This document shows, one piece after another, positions 1-64,000 of a stretch of 64,000 nt of DNA. How positions within the stretch are numbered: the stretch's first letter is position 1; every line of letters begins with the position of its first letter. The DNA is from Mycolicibacterium parafortuitum (GTDB lineage Bacteria; Actinomycetota; Actinomycetes; Mycobacteriales; Mycobacteriaceae): contig NZ_AP022598.1 of NCBI RefSeq assembly GCF_010725485.1, forward strand, positions 2,356,001 to 2,420,000, read 5' to 3'. Under the pieces are notes generated by a model that saw only the letters and a list, made by a program, of their open reading frames with translations, searched no databases and had not been told where the DNA came from. A program made the position numbers and the translations under genes.

Positions 1-48
1 GGATGCCCCCGAACCTCCTCCTGTTCAACGACGAAAGGAAAAGATGGA

Positions 49-1416
49 ATGAGAGCAACACTGTCGGATCGGAGACCGGGACACAGATCCCGGCTGTGGC
101 GCTATCTGGCTTCGATGCTGACGGCCTGTGCGCTGCTGGCAGGAACTGCGGTTCCTGCGGCGGCGGCCGAGCTGATGCGGGTGACGTTCGTGCGTCATGG
201 TCAGTCGCTCGGAAACGCCTCGGGCAGTATCGATTCGTCGACACCGGGACCGGTGCTCAGCGAGCTCGGCTATCAGCAGGCCGAAGCCGTCGCCGGCCGG
301 CTCGGTGACAAGAATTTCGACGGCGTCTATGCGTCGTCGATGGTCCGGACCCAGCTGACGGCGGCGCCGATGTCGCGGTATCTGGGGCTGCCCATCGTCG
401 TGCTGCCGGGTCTGCAGGAGATCGAGGCCGGCATCTACGAGGGGACGCCCGAGAGCGAGGCGTCCAGCGGATACATGCTGGCGCCGCTCGCGTGGGGGCT
501 GCAGGGCAACCTCGACGCGCGCATCCCGGGCTCGATCGACGGCCACGAGTTCGACGCCAGGATGAAGGGGGCGTTGAAGGAGATCTACGACAGCGGAGAC
601 CGCAATGCCGTCGTGTTCTCCCATGGCGCCGCCATGATGTTCTGGACGTTCATGAACGTCGAGAACCTGACCGCGGCCCAGAAGATGGAACTGCTGAGGG
701 CTTCGCTGCGTAACACCGCGGACGTCGTGATCGAGGGGAATGCCGAGGACGGCTGGACGCTGATCAGTTGGGACGGGCGCGAGTTCAGTCAGCAGCGCAC
801 CTTCGGCGCGGAGATCAAACTGCACCAGCGGACGTTGCGGCAGCAGCTCAAAGCGGTGTCGCAGTCGATCCGTGCCGCGTTCGCCTCGAAAGATCCGGCG
901 ACCATTGCCACCGCGCTGAACCAGGGCATCAGCGAGGCGAAGTTCTCGATGATCAAGTACCAGCGCGCCGTGCGTGCGGAGCTCATCGAGCGCATCGGCA
1001 AGGCCCGCCCGACGGCCACGTCCCAGACTGCGGTCACCGCAACGACATCGACGGCCGGAGTTCAGCCCGCCGGTGCGACAGCGGCGGCCCCGGTCACCGA
1101 CAACGAGGAACCCGTCGCCGACAAGGCGTCGCGCAAGCGCGATTCGTCGGCCAGAGACGACCAGCGCCGGCCGACGGTCTCAGACGATTCGTCGTCCGAG
1201 ATCGAGGACGTCGTGGACAGCGCTGCTGCCGACGACCGCGATGAGTCGTCGCGCGAAGCCGACGAGGCCGCCGAAACCGAAGCCGAGAGCGACATCTCAG
1301 CCGAAGAGTCCGGTACCGAGTCGAACGAGAAGTACGGTACCGAGTCGGACGAGAAGTCGGACACCGCAGAGTCAGCTGCGGACTCCGCCCGGGACACGGT
1401 CTCCAGCGACAGCTGA
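49..1416 (+). CDS. Secreted histidine-phosphatase family protein with acidic C-terminal tail
   Basis: The 455-residue product begins with a long signal peptide ending in an Ala-rich cleavage region near residue 40. A histidine-phosphatase (phosphoglycerate-mutase-like) domain follows. The RHG catalytic motif reads VRHGQSLGN near residue 48 and the second catalytic histidine lies in VVFSHGAAM. The family hydrolyses phosphate esters through a phosphohistidine; the substrate here is unknown. The last ~115 residues are a low-complexity Ser/Glu/Asp-rich tail with a near repeat of GTES(N/D)EK, probably disordered outside the membrane. ATG at 49 is preceded by AAGGAAAAG. The gene is monocistronic, converges on the next gene and ends before a strong hairpin. 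The phosphatase fold is secure; the export route and tail function are inferred. Confidence 0.85.
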   Translation: MRATLSDRRPGHRSRLWRYLASMLTACALLAGTAVPAAAAELMRVTFVRHGQSLGNASGSIDSSTPGPVLSELGYQQAEAVAGRLGDKNFDGVYASSMVRTQLTAAPMSRYLGLPIVVLPGLQEIEAGIYEGTPESEASSGYMLAPLAWGLQGNLDARIPGSIDGHEFDARMKGALKEIYDSGDRNAVVFSHGAAMMFWTFMNVENLTAAQKMELLRASLRNTADVVIEGNAEDGWTLISWDGREFSQQRTFGAEIKLHQRTLRQQLKAVSQSIRAAFASKDPATIATALNQGISEAKFSMIKYQRAVRAELIERIGKARPTATSQTAVTATTSTAGVQPAGATAAAPVTDNEEPVADKASRKRDSSARDDQRRPTVSDDSSSEIEDVVDSAAADDRDESSREADEAAETEAESDISAEESGTESNEKYGTESDEKSDTAESAADSARDTVSSDS

Positions 1417-1439
1417 GCCGTAACCGCGGCTGAATGACG

Positions 1440-1473
1440 AAGGCGCCCAATCACCTCGGTGATTGGGCGCCTT
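1440..1473. terminator. Bidirectional hairpin terminator
   Basis: A perfect 16-bp stem (AAGGCGCCCAATCACC and its complement) with a 2-nt centre lies between the convergent phosphatase and monooxygenase genes. T residues flank it on the plus strand, so it can serve both genes. Confidence 0.8.
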
Positions 1474-1493
1474 TCAGTCTTCAGGAACCGGGA

Positions 1494-2693
1494 TCAGGCT
1501 CCGGCTGCAGCGTAGATCGGGAGCAGGTCGGTCGCGGCGTCGGCCAGGAACTTCGGATCCACCAGGAGATGCTGGGTGGCCACCTGCATGTCGCGCACGT
1601 AGCGACCCAAGGTGCTTGTGCGGCTGATGCTCTGGCTACCGCTCCACCGGTGAGCGAAGCCGACGATGCTGTCCATGGCCTCGTGGCTCCAGGCCAGCTG
1701 CTGACGCATCCGGGCCATCTGTTCGGCGGTGCGGGTGTGACCTTCCTCGACGGTGGCTTCCGCGGATTCGACCAGGTCGTAGAACGCGAGCCGGACGGCG
1801 TGCAGCAGCGCCTCCATCCGGGCGAACTCGATCTTGAAGATGTCCGCCTCGCCGATCGGGCCTCCGTAGTTGGGCCGGAACTTCTTGACGGCCACTGCGG
1901 CAAGCAGTTCCAGGGCGCGGGTGGCGATTCCGAGGACCACGGGCACGTGGGGCAGCGGGCCGACGAACTCGTTGGACAGCTTGTAGATCGTCTCCGAGCG
2001 GTACGGCGTGCCGCCGAAGGTGACGATGGTGTGCTCGTCGGGCGCGAACTTCTTGTCGACCCGGTAGTCGTGGCTGCCGGTGGCGCCGAGACCCCAGACA
2101 TCCCAGTTCTGCTTCAGATCGACCTCGGACTTGGGGAACATGGCCACCCGGGGCTGCGGCTGGCCGTCCTCGCCGAGGATCGCGTTGCCGTCCTCGTCGG
2201 CGACGAACACCCCGGCACCGATCCAGGTGGCGTGGTCGGATCCGCTGGCGAAGTTGAAGTTGCCCTCGACGATCAGCCCGCCCTCGACCTGTGTGGCCGG
2301 GTAGCGGGGGAGCAGCTGCCCGGCGACGCGGAAGTCCTCGTCCCGGCTCATGAGGTCCTTGGCCACCTCAGGCTTGATGTACCCGAGCACCTCGGCGGTC
2401 GACCAGGAGGTCGCCATGAACGCCCATGCGGTCGACGCGTCGGCCTTGGCCATCTCCTCGTAGACCCGCAGGCCCTCGCTGGGCAACAGGCCGCCGCCAC
2501 CCAGTTCGGTCGGCACCAGCATGCGGTGCAGATCCTGCTCGGTGAGCGCATCGCGGACGGCGTCGCTCAGCGTCTGTGCCCGCTCCATGCCCTCGGCCTC
2601 GGCCCGGATCAACGGGGTGATGGCGCGAACCCGTTGCAGGTAGTCGCTCAACCGGGTGCCGGTATCGGGCTCGCGGGTCAGCATTTCCGTCAT
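1494..2693 (-). CDS. Acyl-CoA-dehydrogenase-fold flavin monooxygenase (HsaA-like)
   Basis: This 399-residue protein has the acyl-CoA dehydrogenase fold. The N-terminal helical domain contains LVPTELGGGGL, a middle beta domain spans about residues 120-230, and a C-terminal helical bundle includes HRWSGSQSISRTSTLGRYVRD. The Ser/Arg-rich C-terminal pattern and the lack of an obvious acyl-CoA catalytic glutamate resemble two-component flavin monooxygenases such as HsaA and p-hydroxyphenylacetate hydroxylase C2, which take reduced flavin from a separate reductase. A candidate partner is the flavin reductase at 26647. It is transcribed away from the acyl-CoA synthetase from a recognisable promoter. 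A true acyl-CoA dehydrogenase cannot be excluded. Confidence 0.75.
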   Translation of the reverse strand: MTEMLTREPDTGTRLSDYLQRVRAITPLIRAEAEGMERAQTLSDAVRDALTEQDLHRMLVPTELGGGGLLPSEGLRVYEEMAKADASTAWAFMATSWSTAEVLGYIKPEVAKDLMSRDEDFRVAGQLLPRYPATQVEGGLIVEGNFNFASGSDHATWIGAGVFVADEDGNAILGEDGQPQPRVAMFPKSEVDLKQNWDVWGLGATGSHDYRVDKKFAPDEHTIVTFGGTPYRSETIYKLSNEFVGPLPHVPVVLGIATRALELLAAVAVKKFRPNYGGPIGEADIFKIEFARMEALLHAVRLAFYDLVESAEATVEEGHTRTAEQMARMRQQLAWSHEAMDSIVGFAHRWSGSQSISRTSTLGRYVRDMQVATQHLLVDPKFLADAATDLLPIYAAAGA

Positions 2694-2760
2694 GTCCAGG
2701 CCTTTCTACAGGGGTTCGACCACTACTCACGTCCATCCTCAAACCTGAGGCTATGTGACT

Positions 2761-2788
2761 AAGGTAACGAAATTAATGCTAATGTCAA
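2761..2788 (-). promoter_or_regulatory. SigA-like promoter of the HsaA-like monooxygenase gene
   Basis: On the minus strand TTGACA (2783-2788) is followed after 16 bp by TACCTT (2761-2766), about 70 bp upstream of the start at 2693. The region is conspicuously AT-rich for this genome. It is shared with the divergent acyl-CoA synthetase gene, whose own promoter is not clear. Confidence 0.55.
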
Positions 2789-2850
2789 GTCTAAAGCTAG
2801 CAGGCCAGAACCGTATTAGCAGGTCACCAAGACTGAAATGAGAACTAACG

Positions 2851-4398
2851 ATGTATCTGACGCAGGCACTGCACCGGGCGGTGCAGCAGACACCCGACCT
2901 GCCCGCCACCGTGTTCGGTGAACGTGTCCGCACATGGGCGCAGAGTGCCGACCGCGCCGCCCGTCTGGCTGCCGCGTTCCACGGCCTCGGCGTGCGGGGC
3001 GGCGACCGGGTCGCGATCCTCGCCCAGAACTGCGACGACTACCACGATTTCCTGTTCGCGGCGCCGTGGGCGGATGCGGTCGCGGTACCGGTCAACACCC
3101 GCTGGAGCGCACAGGAGATCGCGTTCTCCCTGCAGGACTGCGGAGCCGTCGTGCTGGTCATCGACGACGCCTTCCTGCACATGGTCGACGATCTCAAGGA
3201 GTTGGCCCCCGGCGTACGGGCCTACATCCATTCGGGACAGCGACAGCGGCCCGCCGATGTCCACGGTTTCGAGGACCTCATCGCGACGCACGCGCCTGTC
3301 GAGGACGCGCGCCGCGGCGGGGATTCGCTGGCCGCCATCTACTACACCGGCGGGACGACCGGCACCCCGAAGGGCGTGATGCTCAGTCACGCCAACCTCA
3401 TGGCGGCGGCGCTGGGCGCACTGGCGACGGGGCAGTTCCTGGCGCCGCGTGGACGGCTGCTGCACAGTGCGCCGATGTTCCACCTGGCCGACGGTTCCGG
3501 CTGGCTGGCCCGCAATGTGGTCGGCGGCAGCCACGTCATCCTGCCGGGCTTCACTCCGGAATCCGTCGCGGACGCCGTGGAGCGCTACCAGATCACCGAT
3601 ATGTTTTTGGCCCCGACCATGATTCAGATGCTGGTCGATTCTCCGGCGGCGGCCCAGCGGGACCTGTCCAGCCTCAAGCACCTGATTTACGGGGCCTCAC
3701 CGATCTCGCAGGCGGTGCTGGAGCGGGCGATGCGACTGCTGCCGCAGGCGAAACTGTTGCAGGCCTACGGCATGACGGAGTTGTCGCCGACCACAACGGT
3801 ATTGACCGCCGAGGACCATCTCGATCCGGAGTTGCTGAGATCGGCGGGCCGGGCCGTGCCGATCGCGGAGGTCAAGGTGGTCGACGAGGACGACAACGAG
3901 GTGCCGCCGGGCACTGTCGGTGAGGTCGCGGCGCGCGGACCACACGTGATGCTCGGCTACTGGAACCGGCCCGAGGAGACCACCCAGGCACTGCGTGGCG
4001 GCTGGATGCACACCGGAGACGGCGGCTACCTCGACGAGCACGGCTATCTGTTCATCGTCGACCGGCTCAAGGACATGATCGTCTCCGGTGGCGAGAATGT
4101 GTACTCGGCCGAGGTCGAGAACGCGCTGGCGCAGCACCCCGGCGTGGCGACCTGCGCGGTGATCGGGGTGCCGGACGCGGACTGGGGCGAGCGGGTGCAC
4201 GCCGTCGTCGTGCTGCAGGACGGCGCATCCGCCACCGCCGAGGAACTGAGGGAGCACTGCGGCGCGCTGATTGCGCGCTACAAGGCTCCGCGCAGCGTGG
4301 AATTCGTCGACGCCCTGCCGTTGACCCCGGCCGTCAAGATCGACAAGCGTGCGCTGCGTGCGCGCTACTGGGACAGCGAGTCGCGCTCGGTGAACTGA
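2851..4398 (+). CDS. Acyl-CoA synthetase (FadD-type, AMP-forming)
   Basis: The 515-residue protein of the ANL adenylate-forming superfamily converts a carboxylic acid, ATP and CoA to an acyl-CoA. Visible motifs are the P-loop YYTGGTTGTPKG (residues 164-175), the adenine-binding YGMTEL, the hinge region GYLFIVDRLKDMIVSGGEN and a C-terminal lysine in TPAVKIDKRALR. Its length is typical of FadD family members. It diverges from the HsaA-like monooxygenase and converges on fadB, which suggests it activates a substrate or intermediate of the surrounding catabolic genes. Chain length or ring preference cannot be read from the sequence. The start is an ATG with a weak upstream ribosome-binding site (ATGAGAA). 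Confidence 0.88.
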   Translation: MYLTQALHRAVQQTPDLPATVFGERVRTWAQSADRAARLAAAFHGLGVRGGDRVAILAQNCDDYHDFLFAAPWADAVAVPVNTRWSAQEIAFSLQDCGAVVLVIDDAFLHMVDDLKELAPGVRAYIHSGQRQRPADVHGFEDLIATHAPVEDARRGGDSLAAIYYTGGTTGTPKGVMLSHANLMAAALGALATGQFLAPRGRLLHSAPMFHLADGSGWLARNVVGGSHVILPGFTPESVADAVERYQITDMFLAPTMIQMLVDSPAAAQRDLSSLKHLIYGASPISQAVLERAMRLLPQAKLLQAYGMTELSPTTTVLTAEDHLDPELLRSAGRAVPIAEVKVVDEDDNEVPPGTVGEVAARGPHVMLGYWNRPEETTQALRGGWMHTGDGGYLDEHGYLFIVDRLKDMIVSGGENVYSAEVENALAQHPGVATCAVIGVPDADWGERVHAVVVLQDGASATAEELREHCGALIARYKAPRSVEFVDALPLTPAVKIDKRALRARYWDSESRSVN

Positions 4399-4413
4399 TC
4401 AGCGTGCGCAACG

Positions 4414-4445
4414 CAAAAGCCCCCGCCGTGTGGCGGGGGCTTTTG
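4414..4445. terminator. Bidirectional intrinsic terminator
   Basis: A 14-bp perfect stem (CAAAAGCCCCCGCC and its complement) has a GTGT loop. It lies between the stops of the convergent acyl-CoA synthetase and fadB genes, and the A/T ends of the stem give a U-tract in either direction. Confidence 0.9.
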
Positions 4446-4456
4446 TCGTTGTGCAG

Positions 4457-6622
4457 CTAGCTCTCCAGCGAGGCCGGCGGCGTGAAGCGCTCGCCGTAGC
4501 GGGCGGCAAGTTCCTTGGCACGGGCCACGAACGCGGCCTTACCGACGCCCAGCGGGCCCTCGTAGCCGACGATGTACTGCGCCGAGCCGCCGGTCCAGGC
4601 CGGGTACCCGATGCCCAGGATCGACCCGACGTTGGCGTCGGCGCTGGTCTTCAGCACGCCCTCGTCGAAGCACTTCTGGGTTTCCAGGGCTTCGGAGAAC
4701 AGCAGGCGGTCGATCATGTCCTGCAGCGGGATCTCGGTCGATCCCGAGTTGAACGTCTCCTTCAGACCCGGCCACAGACCGGCCCGCTTGCCGTCGACGT
4801 ACTCGTAGAACCCGGCGCCCTTGAGGCGCGACGGGCGACCGAGCTCGATCATCTTCTCGACGACGAGTTCACCCGGATGCTGGACGTAGGTCGTGCCCTC
4901 GGCTGCCGCTGCGGCCGCCGATGCGATCGAGATCTTCTGCAGCAACTCCAGATTCAGCTCGTCGAGCAACTGCAGCGGAGGTGCCGGGTAGCCGGCCTGA
5001 CCGCCTGCCTGTTCGATGCTGGTGGGAGCGATGCCCTCGCCCAGCAGCGCCATGGCCTCGTTGACGAACGTCCGGATCACCCGGGAGGTGAAGAAGCCGC
5101 GGCTGTCGTTGACCACAATCGGGGTCTTCTTGATCGCCAACGTGTAGTCGAACACCCGGGCCAGCGCCTCGTCAGAGGTCTTCTCGCCCTTGATGATCTC
5201 CACCAGCGGCATCTTGTCGACGGGGCTGAAGAAGTGGATCCCGATGAAGTCCGCCTGACGCTTCACGCCGGTCGCCAGACCGGTGATCGGCAGAGTGGAG
5301 GTGTTGGAACCCAGCAGCGCGTTCGGCTCGACGATGTCCTCGATCTCGCCGAACACCTTGTGCTTGAGGGCTTCGTCCTCAAAGACGGCCTCGATCACGA
5401 AGTCGACACCCTTGAGGTCGGCGGCGTCCGCGGTCGGGGTGATCTTGGCGAGCAACGCGGCGGACTTCTCTTCGGTCGTCTGTCCGCGGCCGACCGCCTT
5501 GGCCTCGATCTTCTCCGAGTAGGCCTTGCCCTTCTCGGCGGCCTCGATGGTGACGTCCTTGAGCACGACGTCGTAGCCGGCCTTGGCCGACACGTAGGCG
5601 ATACCGGCGCCCATCATGCCCGCGCCCAGCACGCCGATCTTGGTGATCGGGGTCGTGCCGATGCCGTCGGGGCGCGAGGCACCACCGCTGATGGACTGCT
5701 GATCGAGGAAGAACGCCTGAATCATGTTCTTCGCGGTCTGACCGGTCACCAGCTGCACGAAGTAGCGGCTCTCGATGCGCGACGCGGTGTCGAAGTCAAC
5801 CTGCGCACCCTCGACCGCGGCATTTAGGATGGCCCGCGGCGCGGGCACCGGGGCACCCTTGAGCTGCTTCTTCAACGTCGCCGGGAAGGACGGCAGGATG
5901 GCCGCCAGGCCGGGGCTGCTCGGCGTGCCGCCGGGCATCTTGTAGCCCTTGGCGTCCCACGGCTGCACCGCAGCGGTCTCCGGATTGCCCTTGAGCTCTT
6001 CTCTTATCCATGCCTTGGCGGCGGGCACCAAATCCTCCACGCTGCCGACCAATTCGTCGACCAGACCGATGGCCTTGGCCTTGGCCGGGCTGAACCGGGC
6101 GCCGGTCGACAGGATCTCGGTGAAGGCCTTCTGCACACCGAACATGCGCACGGTGCGGGCCACGCCGCCGCCGCCGGGCAGCAGGCCCAGGGTCACCTCG
6201 GGCAGGCCGATCACCACGCCGCGCACGTCGGCGGCGATGCGGTGGTGGGTGGCCAGCGCGATCTCCAGGCCGCCACCGAGGGCGGCGCCGTTGATGGCCG
6301 CCACCACCGGCACGCCGAGGGTTTCCAGCCGGCGCAGATCACGCTTGGTGGACTCGGCCAGCTCGAACGCCGCGGCGGCATCCCCGGGGCCGAGCTTGAT
6401 CAGACCCTTGAGGTCACCACCGGCGAAGAAGGTCTTCTTCGCGCTGGTGAGTACCACGCCGGTGACCGATTCCTTTTCGGCCTCCAGGCGATTCACCGCG
6501 TTGTGCATCGACTCGCGGTAGTGGTCGTTCATCACGTTGGCCGACCCGGTCGGGTCATCAAGCGTCAGGGTGACGATGCCGTCGGCATCCTTGTCCCACT
6601 TGATGGTGTTCTCTACTGTCAT
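4457..6622 (-). CDS. fadB: Fatty-acid oxidation multifunctional enzyme alpha subunit (enoyl-CoA hydratase / 3-hydroxyacyl-CoA dehydrogenase)
   Basis: The 721-residue protein carries two enzymes. Residues ~1-200 are a crotonase domain with the oxyanion region NGAALGGGLE and the two catalytic glutamates in GGGLE (120) and LPEV (142). From ~327 a 3-hydroxyacyl-CoA dehydrogenase follows, with the NAD-binding GAGMMGAG (333-340) and the catalytic His in IHFFSPVDKMP, then two C-terminal helical domains. It hydrates 2-enoyl-CoA and oxidises the 3-hydroxyacyl-CoA. The thiolase fadA ends 25 bp upstream, so together they form the trifunctional beta-oxidation complex. It corresponds to Rv0860 of M. tuberculosis. 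The ATG start at 6622 sits downstream of AGAAGG. Confidence 0.95.
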   Translation of the reverse strand: MTVENTIKWDKDADGIVTLTLDDPTGSANVMNDHYRESMHNAVNRLEAEKESVTGVVLTSAKKTFFAGGDLKGLIKLGPGDAAAAFELAESTKRDLRRLETLGVPVVAAINGAALGGGLEIALATHHRIAADVRGVVIGLPEVTLGLLPGGGGVARTVRMFGVQKAFTEILSTGARFSPAKAKAIGLVDELVGSVEDLVPAAKAWIREELKGNPETAAVQPWDAKGYKMPGGTPSSPGLAAILPSFPATLKKQLKGAPVPAPRAILNAAVEGAQVDFDTASRIESRYFVQLVTGQTAKNMIQAFFLDQQSISGGASRPDGIGTTPITKIGVLGAGMMGAGIAYVSAKAGYDVVLKDVTIEAAEKGKAYSEKIEAKAVGRGQTTEEKSAALLAKITPTADAADLKGVDFVIEAVFEDEALKHKVFGEIEDIVEPNALLGSNTSTLPITGLATGVKRQADFIGIHFFSPVDKMPLVEIIKGEKTSDEALARVFDYTLAIKKTPIVVNDSRGFFTSRVIRTFVNEAMALLGEGIAPTSIEQAGGQAGYPAPPLQLLDELNLELLQKISIASAAAAAAEGTTYVQHPGELVVEKMIELGRPSRLKGAGFYEYVDGKRAGLWPGLKETFNSGSTEIPLQDMIDRLLFSEALETQKCFDEGVLKTSADANVGSILGIGYPAWTGGSAQYIVGYEGPLGVGKAAFVARAKELAARYGERFTPPASLES

Positions 6623-6647
6623 TTTCTTTTCGACCTTCTGCTCTTAT

Positions 6648-7851
<1,204 letters not shown>

Positions 7852-7859
<8 letters not shown>

Positions 7860-9780
7860 GTGTGCTTCCTCGGGTGATGGTGTAGTCCGCCAGGTTCGGC
7901 TGGGACGTGCGGACAAAGTAATCGGGAACCGCCCACGGCGAATTGGTGACGACGCGGCCCTTGCTGTTGCGGTAGTAGTTCTGTACACCGTCCATGGCGT
8001 AGACCATGGCGTCGTTGAGGTTGTCGAGGTCGCGGTTGTAGTCCTCGAACGGTTCGGGCCGGCATTCGACGGCCGCGACGCCGTCGCGCACCATCTGGGT
8101 CAGCATCTCCACGACGTAGCGCACCTGGGCCTCGGCGATCGTCAGCCAGCTCCCACCCGGGGGATTGGTGTTCGGACCGTAGAGGAAGAACAGGTTCGGG
8201 TATCCCGGCGCGGTGATGCCGAGGTATGCCCGGGCGTTGTCGTCGCTCCAGGACTCCCGGAGTTCGACGCCGTCGCGCCCGCGCAGTTCCATCGGGTACA
8301 GGTAGCGCTGCTGCTGGAACCCGGTGCACAGGATCAGCATGTCGACCTCGTGCTCCTCACCGGACGCGGTCACCAGGGTGCGTTCGGTCAGGTGATCGAT
8401 GCCCTCGGCGACCAGGGTCACGTTGGGGCGGCGCAGGGTGGCGAACCAGCCGTTGTCCATCAGCAGGCGCTTGCCGAACGGGGGGTACGCCGGGGTGCAC
8501 TTCTCGATGAGATCCTCGCGGCCCTCGAGCTGCTCGCTCAGGTACGCGATGAAGCTCCGCCGGTAGGCGTCGTTGAGCGAGCTGACCAGCTTGCCCTTCT
8601 CCGCCGCCTTCGGGTCCACCCGCAGCGCGGGGTAGTTGCGCTCGGTGTAGATCCAGTAGAGCCGAAACCGTGACCACGCCCGGTAGTACGGCACGTGGCG
8701 GTACAGCCAGTGGCGGCTGGCCGGTTGTTTGCGGAAGTACTGCTCGTTGGGGGTGATCCAGTGCGGTTCGGGTTGGACGACGACCATGTGCTCGACGTCC
8801 TCGGCGATCTTGCACACCACCTGCATGGCGCTGGCGCCCGCACCGACCACCGCGACCTTCTTCCCGCGGTACTCGGCCTCCGGAGTCCAGCGTGCCGAAT
8901 GCACCACCTCGCCGGCGAAGTCCGAAAGTCCCTGGAACTGCGGGATGTTGGGGGTGTTGTGCAGCCCGGCAGCGGTGATCAGTGCCTTGGCGCGGATGGT
9001 CTCGGCACCCCCGGCGTGGCTGGTCTGGACCACCCATTCCTGGGTGTCCGCATCCCACTGGGCCCCCTCGACGGTGACACCCGTCTCGATATGGGTTGCG
9101 AGGCCGAAATGCGCGACGACGTCGTCGATGTACTGCCGGATCTCGTCGGGTTGGGCGAAGTTCTGGCTCCATTCCCGGTGGAAGAACGAGTAGGAGTAGA
9201 GGTCGTTCGGGACGTCGACGCGGGCGCCGGGATAGTTCGCCTCATACCAGGTACCGCCGACGTGGTCGTTGCGCTCGAGCACCCGGAACGGGATGCCGGC
9301 CTGCTTGAGGTGAACCGCCGCCGCCAGACCGGAGAAACCGGCGCCGACGACGATCACGGAGAAGGCGGCCTGCGCACAGGCTTCGGTGACATCCGGCGCG
9401 ACGAACGGGGTGAACCCGAGCTGTTCGGCCGCCAGCGGGGCGTGCTTCTCGGTGATCGGCTCACCCATGACCGCGGTCATCAGTGTCGCCAGCTCGGAGC
9501 CTGTGGGCGCCGGATGGGCGATCGGTGTTCCCGACGACCAGTTCATGATCGCCGTGTAGGCCGCGTCGCGAACCTCGGCCGCTCGCTCCGGATCCAGACC
9601 CCCGTCGTCGAGATCCTCGAAGCCGCCGGTGGGAGCGATCGTATAGGGATGGGACAGCCACCGGTCGTCTCCGGTCAGCTGATAAAGCACGCCGATCAGG
9701 CAGGGAACGTTGGCTTCGGCCAACGCATTCCGTAGCGCCTCCGCGTCCAGGGTGGCCTCGGGGTCGAGGAGTTGGGTCAT
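7852..9780 (-). CDS. Baeyer-Villiger monooxygenase, 4-hydroxyacetophenone monooxygenase-like
   Basis: The 642-residue flavoprotein inserts one oxygen atom next to a ketone carbonyl, giving an ester or lactone. A first Rossmann motif GAGFSG (146-151), the type I Baeyer-Villiger fingerprint in the form F-A-G-x3-H-S-x2-W (288-298) and a second dinucleotide motif GAGASA (~313) are present. The ~140-residue extension before the FAD motif is unusual for short BVMOs but typical of HapE-type enzymes. The ATG overlaps the upstream remnant gene (ATGA) and its stop overlaps fadA, so it is part of a coupled unit feeding beta-oxidation. An N-hydroxylating flavin monooxygenase is less likely because the fingerprint is intact apart from Ser in place of Thr. 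Confidence 0.85.
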
Positions 9781-10010
9781 GAGATCTCCTTAGATAGGGC
9801 GACGTCTGCTCGCACAGCGTCGAGACGGTCGGCAGCGGCTGTTGCCATGGGAGTGACGTTCACCAACGTCACGCCGGCATCGCAAAGCACGGTGAGACGT
9901 TGACGTACGGATTCGGCGTCGCCGATCAGCGACGTGGCGTGCACGAGCTCGTCGGGCACCGCGGCGGCGGCCATCGGCCTGCCGAAGTCCAGGACGGTTC
10001 CAATGCGCAT
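9777..10010 (-). pseudogene. Internally deleted LLM-class (F420-type) oxidoreductase remnant
   Basis: The 77-codon frame starts with MRIGTVLDFGRPM, a typical N-terminus of luciferase-like F420 oxidoreductases. It then runs straight into the C-terminal signature of that family (VPDELVHATSLIGDAESV, then TLVNVTPMA). About 250 residues of the TIM barrel are missing, so catalysis is not expected. The frame is intact across the junction. ATG at 10010 is preceded by GGAAAGG, and the TGA overlaps the Baeyer-Villiger ATG (ATGA), so the remnant may persist because it drives translation of that gene. A frame extending to 10034 is possible but has no better ribosome-binding site. Assignment rests on recognising both ends. 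Confidence 0.6.
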
Positions 10011-10180
10011 TGGGGGTGCCTTTCCAGGTCGCACGCGCTACCAAAGCAGCTGTCGTGACCGGCCAACGGTGAATGACTACTTCAGCAGAGACCTCTACTG
10101 AATATTGAATATACAGGTATATACGCGTCTTTTGTTAGTTCCAATTCTTATTCGCGTCGCTACGCCACGCGACAAGCAAA

Positions 10181-10212
10181 ACGCCGGCAGGCCCGGTGGG
10201 GCCCGCCGGCGT
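10181..10212 (-). terminator. Hairpin terminator after the P450/reductase operon
   Basis: An 8-bp stem (ACGCCGGC) and, after one mismatch, a further 5-bp stem (GGCCC) enclose a GGTG loop. On the minus strand TTTTGCTTG follows. It lies 27 bp beyond the stop of the reductase gene. Confidence 0.75.
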
Positions 10213-10238
10213 CGAAACCGCGCGCTGTCGAAGGTGCG

Positions 10239-11243
10239 TCAGAGGTCCAGGACGAGTCTGTCTCCACGACTGCGTGATACGCAGATCATCATGCAGTCGT
10301 TGCGGTCCTGCTCCTCGTGGGTGAGGACGTCGTCGCGGTGTTCGGGAACCCCGCTCAAGACCGGGGTCTCGCACGTGCCGCACATGCCGGCACGGCACGA
10401 CGACATCACGGGCACGTCATGCTCTTCGATCGCTTCCAGGATCGTCTGGTCGGCCGAGACCGTCAGCGTTACGCCCTGTCGAGCCAACTCGACCTCGATC
10501 GGCAGGTTGACCACGGTGTCCGCATCGGCGGTGCTTGCGCTGAACCGTTCGACGCGAAGGCTTCCCGCCGGCCACGTCGAGCACTGCTGTTCGACAGCGA
10601 GCAGCAGTGCCTGCGGCCCGCAGCAGTAGACGAGGACGTTGTCCCGGGGGGCGCCGACGGCACTCGCAAGGTCGATGAGGCCGCGCTCATCCTGAGCCCA
10701 GATGTCGACCCGGTCCCCGTGTACGGCGAGTTCATCGAGGAATGCCATCGACCGGATGCTGCGGCCACCGTAGATCAGTCGCCAGTCGGCTCCTGCGGCC
10801 TCGGCCTCGCGGACCATCGCCAGGATGGGCGTGATGCCGATGCCTCCGGCGATGAACACGTACTCAGGCGCGGGCGCAAGCCGGAAATGGTTGCGGGGCC
10901 CACGGATACGAAGGGTGCTGCCCTCCTCGACCGACTCGTGCACGTACACCGACCCACCCCTGGACCGGTCGTCGGGTTCGCGGAGCACCGCCACCCGCCA
11001 CCCGCTCAGATCGCCGGGATCTCCGCACAGGGAGTACTGGCGGACCAGACCCGACGGCATGACGAGATCGATGTGCGCGCCGGGCTCCCATTCAGGGAGA
11101 GGATGTCCACCGACCTCCTCCAGCCGTAACGCAACGACACCGTCCGCGACAGCGGTCTTCTCAGCCACCACGACATCGGCCTCGTACTCCCGCATCACCA
11201 GACGCACGGTGCTGGGCTGAGGCGGGCACTCGACGTCGGTCAC
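10239..11243 (-). CDS. Phthalate-dioxygenase-reductase-type ferredoxin reductase (flavin/NAD(P)H/2Fe-2S)
   Basis: The 334-residue protein moves electrons from NAD(P)H through flavin to a C-terminal plant-type 2Fe-2S cluster. The order is a flavin-binding barrel with RQYS (68-71), a nucleotide domain with GGIGITP (133-139) and cluster cysteines C283, C288, C291 and C321. This FMN-NAD-Fe2S order marks the VanB/phthalate dioxygenase reductase family. It lies 28 bp after the P450 gene on the same strand, so it is the likely redox partner of that P450. GTG at 11243 is preceded by GGGAGGGG. Confidence 0.88.
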   Translation of the reverse strand: MTDVECPPQPSTVRLVMREYEADVVVAEKTAVADGVVALRLEEVGGHPLPEWEPGAHIDLVMPSGLVRQYSLCGDPGDLSGWRVAVLREPDDRSRGGSVYVHESVEEGSTLRIRGPRNHFRLAPAPEYVFIAGGIGITPILAMVREAEAAGADWRLIYGGRSIRSMAFLDELAVHGDRVDIWAQDERGLIDLASAVGAPRDNVLVYCCGPQALLLAVEQQCSTWPAGSLRVERFSASTADADTVVNLPIEVELARQGVTLTVSADQTILEAIEEHDVPVMSSCRAGMCGTCETPVLSGVPEHRDDVLTHEEQDRNDCMMICVSRSRGDRLVLDL

Positions 11244-11271
11244 GTTCCCCTCCCGCGCATGGTCGCGAACG

Positions 11272-12489
11272 TCACCAGCTCACGGGCAGGGACTTCAGCC
11301 CGAAGATCCTGGCATCGGTCTTGAGCGGAACCTGATCCGCGGGGACTGCCACCGCCAGGCTCGGAATGCGTTCGAGCAGAGCGCGAATGACGACCTGCAG
11401 TTCGACGCGCGCCAACGGCGCCCCCAGACAGGTGTGGATGCCGTACCCGAAAGCGAGGTGGCCCCGGGCGTCCCGGCGGATGTCCAACGTATCCGGGTTC
11501 TCGAAGGTGTTCGGATCGCGATTGGCGGCGTCGAGTCCCATCACGACGATGTCGCCCTCTGCGAAAGTCGTGCCGCCGATCTCCATCTCTGCGGTCATTG
11601 AACGAGGCAGGTTGCCGATGATGTCGAGGTATCGGAGCAGTTCCTCCACGGCGGCAGGGATGAGCGAGGGATCCTGGCGCAGTTGCTCAAGCTGTTCGGG
11701 ATGTTCCAGCAGCGCAAAGACGCTGAGGCCGATCATGTTGCCGGTGGTCTCGTGTCCGGCCATCAGAAGGAACGCCGCGAGGCCGGACACTTCGGTGATG
11801 GTCAGGTCGCCGCTGCGCACGTGGTTGAGCAGCAGGCTGATCAGGTCGTCGCCGGGATCGTCCATTTTCGCGACGGTGAGTTCGCCGAGGTACTGCATGA
11901 CCGCTGCGACCGCAGCACCGATCTCCTCGAGCGTCGCGTCGGAGTCGAGCACCTTGCGGGTCTCCTGCTGGAACCAGTCGTGCTTGTCGTACGGAACCCC
12001 GAGGAGTTCGCAGATCACCAGCGACGGCAGGGGCAACGCGATCGCTTCCACGAGATCGGCCGACGACGAGCCGGCCAGCATGTCGTCGATGAGAGTGTTG
12101 GCGATGCGCTCCACGGTGGGGCGCATGGCCTCCATGCGCCGCGGGGTGAACTCGCGGGACAGCATCTTGCGCAGCCGTGTCTGATCCGGAGGGTCCATCG
12201 CGACGAAGAACCCGGGTATGGGCTCGTCGCCGGCGTCACCACGCGACGGGTCGGGGATGTTGCGGACGCTTGATCGTCTATCGGCAAGGACTGCGCGCAC
12301 GTCGTGATAATTGGTGACGAGCCAGGCCGGGACGTCCTTGAACGACACCTTGCGGACGCTCCCGGTCTCGGCGTACTCCGCCGCGGGCGCGAACGGACAT
12401 GTCCGTACGAACGGAAATGCCGGCGCCTCTTGTGAATTCGCATCCGCGGCTTCGGAACCGGCGGTCGAAACCTGCTCGCTGGTCGTCAC
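11272..12489 (-). CDS. Cytochrome P450
   Basis: The 405-residue soluble bacterial P450 has the I-helix motif AGHETT (244-249), the K-helix ExxR (283-286) and the heme-ligand loop FGYGIHTCLG with Cys354. It should hydroxylate a hydrophobic substrate using electrons from the adjacent reductase. The frame opens 17 codons further upstream, but GTG at 12489 is chosen because GAGGAAGG lies at the right distance and the residues before it look non-coding. Its CYP family cannot be assigned by eye. A Baeyer-Villiger enzyme, thiolases and an mce importer nearby make a steroid, terpenoid or long-chain lipid substrate plausible. Confidence 0.92.
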   Translation of the reverse strand: MTTSEQVSTAGSEAADANSQEAPAFPFVRTCPFAPAAEYAETGSVRKVSFKDVPAWLVTNYHDVRAVLADRRSSVRNIPDPSRGDAGDEPIPGFFVAMDPPDQTRLRKMLSREFTPRRMEAMRPTVERIANTLIDDMLAGSSSADLVEAIALPLPSLVICELLGVPYDKHDWFQQETRKVLDSDATLEEIGAAVAAVMQYLGELTVAKMDDPGDDLISLLLNHVRSGDLTITEVSGLAAFLLMAGHETTGNMIGLSVFALLEHPEQLEQLRQDPSLIPAAVEELLRYLDIIGNLPRSMTAEMEIGGTTFAEGDIVVMGLDAANRDPNTFENPDTLDIRRDARGHLAFGYGIHTCLGAPLARVELQVVIRALLERIPSLAVAVPADQVPLKTDARIFGLKSLPVSW

Positions 12490-13268
12490 GTTAAGGCCTT
12501 CCTCGAATGGTCGAATCACACGGTCCGGTCTACATGACATCAGTCACATGTGTGATTGGCGATAGCATCACATAGCAGATCTACCACCGTCAAGGCGTGC
12601 GCACTCCGCCCGATGTACATACTTTGCTATCGTCTATATATGTGCAGCATAAAGCGATATATGGAATAGCGATACCGGTCAGACGGCTTCATCGGATTCC
12701 TCGCGTCGCGAGTTCAGAGTTAATCGCTGTTATGTGCCAAAGGTTTGGAATGTCGGACTGGGCATCGGAAGGCGCCGGCGCGGGGTCCGGAACCCGGCGC
12801 TGCACGGCGCTGAAACGAAGAGTGGAGGCAGAACTAACCTCCTGGCCCATGGCCGCCGGTGTGAGCGGGGACTCCGCATTCCTGGCCGGGCTTCCTCGCG
12901 ATGTGTAAATCATAGAACCAATATTTACAAGCGGCACACTCACCGTGGGCCGGGCTCCACGGAGGTCTGGTGCCCAGGCACTCGCCGCAGGTTCTAAAAG
13001 AGGACTCTGAACTGGGGAAAATATGTATCCGGTGAGGCTGGGAGGGCCGCACGCTCCTGCGCCCAACGTCATGCTGCTTGACGGTCAAAATTCCGGTGTG
13101 CGATGCTATCGACGATTACTGATGTGATTGAAGCCACTCCAACCTCGCGGTGTGATGGCTCTTCTGTGAAAGGGGTCGAGGTGCCGGCAAGTACGCAGAA
13201 TTGCTCTTCACAATCCGCCCGCATTGAGCTCAGCGCCCCGCGCGCCGCCCGATCAGGTCAGGAGCGAC
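12490..13268. promoter_or_regulatory. Regulatory region between the P450 operon and the mce operon
   Basis: About 780 bp without a convincing gene; a 103-codon frame at 12597-12908 has no recognisable features. The P450-proximal 200 bp are AT-rich and contain a TCACA-TG-TGTGA dyad (12544-12555). The octamer TGCTATCG occurs at 12625-12632 and 13104-13111, and inverted at 12560-12567, placing copies near both divergent operons. No confident promoter hexamers for the mce operon were identified. Confidence 0.45.
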
Positions 13269-14096
13269 GTGGTCATCGCTGAGAAAGCCGATTCGCCTCC
13301 ACGGTCGCGCATGCACGACGGATTCACCGCGGTCTCCTCTGCAAAGGCAGCCAAACCCGTTCGCGCACTGGGCGATTTCTTTGCCATGGCGCTCGACACG
13401 CTGGTGTGCATACCACGCAAGCCTTTCGCGTGGCGCGAGTTCCTGGAGCAGTCCTGGTTCGTCGCCCGGGTGTCGCTGGTGCCGACGCTGATGCTGGCAA
13501 TCCCATTCACCGTGCTGCTCATCTTCACGTTCAACATCCTGTTGCTCGAGTTCGGCGCAGCGGATTTCGCAGGTACCGGTGCGGCATACGGCACCGTGAC
13601 GCAGATCGGTCCCGTGGTGACGGTGCTCGTGGTCGCGGGCGCGGGCGCAACGGCGATGTGCGCCGACCTGGGCGCCCGCACGATCCGCGACGAACTCGAC
13701 GCCCTGCGTGTCATCGGTGTCGATCCCATCCAGACACTGGTTGTTCCCCGCGTGCTGGCCGCGACCTTCGTGGCAACGCTGCTGTCCTCAGTGGTGATCC
13801 TCGTCGGCTTGGTCGGCGGGTTCATCTTCTCGGTCTTCATCCAGCACGTGACCCCCGGCGCGTTCGTCAGCGGACTCACCGTGATCACCGGCGTCGACGA
13901 CGTGATCATCTCGTTGGTCAAGGCGGCGTTGTTCGGACTATCGGCGGGTCTGATCGCCTGCTACAAGGGGATTTCCGTCGGTGGCGGCCCTGCCGGTGTC
14001 GGCAACGCGGTCAACGAGACCGTCGTGTTCACCTTCGTCGCCCTGTTCGCGATCAACATCATCGCGTCGGCCGTCGGAATCAAGGCGACGCTGTGA
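13269..14096 (+). CDS. MlaE/YrbE-type ABC permease of the mce operon (YrbEA)
   Basis: First gene of the mce operon. The product has a ~45-residue cytosolic N-terminus and then five or six membrane segments from about residue 60. The MlaE permease signature is visible in the loop LGARTIRDELDALRVIGVDP and the C-terminal GGGPAGVGNAVNETV. With YrbEB it forms the membrane channel that moves lipid delivered by the Mce proteins. GTG at 13269 has AGGAG four bases upstream. A TTG at 13224 would add 15 residues but has no ribosome-binding site. The start of yrbEB overlaps its stop. Confidence 0.9.
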   Translation: MVIAEKADSPPRSRMHDGFTAVSSAKAAKPVRALGDFFAMALDTLVCIPRKPFAWREFLEQSWFVARVSLVPTLMLAIPFTVLLIFTFNILLLEFGAADFAGTGAAYGTVTQIGPVVTVLVVAGAGATAMCADLGARTIRDELDALRVIGVDPIQTLVVPRVLAATFVATLLSSVVILVGLVGGFIFSVFIQHVTPGAFVSGLTVITGVDDVIISLVKAALFGLSAGLIACYKGISVGGGPAGVGNAVNETVVFTFVALFAINIIASAVGIKATL

Positions 14097-14947
14097 CCGC
14101 AGGCTCTCCCAGTAGGCTGAACCCGCGGCTCCGTCGCATGGCGTCGGGGTGGGTGGACGCGCTGAGCCGGATGGGGACACAGGCGCAGTTCTATTTCCAG
14201 ACCCTGGGGGCTATCAAAGACGTCCTGCTGCACTACAAGAAGGAACTGCTGCGCCTGATCGCCCAGATGAGTCTGGGCGTCGGGGCATTGGCTGTCGTCG
14301 GCGGCACCGTGGTGATCGTCGGCTTCCTGACGCTGTCGACCGGCGCGCTGGTGGCGGTCCAGGGTTACAACCAGTTCGCCGAGGTCGGGGTCGAAGCCCT
14401 CACCGGATTCGCCTCGGCCTACTTCAACGTGCGACTGATCGGTCCGGTGATCGCGGGAATCGGCCTCGCAGCAACGATCGGCGCCGGTGCGACAGCGCAA
14501 TTGGGTGCGATGCGGATCAACGAGGAGATCGACGCGCTGGAGGTGATGGGTGTCCGCTCGGTCGCCTATCTGGCATCCAGCCGGGTACTGGCGGGCGTCA
14601 TCGTGGTGATCCCGCTCTACTGCGTTGCCGTGTTGTCGGCGTTCTGGGCTGCGCGCTTCGGCACGATCGTGATCTACGGCCAGTCCTCAGGCGTGTACGA
14701 CCACTACTTCACGACCTTCCTCAGCGGCACCGACATCATCTGGTCCTTCTTCCAGGCGATCGCGATGGCCGTCGTCATCATGCTGGTGCACACCTACTAC
14801 GGTTTCACCGCATCCGGAGGCCCGGCCGGGGTCGGCGAAGCGGTCGGTCGTGCGGTGCGTACCTCGCTGATCGCGGCGGTGCTGGTCGTCCTGTTCCTCT
14901 CACTGGCCATCTACGGCCAGTCCGGCAATTTCCACCTGGCCGGGTAG
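14093..14947 (+). CDS. MlaE/YrbE-type ABC permease of the mce operon (YrbEB)
   Basis: The 284-residue second permease has a cytosolic N-terminal helix, then membrane segments from about residue 60. Family signatures are GATAQLGAMRINEEIDALE and the C-terminal SGGPAGVGEAVGRAV. GTG at 14093 overlaps the yrbEA stop (GTGA); the frame remains open ~230 codons further upstream, but that part is the shadow of yrbEA. It pairs with YrbEA. The ATPase (MceG) is not in this window, as is usual because it is encoded elsewhere. Confidence 0.9.
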   Translation: MTAGSPSRLNPRLRRMASGWVDALSRMGTQAQFYFQTLGAIKDVLLHYKKELLRLIAQMSLGVGALAVVGGTVVIVGFLTLSTGALVAVQGYNQFAEVGVEALTGFASAYFNVRLIGPVIAGIGLAATIGAGATAQLGAMRINEEIDALEVMGVRSVAYLASSRVLAGVIVVIPLYCVAVLSAFWAARFGTIVIYGQSSGVYDHYFTTFLSGTDIIWSFFQAIAMAVVIMLVHTYYGFTASGGPAGVGEAVGRAVRTSLIAAVLVVLFLSLAIYGQSGNFHLAG

Positions 14948-14951
14948 ATCG

Positions 14952-16376
14952 ATGGCGCACAACAACAATCGGCGCGGCGTGCATCCTTTGTGGTGGACGG
15001 CGGCGTTGTTCGCCACCGTCATCGGTCTGGTGCTCACCTGCTCGCTGATCTTCGCGGGGACGTTCCGCCGCTACGTGCCGGTCACCCTGACCTCGGAACG
15101 ATCCGGTCTGGTGATGGAGTCGGGCGCCAAGGTGAAGATGCGCGGCGTCGAGGTGGGCCGTGTCGCAGGAATGTCGGGCGGCACGCAGGCCGTCGCGCTG
15201 GCGCTGGAGATCGACCCCGACAAGGCCGGTTACATTCCCGCCAACGTCGAGGCCGAGATCGCCACCACCACCGCCTTCGGCGCCAAGTACGTCGACCTCA
15301 TCTACCCCGAACAGCCCAGTGCGCAGCGGATCTCGGCGGGCGCGGTACTCCAGTCCCGCAACGTGGCGACCGAGGTCAACACGGTGTTCGACAATCTGGT
15401 CGGACTGCTCAACGAAATCGACGTCGCGAAGCTCAGCGCGGTACTGACCGCTGTGGCCGACGGTGTGCGTGGTCAGGGAGAACGCATCGGCCAGGCCACC
15501 TCCGACGCCAACGAGGTACTGCTGGCCGTCAATCCGAGGATGGACCGGGTCGGCGAGAACTGGACCTCGCTCCGGGATTTCAGCGATGCCTACAGCGCAG
15601 CGGCGGGCGACATCCTCGACACTCTCGACGCAGCGTCCGTGACCAGCGAGACGATCACCGGACGCGAGCAGGATCTGGACGCGCTGCTGCTGAACTCGAT
15701 CGGATTCTCCAACAGCGGCGTCGAACTGATCGCGCCGAACCTCGACAACCTGATCAACGGCATCAACATCCTCGAACCGACGACCAGCCTCCTGCTCAAG
15801 TACGACCCGATCTACACCTGCCTGCTGCAGGGCGCGAAGTTCGCGCTCGACAACGGGGCGTACGCGAATATCGGTGGCAACGGTCGTTCTGTGGTTCAGG
15901 ATGTCGGCCTGTTGATGGGCGACGATCCGTACCGTTATCCGCAGCACCTGCCGAAGGTTGCCGCCACGGGTGGACCTGGCGGCAAGCCGGGCTGCGGTTC
16001 TCTGCCCGATGTCAGCAAGAACTTCCCGGTGCGGTACCTGGTGACGGACACCGGATTCGGCACCGGACTGGACATCCGCCCGAATCCCGGTATCGGGTTC
16101 CCGGGCTGGGCGAACTACTACCCGGTCACCAAGGCGATCCCGGAACCGCCGCGGGTGCGTCATCCCGGTGGCCCGGCACCCGGCCCGGCGCCGGCGGTCC
16201 CCGGCGGAGCCCCCTACGGAGCGGCGCTCTATGGGCCCGACGGAACACCGCTGTGGCCCGGGGTTCCGGCACCGCCGCAGCCGGCACCCGTGCCGCCGGC
16301 TCCTGCGACGCCGCTGCCCGCCGAAGCGCCTGTCGCCCAAACCGTTCCAGGAACGCTGCCCGGAACGGCGCCCTGA
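14952..16376 (+). CDS. MCE-family lipid-transport protein A
   Basis: The 474-residue protein has one N-terminal membrane anchor (residues ~14-37), an MlaD/MCE domain (~42-115, with MRGVEVGRVAGM and TTTAFGAKYVDL), a long helical region predicted to build the periplasmic tunnel (~125-300), and a Pro/Ala-rich C-terminal tail (~395-474). In mycobacteria the six Mce proteins A-F form a hetero-hexameric needle carrying lipids such as sterols or fatty acids to the YrbE permeases. It starts 4 bp after yrbEB. A 7-codon minicistron links its stop to mceB. Confidence 0.92.
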   Translation: MAHNNNRRGVHPLWWTAALFATVIGLVLTCSLIFAGTFRRYVPVTLTSERSGLVMESGAKVKMRGVEVGRVAGMSGGTQAVALALEIDPDKAGYIPANVEAEIATTTAFGAKYVDLIYPEQPSAQRISAGAVLQSRNVATEVNTVFDNLVGLLNEIDVAKLSAVLTAVADGVRGQGERIGQATSDANEVLLAVNPRMDRVGENWTSLRDFSDAYSAAAGDILDTLDAASVTSETITGREQDLDALLLNSIGFSNSGVELIAPNLDNLINGINILEPTTSLLLKYDPIYTCLLQGAKFALDNGAYANIGGNGRSVVQDVGLLMGDDPYRYPQHLPKVAATGGPGGKPGCGSLPDVSKNFPVRYLVTDTGFGTGLDIRPNPGIGFPGWANYYPVTKAIPEPPRVRHPGGPAPGPAPAVPGGAPYGAALYGPDGTPLWPGVPAPPQPAPVPPAPATPLPAEAPVAQTVPGTLPGTAP

Positions 16377-16399
16377 TGAGTATCGAGGACCAGCAGTGA
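16376..16399 (+). other. Seven-codon minicistron linking mceA and mceB
   Basis: ATG at 16376 shares its A with the mceA stop. The frame reads MSIEDQQ, and its TGA (16397-16399) overlaps the mceB GTG start (GTGA). It could re-couple translation across the 19-bp mceA-mceB gap. It may equally be chance; its GAGG also serves as the mceB ribosome-binding site. Confidence 0.3.
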
Positions 16400-17424
16400 A
16401 AAGCAGCTTGCGACGAGTCGTGATCAACCTGACCGTGTTCGTCGTCGTCTGTGTGGTGTCCGCGTTCGGGCTGATGGCGGTCTTCGCCAACCTCCGTTTC
16501 AACGACGAACAGCTCTACCGTGCCGAGTTCACCGACGTGAGCGGTCTCGAAGTCAACGACTTCGTCCGCATCGCCGGTGTCGAGGTCGGGCAGGTCAAGA
16601 GGATCTCGATCAACCCCGATGCGCGCGCGGTCGTGGAGTTCTCAGCCGATCCCTCGATCGACCTGACGGATGCCTCCAAGGCCCAGATCCGTTGGGAGAA
16701 CCCAATCGGGGACCGGTACATGGCCCTGCTGGAAGGCGCGGGCGCCGCCACTCGACTGGCGCCGGGCACCACCATCCCGATCGACCGAACCGAGCCTGCG
16801 CTGGATCTCGACACACTACTCGGCGGATTCCGCCCGCTGTTCCGCGCGTTGGATCCCGACCAGGTGAACACCTTGTCGACCGCGCTGATCCAGGCGTTCC
16901 AGGGCGAGGGCGCGACCATCGGCTCCTTCCTGAACCAAGCCGCCGTTCTGACCAACACCCTGGCCGATCGCGACGTCCTCATCGGCGAGGTGATCGGAAA
17001 CCTCAACACGGTGCTGGGCTCCTTCGGCGGACAGACCGAACAGCTCGCCAAAGCAGTCGACTCGCTCTCGTCGCTGGTGAAGGGACTCGAGGAACGCAAG
17101 GGCGACGTGGCAAACGCGGTGGCGTACACCAACGCCGCGTCCGCGACCGTCGCCGACCTGCTGATACAGGCGCGCGAGCCGGCCAATGAAGTCCTCGTCC
17201 AGAGCGACCGCGCGACCTCTCTGGTGCTCGCCGACCACGAGTACTTCGACAACCTGCTGAACATGCTCCCCGACGCCTACAAGAAGCTGTCCCGGCTCGG
17301 CAGTCGCGGCGACTTCATCCCGGAGTACCTGTGCTCTCTGTCGTTGAAGGTCAACGGTAAAGGCGGGCAACCGGTTTACGTCAAACTCGCCGAGCAGACG
17401 ACAGGGCGGTGCGCTCCGAAATGA
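16396..17424 (+). CDS. MCE-family lipid-transport protein B
   Basis: The 342-residue protein has a membrane anchor (~9-31), an MCE domain (~40-115: ADPS...AQIRWENPIGDRYMALLEG) and a helical tunnel segment. The frame is open from 16168, but the upstream part is the shadow of the proline-rich end of mceA. GTG at 16396 with GAGG upstream gives the expected short basic N-terminus before the anchor. It is part of the co-transcribed mce hexamer genes. Confidence 0.9.
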   Translation: MKSSLRRVVINLTVFVVVCVVSAFGLMAVFANLRFNDEQLYRAEFTDVSGLEVNDFVRIAGVEVGQVKRISINPDARAVVEFSADPSIDLTDASKAQIRWENPIGDRYMALLEGAGAATRLAPGTTIPIDRTEPALDLDTLLGGFRPLFRALDPDQVNTLSTALIQAFQGEGATIGSFLNQAAVLTNTLADRDVLIGEVIGNLNTVLGSFGGQTEQLAKAVDSLSSLVKGLEERKGDVANAVAYTNAASATVADLLIQAREPANEVLVQSDRATSLVLADHEYFDNLLNMLPDAYKKLSRLGSRGDFIPEYLCSLSLKVNGKGGQPVYVKLAEQTTGRCAPK

Positions 17425-18716
17425 AACCCTTCGCCGAACGGAACCCGTTCGTCATCGGAATGGCTGGGATGGCTCTCACCGCGAGCGTCGCCGTGATCGC
17501 GCTGCAGTACGACAAACTGCCGTTGGGCAGTTCTTCGGAGGACTACTCGGCATTCTTCGCCGAGGCCGGCGGTCTGCGTGCAGGCGCGCCGGTACAGGTG
17601 GCGGGTTTCCGCGTCGGGCAGGTGTCCTCTATCGAGCTCGACGGCGCCCGGGTGCGGGTGGACTTCGACGTCGACGACCACGTCCACCTCGGCGACCTCA
17701 CCGAAGCCCACATCCGGACCAAGAGCCTGCTCGGCTCCAAGGTGCTGGAGGTGACGCCCCGGGGGGAGGGCCAGCTGAGCTCGACCATCCCGATCGAACG
17801 GACGAGGTCGCCCTACCAGCTGCCGGACGCGCTCGGCGATCTGTCCGCGACAATCAGCGGGTTGAACACCGACACCGTGTCCGAGGCACTGTCCACCTTG
17901 GCGGTGACCTTCCAGGACACCCCGCCGGAGCTGAAGGCAGCGGTCGAAGGCGTCGGACGGTTCTCCCAGACCCTCGGCGAGCGCGATACCGAGCTGCGGA
18001 AACTGCTGAGCAATGCCAGCAAGGCCACAGAGGTCCTGTCCGACCGTGCCGACGAGGTCGCCGAACTGATCGCCAACAGCAACGCACTACTCGGTGAGCT
18101 CCGCAACCAGAGCGCCGCGCTGGAACAGATCTCGGGGAACCTGTCGACCTTCGCCCGGCAGCTGTCGGCGTTCATCGACACCAACCGTGACCAGATGCGG
18201 CCTGCACTGGACAAACTCAACGGTGTGTTGACGATCGTCGACAACCGCAAGGAGCGCGTCATGCTGGCGATCAAATACCTGAATCAGTACACGATGGGGC
18301 TGGGCGAGACCGTCGGTTCCGGGCCGTTCTTCAAGGCCTACCTGGCGAACCTGCCCGGGCAGTTGGTGCAACCTTTCATAGACTCCGCGTTCTCCGACCT
18401 GGGGCTGGATCCGAACGTGTTACCGCCGTCGCAGCTTTCGGACCCACAGACCGGTCAGGCCGCAACGCCTGCGCTGCCCGTGCCGTTCCCGAGGACCGGG
18501 CAGGGTGGGGAACCGCACGTGACACTGCCCGACGCGATCACCGGGAACCCCGGGGATCCGCGCTATCCGTACCGGGAGCCCGAACCTGCTCCCGCGCCGG
18601 GTGGACCGGCGCCAGGTCCGCCGGCGCTGTGGCCGCAGGGACAGCAGCCGTCGAACCTGCCCTCTCCGCCACCGGTCTCTGATCCGGTCACAGCACCTGC
18701 CGGGGGAGGACAGTGA
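17409..18716 (+). CDS. MCE-family lipid-transport protein C
   Basis: About 435 residues: an N-terminal anchor (~14-33), an MCE domain (~45-115, AFFAEAGGLRAGAPVQVAG), helical repeats rich in Leu and Asn, and a proline-rich tail from ~350. GTG at 17409 overlaps the end of mceB by 16 bp. The alternative ATG at 17421 overlaps the mceB stop exactly (ATGA) and removes four residues; either keeps the anchor. Confidence 0.9.
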   Translation: MRSEMKPFAERNPFVIGMAGMALTASVAVIALQYDKLPLGSSSEDYSAFFAEAGGLRAGAPVQVAGFRVGQVSSIELDGARVRVDFDVDDHVHLGDLTEAHIRTKSLLGSKVLEVTPRGEGQLSSTIPIERTRSPYQLPDALGDLSATISGLNTDTVSEALSTLAVTFQDTPPELKAAVEGVGRFSQTLGERDTELRKLLSNASKATEVLSDRADEVAELIANSNALLGELRNQSAALEQISGNLSTFARQLSAFIDTNRDQMRPALDKLNGVLTIVDNRKERVMLAIKYLNQYTMGLGETVGSGPFFKAYLANLPGQLVQPFIDSAFSDLGLDPNVLPPSQLSDPQTGQAATPALPVPFPRTGQGGEPHVTLPDAITGNPGDPRYPYREPEPAPAPGGPAPGPPALWPQGQQPSNLPSPPPVSDPVTAPAGGGQ

Positions 18717-19981
18717 TGCGCAGGGGAGTTCTTCGCGCCGCTCTGGTGGTCGCGGTTGTCGCCGCGGTCGTGGTCGGCGGTGTGCTGGTCATGCGCGCGG
18801 TCACGCACGCCGGACGGACGCAGCTCACCGCGTACTTCGACAACAGCAACGGTCTGTTCGTCGGCGACGAGGTACGGATCCTCGGAGTTCCCGTGGGTGC
18901 CATCGACACGATCGAACCGGAGCCGGAACGGGTCAAGGTGACGTTCTGGGTCGACGGCACGTACCGGGTGCCTGCGGAGGCGAAGGCCGTGATCGTGTCA
19001 CCGCAGCTCGTCACTGCCCGGGCGATCCAGCTCACGCCCGCCTACGAGTCCGGCCCGGCGATGGACAACGGCGGGGTCATCCCTCAGGCGCGGACCGCTG
19101 TCCCGCTGGAATGGGATGACTTGCGAACGCAATTGGAGAAACTCACCGATGCTCTGCAACCCACCCGACCGGGTGGCGTGAGCACCCTCGGTGAGTTCGT
19201 CAACACCGCCGCCGACAACCTGCGCGGGCAGGGTGCCGACATCCGCGAAACCGTCACGACCATGGGGCGTGCCCTCTCGGCGCTGGGTGACCACAGCGAC
19301 GACGCGTTCGCCACCCTCAAGAACCTCGCTGTCGTGGTCTCGGCCCTCGAAGACAGTTCGGACCTGCTTGCCCAACTCAACCGCAACATGGCCGCTGTCA
19401 CCGGGCTTCTGGCCGACGACCCGGGAGCTGTCGGGGAGGCCATCAACGACCTCAACTCGGTGGTCAGCGAGGCGACCCAGTTTGTCCGGGACAACAAGGA
19501 AGCGGCGGGTATAGCGACCGACAAGCTGGCTGCGATCTCCACTGCGGTCAACGGAAGCCTCGACGACATCAAGCAGGCGCTGCACGCGTTCCCGAACGCC
19601 GCGCAGAACTTCGCCAACGTCTACCAGCCATCGCAGTCCGCCCTGACGGGCATCCTCGCGGTCAACAATCTCGCCGACCCGATCAGCTTCCTCTGCGGCT
19701 CGGTCGAGGCGGCGGCACGGGTCAACGGCGTCTATTCGTCGAAGCTGTGTGCGCAGTATCTGGCGCCGATCGTCAAGAACCGCCAGATCAACTTCCCGCC
19801 GCTGGGTGAGAACCTATTCGTCGGCCAGTCGGCGCGACCCAACGAGATCACCTACAGCGAGGACAGATTGAGGCCCGACTTCATTCCTCCACAGCCGGCG
19901 CCGGCGGCACCGGCACCGGTGGCCACAGGTGATCCGGCGGCCGGGCTGCCCGGCCTGCTGCTGCCCGGGGCGGGAGGGTGA
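18713..19981 (+). CDS. MCE-family lipid-transport protein D
   Basis: The 422-residue MCE protein has an N-terminal anchor (~6-28), an MCE domain (~38-110, DNSNGLFVGDEVRILGVPVG), a helical tunnel region and a Pro/Ala-rich C-terminus. The start is GTG directly followed by ATG, after GGGGGAGGACA. The GTG overlaps the mceC stop. Confidence 0.9.
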   Translation: MMRRGVLRAALVVAVVAAVVVGGVLVMRAVTHAGRTQLTAYFDNSNGLFVGDEVRILGVPVGAIDTIEPEPERVKVTFWVDGTYRVPAEAKAVIVSPQLVTARAIQLTPAYESGPAMDNGGVIPQARTAVPLEWDDLRTQLEKLTDALQPTRPGGVSTLGEFVNTAADNLRGQGADIRETVTTMGRALSALGDHSDDAFATLKNLAVVVSALEDSSDLLAQLNRNMAAVTGLLADDPGAVGEAINDLNSVVSEATQFVRDNKEAAGIATDKLAAISTAVNGSLDDIKQALHAFPNAAQNFANVYQPSQSALTGILAVNNLADPISFLCGSVEAAARVNGVYSSKLCAQYLAPIVKNRQINFPPLGENLFVGQSARPNEITYSEDRLRPDFIPPQPAPAAPAPVATGDPAAGLPGLLLPGAGG

Positions 19982-21126
19982 CAATGGCTGCGCGAAAAGC
20001 ACTCCAGGCCAAACGAATCGGCGCAGTCGCGATTACCGCGATGACGGTACTGACCGGGTGTCAGTGGCGTGGCCTGAACTCGTTGCCGATGCCGGGCACC
20101 GAGGGCGGTGGTGCCGGATCCTATGTTGTGCAAGCTCAATTGCCCGACATCGGGACCATCGAGCCCAACTCTCGTGTCCGGGTGGGTGACGTCAACGTCG
20201 GAACCATCACCAGAATCGAGCGCCAGGGCTGGCATGCCCTGGTGACCATCAGGCTCAACGGTGACGTCGACCTGCCTGCGAATGCGACCGCCATCGTCGG
20301 GCAGACGAGCCTGCTCGGGTCGCTGCACGTCGAACTGGCTCCGCCGGCAGACGCCGCACCGCGCGGCAAGCTGGTCGACGGGTCGCTGATACCCCTGGAC
20401 TCCGGGTCGTCCTATCCCAGCACCGACCAGACCCTGGCGGCATTGTCGTTGTTGCTCAACGGCGGTGGTGTGGGGCAGATGCAGGACATCACGGCGGCGC
20501 TGGCCACCGCGTTCGCCGAGCGGGAGAGCGATCTGCGCAGCCTGATCGAGCAGACCGACCAGTTCGTCGGGCGGCTGAACACCCAGACTGGGGACATCAT
20601 CGCCGCTTCGGAGAGCTTCAACAATCTGGTCGGGCAGCTCGCCGACCAGAAGTCGGTGCTCGACAACGCATTACGTACGATTCCTGATGCCGTGAAAGTC
20701 TTGAGCGACCACCGCGAGAACCTGACCGACGCGGTGGACGGTTTCGGTAAGTTCAGCGCGTTGACCGCAGAGGCGGTGAACCAGACCAAGCAGAACCTGA
20801 TCTCCGAGATGAAGGCAGTCGGTCCGGTTCTCGGATCGCTGGCGGATGCGGGACCGGACATGACGCGCTCGTTGAGCCTGCTCGCTACATTCCCGTGGCC
20901 GATCGAGAGTATCGACAAGATCGTGCGCGGCGACTACCTCAACACCGACGTCATCTTCGATCTGACCCTGAGCCGGCTGGGAGACGGGCTGCTCAACGGT
21001 ACGCGCTTCGAAGGTGATCTCACCGAACTGGAAATGCAGTGGGGACGAACCATAGGCCAGCTGCCCAGCCCGTACACCGCCGGCAATCCGCTCGTGGCGC
21101 CCTACCGATTCGACCAGGGGCGCTGA
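19978..21126 (+). CDS. MCE-family lipoprotein E
   Basis: The 382-residue MceE subunit (LprK/LprN type) has a lipobox LTGC with Cys28, so it is lipid-anchored instead of held by a transmembrane helix, as is normal for the fifth Mce protein. The MCE domain lies at ~48-125 (GTIEPNSRVRVGDVNVGTI), then the helical region. Start GTG at 19978 overlaps the mceD stop; an ATG two codons later is an alternative. Confidence 0.92.
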   Translation: MTMAARKALQAKRIGAVAITAMTVLTGCQWRGLNSLPMPGTEGGGAGSYVVQAQLPDIGTIEPNSRVRVGDVNVGTITRIERQGWHALVTIRLNGDVDLPANATAIVGQTSLLGSLHVELAPPADAAPRGKLVDGSLIPLDSGSSYPSTDQTLAALSLLLNGGGVGQMQDITAALATAFAERESDLRSLIEQTDQFVGRLNTQTGDIIAASESFNNLVGQLADQKSVLDNALRTIPDAVKVLSDHRENLTDAVDGFGKFSALTAEAVNQTKQNLISEMKAVGPVLGSLADAGPDMTRSLSLLATFPWPIESIDKIVRGDYLNTDVIFDLTLSRLGDGLLNGTRFEGDLTELEMQWGRTIGQLPSPYTAGNPLVAPYRFDQGR

Positions 21127-21127
21127 C

Positions 21128-22561
21128 ATGCTGACCAGGCGAATCAAACTGCAGTTGGTGGTCTTTGGTGTGGTGGCGCTGGCCGCCGGCAGCATCATGG
21201 CGTTCGGCTATATCAAGGTGCCGGCGATGCTGGGGATCGGCCAGTACACGGTGGTCGTGGAGCTTCCACAGGCGGCCGGGCTGTACGCGACCGCCAACGT
21301 CAGCTACCGCGGCACCACGGTCGGCAAGGTCACCGACGTTCGGTTGACCGAGGACGGCCGGGTGGAAGCGGTGATGGCACTGCAGTCGGGAACCGACATC
21401 CCGTCAGACCTGACGGCCGAGGTGCACAGCACGTCAGCGATCGGAGAGCAGTACGTCGCGCTGGTGCCTCGCACCGCTGATGCGCCACCTCTGAAGAACG
21501 GGGACGTCATCCCGGTGGCCCGGGCGACGACACCACCCCCGATCAACGCGCTGCTCGACGCGGCGAACCGGGGCATCCAGGCGATCCCGGGGGACAACGT
21601 CAAGACCGTCATCGACGAAAGCTACGTCGCGGTCGGCGGTCTGGGTCCGCAGTTGTCGCGCATCGTCCGGGGCTCGACGCAGTTGGCCTCCGATGCACGC
21701 GCGAACCTCGACTCCGTCCTGACGCTGATCGACGATGCCAAACCGTTGATGGATTCGCAGGCGCAGACGGCCGATTCGATCAACGCCTGGGCTTCTCACC
21801 TTGCTGATCTGACCGGTCAGGTCCGCGCCGCCGATCCGGCCGTGGCGGGTCTGCTCGAGCGTGGTCCAGAGGCCACCGACGAGGTGCGGCAGCTCTTCGA
21901 CCGTCTCAAGCCGACTTTGCCGGTGCTGCTGGCGAATCTGGTGAGCGTCGGCGAGGTGGCCGTCGTCTACCAACCCGCCATCGAGCAGGTGCTGGTGCTC
22001 GAGCCCCAGTTGGTGGCCGGTCTGCAGGGTGCGTTGCTGGCCAACAAGGACTCCAAACGCGCGTCGCCCGGGTTGTACGTGAGCTTCAACCTGAACCTGA
22101 ACCTGCCGCCGCCGTGCACGACGGGCTTCCTGCCGGTGGATCAGCAACTCACCCCCAACGTCGAGACGTCGGCAGATCTCCCGCCGGGTGACCTCTACTG
22201 CCGCATCCCGCAGGACTCGTGGAATGTGGTGCGCGGCAACCGGAACTACCCGTGTCTGACACGGCCGGGCAAGCGGGCGCCGACGGTCAAGATGTGTGAG
22301 AGCGACGAAGAGTACGTGCCTCTCAACGAAGGGTTCAACTGGAAGGGCGATCCGAACGCGACCCTGTCGGGCCAGGACATCCCGCAGATGGCGCCGGTGG
22401 CTGCGCCCCCGCCGCCGGCACCGGTTGCCGTGGCCGAATACGACCCGGCAACAGGGGAGTACGTCGCACCGGACGGCCAGATCTATACCCAGGCGGACCT
22501 CGGTCCGCAGACGGAAGGCAGGACATGGCAGAGCATGCTGGTTCCACCGGCAGCGCGCTGA
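21128..22561 (+). CDS. MCE-family lipid-transport protein F
   Basis: The 477-residue last MCE subunit has an N-terminal anchor (~10-30), an MCE domain (~40-115, AAGLYATANVSYRGTTVGKV) and a helical region. The distal C-terminal domain is cysteine-containing and Tyr/Pro-rich (GDLYCRIPQDSW, NYPCLTRPGKRAP), characteristic of MceF. ATG is one base after the mceE stop. The next gene overlaps its 3-prime end by 37 bp. Confidence 0.92.
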   Translation: MLTRRIKLQLVVFGVVALAAGSIMAFGYIKVPAMLGIGQYTVVVELPQAAGLYATANVSYRGTTVGKVTDVRLTEDGRVEAVMALQSGTDIPSDLTAEVHSTSAIGEQYVALVPRTADAPPLKNGDVIPVARATTPPPINALLDAANRGIQAIPGDNVKTVIDESYVAVGGLGPQLSRIVRGSTQLASDARANLDSVLTLIDDAKPLMDSQAQTADSINAWASHLADLTGQVRAADPAVAGLLERGPEATDEVRQLFDRLKPTLPVLLANLVSVGEVAVVYQPAIEQVLVLEPQLVAGLQGALLANKDSKRASPGLYVSFNLNLNLPPPCTTGFLPVDQQLTPNVETSADLPPGDLYCRIPQDSWNVVRGNRNYPCLTRPGKRAPTVKMCESDEEYVPLNEGFNWKGDPNATLSGQDIPQMAPVAAPPPPAPVAVAEYDPATGEYVAPDGQIYTQADLGPQTEGRTWQSMLVPPAAR

Positions 22562-23067
22562 CCGACGAGGTTGTGCCGCACCGCATCGCGCCGACACGGA
22601 CGGCAATTGTCCTGTGCGCGGCGGCATTGGTGGTGCTCACCGCGCTCGGTGGATGGATGGGTTACCGGCTCGTCGAGGACCGGCAGGCGGCGGACGATCA
22701 GAGCCGGTTCGTCGAGGCGGCACGGCAAGGCGCCATCAACCTGACGACCATCGGCCACACGACCGTGGAAGAGGACATCAGACGCATCCTGGACTCGTCG
22801 ACCGGAGCATTCCACGACGACTTCGCCCAGCGGTCAGAGTCGTTCGCCGGCGTCGTGCGCCAGGCGCAGTCCACCTCCGAGGGATCGGTGACGTCCGTCG
22901 CCCTGGAGTCCTGCCACGGAGACACCGCGCAGGTGTTGGTCGTGATGTCGGTGAAGATGTTCAACGCCGGTGCACCCGAGCAGCAGGACACCCGGGTCTG
23001 GCGGATGCGTGTGGGGCTGCAGCGCAGTGGCGACACCGCGCGGATCTCCGACGTCGAGTTCGTGTGA
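22525..23067 (+). CDS. Mce-associated membrane protein (Mas), first copy
   Basis: The 180-residue protein has a ~25-residue cytosolic start, one membrane helix (~28-50) and an extracytoplasmic NTF2-like domain. This is the architecture of Mce-associated proteins encoded after mceF and thought to stabilise the transporter. It overlaps mceF by 37 bp and its stop overlaps the next ATG, so it is co-translated with the operon. Confidence 0.8.
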   Translation: MAEHAGSTGSALTDEVVPHRIAPTRTAIVLCAAALVVLTALGGWMGYRLVEDRQAADDQSRFVEAARQGAINLTTIGHTTVEEDIRRILDSSTGAFHDDFAQRSESFAGVVRQAQSTSEGSVTSVALESCHGDTAQVLVVMSVKMFNAGAPEQQDTRVWRMRVGLQRSGDTARISDVEFV

Positions 23068-23654
23068 TGACGGTTCACGAGGAGATCCAGGCAGACATCG
23101 TGAGTGACGTGGCAGCTGAGGAACGGCCGGAAACCCAACCGGGCCAGGATGCGGTGTCGGCCTCCCGGCGCGGCCGCAGCGCGATCATCGCGTACGTGAT
23201 CCTTCCGGTACTCGTGCTCGCTGCTGCGCTCGGCGTGAGTTTCCTCAAATGGCAGTCCGATTCGGTGTCGGTACCCACCGGAGGCGCCGCCGGAGAACCG
23301 GTGGTGGCCGCCACCGAGGGCGTGGTCGCGATGCTCTCCTACCGCGCCGACCACGTCGAGCAGGATCTGACAGCGGCGAGCCGGCGGATGACCGGCGACT
23401 TCCTCGGCGAGTACACGACATTGATCAACGACGTGGTCATCCCCGGTGCGCAAGAGCAGCGCATCTCGGCATCCACCACGGTCCCCGCGGCGGCAGTGAT
23501 CTCCGCGGACGGTGACCGAGCTCGCGTTCTGGTGTACATCAACCAGACGACGACGGTGGGTACCGAAGCGCCCACGGATACGCAGTCCAGTGCCCACGTC
23601 GATATGCAGAAGGTCGGAGACAGATGGCTCATCGCGGGCTTCGAACCCATCTGA
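23067..23654 (+). CDS. Mce-associated membrane protein (Mas), second copy
   Basis: The 195-residue protein has a cytosolic ~38-residue lead, a membrane helix (~40-62, AIIAYVILPVLVLAAALGVSF) and an NTF2-like domain ending in VGDRWLIAGFEPI, a typical Mas C-terminus. ATG at 23067 overlaps the previous stop (TGATG). The frame is open far upstream but that part is shadow. The next gene overlaps its end by 31 bp. Confidence 0.82.
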   Translation: MTVHEEIQADIVSDVAAEERPETQPGQDAVSASRRGRSAIIAYVILPVLVLAAALGVSFLKWQSDSVSVPTGGAAGEPVVAATEGVVAMLSYRADHVEQDLTAASRRMTGDFLGEYTTLINDVVIPGAQEQRISASTTVPAAAVISADGDRARVLVYINQTTTVGTEAPTDTQSSAHVDMQKVGDRWLIAGFEPI

Positions 23655-24019
23655 TCCGGCCGGCGGCCGCCCTCCTGGCGGTACCGTCGGCGATGTTCGC
23701 GACCGCGGCCCCGCCGCAGGCCCACGCCGACACCGTCGCCTACCTGGTGAACGTGACTGTGCGGCCGGGCTACGGCTTCGCCGGGCCCGATGACGCGCTC
23801 GCGTACGGAAACGGTATCTGCCACAAACTCGCCCAGGGCCGCACCTACGGCGAGGTGATGGCCGACGTGAAGTCCGACTTCCGGACGTCCGACGAGTTCC
23901 ACGCCTCGTATCTGATCGGGCAGGCGGCCGACAACCTCTGCCCGGGATCCATCAACGCGCTGCGTACCTCGGCCGGCGGTTACCGCCCGCCGGCCCCTGC
24001 CCCTGCGAACGGCGAATGA
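23624..24019 (+). CDS. Secreted DUF732 protein
   Basis: The 131-residue protein has a signal peptide ending near ...PPQAHA (~35) and a DUF732 domain with the two conserved cysteines in GNGICHKLAQG and ADNLCPGS. DUF732 proteins are small mycobacterial exported proteins of unknown function. It overlaps the second Mas gene, so it belongs to the mce transcript. Confidence 0.8.
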   Translation: MAHRGLRTHLIRPAAALLAVPSAMFATAAPPQAHADTVAYLVNVTVRPGYGFAGPDDALAYGNGICHKLAQGRTYGEVMADVKSDFRTSDEFHASYLIGQAADNLCPGSINALRTSAGGYRPPAPAPANGE

Positions 24020-24026
24020 GGAAACA

Positions 24027-24521
24027 GTGATTCGAGTGAACCGCCGGCGCGCGGCTGCCCTGGCCGCCTCGGCCTGCCTGCCCCTGGCCGCGGGCGCCGT
24101 CGCGCCCACCGCACACGCGGACAACCGACGATTCAACAGCAGCGTGGTCGAGAACGTCTATGCCATTCAGCGGCAAGCCGACTGCGAGAACGAGCTCAAC
24201 GTCAGCCCGCAGCTGCTGCAGGCCGCCGAGTGGCATGCCCGCGATCTGATGGGCAACCGAGGTCTGTTCGGTGACAACGGATCTGACGGGTCCACCCCGC
24301 AGCAACGTGCCGAAGCCGCGGGCTTCCGCGGCACTGTGGCCCAAACGGCGGCGATCCACCCGGCCCTGGCGATCAGCGGAATCGAGCTGATCAACCTCTG
24401 GTACTACAACCCCGCATACCACGCGATCATGGCCGACTGCACGCACACCAAGATCGGGGTCTGGTCGGAGAACAGCCTGGATCGAACGGTAGTCGTCGCC
24501 GTGTACGGCCGACCCGACTGA
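24027..24521 (+). CDS. Secreted CAP-domain (SCP/PR1-like) protein
   Basis: The 164-residue exported protein has a signal peptide ending at ...APTAHA. The CAP-like core has AAEWHARDLMGNRG, carrying the family histidine, and C-terminal TKIGVWSENSLDRTVVVAVYG. CAP proteins often bind sterols or lipids, which fits its position as the last gene of an mce operon, but binding here is inference. GTG at 24027 has AGGAAA upstream. An 11-bp stem (24503-24513 with 24524-24534) overlaps the stop and may end the transcript. Confidence 0.72.
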   Translation: MIRVNRRRAAALAASACLPLAAGAVAPTAHADNRRFNSSVVENVYAIQRQADCENELNVSPQLLQAAEWHARDLMGNRGLFGDNGSDGSTPQQRAEAAGFRGTVAQTAAIHPALAISGIELINLWYYNPAYHAIMADCTHTKIGVWSENSLDRTVVVAVYGRPD

Positions 24522-24534
24522 CAGTCGGCCGTAC
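24503..24534. terminator. Possible terminator hairpin at the end of the mce operon
   Basis: GTACGGCCGAC and its exact complement are separated by 10 nt spanning the CAP gene stop. No U-tract follows. The convergent SDR gene ends 11 bp beyond. Confidence 0.45.
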
Positions 24535-24544
24535 CCGGCCTACA

Positions 24545-25372
24545 TCACTGCGAGGTGGCGGTCGCCGCGCCCAGCGCGTTCATGTCGGGCACGAACGGCT
24601 GATGCGCCAGCAGGCCGCCGTCGACCCGGATCGATTCGCCGTTGATGCCACGTGAATCGTCGGAGGCGAGGAACGCATACACCTTGGCCAGGTCGTCCGG
24701 ACCGTTGAGGTCCGGTGCGAGGGTATGGCTGCGGTAGATGTCCTTGATCGTCTCCGGAAGTTGCTGAGCCGGCGGAGTGGTCGTGGTCCCCGGGCAGACA
24801 GCGTTGCATCGCACGCCTTCGCGGCCGTACTGGGTCGCCGTGTACTTGGTCAGCGCCAACAGCGCCGCCTTGGTGGCGCCGTAACCGGTGAGGCTGGTGT
24901 CACCGGCGAACGCGTGCGTCGAGGCGGTGTTCACGATCGAACCGCCAGCGGAGCGCAGATGCGGCAGCGAGTGTTTGGTGGTGAGCATGGCGCTGCGCAC
25001 GTTGACAGCCATCACGTCGTCCCACACCTCGATCGGCATGGTGGCGACGTCGCCGTCACCGGCAGGGAACACCCCGGCGATGTTGAACAGCACGTTGAGT
25101 CCGCCGAAAGTGGACACTGCCGTTGCCACCAGTTCCGCGATAGCGGCCTCGTCACGCAGGTCGGTGCGGACGGCGATCGCCACGTCGGGGCCGTATTTGT
25201 CGTTGAGCCGGCGGGCCAGCGCGGACGCACCGTCGATGTTGATGTCGGCGAGCACCACGCGGGCGCCCTCGGCGACCAGTTCCGTGGCCGCCGCACCGCC
25301 GATGTTCAGCCCACCGGGTTCCACCGTCGTGGCGCCGGTCACCAGGGCGATCTTGTCGGACAGTCGTGGCAT
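24545..25372 (-). CDS. Short-chain dehydrogenase/reductase
   Basis: The 275-residue classical SDR should interconvert an alcohol and a ketone with NAD(P). The NNAG equivalent reads FNIAG, the catalytic Ser lies in NTAST, and YxxxK is GYGATKAA. The glycine-rich loop is lengthened (GATTVEPGGLNIGGA) relative to the usual TGxxxGxG. ATG at 25372 is used because GGAAGAGGAAC precedes it; a further 25 codons upstream are probably leader. Transcription likely starts from the promoter at 25419-25447. With the P450 and Baeyer-Villiger enzyme it could oxidise a hydroxylated intermediate. Confidence 0.85.
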   Translation of the reverse strand: MPRLSDKIALVTGATTVEPGGLNIGGAAATELVAEGARVVLADINIDGASALARRLNDKYGPDVAIAVRTDLRDEAAIAELVATAVSTFGGLNVLFNIAGVFPAGDGDVATMPIEVWDDVMAVNVRSAMLTTKHSLPHLRSAGGSIVNTASTHAFAGDTSLTGYGATKAALLALTKYTATQYGREGVRCNAVCPGTTTTPPAQQLPETIKDIYRSHTLAPDLNGPDDLAKVYAFLASDDSRGINGESIRVDGGLLAHQPFVPDMNALGAATATSQ

Positions 25373-25418
25373 GTGTTCCTCTTCCGTCGGTCCTGGCGCG
25401 CTGAGCACGCCCGTGTGA

Positions 25419-25447
25419 AGGTTAACTTCATCAAAAGGCCTCGTCAA
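25419..25447 (-). promoter_or_regulatory. SDR promoter with a dyad at the divergent -35 boxes
   Basis: On the minus strand TTGACG (25442-25447), 17 bp, TAACCT (25419-25424). A TTGACA on the plus strand (25455-25460) faces it, so the two hexamers form a GTCAA-N7-TTGAC dyad (25443-25459). A regulator binding there could control the SDR and the hydrolase together. Confidence 0.5.
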
Positions 25448-25592
25448 TGAGGCGTTGACAAGTTACTATGCAGCGATAGTTATTGACGATTCTTTTGAGA
25501 AAACTCTCGGTTATCACTCTGGGTGGTCCCGGGGTTTCCCCTGGAAGCTTCTCTCGAAGGGTCCTCACAGAACACGATTGGTGGGTATAGAC

Positions 25593-26528
25593 GTGGCCTT
25601 GTCCTTGGCCGACGAGCAGTGGTCCGACGCGGATGCCGACGCCTTGGAGCATGCGGAGCGCGAGCTCGAGCGCGTCTTCGGAGACGGTCGACGTCCGCTG
25701 GCGGCGATGCGGCAGTCCCTCGACGACATGATGATCGCTCAGGGCCCGCCCGACGACATCGCGGTCGCGGAACTGACCGCCGGGGGAATTCCGGCGCTGC
25801 GGGTCAGCGCCGGCGCGGTCGACGACACCGCCACGGTCATCTGGTTCCACGGTGGCGGATACGTGATGGGGTCGGCCCACGGATATCGCGGAGTGGCCGC
25901 CGCGGTGTCGGCGGCGGCCGGGCACCCCGTCGTGGTGCCGGGCTACCGGCGCGCTCCCGAGAATCCGTTCCCGGCGGCGCTGCTCGATGCGCGCACAGTG
26001 ATGAGCTGGGCTGCAGAGACTTTCGGGGACCGCTGGGTGCTGGCAGGCGACTCTGCGGGCGGCGGCCTGACGATGGCCGCCATGATCAGTGCCCGCGACG
26101 AGGGTGCGCAACTACCCGCGGGGGCGGTCCTGGTGTCTCCGCTGGCCGATTTCACCGCATCGGGGGACAGCTTCGACGTGCACGCCGAGACGGACGTGGC
26201 GATATCGCGGCGGTCGGTCAGATCGCTGGCCGCGGCCTATCTCGGCGGCCATGATCCGCGGGATCCGCTGGCGTCCCCGGTGTTCGGGACGCTGGACCGA
26301 TTGCCACCGACGTTCATCCTGGCCAGCGATCGCGAAGTTCTTCTCGACGACGCGAAGGCGCTGCACCACAGGATGCAGCGGGACGGTTCCCCCTCCTCGC
26401 TGGCCGTGTACGCCGGCGTGTGTCACGCGTGGACGATGTTCGCCTCCACGATGCCGCGTGCCAGGCGCGCGGTCGCCGAGATCGGTGACTTCGTGGGCCG
26501 AGTGCTGGCCGACCGCAGCCCGGTGTGA
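25593..26528 (+). CDS. Alpha/beta-hydrolase, hormone-sensitive-lipase family
   Basis: The 311-residue esterase has the HSL oxyanion motif HGGGY, nucleophile GDSAGG, Asp in ILASDREVLLDD and catalytic His in GVCHAW. The family hydrolyses esters of short or medium acids and some lactones, so it is a candidate to open the product of the nearby Baeyer-Villiger enzyme. The frame is open back to 25455, but that codon is TTG inside a TTGACA promoter-like hexamer. GTG at 25593, with GGTGGG seven bases upstream, is chosen. GTG at 25581 is an alternative. Confidence 0.82.
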   Translation: MALSLADEQWSDADADALEHAERELERVFGDGRRPLAAMRQSLDDMMIAQGPPDDIAVAELTAGGIPALRVSAGAVDDTATVIWFHGGGYVMGSAHGYRGVAAAVSAAAGHPVVVPGYRRAPENPFPAALLDARTVMSWAAETFGDRWVLAGDSAGGGLTMAAMISARDEGAQLPAGAVLVSPLADFTASGDSFDVHAETDVAISRRSVRSLAAAYLGGHDPRDPLASPVFGTLDRLPPTFILASDREVLLDDAKALHHRMQRDGSPSSLAVYAGVCHAWTMFASTMPRARRAVAEIGDFVGRVLADRSPV

Positions 26529-26646
26529 CCGTCGAATGTGGATTGCGGGCGCCGCACACAGCGACCGCATGCTGACAGATGTTCAAAAGTTAATTTCCAT
26601 TATGTGGTCCTGACTGCCTGGTGAGGACGAGCGAGGAGGTCGGTTG

Positions 26647-27138
26647 ATGGCGGTGGCAGAAGTGGAGTCGCTCGGAGAAGCATTCCGGGACGCGATGGCG
26701 TCGGTGTGCACGCCGGTCGCGGTGATCACGGCGATGGACGGCGAACGTCCGCACGGCACCACGGTGAGTGCGTTTGCGTCCCTGTCCATGTCACCGCCGT
26801 CGCTGCTCGTCAGCCTCGATCGGGGTTCTGATCTGCTGGCGCTGATCCAAGCCGCAGGGGAGTTCGGGGTCAACGTCCTCGGCCACGATCAGTCCGATCT
26901 GGCATCCTGTTTCGCCCGCAAGGGGCGCGACAAATTCGCCGACGTCGACTGGGTCCTGGCCGAGGGTGTACCACGCCTGGCGGGCGCGCCGGGATGGTTC
27001 GCGTGCGAAGTGATGCAGGCGGTGGAGGCCGCCGACCACATCGTGGTCATCGGCCGGGTGCGCGCGGTGGACAGCACCGCGGCAGCACCGTTGACCTACC
27101 ACGCCAGGACTTTCGGCACCCACCACATCACGAGCTGA
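26647..27138 (+). CDS. NAD(P)H:flavin reductase (HsaB-like), small component of a two-component monooxygenase
   Basis: The 163-residue flavin-reductase-like FMN-binding protein has PHGTTVSAFASLSMSPPSLLVSLDRGS, the isoalloxazine-binding segment of the HpaC/HsaB family, and ends with YHARTFGTH. These reductases give FMNH2 or FADH2 to a separate oxygenase. The only fitting oxygenase seen is the HsaA-like protein at 1494-2693. GAGGAGG lies before a TTG-ATG pair; ATG at 26647 is used. Confidence 0.85.
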   Translation: MAVAEVESLGEAFRDAMASVCTPVAVITAMDGERPHGTTVSAFASLSMSPPSLLVSLDRGSDLLALIQAAGEFGVNVLGHDQSDLASCFARKGRDKFADVDWVLAEGVPRLAGAPGWFACEVMQAVEAADHIVVIGRVRAVDSTAAAPLTYHARTFGTHHITS

Positions 27139-27181
27139 GGGACGGGCCCACGGTATGGGCCACGGCGCACGAATCGGGTAC

Positions 27182-28363
27182 TCAGGCGGCGATCACGGCC
27201 GCCACGAGCTGGTGCAGCTCTGCGGCGATCCCCGGCCGGCTTCGCATGCTCGTGGTCTGGGTGATGTCGGTGACCAGACCGATCGAGGCCTGTGCGAGCA
27301 GCCGGGCGTGCGCCGGGGTCAACTCGGGACGTACCCCGAGGATCGCGGCGACCCACTCGTCGACGTACTCGCGCTCGCTCGTCCGGATGAGTTCCTGAGC
27401 CTTCTCGGGAAGGTAGATCAGGTCGGCGGCCAGGATCGCCAGGATCGGCTGGTGCGGACCCAGGGCCAGCTCGATGAACGTGCACACGATGACGTCGAGC
27501 GCTTCCTGCGGCGTCGTGGCCGAGGGGAGGCGGTGGTTGGTGACGTAGTGCAACCCCTCGGCACCCCGGTTCAACACCGCCTGCAGGAGTTCGGCTTTGC
27601 CGTTGAAGTACTGGTAGAACGTCGCGATGGCGGTGTCCGACTCGGCGGCGATCTCCTCGATGCCGACGGCGTGGTAACTCTGTGCGTGGAACAGCCGGGT
27701 GGCGGTGCTCAGGATACGTTCGCGTCTGCCGGGTGGGCGGCGCTGTTTCGGCACCGGGGCCGCCGAATGCGGCGCACCATCGAGTTCGCATTTGAGGACG
27801 TTCTGCGCCATCGACTGCAGGAGCCGCTTGGCTGCGGCGTTCTCCAGCCGTTTCCGCGCAGGGGCGATGCTCGAGTAGATGCCCAGCACGCTCCAGGCCC
27901 GCAACTCGGCGACACCGGAGGGCTTTCCCCCGTCGCCGAGACCGAGTGCCTGCACCGTCAGTCGCAGGACGGCGTTGAGCCGCAACCGGAATTCGTTCTG
28001 CTCGTCCTCGGAGAGCTGTCGGCGTTCACGCTTCCAGAGCAGCACCTCTTCGCGTTCGAGCACCAGATCGGCGAGCTCGGACAGAAACATCTCGGCACGC
28101 TCGTCGGGCTCCAGCCCGGACTCGACCGCGTGGACCGCAACCGTTTCCACCGCGGCGAGCTGTTCGGAGATCGCTTGTGCCAGAATGTCGTGCTTCTTGC
28201 GAAAGTGGCGGTAGAGCGCCGGCCCGGTCAACCCGACGGCCGAGGCGACATCGTCCATGCTGACGTTGTGGTAGCCGCGGTCTGTGAACAGACGCGCGGC
28301 TGCCTGGGACAGTTGGAGCTTGCGTACCGAGCTCCGCGCATGCTGGCGGACCGATTGCGGCAC
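27182..28363 (-). CDS. Tandem-domain TetR regulator (Mce3R architecture)
   Basis: The 393-residue protein carries two TetR units in one chain. The first DNA-binding helix-turn-helix is at ~14-60 (MDDVASAVGLTGPALYRHF) and the second at ~213-260 (IEEIAAESDTAIATFYQYF). This duplicated layout is that of Mce3R, the repressor of mce3 and lipid-metabolism genes in M. tuberculosis. GTG at 28363 with GGGAGGAA upstream is chosen over a frame open to 28906. Its own promoter sits inside a dyad at 28417-28438, suggesting autoregulation. Orthology to Mce3R itself is not proven. Confidence 0.85.
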   Translation of the reverse strand: MPQSVRQHARSSVRKLQLSQAAARLFTDRGYHNVSMDDVASAVGLTGPALYRHFRKKHDILAQAISEQLAAVETVAVHAVESGLEPDERAEMFLSELADLVLEREEVLLWKRERRQLSEDEQNEFRLRLNAVLRLTVQALGLGDGGKPSGVAELRAWSVLGIYSSIAPARKRLENAAAKRLLQSMAQNVLKCELDGAPHSAAPVPKQRRPPGRRERILSTATRLFHAQSYHAVGIEEIAAESDTAIATFYQYFNGKAELLQAVLNRGAEGLHYVTNHRLPSATTPQEALDVIVCTFIELALGPHQPILAILAADLIYLPEKAQELIRTSEREYVDEWVAAILGVRPELTPAHARLLAQASIGLVTDITQTTSMRSRPGIAAELHQLVAAVIAA

Positions 28364-28416
28364 GTCGGCGTTCCTCCCTCTGATGCTCTCCGGCGAGGCC
28401 TCAGGGCCCCAGAAGA

Positions 28417-28438
28417 GTGAACCATGATTATAGTTCAC
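28417..28438 (-). promoter_or_regulatory. Promoter inside a palindrome upstream of the tandem TetR gene
   Basis: GTGAAC (28417-28422) and its complement GTTCAC (28433-28438) flank a perfect minus-strand -10 box TATAAT (28427-28432). A regulator bound to this dyad would block the promoter. Confidence 0.55.
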
Positions 28439-28476
28439 CCTTCCGGGGCTGCCTGGATTAAGAGGACGCCTAGTGA

Positions 28477-28893
28477 TCAGGCGAGCGCGACGACCGCTTC
28501 GCCGCTGAGCGTGACGGTGCCGTCGGCGAGGGTGATCTTCACCTCGACGGTGGCGCGCTTCTCGCCGTCCACGTCGTTGATACCGGTCACCGTTCCAGTG
28601 CACGTCGGCTGCGCCAGGACCGGGGTGATCGAGGTGAACCGGGTGCTCAGCGCCCGCAACTGCGATTGCGGAACCCACGACGTGACGAGCCGCCCCAGGT
28701 ACGCCATCGACAGCATGCCGTGGGCGAACACGTCGTCGAAACCGGCCGCCCGGGCCGCGTCGATGTCGACGTGGATCGGATTGTGATCCCCGGAGGCGCC
28801 GGCGAACAGCGCCAGTGTCGTCCGTGAAATCGATGCCACCACCAGGGGTGGCAGTTGGGTTCCGACCTGGATGTCGGCGGCAGCGGTGCTCAC
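28477..28893 (-). CDS. MaoC-like (R)-hydratase subunit, HadB type
   Basis: The 138-residue hot-dog protein has the hydratase-2 motif with catalytic Asp and His: FAGASGDHNPIHVD. It hydrates or dehydrates enoyl/3-hydroxyacyl-CoA. Its GTG start overlaps the stop of the partner subunit (4 bp), as in HadAB/HadBC pairs, so the two probably form a heterodimer in which this chain supplies the active site. Confidence 0.88.
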   Translation of the reverse strand: MSTAAADIQVGTQLPPLVVASISRTTLALFAGASGDHNPIHVDIDAARAAGFDDVFAHGMLSMAYLGRLVTSWVPQSQLRALSTRFTSITPVLAQPTCTGTVTGINDVDGEKRATVEVKITLADGTVTLSGEAVVALA

Positions 28894-29339
28894 GAGAGTG
28901 CTCCATTCCGGATGACGGACACGCTTTCCATCTCCGCGACGAGTTCGCCGCCTGCGGTCAGCTGGGATCGGCGTACCAGAAACTCCAGCGCGCCGTTCTT
29001 CTTCGAGAAGTAGTCGGTGAACTCGGCCCGCAGGGAAAGGGTGTCCCCGGCGTGCACGGGACGGTGGTAGGTGAAGTGTTGCTCTCCATGCAGGACCGAC
29101 GACACGTCGACGCCGTTGGCTTCGAGCACCCCGAGGGTGTCGGAGTGTTCAAGGTCGAGTCCGAAGACGAACGTCGGCGGCGCCAGCAGGTCCGGGTGGC
29201 CCGCAGCGCGGGCGGCCTCGACGTCGAAGTAGACCGGGTCGGTTTCGCCGATCGCCTTGGCGAACATCGCGACACGACCGCGTTCGACGTCGACACTGCT
29301 CTCCGGCCACTGGTAGCCCTTCAGGGTTTCAGCGCTCAT
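28890..29339 (-). CDS. MaoC-like dehydratase partner subunit (HadA/HadC type, FAS1-like N-terminal hot dog)
   Basis: The 149-residue protein belongs to the N-terminal MaoC-like dehydratase group. It has VDVERGRVAMFAKAIGETDP and the hot-dog helix AGHPDLLAPPTFVF; the full D-x-N-P-x-H catalytic set of the adjacent subunit is absent. ATG at 29339 follows GGAAATCCCA and overlaps the thiolase stop. The frame is open another 44 codons upstream without sense for the family. It probably stabilises acyl-chain binding for the partner at 28477. Confidence 0.85.
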   Translation of the reverse strand: MSAETLKGYQWPESSVDVERGRVAMFAKAIGETDPVYFDVEAARAAGHPDLLAPPTFVFGLDLEHSDTLGVLEANGVDVSSVLHGEQHFTYHRPVHAGDTLSLRAEFTDYFSKKNGALEFLVRRSQLTAGGELVAEMESVSVIRNGALS

Positions 29340-30526
29340 TGGGATTTCCTTTCGTACAGGGTGACCACGCAGGCCCCACCGAGACCGAGGTTGTGCTGCA
29401 GAGCCAGGCGCGCGCCGTCGACCTGCCGTTCCCCGGCGGTACCACGCAGCTGCCACACGAGTTCGGCGCACTGAGCCAGACCGGTCGCACCGAGCGGGTG
29501 ACCCTTGGAGAGCAGGCCGCCCGACGGGTTGGTGACAACGCGTCCGCCATAGGTGTTGTCGCCGTCGAGAATGAACTTCTCGGCGGTGCCCTCGGGGGTC
29601 AGCCCGAGTGCCTCGTAGGTGATCAGTTCGTTGGTGGTGAAGCAGTCGTGCAGTTCGACGACCGGAATATCCTCGGGGCCAACGCCTGCGGACTCGTAGA
29701 CGTCGGCGGCCGCTTTCGCCGACATGTCGTAGCCGACGACGCGGCGCATGTCATCGCCGTTGTAGGCGCCGGGCAGGTCGGTGACGAGAGACTGTGCGCG
29801 GATCACGATGGCGCCGTCGATCCCGTGCTTGGCGGCGAACTCCTCGCTGCACACCACCGCTGCGGCGGCGCCGCACGTCGGAGGGCAGCACTGCAGCCGG
29901 GTCAGCGGACCCCAGATCGTGGGCGAGGCCATCACCTCGTCGAGGGTTACCGGATCGCGGAAGACAGCGAAGGGATTGCGCGCGGCGTGCTGGCGGGCCT
30001 TGACCGAAATGCGGCCGAAGGTCTCAGGTTTGGTGCCGAAGCGCTCCATGTGTGCCACGCCGGCGCCGCCGAAGAGTTGTGCGGCCATCGGTGCCTGCGG
30101 ATCGGCTCCGGGCCGACCCATCGCCACCTCTTCGAACTTCCCGGTCGAGCTGGGCCGATCGTCCCACACCGCGGCCAGGGCACCGGGCCGCATCTGCTCG
30201 AAGCCAAGGGCCAGAACGCATTCGGCGGCTCCGGAGGCCACTGCCTGGCGGGCCAGCCAGAGCGCCGACGAGCCGGTCGAGCAGTTGTTGTTCACGTTCA
30301 GCACCGGAATGCCAGAGAGGCCCAGATGATAGAGCGTGGCCTGCCCTGACGTCGAGTCCCCGTAGACGTAGCCCACGTAGGCCTGTTCCACGGTGGCGTA
30401 GTCCACATCCGCATCGGTGAGTGCGGCGCGCGCGGCATCTGCACCCATCTCCTGGTAGTTCCGGCTCTTGCTCGGTTTGGCGAATGGGGTCATGCCGACC
30501 CCCGCCACGCATACGGTGCGCTGCAT
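29336..30526 (-). CDS. Lipid-transfer/thiolase (SCP-x type) protein
   Basis: This ~396-residue thiolase of the SCP2-thiolase group has its nucleophile in NNNCSTGSSALWLARQ and the C-terminal motifs [15 protein letters not shown] and HNLGLGGACVVTL. Such thiolases act in side-chain shortening of sterols and branched acyl-CoAs. It is the first gene of a thiolase-MaoC-MaoC unit with 4-bp overlaps. ATG at 30526 has GAGGG upstream; GTG at 30532 is an alternative. Confidence 0.9.
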   Translation of the reverse strand: MQRTVCVAGVGMTPFAKPSKSRNYQEMGADAARAALTDADVDYATVEQAYVGYVYGDSTSGQATLYHLGLSGIPVLNVNNNCSTGSSALWLARQAVASGAAECVLALGFEQMRPGALAAVWDDRPSSTGKFEEVAMGRPGADPQAPMAAQLFGGAGVAHMERFGTKPETFGRISVKARQHAARNPFAVFRDPVTLDEVMASPTIWGPLTRLQCCPPTCGAAAAVVCSEEFAAKHGIDGAIVIRAQSLVTDLPGAYNGDDMRRVVGYDMSAKAAADVYESAGVGPEDIPVVELHDCFTTNELITYEALGLTPEGTAEKFILDGDNTYGGRVVTNPSGGLLSKGHPLGATGLAQCAELVWQLRGTAGERQVDGARLALQHNLGLGGACVVTLYERKSQ

Positions 30527-30712
30527 CTCCACCCTCAGTTGTCGATTTAACTAGAATCAAAACTAACTATATGAAGGGAAGTGCAATACATGCAACTAAA
30601 TGATGGCGATCTACGCTGGTACAGCGAATAACACCGAGTGTGCTGGCGCCGTGACGAGGCCACGGCGGCACCGCCGGCAGCGGGTTCGAGAATTGTGACG
30701 GACTCCGTACCG

Positions 30713-31498
30713 TCAGGTGGGAGAGCCCGTCTGCACGGACCGCTCGAAATGGGCGTGCACATTCGGGTAGCGCATCATGTGCGCGCCACCGTTGATGTCG
30801 AGCACCTCGCCGGTGATCCATTGTGCGCGTGCAAGATAGAGCACGGCATCGGCGATCTCGCCAGGTGTGCCCGGCCGGCCCAGCGGGACGTTCTCCACAT
30901 ATTCACTCTCCACCCCGGGAACGCCGAGGGCGCCGGAGGTGAGCGGAGTGCGCACCAGGCCGGGGGCGATCGCATTGACGCGGACACCGCGGGCGCCCAA
31001 CTCCAGCGCGGCGACCTGCGTCAGCATCGACAACCCGGCCTTCGCGGAGCAGTACGCGCTCATGCCGACTGCCGGCTGCCGCGCGTTCAGGGAACTCAGT
31101 GAGATGATCGCGCCGCCGTCGGCGATGTGCCGGGCCGCGTGCTGGATGACCAGGAATGCTCCGGTGAGACAGACGTCGACCACGCGCCGGAACTTGGCCA
31201 CCGGCAACTCGGTGACGAGTCCCAGTGCCGTGATGCCGGCGCAGTTGACCGCGACGTCGAACCTGCCCGCCCGCTGGGAGAGTGACTCGAAGAACGTTGC
31301 GACACTGGCTTCGTCGGCGACGTCGACCTGTGCGGCAGCATGCCCGGCACCGGCGAGTTCGCCGAGCAGTGCCTGCGCCGCGTCGATGTTGCGGTCGCCC
31401 ACGACCACGGAGTAACCGTTATCGGCCATTTCGCGACAGATTTCCGCGCCGATACCCGACGCGCCCCCGATGACCACGGCGTACGAATTCTCAGTCAA
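30713..31498 (-). CDS. Short-chain dehydrogenase/reductase
   Basis: The 261-residue SDR has the complete nucleotide motif GGASGIGAEI, NCAG, catalytic Ser in SLSSLNARQ and YxxxK in AYCSAKAG, and ends with the usual GEVLDINGG. TTG at 31498 is used because AGAGGGAG lies upstream and it gives a normal N-terminus. It lies upstream of the thiolase unit on the same strand, separated by a ~180-bp AT-rich gap that may hold the thiolase promoter. A role in oxidising a 3-hydroxy or ring hydroxyl intermediate is inferred from context. Confidence 0.87.
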   Translation of the reverse strand: MTENSYAVVIGGASGIGAEICREMADNGYSVVVGDRNIDAAQALLGELAGAGHAAAQVDVADEASVATFFESLSQRAGRFDVAVNCAGITALGLVTELPVAKFRRVVDVCLTGAFLVIQHAARHIADGGAIISLSSLNARQPAVGMSAYCSAKAGLSMLTQVAALELGARGVRVNAIAPGLVRTPLTSGALGVPGVESEYVENVPLGRPGTPGEIADAVLYLARAQWITGEVLDINGGAHMMRYPNVHAHFERSVQTGSPT

Positions 31499-31637
31499 CG
31501 GTACTCCCTCTGTATGGCCGCAATTCGCGCCCGAAGCCTGCGTAGATGTGCAAGGCGAAATCGGTGGGCTCACCGGTGGCAACCGGTTGTGAATTACAGT
31601 TCTACCACACGAGGTGGAGCGGCCGGTCCTGGAACTG

Positions 31638-31904
31638 TTACTCCGCCGGCCCGGGTGCCAGTGTGGAGCACTCCTCCATCGCGGCGTTCCAGGTTTCGGG
31701 GTCGATGCCCGGCGGCGGCTCGGTGGCCGGCCCCGGCGGTGCGGGGACGCCGTGCTCGCCCAGGCAGTAGGCGAACGACCCGTGTCCGACGCTCGGTACC
31801 GCCGACGGCGCCGTGGTGGTCTCCTCGACGGGCTGAGCGGGCGCCGAACAGGCGGCGATCGCTCCGGCCGCGGCGATCGCCGCGGCGACTGTTATCCCGC
31901 GCAT
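31638..31904 (-). CDS. Small lipoprotein, function unknown
   Basis: The 88-residue product has a signal peptide and lipobox IAAC (Cys19), then a Pro/Thr-rich segment and two cysteines (AYCLGEHG, EECSTL). No family is recognised. ATG shares one base with the stop of the nitrobindin-like gene (TGATG), so it is translationally coupled to it. Confidence 0.7.
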   Translation of the reverse strand: MRGITVAAAIAAAGAIAACSAPAQPVEETTTAPSAVPSVGHGSFAYCLGEHGVPAPPGPATEPPPGIDPETWNAAMEECSTLAPGPAE

Positions 31905-32533
31905 CAGCCGATGAACCTCGACAGCCGGGCGGACAGGTGGGGGACCAGACCCCCGTCGGCGTCGACGCGCTCCTCGACGTAGGCCAGGTCGCCGCCCTCG
32001 ATGATGCCGTAGAGGCGCTTCGCGCCGCCGACGAGCACACCGGACTTGCTGCGTGCCAGCGCATCGGTGACGAGTTCCCAGGACGCCTGGTTCAGCGGGT
32101 GCCCGTAGAACAGCTCGATGTATCCGGCCGAATGCGACAGCAGCAGCTCGATGGCCTGCGATTCGCCCGGGTCGGTCGGATCGTTCACGAAACGCCAGAA
32201 GCCCGTCTCACGCAGACCGGGACGGTCGTACTCGCCGTCGTCATCCAGCCGCCAGGAGCGGGCTTCCCAGTTCAGATAGTCGCCACCGTCGTGCGACACC
32301 ACGATCTGCTGACCGAAGCGGTAGTCGCCGTGCGCGTCGCGCCCTTCGCCCTCACCGCGCCACACGCCGACCAGCGGCAGCAGCGCCAGCAGCGCGTCGT
32401 CGAGGTCGGCGCCCTGGCGTAGATTCGCGGTGTCCGACGGCAACGGCAGATCGTCGAACGCCGGGATGTTGCGCGCGGCGGTCTCCCGGGCTCGCGCCGC
32501 GGCTGCGGCGACCGCCTCGTCGCCGGACGTCAC
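31904..32533 (-). CDS. Nitrobindin / FABP-like beta-barrel protein (Rv0813c family)
   Basis: The 209-residue protein ends in a ten-strand lipocalin-like barrel domain of the THAP4/nitrobindin type: [14 protein letters not shown] at the N-terminal edge and ETGFWR in the middle. The M. tuberculosis counterpart is Rv0813c, described as fatty-acid-binding-protein-like; family members can bind heme-NO or lipids. GTG at 32533 after ACGAGG is chosen over a longer open frame because a 32-codon gene occupies the upstream DNA. Confidence 0.83.
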
Positions 32534-32555
32534 CTCGTGCCTCGTGTCCGCTGGG

Positions 32556-32654
32556 TCACGACTCGTCAGTGACGAGGCGGTACAGCGCGTACAGCGCAAA
32601 CCACGTGATCACCACGACCGCGGCGACGAGCAGAAGTTCGAAAAACAGCACCAC
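32556..32654 (-). CDS. Leaderless 32-residue single-pass membrane microprotein
   Basis: A GTG-GTG start at 32654 opens a 33-codon frame ending TGA. It encodes one hydrophobic helix ([20 protein letters not shown]) with a basic-acidic end LYRLVTDES. No Shine-Dalgarno is present, but a -10 box TAAACT (32663-32668) ends 8 bp before the start, the layout of leaderless mycobacterial genes. It lies 22 bp ahead of the nitrobindin-like gene, so it probably heads that operon. Function is unknown; conservation is untested. Confidence 0.6.
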
Positions 32655-32660
32655 GGGAGA

Positions 32661-32698
32661 AAAGTTTAGCCGCCGGGAGAACAAGTCTCCCGGCGGCT
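32661..32698 (-). terminator. Intrinsic terminator after the DUF732 gene
   Basis: A perfect 13-bp stem (AGCCGCCGGGAGA) with a 5-nt loop is followed on the minus strand by AAACTTTT. The T-rich tail overlaps the -10 box of the next small gene. Confidence 0.85.
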
Positions 32699-32723
32699 CT
32701 CGTGTTCGGTGAAAGCGCTGGTC

Positions 32724-33044
32724 TCAGCTGACTTTCCACTCGTATTCGGGGCAGAACGCGCCGGTGGCGGCGCCGATGAAGTAGCCGGCCTGGTAGTCCG
32801 ACCAGGAGGTGACGCTGGTCAGGTCGGCGACCTCCTGCTCGAAGGTGGCGCCGTTGTCCCAGTCCTGGCAGACGGCATGGCCGGTCGCGATGACCTCAGG
32901 CGTCTTCTCCGACGGCCAGGTGATGCCGCCGTCGCTGATCACAGTGAGGAATTCGTCCTCGGGCGCCGCGAACGCCGCGGGAGCACTGAATACGGCAACT
33001 GCGGCGAAGGCCGCCGAGGCGGCGCACGCGATCGTGATCTTCAT
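32724..33044 (-). CDS. Secreted DUF732 protein
   Basis: The 106-residue exported protein has a signal peptide to ...SAPAAFAA (~27), then DUF732 with two conserved cysteines (HAVCQDWDNG, GAFCPEYEW) and the motif SWSDYQAGYFIGAA. Same family as 23624-24019 but clearly divergent. It is monocistronic with its own terminator. Confidence 0.82.
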   Translation of the reverse strand: MKITIACAASAAFAAVAVFSAPAAFAAPEDEFLTVISDGGITWPSEKTPEVIATGHAVCQDWDNGATFEQEVADLTSVTSWSDYQAGYFIGAATGAFCPEYEWKVS

Positions 33045-33250
33045 AGTCGGTCCTCAAGGGTCACCGCGGCGAGCCGCGAGTCCGGTCCCGCGAGGGGCGC
33101 GAGGTCCATCTCCGTGACACCCGCGAATTGTCGGGGTCGAACCCACCCCCAGCAGCGTGGGTTCCCCGACAGTTTCACCGACGTCAGCCAATTTTGCAGC
33201 GTTTTCGCAGCAAGAGCGGTGCTACGCCCCAGCGAAGGGGCGCAGCACCC

Positions 33251-33343
33251 GCGTCACGCTCTGGCCGGATTGCGTGACTCCGTCACGCTTCGGTCCAATT
33301 GCGTGACTTCGTCACGCTTCGGTCCAATTGCGTGACTTCGTCA
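33251..33343. repeat. Tandem 29-bp repeats, each forming a small hairpin
   Basis: Two near-identical 29-bp units (33272-33300, 33301-33329) differ at one base. A degenerate half-unit precedes them (33251-33271) and a 14-bp partial unit follows (33330-33343). Each unit contains GCGTGAC-TTC-GTCACGC, a 7-bp stem with a 3-nt loop (first copy CTCC-centred with one change). The last partial unit supplies the sseC stop codon. The cluster sits just downstream of the cysA-sseC operon and may act as terminator or mRNA 3-prime end. Confidence 0.75.
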
Positions 33344-33643
33344 GGCGACCTTGACGTCGACCTCGTGGATCCCGGCGCCCGACGGCGCGACGCTGGCATC
33401 GCCATTGCCCGCCGGCGACAGCGCGCGCAGCGTCCAGCTGCCCGGCGCCGCGAAGAACCGGAAGTCACCGGTGGCCGACGCGACGACCTCGGCGGTGAAC
33501 TCGTCCGAGCTGTCCAGCAGACGCACGAAGGCGCCGCCCACAGCCTGTCCCGAACCGTCGACGACACGGCCGGTGATGACCGTCTCCTTCTCCAGGTCGA
33601 CGCTGGCCGGCAACGTCAGTCCTTGCTTCGGTGCACTGCACAT
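33341..33643 (-). CDS. sseC: SseC, DUF1416 protein of the thiosulfate sulfurtransferase operon
   Basis: The 100-residue protein matches the SseC length and DUF1416 pattern (ITGRVVDGSGQAVGGAFVRLLDSSDEF, FFAAPGSWTLR), a beta-sandwich of the carboxypeptidase-regulatory type. It starts 1 bp after the cysA stop. Function in sulfur metabolism is inferred from the constant link with CysA. It corresponds to Rv0814c. Its stop lies inside a tandem repeat. Confidence 0.9.
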   Translation of the reverse strand: MCSAPKQGLTLPASVDLEKETVITGRVVDGSGQAVGGAFVRLLDSSDEFTAEVVASATGDFRFFAAPGSWTLRALSPAGNGDASVAPSGAGIHEVDVKVA

Positions 33644-33644
33644 A

Positions 33645-34478
33645 TCAACTTCCCAACTCGATCGGGGCTCCCACCAGGGAACCGTATTCGCACCAACTGC
33701 CGTCATAGTTCTTGACGTTCTTGTGGCCCAGCAGCTCCCGCAGCACGAACCAGGTGTGCGACGAGCGCTCACCGATCCGGCAGTACGCGATGACCTCCTT
33801 CTCGCCGTCCAGGCCGGCGTCGGCGTACAGCTTGGCCAGTTCCTCGTCGGACTTGAAGGTGCCGTCCTCGTTCGCCGCCTTGCTCCACGGAACGTTGATG
33901 GCCGTGGGGACGTGGCCGGGACGCTGGCTCTGCTCCTGCGGGAGGTGGGCCGGGGCCAGGATCTTGCCCGAGAACTCGTCGGGGGACCGCACGTCGACCA
34001 GGTTCTTGGTACCGATCGCGGCGATCACCTCATCGCGGAACGCGCGGATGCTCAGGTCGGGCTCCTTGGCCGAGTAGCTCGTCTGCGGGCGGCTCACCGG
34101 ATCCTTGGACAGCGGGCGGGCGTCGAGCTCCCACTTCTTGCGGCCGCCGTCGATCAGCTTGACGTTCTCGTGGCCGTACAGCTTGAAGTACCAGTACGCG
34201 TACGCGGCGAACCAGTTGTTGTTGCCGCCGTAAAGGATCACGGTGTCGTCGTTGGAGATGCCGCGCTCGGAGAGCAGCTTCGAGAACTGCGCGGCGTCGA
34301 CGAAGTCGCGCCTCACCGGATCCTGCAGATCCTTCTTCCAGTCGAGCCGGATGGCGCCCGGGATGTGACCGGTGTCGTAGGCGCTGGTGTCCTCGTCGAC
34401 CTCGACGAAGACCGTGTTCGGTGCGTCGAGATTGCTCTCGGCCCAGTCGGTGGTGACCAGGACGTCGGAGCGTGCCAT
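33645..34478 (-). CDS. cysA: Thiosulfate sulfurtransferase (rhodanese)
   Basis: The 277-residue enzyme has two rhodanese domains. The N-terminal one has GHIPGAIRLDW; the C-terminal active-site loop CRIGERSS contains Cys233, which carries the persulfide. It transfers sulfane sulfur from thiosulfate to acceptors, and in mycobacteria it also serves cofactor sulfuration. It lies between the DUF4395 gene and sseC in an operon preceded by a polycysteine leader ORF, implying control by cysteine supply. It corresponds to Rv0815c (CysA2). Starts at ATG 34478 after GGATCCCCC. Confidence 0.95.
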   Translation of the reverse strand: MARSDVLVTTDWAESNLDAPNTVFVEVDEDTSAYDTGHIPGAIRLDWKKDLQDPVRRDFVDAAQFSKLLSERGISNDDTVILYGGNNNWFAAYAYWYFKLYGHENVKLIDGGRKKWELDARPLSKDPVSRPQTSYSAKEPDLSIRAFRDEVIAAIGTKNLVDVRSPDEFSGKILAPAHLPQEQSQRPGHVPTAINVPWSKAANEDGTFKSDEELAKLYADAGLDGEKEVIAYCRIGERSSHTWFVLRELLGHKNVKNYDGSWCEYGSLVGAPIELGS

Positions 34479-34498
34479 GTGGGGGATCCTTTCGATTG

Positions 34499-34960
34499 CT
34501 ACTGCGTGGGGGTGAAGCGTGCGATGAGCGGATAGAGCTGACAGCCCAGACAGATTCCGAAGGCTGCGTTGAGCAGTGCCGCGATGAGCGCGAGGCCGGT
34601 CGCGGCCAGACCGAGCGGCACCAGGCCGCTCGCAAAACCGAGGGCGCCGACGACGGCGAAGACGAGCCCGACCAGCTGTGCGAACTTCAGCGGTGGCACC
34701 GGCTCACGCTCGGTGACCGGCCCCAAACGCGGCGCGACGACCGCGGCGAACACCAGGCCGTACGGGTGGCGGCGGGGTCCGAGCGCCGCGCCGACGGCGA
34801 AGACGAGCGCCTGGACGCCGAGGATCACCGCGGCCGCGGTCGGGTTCTGCGCCGACACCAGTAGCGCGACGACCAGGACGGCGGTGGTCACCCACGCGAC
34901 GAACCGGGGGCCGCGCACATCCACGAGCGCCGGGGCGCCGGTGGCTGTGAGGTTCGACAT
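34499..34960 (-). CDS. DUF4395 membrane protein
   Basis: The 153-residue protein has about four membrane helices in pairs. A DPR-like N-terminus (VDVRGPRFVAWVTT) is followed by the terminal FGICLGCQLYPLI, where a Cys-Leu-Gly-Cys pair could be redox active. DUF4395 genes commonly sit beside rhodaneses or thioredoxins. ATG at 34960 has a good AGGAG (34968-34972) seven bases away. This ribosome-binding site can pair with the polycysteine codons of the upstream leader ORF. A role in sulfur import or redox is inference. Confidence 0.82.
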   Translation of the reverse strand: MSNLTATGAPALVDVRGPRFVAWVTTAVLVVALLVSAQNPTAAAVILGVQALVFAVGAALGPRRHPYGLVFAAVVAPRLGPVTEREPVPPLKFAQLVGLVFAVVGALGFASGLVPLGLAATGLALIAALLNAAFGICLGCQLYPLIARFTPTQ

Positions 34961-35046
34961 AGAAGTGCTCCTGTTGCTCGATACGGCTGATGCGGCGGCC
35001 GGTCACGGCCAGAACGCAGAGTGCGCGCGAAGAAGAGCGCGGCTAC

Positions 35047-35139
35047 TCAGCAGCTACGACAACAACAGCAACAACCCGCAACGCGGCACAGGTCCACTGC
35101 GCGGCGCTTGGTGAGCGTGAGCTCAAGGCGGGCTGACAC
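35047..35139 (-). CDS. Leaderless polycysteine leader ORF (cysteine-responsive attenuator)
   Basis: A 30-residue frame begins GTG TCA and encodes a basic middle (LTKRRAVDLCRVAG), then five consecutive cysteines and RSC. No Shine-Dalgarno is present, but a -10 box TAAGCT (35147-35152) ends 7 bp before the GTG, so the mRNA is expected to start at the start codon. This is the design of the polycysteine leaderless ORFs known in mycobacteria: ribosome stalling at the Cys codons when charged tRNA-Cys is scarce changes downstream mRNA folding. The regulated genes are DUF4395-cysA-sseC. The seven bases of the first Cys codons (35067-35073) are complementary to AGCAACA beside the DUF4395 ribosome-binding site (34972-34978). 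Confidence 0.85.
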   Translation of the reverse strand: MSARLELTLTKRRAVDLCRVAGCCCCCRSC

Positions 35140-35146
35140 GGCAGAC

Positions 35147-35152
35147 AGCTTA
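35147..35152 (-). promoter_or_regulatory. -10 box of the leaderless cys operon transcript
   Basis: TAAGCT on the minus strand ends seven bases before the GTG of the polycysteine ORF. The promoter lies against the 3-prime end of thiX, whose stop is at 35169. Confidence 0.65.
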
Positions 35153-35168
35153 CCCAACAACAGGGTGA

Positions 35169-35600
35169 TCAGGCCAACAGCGGTTCCACCGCCGCACGCA
35201 GGTCAGCGGCGGTCGGCACTCCCGACGCCCGATAGCGCTGCCTGCCCTCGGCGTCGAAGATGAACGTCGTCGGCAACGAGAGCACCGAAAGCTTGCGCGC
35301 CGCCTCGGGATTGGCGTCCATGTCGATCTCCACGTGCGTCACCCCGGGCAGCTCGGCACACACCTGATCGACGATCCGGCGCAGCCCCACACACGGGCCG
35401 CACCAGGTGGCGCTGAAGTGAAGCACCGTCGGGCCGGTTCGGGACAGGCCCAGATCCTCGACGTCGCCGTCATCGAGTGCCGGCCACTCGGCAGCCCCCT
35501 TGAGCAACCCGGACCGCAGCGTCATCATCCTGCCGATCACGAACGCGACGCCGAACACCCCGATCAGCACCGCGATGACCGCGATCCACGACGAACTCAT
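35169..35600 (-). CDS. thiX: Membrane-anchored thioredoxin-like protein
   Basis: The 143-residue protein has one N-terminal helix (~5-25), then a thioredoxin fold with the active site ATWCGPCVGLR and the cis-Pro loop SLPTTF. WCGPC implies disulfide reduction. It corresponds to Rv0816c. ATG overlaps the lmeA stop (ATGA), so it is co-translated with it. Whether the domain faces the cytosol depends on helix orientation, which is not certain. Confidence 0.9.
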   Translation of the reverse strand: MSSSWIAVIAVLIGVFGVAFVIGRMMTLRSGLLKGAAEWPALDDGDVEDLGLSRTGPTVLHFSATWCGPCVGLRRIVDQVCAELPGVTHVEIDMDANPEAARKLSVLSLPTTFIFDAEGRQRYRASGVPTAADLRAAVEPLLA

Positions 35601-36394
35601 GACAACCGGAACTCGTCGAGGTCGATGGTTACTCCCTCGGCGATGCCCTCGATGATGAGATCCGAGCCGCGGGCGCCCTCGCTGGTCGGGGCGATGCCGA
35701 ACGGCAGCTTCTGGCCGGGCAGCTCGGTGGAGAACGCCGCCAGCACCGCGTCCAGCTTGTCGTCGGGCACCGCCTGGTCCGCGGTGCCCGGCTCGGTCAG
35801 CACCCCGGTCGCGGTGAGCACCAGCGTCGTCGCATCCGGACCGGCGATCGACACGTCCACCGCGATGCTGACCCGCTCGTCGAAGCCCGCCTTGTCCGGG
35901 GTGCCGGTGAACACCAGCCCCCGGTTGCTGGAAATGCCGGATTCGGTGGTGCCGCCCGTCGAGTCCTCGGTCTCGGCCGTCGGCGCCTCGATCAGCAGGT
36001 CCGGGATGCCCATGAACCGTCCCACGTGGGTCGAGTCGATGATGATCCGGCTCTCCAGCTTTTCGACAGTCAGTGTCGCGTCCGGCGCGACCAGCCAGGA
36101 ATCGCCCAAACCGACCGAATGCATCGTCGCCTCCAGCGACGCCCTGCCGACGACGGGGTGATCCACGCCACTGGCCTTGATCTCGACCTCGTCGTAGTGA
36201 TGGCGCCGGGCCTGCGTGATGAACGGGAATCCGAGGATCGCCACCGACGGGTCCCAGTTCAGGTTCGCGGACGCGCGAACGCTTCTGGCCAGGCGATATT
36301 CGGCGTAGATCGCGGCACCGAAGTCGGTGCCGACACCGCCGAGGACCACCGCGAGCAGGGTCGAGACCGCACCGATTACGAGCTTGCGCACCAC
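35597..36394 (-). CDS. lmeA: LmeA family phospholipid-binding protein (DUF2993)
   Basis: The 265-residue envelope protein has an N-terminal signal/anchor (VVRKLVIGAVSTLLAVVLGG) and a DUF2993 domain with beta-strands and short helices. In mycobacteria LmeA binds phospholipid and is needed for full-length mannan in lipomannan/lipoarabinomannan. The position (Rv0817c, next to thiX and glnR) supports the name. GTG at 36394 is chosen because the membrane segment follows at once; a longer frame to 36502 overlaps the divergent promoter region. Confidence 0.85.
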   Translation of the reverse strand: MVRKLVIGAVSTLLAVVLGGVGTDFGAAIYAEYRLARSVRASANLNWDPSVAILGFPFITQARRHHYDEVEIKASGVDHPVVGRASLEATMHSVGLGDSWLVAPDATLTVEKLESRIIIDSTHVGRFMGIPDLLIEAPTAETEDSTGGTTESGISSNRGLVFTGTPDKAGFDERVSIAVDVSIAGPDATTLVLTATGVLTEPGTADQAVPDDKLDAVLAAFSTELPGQKLPFGIAPTSEGARGSDLIIEGIAEGVTIDLDEFRLS

Positions 36395-36567
36395 GACATT
36401 GTGGCCGACGCCGCCCAGAACATCGGTTCCGCGCGGCTTAAGAGCAGGTGGCACGCTATCGTTGGTTGACCATCGCGCCGGTAACGGCCGTATGTCAGGC
36501 ATGAATCTGGGAAATCAAACGAGACAGAGTCGTCCGGGCGAAAACTCCACGGCTGCTGGAGGGTCAG

Positions 36568-37350
36568 TTGGATCTGCTGCTACTGACGGTTGACCCGCAC
36601 CCTGAATCGGTCCTGCCGTCCCTGTCACTTCTCGCCCACAACGTGCGCACCGCCCCGACCGAGGTGTCCTCGTTGCTGGAAGCCGGGACCGCCGACGTCG
36701 CGATCGTCGACGCCCGTACCGACCTGGCTGCCGCGCGCGGTCTGTGCCGGCTGCTGGGCACCACCGGAACCTCGGTGCCGGTGGTCGCCGTCGTCAACGA
36801 GGGCGGGCTGGTCGCGGTCAACGTCGAATGGGGTCTCGACGAGATCCTGCTGCCCAGCACCGGCCCTGCCGAGATCGACGCGCGGCTTCGGCTGCTGGTC
36901 GGTCGCCGGGGCGGGATGGCGAACCAGGAGAACCTCGGCAAGATCAGCCTCGGTGAGCTGGTCATCGACGAGGGCACCTACACCGCCCGGCTGCGGGGGC
37001 GTCCGCTCGACCTGACGTACAAGGAATTCGAGCTGCTGAAATACCTGGCTCAGCACGCCGGCCGGGTGTTCACCCGCGCCCAGCTGCTGCAGGAGGTGTG
37101 GGGTTACGACTTCTTCGGCGGCACCCGCACCGTCGACGTGCACGTGCGACGGCTGCGCGCCAAGCTCGGCCCGGAATACGAGTCGCTGATCGGTACGGTC
37201 CGCAACGTCGGGTACAAGGCGGTCCGGCCCGCCCGGGGGCGCCCGCCTGCCGCGGACGTCGAGGAGGACCTCGACGACGACCCGTACGCCGACGACGGGC
37301 TCGGCGACGACGTCCCCGAGGCGCTGGGCGACGCGCTGCGCAGTCAGTGA
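36568..37350 (+). CDS. glnR: GlnR-like orphan OmpR-family nitrogen regulator
   Basis: The 260-residue protein has a receiver-like N-terminal domain with the Asp at residue 48 (VAIVDARTD). A winged-helix DNA-binding domain (~125-215) contains [15 protein letters not shown] and [15 protein letters not shown], followed by an acidic tail. The receiver lacks the full acidic pocket, as in GlnR, which controls ammonium assimilation genes without a sensor kinase. TTG at 36568 is supported by GGAGGG. Corresponds to Rv0818. The mshD start overlaps its stop. Confidence 0.87.
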
Positions 37351-38276
37351 CCGCGGCTCCGTCCATCAGCTGGCAGCAGCACCTGTCGGAGACCGATCAG
37401 CAGCGCATCCGCGAGCTCGTCGCGGCCGCGACCACCGAGGACGGGGTCGCCCCGGTCGGTGACCAGGTCCTGCGCGCGCTGGCCCACGACCGCACCCGGC
37501 ACCTGATCGCGGTCGATGGCGACGCCGTCGTCGGCTACCTGAACCTGGCCCCCGGCGACGACGACGCTGCGCCGATGGCCGAAGCCGTGGTCGCCCCAGG
37601 GGCTCGTCGCCGCGGCACCGGATCGGCCCTTATCCGCACCGCGCTGGCCGAGGCCGGCCCGAGTGCCAGGGTCTGGGCGCACGGCAATCTGCCCGCCGCG
37701 CAGGCCACCGCCGCGGCGCTGAACCTCGTGGCGGTCCGCGAACTCCTGCAGATGCAGCGCCCGCTGGCCGATCTGCCGCCACAGACCCACCCCGCCGGGG
37801 TCCGGTTCGCCACCTACGCGGGCCCGGCCGACGACGCCGAAGTGCTGCGGGTCAACAACGCGGCGTTCTCCTGGCATCCCGAGCAAGGCGGCTGGACCGA
37901 CGCCGACATCGCCGAACGCCGCGGCGAACCGTGGTTCGACCCGCACGGCTTCTTCCTGGCCTTCGACGAGGACACCGGCGCGCTGCTCGGATTCCATTGG
38001 ACGAAGGTGCATTCCGTGTCCCTGGGCGAGGTGTACGTGGTCGGCGTCGACCCGGCCGCGCAGGGACGGGGGCTCGGCGGGGCATTGACTTTGCTAGGGC
38101 TGCACCACCTGGCCGACCGGCTCGCCGGCGCGGACCGCGGTGTTGCCGGCGGTGCCGACGTGATGCTCTACGTCGAAGCCGACAACACCGCCGCGGTGAA
38201 GACCTACCGGCGGCTGGGCTTCGACGTCGTGAACGCCGATGTGGCCTACGCGGCCGCCGCGTCCGTGCACCTGTGA
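37347..38276 (+). CDS. mshD: Mycothiol synthase
   Basis: The 309-residue protein with two GNAT domains acetylates Cys-GlcN-Ins in the last step of mycothiol synthesis. The N-terminal domain has [19 protein letters not shown]; the C-terminal acetyl-CoA loop is [18 protein letters not shown] with the following [18 protein letters not shown]. Length matches MshD. GTG at 37347 overlaps the glnR stop; the frame open to 37098 is shadow. Corresponds to Rv0819. Confidence 0.94.
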
Positions 38277-38306
38277 ACTCGCTGAACCTGTTCACTCGCC
38301 GTTCAC
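38273..38306 (+). promoter_or_regulatory. Phosphate-box-like repeats upstream of pstS
   Basis: GTTCAC occurs at 38290-38295 and 38301-38306, exactly 11 bp apart. Inverted GTGAAC lies at 38273-38278, at the mshD stop. Direct GTTCAC repeats with 11-bp phase are the pattern bound by RegX3/PhoP-type phosphate regulators in actinobacteria. A matching pair lies upstream of phoU. Confidence 0.55.
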
Positions 38307-38381
38307 CCACCATCCCCGAACCGGCCATTGCGGGCGCATACGTTGCCGTGGAGTCCGCACCACCGACGGAAAAGGGGATCA

Positions 38382-39515
38382 GTGAAGCTCAACATCATCG
38401 GCAGGTCGTTCGGCACGACTGTCTCGGTCGCCGCGATCGCCGCGCTGGCGCTCGCCGGGTGCGGCAGCGACAACAACGTGCCCGCGGGCTCGTCGCAGTC
38501 CGGGACGGCGTCGGCGTCGGCCGAGGAGTGCGGCGGTAAGGCCTCCGTGACCGCCGAGGGATCCACCGCCCAGCAGAATGCGGTCGCGCTGTTCAACCAG
38601 GTGTGGGGCCAGAAGTGCCAGGGCAAGAACCTGTCCTACAACCCGACCGGATCGGGTGCGGGCCGCGAGCAGTTCGTCGCGGGCAACGTCGACTTCGCCG
38701 GATCGGACTCCGCGATCAAGGACGAGCAGGCCCAGCAGGCCGCGCAGCGCTGCGGCGGCAACCCGGTGTGGAACCTGCCGCTGGTCTTCGGCCCGATCGC
38801 GATCGCCTACAACGTCGACGGGGTCGACGGGCTGGTGCTCGACGCGGCCACCCTCGCAGGGATCTTCCAGGGCCAGATCACCACGTGGAACGATCCGGCG
38901 ATCGCCGCGCTGAACGAAGGCAAGACCCTGCCGGACGCGGCCATCACCCCGATCCACCGTTCCGACTCGTCGGGCACCACCGACAACTTCCAGAAGTACC
39001 TGGAGGCGGCCTCGGGCGGGGCGTGGACCAAGGGCGACGGCAGCGAGTTCCAGGGCGGCGCCGGGGAAGGCGCACAGAAGTCGGCCGGCGTGGCGCAGGC
39101 CGTGCAGGCCACCCCGGGCGCCGTCGGCTACGTCGAGAAGGGCTTCGCCGATCAGGCCGGCATCCCGTACGCGCAGATCGACAACGGCAGCGGCGCCGTC
39201 GAGCTGACCGACGAGTCCGCGGGTAAGGCCATCGACGCGGCGAAGTTCGCCGCCGACGGCAACGACCTCACCCTGGATCTGGCGTCGCTGTACGGCACAC
39301 AGGAGGCCGGTGCGTACCCGCTGGTGCTGGCCACCTACGAGATCGTGTGCTCGAACGGATACGACGCCGACACCGCTGCCGCGGTGAAGTCGTTCCTGAC
39401 GGTGGCGGCCAACGATGGGCAGGGCGGGTTGTCCTCCGCCGGATACGTCCCGCTGCCGGAGAAGTTCAAGGAGCGTCTCTTGACGTCCATCGACGCCATC
39501 GGCTCGGCCTCCTAG
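38382..39515 (+). CDS. pstS: Phosphate-binding lipoprotein PstS
   Basis: The 377-residue lipoprotein has lipobox LAGC (Cys27), then a two-lobed binding protein with phosphate ligands visible in AEGSTAQ, NPTGSGAGREQF, GSDSA and HRSDSSGTTDNF. It captures phosphate for PstC/PstA/PstB encoded next. GTG at 38382 is supported by AAAGGGG and leaves 105 bp for the phosphate boxes. It is first of pstS-pstC-pstA-pstB. Confidence 0.95.
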   Translation: MKLNIIGRSFGTTVSVAAIAALALAGCGSDNNVPAGSSQSGTASASAEECGGKASVTAEGSTAQQNAVALFNQVWGQKCQGKNLSYNPTGSGAGREQFVAGNVDFAGSDSAIKDEQAQQAAQRCGGNPVWNLPLVFGPIAIAYNVDGVDGLVLDAATLAGIFQGQITTWNDPAIAALNEGKTLPDAAITPIHRSDSSGTTDNFQKYLEAASGGAWTKGDGSEFQGGAGEGAQKSAGVAQAVQATPGAVGYVEKGFADQAGIPYAQIDNGSGAVELTDESAGKAIDAAKFAADGNDLTLDLASLYGTQEAGAYPLVLATYEIVCSNGYDADTAAAVKSFLTVAANDGQGGLSSAGYVPLPEKFKERLLTSIDAIGSAS

Positions 39516-39551
39516 CTCACTGGCGCGACAGCCGCACCGCGGCAAGGATGG

Positions 39552-40622
39552 GTGCTTGACCGAATGTCCGACAAGCTCGATGGAACCGCATTGACCACAC
39601 CGAATCCGTCGGGATCGGGGTCGGGGGAAGCGCTCGCTGCCCCCTTCCCCGAGCCCGCGCCGATCTCGACCGACCCGTCGAAGTACGCCAAAGTGCGGGC
39701 AGGCGACCGCATCTTCGGCGGGCTGGCGCAGGGCTCGGGCATTCTCATCGTCGCGATCATCGTGGCCATCGGTTTCTTCCTGATCTGGCGGGCCGTCCCG
39801 GCGCTGACCCGCAACGAGGAGAACTTCTTCCTCTACGGCGGAAACTGGGTCACCACCGACACCTCGGCGATGCACTTCGGCATCCTCGATCTGCTCCAGG
39901 TGACGGTGTTCGTATCGGTGTTCGCGTTGATCCTCGCGATGCCGGTGGCGCTGGGTATCGCGATCTACCTGACCAACTACGCCAGGCGCCGGGTCGCGGG
40001 CCCGCTGGCCTACATGGTCGACCTGCTGGCCGCGGTGCCGTCGATCATCTACGGCGTGTGGGGGCTGTACGTGCTGGCCCCGGCGATCAAACCGGCCGCG
40101 ATCTGGCTCAACGAACACCTGAACTGGTTCTTCCTGTTCAGTACCGGCAACGCGTCGGTCGCGGGCGGCGGCACGATCTTCACGGCCGGCATCGTGCTCG
40201 CGGTGATGATCCTGCCGATCATCACCGCCGTCACCCGCGAGGTGTTCGTGCAGACCCCGCGCGGCCAGATCGAGGCCGCGCTGGCGTTGGGCGCGACGCG
40301 CTGGGAGGTGGTGCGCACCACGGTGCTGCCGTTCGGCATGTCGGGCTACATCAGCGGCGCGATGCTCGGCCTCGGCCGCGCGCTCGGCGAGACGATCGCG
40401 CTGCTGATCATCCTGCGCGGCACCCAGACCGCGTTCGGCTGGTCGCTGTTCGACGGCGGTTTCACGTTCGCGAGCAAGATCGCCTCGGCGGCCTCGGAAT
40501 TCAACGACCAATACAAGGCAGGTGCGTACATCGCGGCCGGCCTGGTGTTGTTCATCCTGACGTTCGTGGTGAACTCGCTGGCCCGCGCCGCGGTGTCCGG
40601 AAAGGACCGGTCCGCCTCATGA
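39552..40622 (+). CDS. pstC: Phosphate ABC transporter permease PstC
   Basis: This ~356-residue permease has a cytosolic Pro/Ser-rich lead of ~55 residues and six membrane helices. The EAA loop [23 protein letters not shown] marks binding-protein-dependent permeases. It forms the channel with PstA. GTG at 39552 follows AAGGATGG; ATG at 39564 is a possible alternative. The pstA ATG overlaps its stop. Confidence 0.94.
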
Positions 40623-41536
40623 ACCCCACCGCGCTGGACCAGCCGGTCAAAGTGCCCACCTTCCAGGGTGTGAGCACCCGGCGCAGGCTCACCGACGTCA
40701 CCGCGACGGTGCTCGTCACCTCCTGTGTGGTGGTCGCGATCGTGCCTCTGGTGTGGGTGCTCTACACCGTGGTCGCCAAGGGCATCGGCATCGTCACGTC
40801 GAGCACCTGGTGGTCGCATTCGCAGGCCGGCATGACAGCGTTCGCGGCGGGCGGTGGCGCCTACCACGCGATCGTCGGGTCGCTGCTGCAGGCCGCGATC
40901 TGCGCGGCGATCTCGATCCCGATCGGTGTGTTCGTCGGCATCTATCTGGTCGAGTACGGCGGTGGCACCCGGTTGGGCAAGCTGACCACCTTCATGGTCG
41001 ACATCCTCACCGGGGTGCCGTCGATCGTCGCCGCATTGTTCATCTACGCGCTGTGGGTGGCCACCCTCGGTTTCCAGCGGTCCGGGCTGGCGGTGTCACT
41101 GTCGTTGGTGCTGTTGATGATTCCGGTCATCGTGCGCTCCACCGAGGAGATGCTGCGGATCGTGCCGATGGATCTGCGCGAGGCCAGCTACGCGCTCGGG
41201 GTGCCCAAGTGGAAGACGATCTCGGCGATCGTGGTGCCGACCGCGCTGTCGGGCATCGTCACCGGGATCCTGCTCGCGCTGGCCCGGGTGATGGGCGAGA
41301 CCGCCCCGTTGCTGATCCTCGTCGGCTACTCGCAGGCCATGAACTTCGACATGCTCAGCGGTTTCATGGGATCGCTGCCCGGCATGATGTACGACCAGAC
41401 CTCCGCGGGCGCCGGCGCCAACCCGGTCCCGACGGATCGCCTCTGGGGTGCCGCGCTCACCCTGGTCATCCTCATCGCGGCGCTGAACGTCGGCGCCCGT
41501 TTCATCGCCAAATTCTTTGCGCCCAAGAAGATCTAG
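40619..41536 (+). CDS. pstA: Phosphate ABC transporter permease PstA
   Basis: The 305-residue protein has six membrane helices and the EAA loop [30 protein letters not shown] at 40619 overlaps the pstC stop (ATGA). A frame continues upstream for many codons, but this is the shadow of pstC. Confidence 0.94.
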
Positions 41537-41547
41537 GAGTCCTCGAC

Positions 41548-42324
41548 ATGGCCAAGCGCCTGGACCTCAAAGACGTCAACATCTACTACGGCAGCTTCCA
41601 CGCGGTCGCGGGGGTTTCGCTGTCGGTGGAACCCCGCAGCGTCACCGCGTTCATCGGGCCGTCGGGCTGCGGTAAGTCCACCGTGCTGCGCACGCTCAAC
41701 CGGATGCACGAGGTCATCCCCGGAGCCCGCGTCGAGGGGTCGGTGCTGCTCGACGGCGAGGACATCTACGGCCCCGGCGTGGATCCGGTGGGGGTGCGCA
41801 AGACCATCGGCATGGTGTTCCAGCGCCCGAATCCGTTTCCCACCATGTCGATTCGCGACAACGTGGTGGCCGGGCTGAAGCTGCAGGGGATGCGCAACAA
41901 GAAGACGCTCGACGAGGTCGCCGAGCGCTCGTTGCGGGGTGCCAATCTGTGGAACGAGGTCAAGGACCGGTTGGACAAGCCCGGCGGCGGGCTGTCCGGC
42001 GGCCAGCAGCAGCGGTTGTGCATCGCCCGGGCCATCGCGGTGCAGCCCGACGTGCTGCTGATGGACGAGCCGTGCTCGGCGCTGGACCCGATCTCGACGC
42101 TGGCGATCGAGGACCTGATCTCACAGCTCAAGAAGGACTTCACGATCGTGATCGTCACGCACAACATGCAGCAGGCGGCCCGGGTCAGCGATCAGACGGC
42201 GTTCTTCAATCTGGAGGCGACGGGCAAGCCGGGCAAGCTCATCGAGATCGACGACACCGGCAAGATCTTCTCGAACCCGTCGCAGAAGGCCACCGAGGAC
42301 TACATCTCGGGCCGTTTCGGCTGA
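41548..42324 (+). CDS. pstB: Phosphate ABC transporter ATPase PstB (PhoT)
   Basis: The 258-residue ATPase has Walker [10 protein letters not shown] (37-45), Q-loop [12 protein letters not shown], signature LSGGQQQR, Walker [13 protein letters not shown] and H-loop [12 protein letters not shown]. It powers PstCA. ATG at 41548 has TAGGAG upstream. In M. tuberculosis the gene at this position is Rv0820 (phoT). It converges on phoU across a long palindrome. Confidence 0.96.
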
Positions 42325-42334
42325 CGGACCCTCC

Positions 42335-42398
42335 CCGCGAGCAGACACAAAATCGCACCATTTCCCGGGAAATGGTGCGATTTTGTGTCTGCTCGCGG
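42335..42398. repeat. Perfect 64-bp palindrome between pstB and phoU
   Basis: Two 32-base arms are exact complements with no spacer, centred on CCCGGG (42364-42369). The inner arm contains ACAAAATCGCACC, so each strand has a T-run near the end of its stem. It lies 11 bp after pstB and 10 bp before the phoU stop and should act as a bidirectional terminator, but it is much longer than needed. Confidence 0.9.
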
Positions 42399-42407
42399 AG
42401 GACCTGA

Positions 42408-43076
42408 TCAGCGAGAGGCGGGGAGCTCGTCGCCCTCGGAAGTGCGGCCGGTGACCTGGAAGATGACCCGCCGGGCCACCTCGACGGCGTGGTCGGCGAA
42501 GCGTTCGTAGAACCGGCCCAGCAGCGTCACGTCGACCGCTGCGGCGACGCCGTGCTTCCATTCCTTGTCCATCAGCACGGTGAACAGGTGACGGTGCAGA
42601 TCGTCCATCGCATCGTCTTCCTCGCGGATCCGCGCGGCCTTCTCCGGGTCGCGGGTCAGCAGCACCTCCTGCGCGCTGTGGCCGAGTTCGACGGCGACCC
42701 GCCCCATCTCGGCGAAATAGCCGTTGACCTCTTCGGGCAGCGCGTGCTGAGGATGGCGGCGGCGGGCGATCTTGGCGACGTGCAGCGCCAGCGCGCCCAT
42801 CCGGTCGACGTCGGCGACGATCTGGATCGCGCTGACGATGGCGCGCAGATCCCCGGCGACCGGCGCCTGCAGGGCGAGGATCACGAAGGCTTCCTCTTCG
42901 GCGCGCACGCTGAGCGCGGAGATCTGGTTGTGGTCGGTGATCACCTGCTCGGCGAGCGGGAGGTCGGCCTGCAGCAGGGCTTGCGTGGCTCGCTCCATGG
43001 CAACGCCGGCCAGCCCGCACATCTCGCCGAGCAGGTTGTTCAGGGCATCGAGTTGCTCGTGGTACGCGGTACGCAT
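42408..43076 (-). CDS. phoU: Phosphate-signalling protein PhoU (PhoY2)
   Basis: The 222-residue protein of two PhoU three-helix repeats has metal-binding-type motifs EEEAFVILA and [14 protein letters not shown] in equivalent positions. PhoU links Pst transport to the SenX3-RegX3 kinase pair and represses the phosphate response when phosphate is plentiful. It corresponds to Rv0821c (phoY2). It is transcribed against pstB and has its own phosphate-box-like repeats upstream. Confidence 0.93.
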
Positions 43077-43121
43077 GGGTCAACCCTACGGCGTGACACG
43101 CCGACCGTCACGGACCCGCCA

Positions 43122-43138
43122 GTGAACGAAAGGTGAAT
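43122..43138 (-). promoter_or_regulatory. Phosphate-box-like repeats upstream of phoU
   Basis: On the minus strand ATTCAC (43133-43138) and GTTCAC (43122-43127) are 11 bp apart, the same spacing as the pair ahead of pstS. They lie about 46 bp upstream of the phoU start. Confidence 0.5.
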
Positions 43139-43160
43139 CCCACCTGCCCAAACGCTCGGA

Positions 43161-45209
43161 CTACTCGCAGCTGGTGTCCGCGGCGTTGGTGACGGTCAGG
43201 TCCTCGGGCAGCTCGGTGGTCGGCGTCCTGGTGCCGCGGATGATGTGCACCTGCACCGCGGACCCGCTCGGGGACGGTGCGGCGACGGCGTCGAAGTCGC
43301 TGCCGAGGACCACCTGCACGACGTCGCCGAGGCCGGTGGTGCGCTCCAGGGTCGCGTCGGCGAACGACGACGCGACCGTGGCCGCGGCCTCCTCGTTGCC
43401 GGGGGAGAAGAACACGGTCGTGCGCGGCAGCGGGCCGGGGTAGTCGTCGGGTGTCGTGACGTTGAAGCCGTGCGCCTGGAGTGCGGCCGCGGCGGTGGCG
43501 CCGAGTCCGGTCGTCGCCGTCGAGTTCGACACCTGCACGGTGACGTTCTCCGGGTCGGTGGTCACGGCGTCGACGATCTCGTCGGACGGTCCGCTCTCGC
43601 CGGTGGTCGCGTTGGCCAGCGACTCCGGGGTGCCCGGCACCGGGGTGTTGTCGGCGTTGCGCTCCTCGGGCAGCGGATCGTCGTTGATGATCGCCGAGAA
43701 CAGCGCCCGCATGTCGTCGAGGCGGGGGATCTCGTTGCCCCATTCGTCGGCGTACCCGACCGTCGGCACGGTCACGAACGTGATGCGGCCCGCGTTGACG
43801 CCCTGCACGGACTGGCCCAGGTCGACGAGGTCTTTGGTGTTGACGTTGTCGACGTAGCTGTCGTTGATGAACAGGTTCACCACGTTGTTGAGCTTGGACA
43901 GCGAGAAGAACGTCTCCTTGGAGATCAGCGAGCGCAGCAGCGACGACAGGAACAGCTGCTGGCGCTTGATCCGGCCGTAGTCGCCGTTGGTCTCGGTGGT
44001 CACCTGTCGGGCCCGCACGTAGTTCAGCGCGGTGGCGCCGTTGACGACCTGCCGCCCGGCCGTCGCCAGCACGGTGCCGAGTTCGTAGTCTTCGATCGGC
44101 TCGGTGGTGCACACCTCGACGCCGCCGAGGGCGTCGACCATCTTCGAGAACCCGACGAAATCGACTGCCATGAACCGGTTCACGTGCAGACCGGACAGCT
44201 TCTGGATGACCTTCACCAGGCACTTGGGACCGCCGACGGCAAAGGCCGAGTTCAGTTTGTACTCGGTGTAGACCTGTTCTTTGCCGTACATCGGCGACTC
44301 GGGGTCCTGAATCGGGCCGTACTCGCGGGTCTCGGGGTCCCACGGCTCGCATTTCATCGGCTCGATCTCGAGATCACGCGGAAACGACACGGCGACAACC
44401 CGTTTGCGGTTGGCCGGGATGTTCACCAGCATCACGGTGTCCGACCGGGCGCCCGCGGCGTCCTCGGTGGTGCCCGCGCCGATCTCGGCGTTGTCGCCGA
44501 GCCGGCTGTCGGTGCCGACGATCAGGAAGTTCTCGTCCCCGAACTGCGCGTTCGGGTCGACGATGTCCCGGGAGTCCGGATCCAGCGCCGACACCCGGTT
44601 GAGCAGGTTGTTCTTCGCGGACTGCCATTGCCACGCGCCGCCGGTCAGGACCAGCGCGAGAACCGCGGCCAGGGCCGCGGCGACCCGGCCGACGACGACG
44701 GCGCGGTGGTGGGTCAGCAGTCGCGGTGCGGGGGTGCGCCGGGCCGGGCGCAGCGCCGTGAGGTCGGGGATCTCGGAGGTCGGCGGGTCGATCACCGGAA
44801 GGATCGTGGTGTCGAAGTCGCCGGTGTCCGGATACGGCTCGGGCTCTGGTTCGGATACGGGCTCCGGGGCGCGCCCGGCGGTGCCGGTGTCGGTGTCGGT
44901 GTCGTCGGAGTCGGTGTCGTCGGCCGCGCGGTGGCGCTTCGGCTCGGTGGGCGGCGCCTCGCCGTTGATCTTCGCGATCAGGTCGGCGACGGTGACCGGC
45001 CCTGTCTGCTCGTAGTCGCGCGAGTCGCGCTTGGAGGTGTCGATCTCGCGTTCCCACGGCGCGGCGAGTGGCTTCGCCCTGTGGGATCGGGTAGGCCCGT
45101 CATTGTCGGTGCTCGCCGTGGCGTCAGGGGTGTCAGCGCCGCCGGGGAGGGCCGAGCCGCCGTCTCCGGAGTGCGGGCGGCCAGGAGTGGCGCCGTCGCC
45201 GTCACTCAT
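43161..45209 (-). CDS. LytR-CpsA-Psr (LCP) family ligase with C-terminal LytR_C domain
   Basis: The 682-residue protein has a ~165-residue disordered cytosolic region with Asp-Thr repeats and a membrane helix (~170-192). An LCP catalytic domain follows (NFLIVGTDSRLGDN, RSDTVMLVNI, VVAVSFPRDLEIE), then a C-terminal LytR_C domain (VTVQVSNSTATTGLGATAAAAL). LCP enzymes attach arabinogalactan or other glycopolymers to peptidoglycan. It corresponds to Rv0822c. ATG at 45209 with AGGAAC upstream is chosen. Confidence 0.92.
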   Translation of the reverse strand: MSDGDGATPGRPHSGDGGSALPGGADTPDATASTDNDGPTRSHRAKPLAAPWEREIDTSKRDSRDYEQTGPVTVADLIAKINGEAPPTEPKRHRAADDTDSDDTDTDTGTAGRAPEPVSEPEPEPYPDTGDFDTTILPVIDPPTSEIPDLTALRPARRTPAPRLLTHHRAVVVGRVAAALAAVLALVLTGGAWQWQSAKNNLLNRVSALDPDSRDIVDPNAQFGDENFLIVGTDSRLGDNAEIGAGTTEDAAGARSDTVMLVNIPANRKRVVAVSFPRDLEIEPMKCEPWDPETREYGPIQDPESPMYGKEQVYTEYKLNSAFAVGGPKCLVKVIQKLSGLHVNRFMAVDFVGFSKMVDALGGVEVCTTEPIEDYELGTVLATAGRQVVNGATALNYVRARQVTTETNGDYGRIKRQQLFLSSLLRSLISKETFFSLSKLNNVVNLFINDSYVDNVNTKDLVDLGQSVQGVNAGRITFVTVPTVGYADEWGNEIPRLDDMRALFSAIINDDPLPEERNADNTPVPGTPESLANATTGESGPSDEIVDAVTTDPENVTVQVSNSTATTGLGATAAAALQAHGFNVTTPDDYPGPLPRTTVFFSPGNEEAAATVASSFADATLERTTGLGDVVQVVLGSDFDAVAAPSPSGSAVQVHIIRGTRTPTTELPEDLTVTNAADTSCE

Positions 45210-45359
45210 GTTCCTACCGGCCTTCCAGCCCGGGCGGCGTATCGCGGTGCACGCGCGTCGTTGCGCTGTGGCACGCAGATTGCCGGGTGCCTGCTATCTG
45301 TCGTGGATCGCTGGTCCGCGCTCCTTGAGCCGAGCGGGACGGTTTGATCCCTCATCGTA

Positions 45360-45412
45360 CTGAGACATCCTGAGATACCTCCAGCCGAACCCAGGTGTCA
45401 GATATCTCTCAG
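45360..45412 (-). promoter_or_regulatory. TCTCAG repeats upstream of the LCP gene
   Basis: The plus strand has CTGAGA twice with a 4-bp spacer (45360-45365, 45370-45375) and the inverse TCTCAG at 45407-45412. Tandem hexamers with short spacers resemble response-regulator sites. The rest of the 264-bp gap (45210-45473) shows nothing else. Confidence 0.3.
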
Positions 45413-45473
45413 ATCGGTGTCGATACCCTCTCGGGGCCGCCTCGAATCCATCGCGGGATGGTTTTGTCGCAGC

Positions 45474-46637
45474 TCAGCCGCCGGAATGCATGACGTCGGC
45501 CCCGGCGGGCACGGTGCAGTCGTCGGGGTCGTCGAGCCAGCCTTCGGGGAGCGTCACCGATGCCGGGGAGCCTTGGCGGCCGCGCGGGCCGTTGGCCGCG
45601 TCGGGGAACGGGACGTCGGGGTCGAGCTGGCCGAGCAGGTCGTCGAGCTCGGAAATGGTCTTGACCAGTGCGAGGGACCGGCGGAGATCGGCTCCTGCCG
45701 GGAAACCGTGCATGTACCACGCGACGTGCTTGCGGATGTCCCGCATGCCTTTGTCCTCCCCGAAATGCGCGGCGAGCAGCTCGCCGTGTCTGCGGATGAT
45801 CCGCGCGACCTCGCCGAGGGTGGGCGGGACGGGCGGCGTCGCGCCGGTGAACGCCGCGGACAACTCGGCGAACAGCCAGGGCCGGCCCAGGCAGCCGCGG
45901 CCGATCACGACCCCGTCGCAGCCCGTCGCGGCCATCATGGCCAGCGCGTCACGAGCGTCGAAGATATCACCGTTTCCGAGCACCGGAACATTCGTGACGT
46001 GGGCCTTCAGCGCGGCGATCTGCTCCCAGTCCGCACTGCCCGAATAGCGCTGCGCCGCGGTGCGCGCGTGCAGCGCGACCGCCGCGGCACCCTCCTCGGC
46101 CGCGATGCGCCCGGCATCGAGATGGGTGTGATGCGCGTCGTCGATCCCGATCCGGAACTTCACGGTGACCGGGATATCGGTGCCTTCGGTGGCCTTGACC
46201 GCGGCCGCCACGATCTGGCCGAACAGCCGCCGCTTGTACGGCAGTGCCGCGCCGCCCCCGCGCCGGGTCACCTTCGGCACGGGACAGCCGAAGTTCATGT
46301 CGATGTGGTCGGCCAGGTTCTCGTCGACGATCATCTTCGCGGCCGCGTAGGTGTTGACCGGGTCGACGGTGTAGAGCTGCAGCGAGCGCGGCGACTCCTC
46401 CGGCGCGAACGTCGTCATGTGCATCGTCACCGGATGCCGTTCGACGAGGGCGCGCGCGGTGACCATCTCGCACACGTACAGGCCGCTGACCGTGCCGGCG
46501 CGGGCCAGCTCGAGTTCGCGGCACAGAGTGCGGAACGCGACGTTGGTCACCCCGGCCATCGGCGCGAGGACGACCGGGCTGCGAAGGTCGAACGGCCCGA
46601 TCCGCAGGGATCGGGCCGGTCGAGGGGTATCGGTCAG
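45474..46637 (-). CDS. tRNA-dihydrouridine synthase (DusB-like), non-canonical start
   Basis: The FMN enzyme reduces uridine in tRNA D-loops. The N-terminal VVLAPMAGVTNVAFRTLC, catalytic-Cys loop MNFGCPVPKV, flavin/phosphate motifs GNGDIF and GVVIGRG, and a C-terminal helical domain are all present. ATG at 46559 would cut off the first beta-strand and the conserved LRIGPFDLRSPVVLAP, so the real start must be upstream. No ATG, GTG or TTG exists in frame before the preceding stop. CTG at 46637 overlaps the desA1 stop (CTGA) and is taken as start; ATC at 46646 is an alternative. Corresponds to Rv0823c. Confidence 0.85.
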   Translation of the reverse strand: MTDTPRPARSLRIGPFDLRSPVVLAPMAGVTNVAFRTLCRELELARAGTVSGLYVCEMVTARALVERHPVTMHMTTFAPEESPRSLQLYTVDPVNTYAAAKMIVDENLADHIDMNFGCPVPKVTRRGGGAALPYKRRLFGQIVAAAVKATEGTDIPVTVKFRIGIDDAHHTHLDAGRIAAEEGAAAVALHARTAAQRYSGSADWEQIAALKAHVTNVPVLGNGDIFDARDALAMMAATGCDGVVIGRGCLGRPWLFAELSAAFTGATPPVPPTLGEVARIIRRHGELLAAHFGEDKGMRDIRKHVAWYMHGFPAGADLRRSLALVKTISELDDLLGQLDPDVPFPDAANGPRGRQGSPASVTLPEGWLDDPDDCTVPAGADVMHSGG

Positions 46638-47641
46638 GACGCTGATGATCCCACCAGCAGATTCTTGGCGGCCTTCTTCTCCGCCATCTGACGCAGCCGC
46701 TCCTCGCGGCGGTGCTTGGCGACCTCGAACTTGTCGACGGCGTCCTGCAGCTCCTCGACGAGCAGGCCGAGGTCGTCGCGCATCCGCGCGCTCTCGCCGT
46801 TGAAGTCCTCACGCTCGAAGATGCGCCACTTCTTCAGCACCGGCATCACGATGTCCTCGAGATGGATCCTCGGGTCGTAGACCCCGCCGGAGGCGATGGT
46901 CACGGCGCGCCGGCGGAAGTCCGGGATCGTGTATCCGGGCATCTTGAAGTTGCGCAGCACCTTGTGCAGCGACTTCATCGCCTGGTCGGGGGCGATCTCG
47001 AAACCGGCCTCCGACACGTCGCGGTAGAAGATCATGTGCAGGTTCTCGTCGGCCGAGACGCGCTGCAGCAGCTGGTCGGCGATCGGCTCTTCACAGGCCT
47101 TGCCGGTGTTGCGGTGCGAGACGCGGGTGGCCAGCTCCTGGAACGTCACGTAGATGACCGAGTCGAACAGGCTCTCGGCGAACAGGTCGGCCTCGACCTG
47201 CTGGTTCTGGCCGGGGGAGAAGCCGCGGGTCATCTGCTCGACGCGCAGCATCTCCAGCTCGACCGGGTCGACGTTGCGGGTGACGATCAGGTAGTCACGC
47301 AGCGCGATACCGTGCCGGTTCTCCTCGGCGGTCCACCGGTTGACCCAGAAGCCCCACGGGCCGTCCATGGTGAAGTTCATCGCGATCTCGCGGTGATAGG
47401 ACGGGAGGTTGTCCTCGGTGAGCAGGTTCACCAGCATCGCGACCCGGGCGGTCTCGGACAGCTGCGACTGCTCCGGATCCCAGTCCTGGCCGCCGAGGGC
47501 GTAGTAGTTCTTGCCGTCGGACCACGGGATGTAGTCGTGCGGATTCCAGTCCTTCTTCATCCGCATGTGCCGGTTGACCAAAGGCTCGACGACGGGCTCG
47601 AGTTCCCTCAGCAGTTGCAGGTCGGTCAGGTCTTTCGACAC
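46634..47641 (-). CDS. desA1: Acyl-ACP desaturase DesA1
   Basis: The 335-residue diiron desaturase has ligand motifs EENRH (106-110) and DENLH (198-202). DesA1 introduces a double bond into meromycolate precursors and is essential in mycobacteria. It corresponds to Rv0824c. GTG at 47641 is preceded by GGGAGGTGTC. Upstream are two TATCTGT motifs (about 47655 and 47688) that may be regulator sites. The Dus gene overlaps its 3-prime end. Confidence 0.94.
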   Translation of the reverse strand: MSKDLTDLQLLRELEPVVEPLVNRHMRMKKDWNPHDYIPWSDGKNYYALGGQDWDPEQSQLSETARVAMLVNLLTEDNLPSYHREIAMNFTMDGPWGFWVNRWTAEENRHGIALRDYLIVTRNVDPVELEMLRVEQMTRGFSPGQNQQVEADLFAESLFDSVIYVTFQELATRVSHRNTGKACEEPIADQLLQRVSADENLHMIFYRDVSEAGFEIAPDQAMKSLHKVLRNFKMPGYTIPDFRRRAVTIASGGVYDPRIHLEDIVMPVLKKWRIFEREDFNGESARMRDDLGLLVEELQDAVDKFEVAKHRREERLRQMAEKKAAKNLLVGSSAS

Positions 47642-47748
47642 GACACCTCCCAGTTATCTGTACCTGATGGTTGCACTCAATATATCTGTGTACGTCGGTG
47701 ACATTCAAGCCGCCGCGCCGTGCCGCACACCAAGGTCGGAGGCCTCTT

Positions 47749-48330
47749 TTAGGTCACAGCCCTGCTGAGCAATAGCTCAGCACAGTGGTCGATGAACTGC
47801 TCTCGGGTGGCGGCCAGCCGGTTGTCGAGATATGCCGTGAACAATGCAGTGAGTGCCCCGATCAGGCCCGTGGCAACCATCGCCTGGGTGGTCGGATCGG
47901 TGATCCGGGTGAGGTTCTGCTGGAGCAACTCGATGAAGTTGGGCATCCAGCGCGCTCCGGAGCGGGCCAGCACCGGTTCGACCTCCGGGGCCAGCAGCAG
48001 CACCCGCCCGCGCGCCGGATCGTCGACCATCAGCGCGACGAACCGCTCGACGGCGTCGCGCATGCTCTCCGATTCGGCCAGCGTCGACATCGCCGCCGCG
48101 CACACCTCGTCGTAGACCGCGGCGACGTATTCGTCACGGTCGGAGAAGCTCTCGTAGAAGTAGCGTTCCGTCAGGCCTGCGGCCTTGCACACCGCGCGCA
48201 CCGTGAGGTTCGGGCCGCCGGGGCTGCCGAGAAGCGCGATGCCCGCGGCGATCAGCTCGTCGCGGCGAAGCGCCTGGCGATCGGGCAGCGGAACACCCGA
48301 CCATCTCCCGCGTCGTTGACCGGACGGCAC
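47749..48330 (-). CDS. TetR-family regulator
   Basis: The 193-residue protein has an N-terminal TetR helix-turn-helix: LTVRAVCKAAGLTERYFYESFSD. The C-terminal domain is ligand-binding-like with no recognised ligand. GTG at 48330 follows AGGAGG, though closely (3 nt); a TTG at 48357 gives nine more residues. It lies divergent to the DUF2236 gene with an imperfect dyad between them, and upstream of desA1 on the same strand. Position equals Rv0825c. Confidence 0.83.
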   Translation of the reverse strand: MPSGQRRGRWSGVPLPDRQALRRDELIAAGIALLGSPGGPNLTVRAVCKAAGLTERYFYESFSDRDEYVAAVYDEVCAAAMSTLAESESMRDAVERFVALMVDDPARGRVLLLAPEVEPVLARSGARWMPNFIELLQQNLTRITDPTTQAMVATGLIGALTALFTAYLDNRLAATREQFIDHCAELLLSRAVT

Positions 48331-48351
48331 GGCCCTCCTAAGCTCCATTAG

Positions 48352-48369
48352 TGACAACGTCTGTAGTCA
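48352..48369. promoter_or_regulatory. Candidate TetR operator between divergent genes
   Basis: TGACAAC and GTAGTCA form a 7-bp dyad with one mismatch and a GTCT centre. It lies between the TetR gene and the DUF2236 gene, as expected for an autoregulating TetR protein. Confidence 0.45.
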
Positions 48370-48402
48370 AAATTGCGTGATGCGTCGAACGGAAAGAGCA
48401 CA

Positions 48403-49422
48403 GTGACTCAAGATACGTCCGCGGCGGGGCCGGTGACCAGCGACTCCACGCCGGAGCCGGAGTCAGTGGCGGCGGGTTGCCCGGTCAGTCACGGCGGCTA
48501 CGACGCACCTCCGCAGCCGCTCGGCCCGGACTCGCTTACCTGGAAGTACTTCGGACAGTGGACCGGTCTGTTCCAGGGCCCGTGGGCCGGGTCGATGCAG
48601 AACATGCACCCGCAGCTGGGCGCCGCGGTCAAGGACCACTCGATCTTCTTCATGGAGCGCATGCCCCGGCTGCTGCGGTCGATCTACCCGATCGGCGGGG
48701 TGGTGTTCGACGGCGACCGCGCCCCGAGGACCGGCGCCCAGGTGCGCGACTACCACATCGGTCTCAACGGCGTGGACGAGCAAGGGCGCCGCTACAGCGC
48801 GCTGAACCCCGACGTCTTCTACTGGGCACACGCGACGTTCTTCAAATCCACACTGCTGGCCGCCGAGCGTTTCCACGGCGGGCTCACCGACGACCAGCGC
48901 AGGCAACTGTTCGAGGAGCACGTCACCTGGTACCGGATGTACGGCATGAGCATGCGCCCGGTCCCCAAGACCTGGGAGGAATTCCAGGAGTACTGGGATC
49001 ACATGTGCCGCAACGTGTTGGAGAACACCTGGGCCGCGCGTGAGGTGCTGGACCTGTCGACGATGCCCAAACACCCGTCGCTGGAATGGGTTCCGGACTG
49101 GCTGTGGACGCAGAACCTGAAGGTGATGCAGGGCTTTCTGGTGTTCATGACCGTCGGCCTGTACGACCCGCCGGTCCGCGAGCTGATGGGGTTCACCTGG
49201 TCCCCGCGTCAGGAATTCGTGCACCGGCGGATCGGGAACATGCTGCACCTGGCCACCAAGGTGCTGCCGGACCGGTGGTTGATGCATCCGCGGAAGCGCT
49301 CGGCGTTGGAACGCGAGTTCGGCCGTCTTCCCGCCGATTCACCGCTGGTCGAAACCCCGGCGCGCAACCTGCCCCCGGTCGAGTACCGGGACAACCCGCA
49401 CTACTACAGCCCGAAGGTGTGA
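48403..49422 (+). CDS. DUF2236 oxygenase-like protein (MpaB/Rv0826 family)
   Basis: The 339-residue protein has DUF2236 motifs DYHIGLNGVDEQGRRY, NPDVFYWAHATFF and WYRMYGMSMRPVP. The family includes mycophenolic-acid B and rubber oxygenase relatives and may bind heme through conserved histidines. GTG at 48403 after GGAAAGAG is preferred to 48373. Its stop is 1 bp from the convergent DUF2510 gene. The substrate is unknown. Corresponds to Rv0826. Confidence 0.82.
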   Translation: MTQDTSAAGPVTSDSTPEPESVAAGCPVSHGGYDAPPQPLGPDSLTWKYFGQWTGLFQGPWAGSMQNMHPQLGAAVKDHSIFFMERMPRLLRSIYPIGGVVFDGDRAPRTGAQVRDYHIGLNGVDEQGRRYSALNPDVFYWAHATFFKSTLLAAERFHGGLTDDQRRQLFEEHVTWYRMYGMSMRPVPKTWEEFQEYWDHMCRNVLENTWAAREVLDLSTMPKHPSLEWVPDWLWTQNLKVMQGFLVFMTVGLYDPPVRELMGFTWSPRQEFVHRRIGNMLHLATKVLPDRWLMHPRKRSALEREFGRLPADSPLVETPARNLPPVEYRDNPHYYSPKV

Positions 49423-49423
49423 G

Positions 49424-49780
49424 TCAGCGGCAGCGTATGTGCGGCGTCCACGCGGCACCATCGAAATAGCGCAGCCGGCAAGGGTTTTGCGGGTCCGGGT
49501 ACCAGTTCGGCCCCGCCGGCGTATAGCGGCCGTACAGCCCCCGTGGATCACCGGCGGCGCTGAGGCGGTTCTCGTAGTCGGCACGTGCCCGCAGGCCGGC
49601 GTCGCGGATCGCGGCGGCGCGGCGGCGTCTGCGCACGACGACGAACAGGCCGACCGCGACGACGAGAGCCACCGCTTCGTACCAGCCCTGCCACAGCCAC
49701 CACGTCAGCGTCGTCGCCGCGACGGCGGTCACCACCGGGTGACGACGCAGAAATGGTCGTTGAACGTGCTGGTCGAGCAT
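49424..49780 (-). CDS. DUF2510 membrane protein
   Basis: The 118-residue protein has a membrane region (~16-50, one hairpin or two helices), a very basic stretch (RRRRRAAA), and a C-terminal DUF2510 motif ending WYPDPQNPCRLRYFDGAAW. DUF2510 is a short actinobacterial module of unknown role. It converges on and nearly touches the DUF2236 gene. Confidence 0.75.
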   Translation of the reverse strand: MLDQHVQRPFLRRHPVVTAVAATTLTWWLWQGWYEAVALVVAVGLFVVVRRRRRAAAIRDAGLRARADYENRLSAAGDPRGLYGRYTPAGPNWYPDPQNPCRLRYFDGAAWTPHIRCR

Positions 49781-49882
49781 CGAAACCGATCATACGAGTG
49801 GAACGTGCTGCGGCATTCCGGGTCGATGACCGCAGCGGCGCGTCATGTTTGCGTTTTCCGGACAGCGGCTAGCTTGGAAGGC

Positions 49883-50779
49883 ATGCAGGCGCCGGAGATC
49901 CTTGGCGGTCGCTACGAGCTGGGGCGCGTTCTCGGCCGCGGCGGGATGGCCGAGGTGCGCGAGGCGTGGGACAAGCGGTTAGGGCGCCCCGTCGCGGTGA
50001 AGCTTCTGTATCCGTCGGTGTGCACCCAGCCCGACACCCGGCGCCGGTTCACCACCGAGGCGCGTGCCGCGGCAGCGCTGAACCACCCGCACGTCGTCGC
50101 GGTCCACGACTCGGGTGTGCACGAGGGGCGTCACTACATCGTGCTGGAGCGACTGCCCGGTCAGAATCTGGCCGATGTGCTGGCTCACCACGGGCCGCTG
50201 CCTGCCGAGCAGGTGCGCGCGATCATGCGCGATGTGCTCTCGGCGCTGGGCGCCGCACACCGCAGTGGTGTGCTGCACCGCGACATCAAACCCGCCAACA
50301 TCCTGTTCACCGAATTCGGCGGGGTGAAGATCGCCGACTTCGGCGTCGCGAAGAGCCCCGACACACCGCAGACGCTGACGAACCGGGTCTTCGGCACGAT
50401 GGCCTACCTGCCGTTCGACCGGATCGCCGGCCGGCCGGCCACCCCCAGTGACGATCTGTACGCGCTCGGCGTGGTGGCCTACGAGGCGCTCACGGCCCGT
50501 CGTGCGTACCCGCAGGAGAATCTGACCGCACTCGCCGACGCGATCGCCGCGGGCCGGCTCGCTCCGCTGTCGACGCTTCGGCCGGACCTGGACCCGGCGT
50601 TGGCGATGACGATCGAACGCGCGATGGCCCGCGATCCACGGTTCCGGTTCGCCACCGCCGAGCAGATGCTCGCCAGTCTGGACGCACCGACCCGGCGGCC
50701 GGGACGCGCCGGGGGAGTGCTCGCCGCGACCGCGGTCCTGATTCTTTTCGCACTCGCGGCATTAGTAGTCGTCGCGTAG
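49883..50779 (+). CDS. Short Ser/Thr protein kinase with terminal membrane helix
   Basis: The 298-residue Hanks-type kinase has glycine loop GRGGMAEV (18-25), ATP lysine K40, alpha-C Glu59, catalytic HRDIKPAN (D134) and DFG (D152). The usual APE after the activation loop is replaced by LPFDR. The C-terminal ~22 residues form a membrane helix with no extracellular sensor domain. ATG at 49883 with GGAAGG is used; the upstream open frame is shadow. It could phosphorylate envelope or regulatory targets; no adjacent phosphatase or FHA protein is seen. Confidence 0.85.
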   Translation: MQAPEILGGRYELGRVLGRGGMAEVREAWDKRLGRPVAVKLLYPSVCTQPDTRRRFTTEARAAAALNHPHVVAVHDSGVHEGRHYIVLERLPGQNLADVLAHHGPLPAEQVRAIMRDVLSALGAAHRSGVLHRDIKPANILFTEFGGVKIADFGVAKSPDTPQTLTNRVFGTMAYLPFDRIAGRPATPSDDLYALGVVAYEALTARRAYPQENLTALADAIAAGRLAPLSTLRPDLDPALAMTIERAMARDPRFRFATAEQMLASLDAPTRRPGRAGGVLAATAVLILFALAALVVVA

Positions 50780-50899
50780 CGAAATCGTCGTTCTGACCTG
50801 CGCATATACGGTTGCTAACCGGTGGGTCGCGGTCAGGTAACGATCAGCGCGCCGTATTCAGATTTGATCATGAATGGTGTATTTTGCTGATTTTTTCGT

Positions 50900-50905
50900 T
50901 ATCTT
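50900..50905 (+). promoter_or_regulatory. -10 box of a leaderless transcript
   Basis: TATCTT ends 7 bp before the GTG at 50913 and no ribosome-binding site is present, so the LAS-type peptidase gene is probably translated from a leaderless mRNA. The preceding ~110 bp hold no gene. Confidence 0.55.
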
Positions 50906-50912
50906 GCTGAAC

Positions 50913-51599
50913 GTGGGTCGGCACTCATTACCGAAGCAGCGGCGAAATCCGTCGGTCTATCTGGTATCGGCACTCGCGCCCGCGGCGGTGTTCCTGGCCG
51001 TCAGAGGCGACGCCGGCCCGGTCGCGACCGTCGCGGATGAAGAACCCGTCGCCGCCCCGGCACCCGCTCCCGTCGTGGAGGAGGCCGTGCCGTGCTGTGT
51101 CGAGGTCGTCGCGGCGCCGGCCACCGGCCCGCAGCCCGCGCTGCTGACCGATCCTGGCAGCGCGGAGATCGCATCGGCATCGCTGGTCTCCGCGTCACGC
51201 TGGCGTGTGGTGGACCCGACGCTGCCCGCCGGAGTCGCCCCTGAGCGCGGCCTGCAGGTGCGCACGATCCTGACCGCTCGCAGCATCAGCGCGGAGTTCC
51301 CGGAGATCAACAACATCGGCGGGGTGCGTTCGGACTACCTGCGCTGGCACCCCAACGGTCTCGCGCTGGACGTGATGATCCCGAACCCGTCGTCGCAGGC
51401 CGGCATCGCGCTCGGCAATCAGATCGTGGCCTACGTGCTTGGCAACGCGAAGCGCTTCGGCATCCAGGACGCGATCTGGCGGGGTGTGTACTACACGCCA
51501 GGCGGAGCCCGCGCCGGCGGCTACGGCCACTACGACCACGTGCACGTCACGACCACCGGCGGGGGCTACCCGACCGGTGACGAGGTCTACTACCGCTAG
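50913..51599 (+). CDS. Secreted LAS-type metallopeptidase-like protein
   Basis: The 228-residue protein has a signal-anchor (~12-30), a Pro/Ala/Val-rich linker with CC (~60), and a C-terminal domain. There HPNGLALDV and GHYDHVHV give the H...D...H zinc pattern of LAS peptidases (M15-like, ARB_07466 C-terminal domain), which cut peptidoglycan cross-bridges or stem peptides. GTG at 50913 fits a leaderless start; a start at 50874 would put the membrane segment unusually far in. Activity is not proven. Confidence 0.72.
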   Translation: MGRHSLPKQRRNPSVYLVSALAPAAVFLAVRGDAGPVATVADEEPVAAPAPAPVVEEAVPCCVEVVAAPATGPQPALLTDPGSAEIASASLVSASRWRVVDPTLPAGVAPERGLQVRTILTARSISAEFPEINNIGGVRSDYLRWHPNGLALDVMIPNPSSQAGIALGNQIVAYVLGNAKRFGIQDAIWRGVYYTPGGARAGGYGHYDHVHVTTTGGGYPTGDEVYYR

Positions 51600-51667
51600 T
51601 CGCTCCGGCACCTTGCACCGCGAGCGCGCGGGTCTGCACACCGACGCGCCGCTCTTTCCGGACTTTC

Positions 51668-51699
51668 CCGCGCGCTCGTCGCCGCCGAGCGCGCGGTTT
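51668..51699 (+). terminator. Intrinsic terminator
   Basis: An 11-bp perfect stem (CCGCGCGCTCG) with a 7-nt loop is followed by TTTG. It lies 70 bp after the peptidase gene and before the tRNA-Lys gene on the opposite strand. Confidence 0.65.
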
Positions 51700-51740
51700 G
51701 TGCCTGTCTTCGCGCTGATATCGCCGTCTGACGATCGTGG

Positions 51741-51813
51741 TGCCCCCACCAGGGCTCGAACCTGGGACCTGCGGATTAAAAGTCCGTAGCTCTACCGACT
51801 GAGCTATAGGGGC
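51741..51813 (-). tRNA. tRNA-Lys (anticodon TTT)
   Basis: Cloverleaf read on the minus strand: acceptor GCCCCTA pairs with TGGGGGC, D arm GCTCAGTCGGTAGAGC, anticodon loop CTTTTAA, T loop TTCGAGC. CCA is encoded (51738-51740). The first anticodon-stem pair is A-C. Confidence 0.95.
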
Positions 51814-51858
51814 GTGGTGTCTCTCTGAGACGCCAAAAGGATACGGTACACAGCCAGT

Positions 51859-51888
51859 TTGAGGATTTGGGTGTCCGTACCCTAAGCT
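51859..51888 (+). promoter_or_regulatory. Promoter of the Glu-Asp-Phe tRNA operon
   Basis: TTGAGG (51859-51864), 18 bp, TAAGCT (51883-51888), about 50 bp ahead of tRNA-Glu. The region between the divergent tRNA genes (51814-51943) has no other gene. Confidence 0.55.
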
Positions 51889-51943
51889 ATCGAAGCTCCC
51901 AACGGACAGAGCGTTGTGAGTGCCCCGGAGGAATTCGGAATAG

Positions 51944-52016
51944 GCCCCCATCGTCTAGTGGCCTAGGACGCCGCCCTTTCACGGCGGTAGCACGGGTTCG
52001 AATCCCGTTGGGGGTA
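51944..52016 (+). tRNA. tRNA-Glu (anticodon TTC)
   Basis: Acceptor GCCCCCA pairs with TGGGGGT. The anticodon stem CCGCC/GGCGG holds loop CTTTCAC with anticodon TTC. The T arm is CGGGTTCGAATCCCG. CCA is not encoded. Confidence 0.95.
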
Positions 52017-52055
52017 CTCGCTACGACCACTTCGGTGGGAGGAGCAACACAGTAA

Positions 52056-52132
52056 GGCCCTGTGGCGCAGTTGGTTAGCGCGCCGCCCTGTCACGGCGGA
52101 GGTCGCGGGTTCGAGTCCCGTCAGGGTCGCCA
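52056..52132 (+). tRNA. tRNA-Asp (anticodon GTC)
   Basis: Acceptor GGCCCTG pairs with CAGGGTC. The anticodon stem CCGCC/GGCGG holds loop CTGTCAC. The T arm is GCGGGTTCGAGTCCCGT and CCA is encoded. It lies 39 bp after tRNA-Glu and is likely co-transcribed. Confidence 0.96.
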
Positions 52133-52173
52133 TTACGGCGAGGCACTTGCCAGGCAAGTGAACGGTGCCGTCC

Positions 52174-52250
52174 GGCCAGGTAGCTCAGTTGGTACGAGCG
52201 TCCGCCTGAAAAGCGGAAGGTCGCCGGTTCGATCCCGGCCCTGGCCACCA
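52174..52250 (+). tRNA. tRNA-Phe (anticodon GAA)
   Basis: Acceptor GGCCAGG pairs with CCTGGCC. Anticodon loop CTGAAAA, T arm GCCGGTTCGATCCCGGC, CCA encoded. An 8-bp hairpin (CACTTGCC-A-GGCAAGTG, 52144-52160) lies in the spacer after tRNA-Asp and may be a processing signal. Confidence 0.96.
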
Positions 52251-52263
52251 CCACGTCGGTGAC

Positions 52264-52833
52264 ATGATGTACCCGATGATTCGTCTCCTCGCCTCCGCAG
52301 CCGCACTGTCCGCCCTTGCGACATTGCTCGCGCCCGCGGCCGCCGCACAACCCGACACCACCCTGGTGGATCTCGTCGACGCCGCAGCGCGCCGCCTGCA
52401 GGTGGCCGACCCGATCGCGGCGAACAAGTTCCACACCGGCGGCCCGATCCAGGACCCGGTCCGCGAGCAGCAGGTCCTCGATGCGGTCTCGGCCGAGGCC
52501 ACCGCGCTGAACCTGGACCCGAACTACGTCACGACGGTGTTCCGGGACCAGATCGACGCGACCGTCGCGATCGAGTACAGCCGGCTCGCGCAGTGGACGT
52601 TCGACCCGGCGGTCGCCCCGGCGGAGGCGCCGGACCTGGCGTCCTCCCGCGGGGTCATCGACGCGCTGAACCGCGAGATGGTCACCCGAATGGCCGACGA
52701 GTGGGCCAAGCTGCATTCGCCGGCCTGCCCGGCCGAACTCGACCGGGCGAAGGCGACCGTGGTGCGGGAGCGCCGTCTGGACCCCCTCTACGTGCAGGGC
52801 ATCGACTTCGCGACCCGCAACTACTGCCGCTGA
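52264..52833 (+). CDS. Secreted chorismate mutase (AroQ gamma type)
   Basis: The 189-residue exported protein has a signal peptide ending near AAAAQP (~28). An all-helical AroQ domain follows with active-site-type residues in ADPIAANKFHTGG, IQDPVREQQ and the C-terminal RERRLDPLY, and cysteines ACPAEL and NYCR. The secreted M. tuberculosis relative is Rv1885c, which converts chorismate to prephenate; the periplasmic role is unclear. Two ATGs at 52264 and 52267 precede it and no ribosome-binding site is evident. Confidence 0.85.
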   Translation: MMYPMIRLLASAAALSALATLLAPAAAAQPDTTLVDLVDAAARRLQVADPIAANKFHTGGPIQDPVREQQVLDAVSAEATALNLDPNYVTTVFRDQIDATVAIEYSRLAQWTFDPAVAPAEAPDLASSRGVIDALNREMVTRMADEWAKLHSPACPAELDRAKATVVRERRLDPLYVQGIDFATRNYCR

Positions 52834-52840
52834 GCCGACC

Positions 52841-53419
52841 ATGTCCCGTGAGCCCACCGATTTCCGCGGGCGGTTGCTCGACGCACTGGAGGCGTCCATC
52901 GCCGAGCACGGTTACGCCAAGAGCACCGTCGCCGACATCGTCCGGCGGGCGCGAACCTCCCGGCGCACCTTCTATGAGCATTTCGACAGCAGGGAGTCGT
53001 GCTTCGTCGCGCTGCTGACCGACGCGAACACCGACCAGGTCCGGCAGATCTCCGAAGCCGTCGATCCGAGCGCACCGTGGCAGAAGCAGGTGCGCCAGGC
53101 CATCGAGACGTGGATCTCATCGGCAGAAGCCCGTCCGGCCCTGATGCTCAGCTGGATTCGGGACGTCCCGTCGCTCGGCGCGGTCGCACGAGGACTGCAG
53201 CGCGAGTCGCTGGAGAGCTTCATCGACATGGTCGGCACGCTGGGCGCCACCGACGAGTTCCGTGCCGCCGGCGTGGGTCCGGTGTCGCGGCAGCGCATCA
53301 TCATGCTGCTCGGTGGCCTGCGTGAACTGACCGCGATCACCGTCGAGGAAGGCGGCACGATGAGCGACGTCACCGAAGAGGCCGTCGATGCCTCCATCGC
53401 GCTGCTGAGTCCGCACTGA
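52841..53419 (+). CDS. TetR-family regulator
   Basis: The 192-residue protein has HTH STVADIVRRARTSRRTFYEHF (~28-48) and a TetR C-terminal domain. It starts 8 bp after the chorismate mutase stop, so the two may be co-transcribed, although no functional link is evident. The regulated genes are unknown. Confidence 0.85.
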   Translation: MSREPTDFRGRLLDALEASIAEHGYAKSTVADIVRRARTSRRTFYEHFDSRESCFVALLTDANTDQVRQISEAVDPSAPWQKQVRQAIETWISSAEARPALMLSWIRDVPSLGAVARGLQRESLESFIDMVGTLGATDEFRAAGVGPVSRQRIIMLLGGLRELTAITVEEGGTMSDVTEEAVDASIALLSPH

Positions 53420-53444
53420 GCCGAACACGTCGACGCGCCGGCGG

Positions 53445-54236
53445 TCAGCCGGTGGCTTTCGCGCGCTGATAGAGCGCCGGGTCGTGGCTGCACAGGATCA
53501 TCAGGTCCGGTTCCCGGCGCCGGTACAGCTCGGTGAGCCGGGCGTGATTGTCCCGCACCTTCTTTCGGTCCGCCGCGACCGCCATCTCGAAGGCCGCCAA
53601 CGACTTCGGCATCGGCGGTCCGTCACCGACCTCGCTGAGGTGGAAGAACGCATCGCCGGCGTGCAACAGCCACCGGTCCCCGGCGTCGACGGCCACGCAG
53701 GCGTGACCGTCGGTGTGGCCGGGCAGCGGCACCAGTGCGAAGCCGGGGCCGATCTCCGAAAGTTGTTTCGCCGCGGCGAATCCGCGCCACGACTCACCCT
53801 CGGCCTCGTGCTCGACGAGTTTCGGGCCGTGCGCCCACTGTGACGGCTGGAACCGGATTCGGCTCTGGATGGAACGAGACCGCATGGCGGAGAACGCTTC
53901 CCGCGCCGTGACGTGGACGGTGGCGTCGGGGAAGTCCGCGAGCCCGCCGATGTGGTCGGCATCGAAGTGCGTGACGATGATGTGGCGCACATCGGAGCTG
54001 CGAAACCCCAGCAGCGGCAGCTGCGCCGCCAGCGTCTCGGCGTGATCGAAGGCAGGTCTGATGAGCCGGCGCCGGATGCGGCCCAGCCCGTCGGGCCGGG
54101 CGCAGTCGTTGGTGCCGAATCCGCTGTCGACGAGCACCAGCCCGCCGTTCGTTTCGATCACAAGCACATGGCAGACCAGCGGGTCGGGCACCCCGAGCGG
54201 CCTCATGGTGCCGCAGTTGAGGTGGTGCACCTTCAT
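53445..54236 (-). CDS. Metallo-beta-lactamase-fold hydrolase
   Basis: The 263-residue MBL-fold enzyme has zinc motif THFDADHIGG (89-98, HxDxDH form), a further His in LPGHTDGHACV, Asp in LLHAGDAFF and the C-terminal His in CSHDP. The pattern fits lactonase or general MBL hydrolases. ATG at 54236 with GGGGGAA is chosen over a frame open to 54329. It diverges from the TetR gene at 54328, which may regulate it. Confidence 0.85.
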   Translation of the reverse strand: MKVHHLNCGTMRPLGVPDPLVCHVLVIETNGGLVLVDSGFGTNDCARPDGLGRIRRRLIRPAFDHAETLAAQLPLLGFRSSDVRHIIVTHFDADHIGGLADFPDATVHVTAREAFSAMRSRSIQSRIRFQPSQWAHGPKLVEHEAEGESWRGFAAAKQLSEIGPGFALVPLPGHTDGHACVAVDAGDRWLLHAGDAFFHLSEVGDGPPMPKSLAAFEMAVAADRKKVRDNHARLTELYRRREPDLMILCSHDPALYQRAKATG

Positions 54237-54315
54237 CAGAGTTCCCCCGGCGTCGTGTGCTGCCCTGTAGTCAACAGACTCGGCGGCGGCGGCGCAACGC
54301 AAAAGTGCGGTCGGG

Positions 54316-54321
54316 TAATTT
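54316..54321 (+). promoter_or_regulatory. -10 box of a probably leaderless TetR gene
   Basis: TAATTT ends 6 bp before the ATG at 54328. No Shine-Dalgarno is present. Confidence 0.4.
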
Positions 54322-54327
54322 ACGCTC

Positions 54328-54933
54328 ATGGTCCGGCCTGCTCAGACGGCGCGCAGTGAGCGCACGCGGGAAGCGCTGCGCCAGGCCGCCGTCGTGCGGT
54401 TCCTCGCCCAGGGGGTCGAGGACACCACCGCCGAGCAGATCGCCTCCGACGCCGGGGTGTCGCTGCGGACGTTCTACCGGCATTTCGCGTCCAAGCACGA
54501 CCTGCTGTTCGCCGATTACGACGCGGGCCTGCACTGGTTCAGGGCGGCCCTGGCGGCGTGCTCACCCGAGGATCCGATCATCGAGTCGGTCCAGGCCGCG
54601 ATCATGGCCGCACCCTATGACGACTGGGCCGTCACCAACATCGCGGCGATGCGCTCCCAGGAACTCGACGACGGCCGCATCGTGCGCCACATCCGCCAGG
54701 TGGAGGCCGAATTCGCCGAGGCGATCGAAGAGCACATGACCAAGAGCAACAACGCGTCGCGCGGCACCGACGAACGCATGCGCGTCACCGTCACGGCGCG
54801 CTGCATCGCCGCGGCGGTGTTCGGCGCGATGGAGGTCTGGATGCTCGGCGAGGACCGCTCCCTGTCCGAACTGGACCGGTTGTGCCGGCACGCGCTGGAG
54901 CTGCTGCGCACCGGGATCGAGGACCCCCGCTAG
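54328..54933 (+). CDS. TetR-family regulator
   Basis: The 201-residue protein has HTH TTAEQIASDAGVSLRTFYRHF (~33-53) and a C-terminal domain of the mycofactocin/MftR-like TetR shape (DRSLSELDRLCRHALELL). Downstream lies a strong dyad (55001-55028) ahead of a flavin oxidoreductase that it may control. The start appears leaderless. Confidence 0.86.
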   Translation: MVRPAQTARSERTREALRQAAVVRFLAQGVEDTTAEQIASDAGVSLRTFYRHFASKHDLLFADYDAGLHWFRAALAACSPEDPIIESVQAAIMAAPYDDWAVTNIAAMRSQELDDGRIVRHIRQVEAEFAEAIEEHMTKSNNASRGTDERMRVTVTARCIAAAVFGAMEVWMLGEDRSLSELDRLCRHALELLRTGIEDPR

Positions 54934-55000
54934 TCCGCCGAGACTGCAGGTACGCAGCCCTCCACTCGAACATCTCCTGCTGGAATGCAATTTCGGCTGT

Positions 55001-55028
55001 GATGTTTTGTCATTATTGACAAAACATC
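55001..55028. promoter_or_regulatory. 28-bp palindromic operator upstream of the PYROXD2-like gene
   Basis: Perfect 12-bp arms (GATGTTTTGTCA and its complement) flank TTAT. The AT-rich dyad ends 23 bp before the ATG at 55051 and carries TGTCA-N4-TGACA at its core, a TetR-type operator. It may instead or also terminate the upstream tetR gene. Confidence 0.65.
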
Positions 55029-55050
55029 GCTGTCGTGTCAGCCTCAGCCG

Positions 55051-56613
55051 ATGACGGACTTCGATGCGATCGTCGTCGGGGCGGGCCACAACGGGCTGAC
55101 GGCGGCGGCGCTGCTGCAGCAGGCGGGGCTGCGCACTCTGTGCCTGGATTTCAAGCTCTACGCCGGCGGGATGGCCTCGACGGTCGAGCTGTTCGACGGC
55201 TTCCGGTTCGAGATCGCCGGTTCCGTGCAGGTGCCGACGTCGGCCGTGGTCAGCGACGCGCTGGGGCTCGGGGATCTGCCGACCGTCGATCTCGACGTGA
55301 TGTCGGTGCAGCTGCGCGGTGTCGGCGACGACCCGCTGATCTACTACACCGACCCGATGAAGCTGCTGACGCACCTCAACGAGGTGCACGGCGCCGAGGC
55401 GGTCAACGGTATGGCGGGTCTGATGGCGTGGTGTCAGGCGCCGACCCGCGCGCTGGGCCGCTTCGACGCGGACCAGCCACCGAAGACGCTCGACGAGATG
55501 TTCGCCTGCGCCACCAACGAATTCGAGCGCCAGGCGATCAGCGACATCCTGTTCGGTTCGGTGTCCGACGTGCTCGATCGCTACCTGCCCGACCGTGAGA
55601 AGCACGGAGCGCTGCGCGGGATGCTGGCGTTCCTGGCGGTCAACACGACCTACCGCGGACCGCAGACCCCCGGCAGCGCCGCCGCACTGGCGTTCGGGCT
55701 CGCGGTGCCCGACGAGAACGCGACGCTGATCAAGAAATTCCGCGGCGGTATGGGCGCGGTCACCGAGCGCCTGCTGGGACTGTTCAGCGGCGCGGGCGGC
55801 GAACTCCGGTTGCGCAGCAAGGTCACCGAGATCCTGGTCGAGGACGGCAGGGTGACCGGGGTGCGGCTGGAGGACGGGTCGATGCTGACCGCCCCGGTCG
55901 TCGTGTCGAATCTGGCCCCCGACCTGACGGTCAATTCCCTCGTCGACGGCGGCGCGATCCCGGCGGAACTGCGGGAACGGTTCTCCCGCATCGACCATCG
56001 CGGCAGCTATCTGCAGATGCATTTCGCACTCGACGGTCCGCCGACGTTCGCCGCGCCATACGAGGTGCTCAACGACCCCGAATATCAGTCCGCGATCGGA
56101 ATCTTCACCACGCCCGAGGAACTGCAACGGCAGTGGGAGGAATCGGCCAGGGGAGTGGTGCCCGCCGATCCGGCCATCGCCCTGCAGATCCCGTCGGCTA
56201 ACGACCCGAGCCTGGCCCCGCCGGGCAAGCATGCGGTCTCGGCGTTCTCGCTGTGGTTCCCGCTGTCAGAGGAGCAGGCGGGATACGGGGAGATGAAGAC
56301 CGAGATGGGGCAGCGGGTGATCGACAAGATCACCCGGCTGGCACCGGATTTCGAGAAGCTGATCCTGCGGCACACCACGTTCACGCCGAAGCACATGGGC
56401 ACGATGTTCAACGCACCCGGCGGGGACTACTGTCACGGCCTGATCCACCCCGAGCAGATGGGCCGCAACCGTCCCGGGCCGAAAGGCTATGTCGACCAAC
56501 CGATCCCGATCGACGGCCTGTATCTGGCCAGCGCAGGCTGCCACGGCGGGCCGGGCATCACGTTCATCCCCGGCTACAACGCGGCGCAGCAGGTGCTGGC
56601 CGACCGGGGCTGA
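55051..56613 (+). CDS. FAD-dependent oxidoreductase, PYROXD2/phytoene-desaturase-like
   Basis: The 520-residue flavoprotein has an N-terminal dinucleotide motif VVGAGHNGLTAA. The middle segment FRGGMGAVTERLLGLF and the redox end GLYLASAGCHGGPGITFIPGYNAA match the CrtI/PYROXD2 group. Carotenoid genes are absent nearby, so it is not assigned to carotenoid synthesis. It is probably regulated through the palindrome just upstream. Confidence 0.85.
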   Translation: MTDFDAIVVGAGHNGLTAAALLQQAGLRTLCLDFKLYAGGMASTVELFDGFRFEIAGSVQVPTSAVVSDALGLGDLPTVDLDVMSVQLRGVGDDPLIYYTDPMKLLTHLNEVHGAEAVNGMAGLMAWCQAPTRALGRFDADQPPKTLDEMFACATNEFERQAISDILFGSVSDVLDRYLPDREKHGALRGMLAFLAVNTTYRGPQTPGSAAALAFGLAVPDENATLIKKFRGGMGAVTERLLGLFSGAGGELRLRSKVTEILVEDGRVTGVRLEDGSMLTAPVVVSNLAPDLTVNSLVDGGAIPAELRERFSRIDHRGSYLQMHFALDGPPTFAAPYEVLNDPEYQSAIGIFTTPEELQRQWEESARGVVPADPAIALQIPSANDPSLAPPGKHAVSAFSLWFPLSEEQAGYGEMKTEMGQRVIDKITRLAPDFEKLILRHTTFTPKHMGTMFNAPGGDYCHGLIHPEQMGRNRPGPKGYVDQPIPIDGLYLASAGCHGGPGITFIPGYNAAQQVLADRG

Positions 56614-56620
56614 CGCGAGG

Positions 56621-56773
56621 TCACTTCGTCGCAGGGCCGCTCGGGGTCGCGCCGCCCTCGTCGGACCAGTCGTTGCCGTCGTCGTCACCCTTCGACGGGT
56701 CGGTGACCACGTCGTCGTCGGTGCTCGCCGGGGCGGTGTCGGTCGTGGTCGTCTCTGGCTTGTCTTTGGTCAC
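56621..56773 (-). CDS. Small acidic Thr/Asp-rich protein
   Basis: A 50-codon frame (GTG at 56773) gives a hydrophilic, acidic product rich in Thr and Asp (ETTTTDTAPASTDDD, then GDDDGNDWSDEGG). No domain is recognised and it is probably disordered. No clear ribosome-binding site is visible. It ends 7 bp from the convergent PYROXD2-like stop. Coding status rests on a biased but coherent composition and on filling an otherwise empty gap. Confidence 0.5.
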   Translation of the reverse strand: MTKDKPETTTTDTAPASTDDDVVTDPSKGDDDGNDWSDEGGATPSGPATK

Positions 56774-56802
56774 GGCGCACGATTACCCGGGTGAGCGCGG
56801 GT

Positions 56803-57168
56803 TCATTCACCACGACGGCGCAGTTGCGCCATCCAGTCCTTGGGCACCCGCCCCCTGGGCCCCGGCACCGTCTCGCCGTTGGGGCGACTCTGCGGTGGGG
56901 CGAGTTCGGGACCCTCGTAGTACTGGCCGGTGGCGTAGTTCCAGAACCAGTCCTCGCCCGGCTCGAAGGACCGGATGATCGGGTGCCCGCTGGCGCGCCA
57001 GTGCGCCGACGCGTGCTTCTCCAGTGAGTCGTCACAGCAACCGATGTGGCCACAGGCCGCGCACCGTCTCAGGTGCACCCACCAGCCATGCGCGGCTTCG
57101 CACTCGGCGCAGCCCGTCCCGCTCGGCGGGACCTCCGGATCGATGAAGCCGTCCGCGGCGTCACTCAT
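56803..57168 (-). CDS. UBP-type zinc-finger protein
   Basis: The 121-residue protein has a UBP zinc finger: cysteines in GCAECEAAHGWWVHLRRCAACGHIGC (two CxxC pairs) and histidines in KHASAHWRASGHPI. It is followed by EPGEDWFWNYATGQ. In bacteria such stand-alone domains are common in mycobacteria, and their partner is not ubiquitin. Function is unknown. Confidence 0.85.
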   Translation of the reverse strand: MSDAADGFIDPEVPPSGTGCAECEAAHGWWVHLRRCAACGHIGCCDDSLEKHASAHWRASGHPIIRSFEPGEDWFWNYATGQYYEGPELAPPQSRPNGETVPGPRGRVPKDWMAQLRRRGE

Positions 57169-57241
57169 CTGAGCAACCCTACGACCTCAGTCCGCTGATC
57201 TCGATCCGAACGGCGATCGCCGTGGTCTAGGGTCTCCTGCC

Positions 57242-57682
57242 ATGGCAACCAAGGATTCCCGCGAGGTCGTGATCGACGCAACACCCGAGCAGATCCTCGA
57301 CGTCATCGCCGACGTCGAAGCGACCCCGACCTGGTCGCCGCAGTATCAGAAGGCCGAGGTGCTCGAGCGCTTCGACAACGGCAGGCCCAAGCAGGTGAAG
57401 ATGACGGTCAAGGCCGCCGGCCTGACCGACGAGCAGGTCATCGAATACACCTGGGGCGACAACGAAGTCACCTGGACGCTGGTGTCGGCGTCGCAGCTGA
57501 AGGCACAGGACGCCGGCTACACGCTGACCCCCGAGGGCGACAAGACGCGGGTGCGGTTCGACATCGCGATCGACCTGTCGGTGCCGCTGCCCGGGTTCAT
57601 CCTCAAGCGCACCATGAAGGGCGGCGTCGAGACGGCGACCGAAGGCCTCAAGAAGCAGGTCCACAAAGTCCTCCAGGGCTGA
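57242..57682 (+). CDS. SRPBCC (polyketide cyclase/START-like) protein
   Basis: The 146-residue helix-grip protein has the pattern REVVIDATPEQILDVIADVEATPTWSPQY and a C-terminal helix KGGVETATEGLKKQV. It binds a hydrophobic ligand in the cavity or acts as a cyclase; the ligand is unknown. It is followed by a paralogue of the same length. The pair resembles Rv0856-Rv0857, which in M. tuberculosis also precede dapC. Confidence 0.85.
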   Translation: MATKDSREVVIDATPEQILDVIADVEATPTWSPQYQKAEVLERFDNGRPKQVKMTVKAAGLTDEQVIEYTWGDNEVTWTLVSASQLKAQDAGYTLTPEGDKTRVRFDIAIDLSVPLPGFILKRTMKGGVETATEGLKKQVHKVLQG

Positions 57683-57754
57683 CCGGTGCGCCGGGGCAAA
57701 GTTTGCTGCCGAATACGCTGCGCGGGACCGCGGGGCTGACTACGATTTGCCGGT

Positions 57755-58195
57755 ATGGCGGTTCGGGCGTCCAGTGAGATCGTGATCGAAGCCCCGCCGG
57801 AGGCGATCATGGACGCCTTGGCGGACGTGGAGTCGGTGGCCGCGTGGTCGTCGCTGCACAAGGGCGCAGAGGTGATCGACCGCCATCCCGACGGCAGGCC
57901 CCACCACGTCAGGACGACGGTGAAGATCATGGGCATCGCCGACAAGGAGATGCTGGAGTACCACTGGGGCGAGGACTGGGTGGTGTGGGATGCCGAGCAG
58001 ACCTCGCGACAGCGCGGACAGCACGGCGAGTACAACCTGACACCCGTCGGCGAACAGCGGACCAAGGTGCGGTTCGACCTGATCCTCGACCTGGCGGCAC
58101 CGTATCCGACCTTCCTGGTGCGCCGGGCCAGGCAGATGGTCCTCGACGTCGCGCTGCAGAATCTGCGCGAGCGCGTCCTTGCGGCGTGGGTGTGA
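57755..58195 (+). CDS. SRPBCC (polyketide cyclase/START-like) protein, paralogue
   Basis: The 146-residue paralogue of the preceding gene aligns without gaps (SEIVIEAPPEAIMDALADVESVAAWSS; LRERVLAAWV). It arose by tandem duplication with strong divergence. 72 bp separate the two genes. Confidence 0.85.
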   Translation: MAVRASSEIVIEAPPEAIMDALADVESVAAWSSLHKGAEVIDRHPDGRPHHVRTTVKIMGIADKEMLEYHWGEDWVVWDAEQTSRQRGQHGEYNLTPVGEQRTKVRFDLILDLAAPYPTFLVRRARQMVLDVALQNLRERVLAAWV

Positions 58196-58266
58196 GGGTT
58201 TCGCGCACGCCGAGTTGATGTGCCGGAGCGGGAATACCCCGCCGCGACGGCCAAGTTGCTGCGCAT

Positions 58267-59178
58267 ATGACCGCTGGAATCATGCTGTTCGCCAATGCCG
58301 ATGCGGACAACGCCGTCGACGATTACGTCTCCCAGGCGCGCCGCGCCCGTGACCTGGGAGTGCCACACGTATGGGTGGCCCAGCAGTTCGACTACGACGC
58401 GATCACGCTGTCCGGGTTGATCGGCGCCGCGGTGCCCGGCCTCGGTGTCGGTACGGCGGCGGTGCCCTTCAATCCGCGCCACCCGCTGACCGTGGCCTCG
58501 CAGGCGCAGACCGTCCAAGCCGCCACGCACGGAAACTTCAGCCTCGGAATGGGTTTGGGCGCCCACGAACCTGAACGGGTGTCCTACGGCCAGGCCTGGC
58601 CGGGCACGATCGACCGGTTGCGCGAGTACCTGGCCGTCCTGCGGTCGGTGTTCGACACCGGCGCGGTCGATTTCCACGGCGAGCGCTTCACCGCCGCGCC
58701 GACCTGGCCGGTACGACTGGCCGGTGGCACGCCGGTACCCGTGTACGTCGCAGCGATGGGCCCCAAGGCGCTGCGGGTGACCGGTGAACTCGCCGACGGC
58801 ACACTCCCGTACCTCGCGGGGCCCCGAACCCTCGACGAGTTCATCGTGCCGACGATCACCGAAGCGGCCGCCGACGCCGGCCGGCCCGCGCCGCGGATCA
58901 TCGCGTTCGTGCCCGCGCAGGTCACCGACGACGTCGAGGCGGCGCGCGCCGCGGCCGCCGAGCAGCTCGCGTTCTACGCGACCATCCCGTCGTATCAGAA
59001 GGTGATCGCGCGCGAGGGCATCACCGACCTGACCGACCTGACGGCCATCGGCGACCCGGACGCGGTGCGCCGCGCACTGCAGCGCTACCGCGACGCGGGC
59101 GCCACCGACATCGTGCTCAGCCCGATCGACCGGACCCGGCCGGACGAGCGGCTGTGGGAGTTAGCCGGCGGGCTGTAA
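58267..59178 (+). CDS. LLM-class F420-dependent oxidoreductase
   Basis: The 303-residue TIM-barrel luciferase-like protein has VAQQFDYDAITLSGLIGAAV, TVASQAQTVQAATHGNFSLGMGLG and the cofactor region GTPVPVYVAAMGPKALRVTGELADG of F420 oxidoreductases. It transfers hydride between F420 and an unknown substrate. Its last 18 bp overlap the dapC 3-prime end on the other strand. A short remnant of the same superfamily lies at 9777-10010. Confidence 0.87.
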   Translation: MTAGIMLFANADADNAVDDYVSQARRARDLGVPHVWVAQQFDYDAITLSGLIGAAVPGLGVGTAAVPFNPRHPLTVASQAQTVQAATHGNFSLGMGLGAHEPERVSYGQAWPGTIDRLREYLAVLRSVFDTGAVDFHGERFTAAPTWPVRLAGGTPVPVYVAAMGPKALRVTGELADGTLPYLAGPRTLDEFIVPTITEAAADAGRPAPRIIAFVPAQVTDDVEAARAAAAEQLAFYATIPSYQKVIAREGITDLTDLTAIGDPDAVRRALQRYRDAGATDIVLSPIDRTRPDERLWELAGGL

Positions 59179-60336
59179 CCGGCGCAGCCGGCGGATCGCC
59201 TCGTCGAGAGTCTCCTCGCGCTTGCAGAACGCGAAGCGCACCAGATGGTTCCACTCGCCGGCGTGCGCTGCGGCCGGATCGCAGAACGCCGACATCGGGA
59301 TGGCGGCCACCCCGACCTTCTCGGGGAGCTCGGCACAGAACGTCGTGCTGTCGTGGTAACCCAGCGGGCGCGGGTCGACGGTGAGGAAGTAGGTGCCGAA
59401 GCTGTCGAAGACGTCGAAACCGATGTCGGTCAACGCCGACGCGAGCCGGTCACGGCGGGCCTGGAACGACTCGCACAGCGCGTCGACCCAAGCGTCCTCG
59501 GTGTTGAGCGCGTGGGCGACCGCGGGCTGGAACGGCGCACCGCCGACATAGCTCAGGTACTGCTTGGCCGCGCGCACACCGGCAATGAGATCGCGTGGCC
59601 CACAGGCCCACCCGATCTTCCAGCCGGTGACGTTGAACATCTTGCCCGCGCTGCTGATCGTGACCGTGCGTTCGGCCATACCGGGATAGTCGGCCAGCGG
59701 GCGGTGGCGCCTGCCGTCAAAGACCAGATGTTCGTACACCTCGTCGGTGATGACCAGCAGATCGGCGGCCACCGCGAGCTCGGCGATCCCGCGCAACTCC
59801 TCGTCGGAGGCGATCATGCCGGTCGGGTTGTGCGGGGTGTTGACGATCAGCGCCCGGGTTCGCGGTGTCACCGCCGCGCGTAGCGCTTCGATGTCGATTG
59901 CGAAGTGCCTGCCGTCCTGGTGCAGCGGCACCGCCCGGCGGTGGCATCCGGCCATCGCGATGACGGGGGAGTACGAGTCGTAGAACGGCTCGATCAACAA
60001 CACCTCGGAGCCGGGCTCGACGAGCCCGAGGATCGATGCGGCGATCGCCTCGGTGGCGCCGACGGTGACCAGCACCTCGGTGTCTGGGTCGTACTCGCTG
60101 CCGTAGCGGCGCCTGCGCTGGGCGGCGATGGCCTCGCGCAGCGATGCGACCCCGAGCCCGGGCGGGTACTGGTTGACGCCGTCGGCGATCGCGTTCTCGG
60201 CGGCCTTCAGCATCGCCGGGGGACCGTCCTCGTCGGGAAACCCCTGCCCCAGGTTGACCGCGCCGACGCGGGTGGCCAGCGCCGACATCTCGGCGAAGAT
60301 CGTCACCGCGTAGGGCTGCAGGCGTTGCACCGTCAC
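59161..60336 (-). CDS. dapC: N-succinyldiaminopimelate aminotransferase-like PLP enzyme
   Basis: The 391-residue fold-type I aminotransferase has NTPHNPTG, ITDEVYEHL and the PLP lysine in TISSAGKMFNVTGWKIGW, then the C-terminal RFAFCKREE. In M. tuberculosis the homologue Rv0858c is DapC of lysine/diaminopimelate synthesis, and the neighbouring SRPBCC genes support this. Other class I aminotransferase substrates are possible. It overlaps the LLM gene tail to tail. Confidence 0.85.
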   Translation of the reverse strand: MTVQRLQPYAVTIFAEMSALATRVGAVNLGQGFPDEDGPPAMLKAAENAIADGVNQYPPGLGVASLREAIAAQRRRRYGSEYDPDTEVLVTVGATEAIAASILGLVEPGSEVLLIEPFYDSYSPVIAMAGCHRRAVPLHQDGRHFAIDIEALRAAVTPRTRALIVNTPHNPTGMIASDEELRGIAELAVAADLLVITDEVYEHLVFDGRRHRPLADYPGMAERTVTISSAGKMFNVTGWKIGWACGPRDLIAGVRAAKQYLSYVGGAPFQPAVAHALNTEDAWVDALCESFQARRDRLASALTDIGFDVFDSFGTYFLTVDPRPLGYHDSTTFCAELPEKVGVAAIPMSAFCDPAAAHAGEWNHLVRFAFCKREETLDEAIRRLRRLQPAG

Positions 60337-60384
60337 GGTTTCGAGCCTACGTGGGACGGCGCGGCACCCGGCGGGCGACGGTGG

Positions 60385-61110
60385 TCAGGTGGTGAACAGC
60401 CTGGCGGTGCGTGTCTCGTGCCGCATACCGCCGATCTCCAGCGCCGGGGCGGCGCTGCACAGGTCCTCGAGCGGGCGCGCGACCGCCGCCCTCGCGAGCG
60501 CCACCAGTGCCGGTGCGGTGCCGGTCTGGATTCGCTGGCTGTGCAGCGGACCGAGCCGCCCGAGCCGGATCGCGGCGCTGAGCATCGACGCCATCACCGA
60601 GCGCATCGAGCCCAGCACCGCGATGTGCACGGGCACCCCGAGGTGCGCCTGCAACGCCCCTTCGACCACCGCGCAGTGACCCGGCGCATTCCCGTCGACG
60701 ACCCGGTCCAGGTACTCGCAGTCCCGGACCAGGCCGGCCCGACGTGCCGCGGTGGCCAGCTGGCGGCCCGCCGATTCCGACGCGACGCGGGCGTTGCCGA
60801 ACAGTTTGTAGGACGCCAGCAGCGCGTCGAGGCCGGCCAGCGCGCCGGTCACCGCACCGCGGTCGGCGCACGCCCGCCACGCCGCCGCGCACACGGTGGC
60901 GTCCAACGGGGCGTAACTGTTGGTGACGTAGGCGAGCACCGCGGCGCCGATGTCGTCGGCCACCGCGCCGGGGCGGTCGGCGAGCCACTGTTCGAGGCCC
61001 TGACTGTGCACCATGCGCCCCGACGGGAAAGCGCTGTCGTGCAACTGCATCCAGAGCGCGAGCGCGACGTCGGGGTCGGCGGCGGTGGGGTCAGTGATGG
61101 TGGCCGACAT
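60385..61110 (-). CDS. ureF: Urease accessory protein UreF
   Basis: The 241-residue all-helical UreF has LWMQLHDSAFPSGRMVHSQGLE near the N-terminus. It cooperates with UreD and UreG in nickel insertion. It overlaps ureE by 20 bp and is the last visible gene of the operon, an unusual place for ureF compared with the ureABCFGD order of M. tuberculosis. Confidence 0.92.
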   Translation of the reverse strand: MSATITDPTAADPDVALALWMQLHDSAFPSGRMVHSQGLEQWLADRPGAVADDIGAAVLAYVTNSYAPLDATVCAAAWRACADRGAVTGALAGLDALLASYKLFGNARVASESAGRQLATAARRAGLVRDCEYLDRVVDGNAPGHCAVVEGALQAHLGVPVHIAVLGSMRSVMASMLSAAIRLGRLGPLHSQRIQTGTAPALVALARAAVARPLEDLCSAAPALEIGGMRHETRTARLFTT

Positions 61111-61582
61111 GAGAATCCGAGGAGGTCCGGGACCAGCCGTTGCGCGCCAGCGGCTGCCGTGTCACGTCACCGAGGACGCCGAGTTCGTCGAGGAGTTCCT
61201 TCGCCGCGTGGGCGCTGGTGAACAACGGCGCGGCCACAGAGCCGGATTCGACGTCGATCGGGGCGTGCTGGTTGCCGAGCAGATAGCCGAGCAGCAGCAT
61301 CCTGCGCGCCCCCGCGACACCGTCGTTGTCGGCGAAACGGACCGTGATCGCCTCCTCGGCGGGGCGGCGGACGACCACCACCGAGGTGTCGTCGGCGGCG
61401 ATCACCGCGCCGTCGCGCAGGAACGTGCCGCGCGGCAGGGTGATGTGAACGACCAGACCGGTGTCGGCGGTCACGACCTGCCGGTGCTTGGTGGCGTCAC
61501 CCCAGCCGATGTCGACATGGTGTCGGGCGAGTCCGGTGAATCTGGGCTCGGAGATCTCGCCGAGTACGCTGTGCGCGTTCAC
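61091..61582 (-). CDS. ureE: Urease nickel metallochaperone UreE
   Basis: The 163-residue UreE has LPRGTFLRDG, the metal-site region ADDTSVVVVRRP and LLLGYLLGNQHAPI. A short histidine-rich tail HVGHHH should bind nickel. It delivers nickel to UreG. The ATG/GTG start overlaps the ureD stop. M. tuberculosis lacks ureE, so this cluster is of a different type. Confidence 0.9.
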   Translation of the reverse strand: MNAHSVLGEISEPRFTGLARHHVDIGWGDATKHRQVVTADTGLVVHITLPRGTFLRDGAVIAADDTSVVVVRRPAEEAITVRFADNDGVAGARRMLLLGYLLGNQHAPIDVESGSVAAPLFTSAHAAKELLDELGVLGDVTRQPLARNGWSRTSSDSHVGHHH

Positions 61583-62397
61583 TGTTCACCCACCTCCAGC
61601 AGTTCGGCCCGTGCCGCGTCGAACAGCCGCTGCCGGGCGCGGTGCAGATCCGGGGCGCGGCCTGCGACCAGTCGCGCGAACACCCCTGCCGTGGCCGGCA
61701 GTTCGCCTGCGCCGCCGTCGCATCCGTCGGCGGTGTCGAGCACGTGTCGCACCCGCGCCAGTACCGCCTCGGCGTCGCGGCCCGGCGCCACCGCCACGAA
61801 CGTGGCCAGATAGTCGCCGTCGAGCAGGCACAGATCGTCGGAGCCGGGCCGGATCACCTGCCGGTCCCGCGCGACGGCGCGACCGTCCACCCGGGCCACG
61901 AACGCGCTGTCGTAGCTGCGGTATCCGAACCGTTCGCCGTGCGCGACGCGTCCCGCGGCGACGGCCTCCCAGCCGAGGTAGACGCCGCCGGGCTCGACGT
62001 CGATGTCGATCGTCTGGGTGTACGCCGAATCGGCGTGCGGGATCACGGTTCCCGGGAAGTACTCCAGCACCGCGCCGGCGTGCACGACGAAATCGGCCCG
62101 GTGCCGGGCGCCCACACCGTCACCGGCGAACACCTGTGTCGCGGCCTGCGTTGTCAGGCGCAGGTGGCTGCCCGGGTGGCAGCGCACGACGGTGTGCAGC
62201 TCGTCATCGGAGAACGCGCCGCCGCTGGGGCTCTGCACGCACAGCGTCGCAGCGCCGGGGTAGCGCGGATCGCAGTGCAGCGGCATCGTGACGCGCTGCG
62301 GATAGCGCTGGCGTAACGACGTCGCCCTGGTGCGCCCGGCGGCGTCGGCGACCACCTCGACGCCGAGCTCACCGGGGGCGATCGCCGGTGCGGTCAC
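61579..62397 (-). CDS. ureD: Urease accessory protein UreD
   Basis: The 272-residue UreD (UreH) has [29 protein letters not shown] and the end [15 protein letters not shown]. It binds urease apoprotein and guides nickel from UreG. GTG at 62397 overlaps ureG (4 bp). Confidence 0.9.
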
Positions 62398-63014
62398 GGC
62401 ACGCCCGCACCGAGCATCGCGCCGTCGACGATGCGCTCGGTCAACTCGTCGAGCCCGTGCCCGGACCGCAGATCGGTGAACACGGTCGGCTTCGCCGGCC
62501 GCGCGACCGCACAGTCGCCGCGCATCCTGTCCAGGTCAGCCCCGACCAGCGGAGCGAGGTCGATCTTGTTGACCACCAACAGGTCTGCCTGCAGCAGGCC
62601 GATGCCCTTCTTGCGCGGGATGTCATCGCCGGCGGCGGTGTCGATCACGAAGACCCAGAAGTCCACCAGATCCGAGGTGAACGTCGCGGCCAGGTTGTCC
62701 CCGCCGGACTCGATGAGGATGACGTCGAGATCGGGGAACTGACGGCTCAACCGGTCGGCGGCGGCCAGGTTGGCCGACGGATCCTCCCGGATCGCGGTGT
62801 GTGGGCACGCACCGGTCTCCACCGCCAGCACCCGCGCCGGGTCGATGACCCCGCTGCGGCGGACCCGCTGGGCGTCCTCGTCGGTCACCAGATCGTTGGT
62901 GATGACGCCGACGCTGAACCCGGCGGCGGACAGGCGCGGCACCAGCGTCTCGACCAGTCGCGTCTTACCGGAGCCGACGGGCCCGCCGATGCCGATGCGC
63001 ACGGGTTCTGCCAT
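62394..63014 (-). CDS. ureG: Urease accessory GTPase UreG
   Basis: The 206-residue SIMIBI GTPase has P-loop GPVGSGKT (11-18), the nickel-binding Cys-Pro-His in [24 protein letters not shown] and NKID specificity motif. It hydrolyses GTP to drive nickel loading. ATG at 63014 is 10 bp after the ureC stop. Confidence 0.95.
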
Positions 63015-63026
63015 GTGTCCTCCTCG

Positions 63027-64000
63027 CTATTTGAGCGTGTACCTGCGGCCGAGCGGGACCTGCGTCATCGGCGTGCTCACGCACGGCTGACCGTCGACGG
63101 TGACCCGGTAGGTGTCCGGCTCGATGGTGATGTCGGGCAGGTAGTCGTTGTGCAGCAGATCGGCTTTCGTCAGGGTCCTGGCGCCCCGGCAGGCCACCAG
63201 CCGGGTGTCCAGCCCCAGCGTCCGGCCCAGGCCGGCGTCGATCGCGGCGCCGGCGACGAAGTTGACCGACACGTCGGCCGGGGTGCGGCCGAACGCCGCC
63301 CACTGCGGCCGGTACCGCAATGGCTCGCACGTCATCAGCGACGCGTTGGCCTCGCCCATCACCGACCAGGCCGGGAACCCGCCCTTGAACACGACCTCGG
63401 GCCGGATACCGAAGAACTTCGGCTCCCACAGCACGATGTCGGCCAGCTTGCCCGGTTCCAGCGACCCGACCTCGTGGTCGATGCCGAACAGCCGCGCCGG
63501 GTTGATGGTCAGCTTCGCGACATAGCGCAGGATGCGGGCGTTGTCGGCGCCGGTACCCTCGTCGCCGGGCAGGGGACCGCGGGTGGCGCGCATGTGCGAG
63601 GCGAGTTGCCATGTCCGCGCGATGGTCTCACCGATGCGGCCCATGCCTTGAGAGTCCGAGCCCATCGCCGAGATCGCGCCGAGGTCGTGCAGCACATCCT
63701 CGGCCGCGATGGTCTCGCGCCGGATCCTCGACTCGGCGAACGCGACGTCCTCGGGGATGCGTGGGTTGAGGTGGTGGCACACCATCACCATGTCGAGATG
63801 TTCGTCGAAGGTGTTCAGCGTGTACGGGTTGGTCGGATTGGTCGAGGACGGAAGGCAATAGGGCTCGCCGACGACGCGCATGATGTCGGGGGCGTGCCCG
63901 CCGCCCGCGCCCTCCGCGTGGTAGGTGTGGATGGGCCGCCCGCCGATCGCGGCCATCGTGTCCTCGAAGAAGCCGGATTCGTTGAGGGTGTCGGTGTGGA
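63027..64000 (-). CDS. ureC: Urease alpha subunit UreC (C-terminal part, cut by window edge)
   Basis: About 324 residues of the C-terminal half are present and the 5-prime end lies beyond 64000. [50 protein letters not shown] (the mobile flap with catalytic His) and [12 protein letters not shown] with the nickel-bridging Asp region are all intact. It hydrolyses urea to ammonia and carbamate. The frame remains open to the window end, so the gene is partial only through truncation of the view. Confidence 0.95.

Follow-up and report, generated by a model that had tools for sequence, protein, structure and literature searches.

A putative cysteine-responsive leader peptide of the Ms5788A family ahead of the DUF4395-cysA2-sseC operon of Mycolicibacterium parafortuitum

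Described cysteine leaders and related attenuators

In M. smegmatis, the Cys codons of leaderless polycysteine ORFs reportedly bring about cysteine-responsive attenuation, and the abstract of that work, Canestrari 2020, is said to describe stalled ribosomes that block structures sequestering the ribosome-binding site. The model it reportedly gives for Ms5788A, in which stalling of the ribosome opens the ribosome-binding site, is the one proposed here for a leader ORF starting at position 35139 of the window, that is, the whole 64-kb stretch of Mycolicibacterium parafortuitum DNA that we analysed. Cys leader peptides were predicted ahead of mycobacterial cys operons in Seliverstov 2005, passages of which propose Rho-dependent termination (PMC1262725). 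Passages of Shell 2015 describe a small ORF with C-terminal Cys codons upstream of cysA2/Msmeg_5788, report that this leader ORF is occupied by ribosomes and conserved in mycobacteria, and suggest attenuation (PMC4633059). The title of Canestrari 2020 and excerpts from three papers that cite it state that the Cys codons in such ORFs control downstream genes via cysteine-dependent attenuation (PMC9031893, PMC13236596, PMC9094748); one of them terms the mechanism translation attenuation and, citing another source, mentions pairing of the upstream ORF that masks the Shine-Dalgarno sequence (PMC13236596). The name Ms5788A itself was not found in the literature searched.

Two other kinds of amino acid sensor invite comparison. 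The LEU element described for leuA in actinobacteria is likewise proposed to bring a series of regulatory codons into pairing with the Shine-Dalgarno sequence of the next gene, but this element concerns leucine and a pseudoknot, and changes of its Leu codons are noted to be without influence on regulation (passages of PMC1262725). Classical trp-type attenuators share a codon-run leader peptide sensing an amino acid; a terminator is expected in them, whereas none lies in the spacer behind the 35139 leader.

The peptide encoded at 35139, VSARLELTLTKRRAVDLCRVAGCCCCCRSC, scores 51.8 bits against the NCBIfam model NF042933 (Ms5788A family Cys-rich leader peptide), for which the cut-off is 45. The ORF is a member of the described mycobacterial family of Cys leaders, which is already known, and it represents no new type of regulation. 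With Ms5788A of M. smegmatis it shares the family, the position before the cysA2 operon and the C-terminal Cys codons, but it belongs to another species, differs in sequence detail and is known from sequence alone. The first-pass annotation had called polycysteine leaderless ORFs established in mycobacteria. Two other identities were rejected: NF042935, a wrong guess at the family, and a described RNA family or riboswitch, as none of 4227 Rfam models gave a match at E up to 1 within 34400-35600.

The leader ORF and the operon behind it

The leader ORF, which carries Cys at codons 18, 23-27 and 30 of its 30 codons and ends in TGA (35049-35047), heads a predicted operon of DUF4395, Rhodanese and DUF1416 genes (Table 1), whose gene order is observed. 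The two-domain rhodanese is presumably CysA2, a label that we take from its operon position. A thioredoxin-like gene on the same strand ends at 35169, leaving 29 nt before the leader GTG, and the gap from the leader stop to the DUF4395 start is 86 nt. Immediately past the SseC-like gene lies a 29-bp tandem repeat of 2.6 copies (33269-33343).

Table 1. Window coordinates of the leader, its predicted helix and the operon genes.
Feature	Position	Strand	Remark
-10-like box TAAGCT	35147..35152	-	7 nt ahead of GTG
Leader ORF, 30 codons + stop, Ms5788A family	35047..35139	-	NF042933 match
Cys codons 23-27, TGT TGC TGT TGT TGT	35059..35073	-	sequence
Consensus helix, 5' arm	35062..35072	-	RNAalifold, 49 leaders
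Consensus helix, 3' arm	34967..34977	-	RNAalifold, 49 leaders; spans CAACAGGAG, one G unpaired
Shine-Dalgarno AGGAG of DUF4395	34968..34972	-	CAAC (34976-34973) directly ahead
DUF4395, first operon gene	34499..34960	-	PF14340
Two-domain rhodanese, CysA2-like thiosulfate sulfurtransferase	33645..34478	-	PF00581, two matched stretches
DUF1416 gene, SseC-like	33341..33643	-	PF07210

The first-pass annotation had read here a 30-codon ORF with five consecutive Cys codons and two more nearby, starting seven bases after a -10 box and preceding a sulfur operon, and each of these points proved correct. A leaderless start at the GTG would fit the box 7 nt upstream, and this spacing recurs in 71 of 73 motif-called leader ORFs, the remaining 2 having 6 nt. 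When the 64-kb window was scanned for ORFs of 10-60 codons with at least 4 Cys and an ATG or GTG lying 6-8 nt after TANNNT, the 35139 ORF was the only one found.

We consider it highly probable that this Ms5788A-family ORF controls DUF4395-cysA2-sseC by cysteine-responsive translational attenuation. Transcription would start at or beside GTG 35139, to judge by the spacing of the -10 box, and because it would begin there, ribosomes would load without a leader. With Cys-tRNA in good supply, ribosomes would clear the Cys run and leave, and the freed Cys codons would pair with CAACAGGAG in a predicted, conserved helix hiding the DUF4395 Shine-Dalgarno sequence. Under cysteine shortage, a ribosome held up at codons 23-27 would cover the 5' arm and prevent the helix, and DUF4395-cysA2-sseC would then be translated. 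The 5' arm corresponds to codons 23-26, and a geometry that uses the size of the ribosome footprint would place a ribosome waiting there over this arm. The sequestration put forward in the first-pass annotation as its own inference is thus the published model, going by passages of the citing papers and the reported abstract; it agrees with the translational attenuation that those passages describe. The reading as a leaderless polycysteine attenuator draws support from the family match, conservation and folding.

Predicted pairing of the Cys tract and signs of selection on its codons

Folding the leader RNA, as the first-pass annotation had proposed, gave a minimum-free-energy helix of 35070-35057 against 34980-34966 that hides AGGAG, and the RNAalifold consensus helix (Table 1) includes AGGAG as well. 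The leaders compared were 71, the window included, namely 73 minus L134, for which no start was called, and L199, which lacks a GGAG site, with L133 retained despite its doubtful start. Pairing probabilities, duplex controls, codon counts, the CAAC count and the within-leader control all refer to this full set. Alignment A1, on the other hand, holds 49 of the 71; the other 22 were omitted after the pairing results, mostly for another register or low pairing, and because its rows were so chosen, the results based on it (RNAalifold, paired changes, column identity) lean towards structure.

The exact register is ambiguous. The proposed pairing of 35067-35073 exists, in that UGUUGCU (35073-35067) can base-pair throughout with AGCAACA (34978-34972), but it is one of several registers rather than the consensus, being 78.4% paired in the A1 pair counts against 92.6% for the 72-79 register. 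Several registers are possible because the Cys codons form a triplet repeat, and slides by 3 columns pair almost equally well in A1; this repeat, together with low variation, leaves the register ambiguous. Paired changes in A1, with its chosen rows and low variation, were no greater than in shuffles in three registers, and covariation was dropped as proof of the helix on that account.

Whether the pairing exceeds chance depends on the setting, since the tract stands out as a partner inside folded leaders but its isolated duplex is not exceptional. Across the 71 folded leaders, the Shine-Dalgarno sequence is paired with some partner in 67; for pairing of AGGAG with the tract, the probability exceeds 0.5 in 44 leaders and is 0.5 or lower in the other 27. 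By the within-leader control, the tract takes a mean share of 0.52 of the Shine-Dalgarno pairing, other segments of its length average 0.019, and no such segment beats the tract in 54 of the 71. Within the folded leaders, then, the Cys tract is the main predicted partner of the Shine-Dalgarno sequence. Duplexes as strong as the isolated one (-18.7 kcal/mol) are formed by 15 of the window's 95 other natural AGGAG 24-mers, by 946 of 5000 random sequences of that length and by 181 of 2000 shuffled ones; the duplex energy was rejected as proof of pairing, not lying above natural or shuffled controls. The fold of the whole window leader is mildly stable (z -1.77, with 8 of 200 shuffles equally good), and pairs taken from one species have a weak advantage over swapped ones (92 of 5000 permutations, kinship ignored). 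In nine leaders CAACA lies 12-14 nt before the Shine-Dalgarno sequence, and the probability of AGGAG pairing with the tract is at most 0.33; several of this group come from named slow growers, including L147, L150, L152, L172, L192 and L196.

The codons themselves carry a further signal. Among the leaders, TGC is used at codon 18 in 70 of 71, at codon 24 in 58 of the 68 with Cys there and at codon 30 in 35 of 36, and TGT at codon 25 in 70 of 71 and at codon 26 in 54 of 60. The Cys tracts of the 71 leaders contain 277 TGT and 176 TGC codons; the DUF4395 genes of 80 loci contain 23 TGT and 141 TGC, and nine window genes 8 and 23. The choice of Cys codon is position-specific, a sign of selection on the RNA, although a preference for UGU could also stem from slower wobble decoding. 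The other side of the proposed helix behaves similarly: CAAC stands immediately ahead of AGGAG in 43 of the 71 leaders, among the 96 AGGAG sites that the two strands of the window contain, the combination occurs at 1, namely the DUF4395 site, and in A1, with its chosen rows, mean column identity is 0.95 for CAAC against 0.65 for the spacer.

These features bear on the foremost rival, transcriptional attenuation, by which ribosome stalling at the Cys codons under cysteine shortage would shield the spacer (35046-34980) from the action of Rho or a terminator and so raise transcription of the operon. Rho-dependent termination was indeed proposed for mycobacterial cys leader peptides in Seliverstov 2005, and the spacer varies in length (64-144 nt in nearly all called leaders), as a Rho region could; yet the same paper, in the passages available, rates its Rho prediction rather weak (PMC1262725). 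Two terminator-like sites were found, one in the leader ORF (35094-35073) and one in the upstream gene (35278-35265), but the spacer has none, and the conserved CAAC and the synonymous codon choice are left unexplained, so that we regard this reading as improbable. An intrinsic terminator hairpin with a U run was looked for in the spacer, and none was found.

Distribution, register shifts and a possibly older motif

Presence of the ORF beyond chance is clear among relatives. For comparison, 85 of 87 listed places were retrieved, and at the 80 named DUF4395 loci the leader ORF is present in 74, 72 of them recognized by a motif script and two (L167, L189) by eye. Four loci, from M. gastri, M. 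persicum, M. simulans and M. asiaticum (L151, L153, L164 and L177), have no leader just upstream of DUF4395, which comes directly after the thioredoxin gene there. Another locus, L156, combines a degenerate motif with additional Cys codons (VPRFELSLTSCCAVEPRCTAGSCCRC) and keeps its TAAACT box intact, and the upstream sequence of L194 is too short to judge. In a second same-genus set, which includes the window's own locus and some second copies, the leader, preceded by a TANNNT box, is present within 300 nt at 45 of 58 loci; L045 carries the ORF but lacks the box, 11 loci have no leader, and L055 offers just 102 nt of upstream sequence. In genome G029 (L095), one of those whose DUF4395 locus has no leader, the leader stands ahead of cysA2-sseC and DUF4395 is found elsewhere, with a stub ORF of about 12 codons after the leader, where DUF4395 would start; the leader has stayed with cysA2-sseC, not with DUF4395. 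A contig titled as a Bifidobacterium breve MAG (L198) carries a mycobacterial-type leader and DUF4395, and is probably a mislabelled bin.

Beyond the genus the peptide persists with a reduced Cys run. Of the 296 genomes examined from the class, 240 have an NF042933 match at E up to 0.1, 40 of them above the cut-off, compared with 1 of 14 control genomes and 0 above it. Other families of the order contributed 20 DUF4395 loci, 14 of which have the motif (same-genus L072 excluded from these counts); none of the 14 has three consecutive Cys, and KRRAVDLCRV is kept as a peptide in actinobacteria without a Cys run. Over the 12-residue motif, 79 of 168 codons differ between the window and these 14 loci, but only 26 residues do. 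Such conservation and the breadth of NF042933 matches would suit nascent-peptide arrest, in which KRRAVDLCRV itself pauses the ribosome and the Cys run adds to it, rather than Cys decoding only; however, the conserved residues could instead serve leaderless initiation or RNA structure, and the Cys codons of L156 persist where its motif has degenerated, which makes arrest by the peptide very improbable in our judgement. A trans-acting small protein, binding thiol or metal for example and standing before the operon incidentally, is scarcely credible, for its Cys-rich C-terminus lends it general plausibility only, the Cys run shrinks outside the genus, and a synonymous codon choice that matches the Shine-Dalgarno region is not needed for protein function.

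Where a Shine-Dalgarno sequence was called at the other-family loci with the motif, the probability of its pairing with the C-terminal codons exceeds 0.5 in 4 of 11. In the Mycobacteroides-like leaders (L141, L144, L146, L163 and L179), the Shine-Dalgarno sequence lies opposite the final Cys codons and the stop codon, a tract end of TGCTGCTAA or TGCTGCTGA facing TTAGGAGCA, TCAGGAGCA or CTAGGAGCA. The combinations are TAA with TTAGGAGC three times, TGA with TCAGGAGC once and TAA with CTAGGAGC once; by eye, stop codon and Shine-Dalgarno flank match in 4 of the 5, L179 being incomplete, and the match may reflect a single evolutionary event. As a tentative and rather doubtful suggestion, the polycysteine run could have been elaborated on the mycobacterial side from an older actinobacterial leader made of KRRAVDLCRV and a few Cys codons, that leader itself perhaps pausing ribosomes on sulfur or cysteine state, with masking re-set in lineage-specific registers that include the Mycobacteroides-like stop-codon one.

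The same genome holds a second Cys leader outside the window, an Ms4527A-like ORF with a GTG start (VIAAHSFPRRVSLVARLHVDFKRVCTCCCLR; G000:C1:3502132-3502191, minus strand; L227, L234), which scores 40.2 bits against NF042936, below the cut-off of 45. The gene after it is nitrite/sulfite reductase-like, a partial ORF whose best NCBIfam match, ferredoxin--nitrite reductase, is below the cut-off. The Ms4527A family (NF042936, upstream of nirA) belongs to the same mechanism class as the Ms5788A family, but the second leader differs from the 35139 leader in peptide and operon, and its GTG follows a box that departs from TANNNT. A genome-wide polycysteine regulon was rejected, as TGYTGYTGYTGY gave 73 match rows in the genome against 102 for its reversed control. 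A scan of 31 stretches (20 + 11 loci, covering 32 of the 73 rows) for leaderless ORFs with at least 3 Cys returned one weak candidate, a short ORF at L210 minus 1456 (MYRTSQAVLAAARRACCCCAPRRA), 6 nt after TAACTT, which may be chance; the nirA-type leader in L227 was missed because the scan required TANNNT.

Very likely, then, the sulfur operon of this environmental mycobacterium is also under the control of the cysteine switch already described; the codon choice, the CAAC island, the lineage losses and the register shifts provide a comparative frame for testing the published model.
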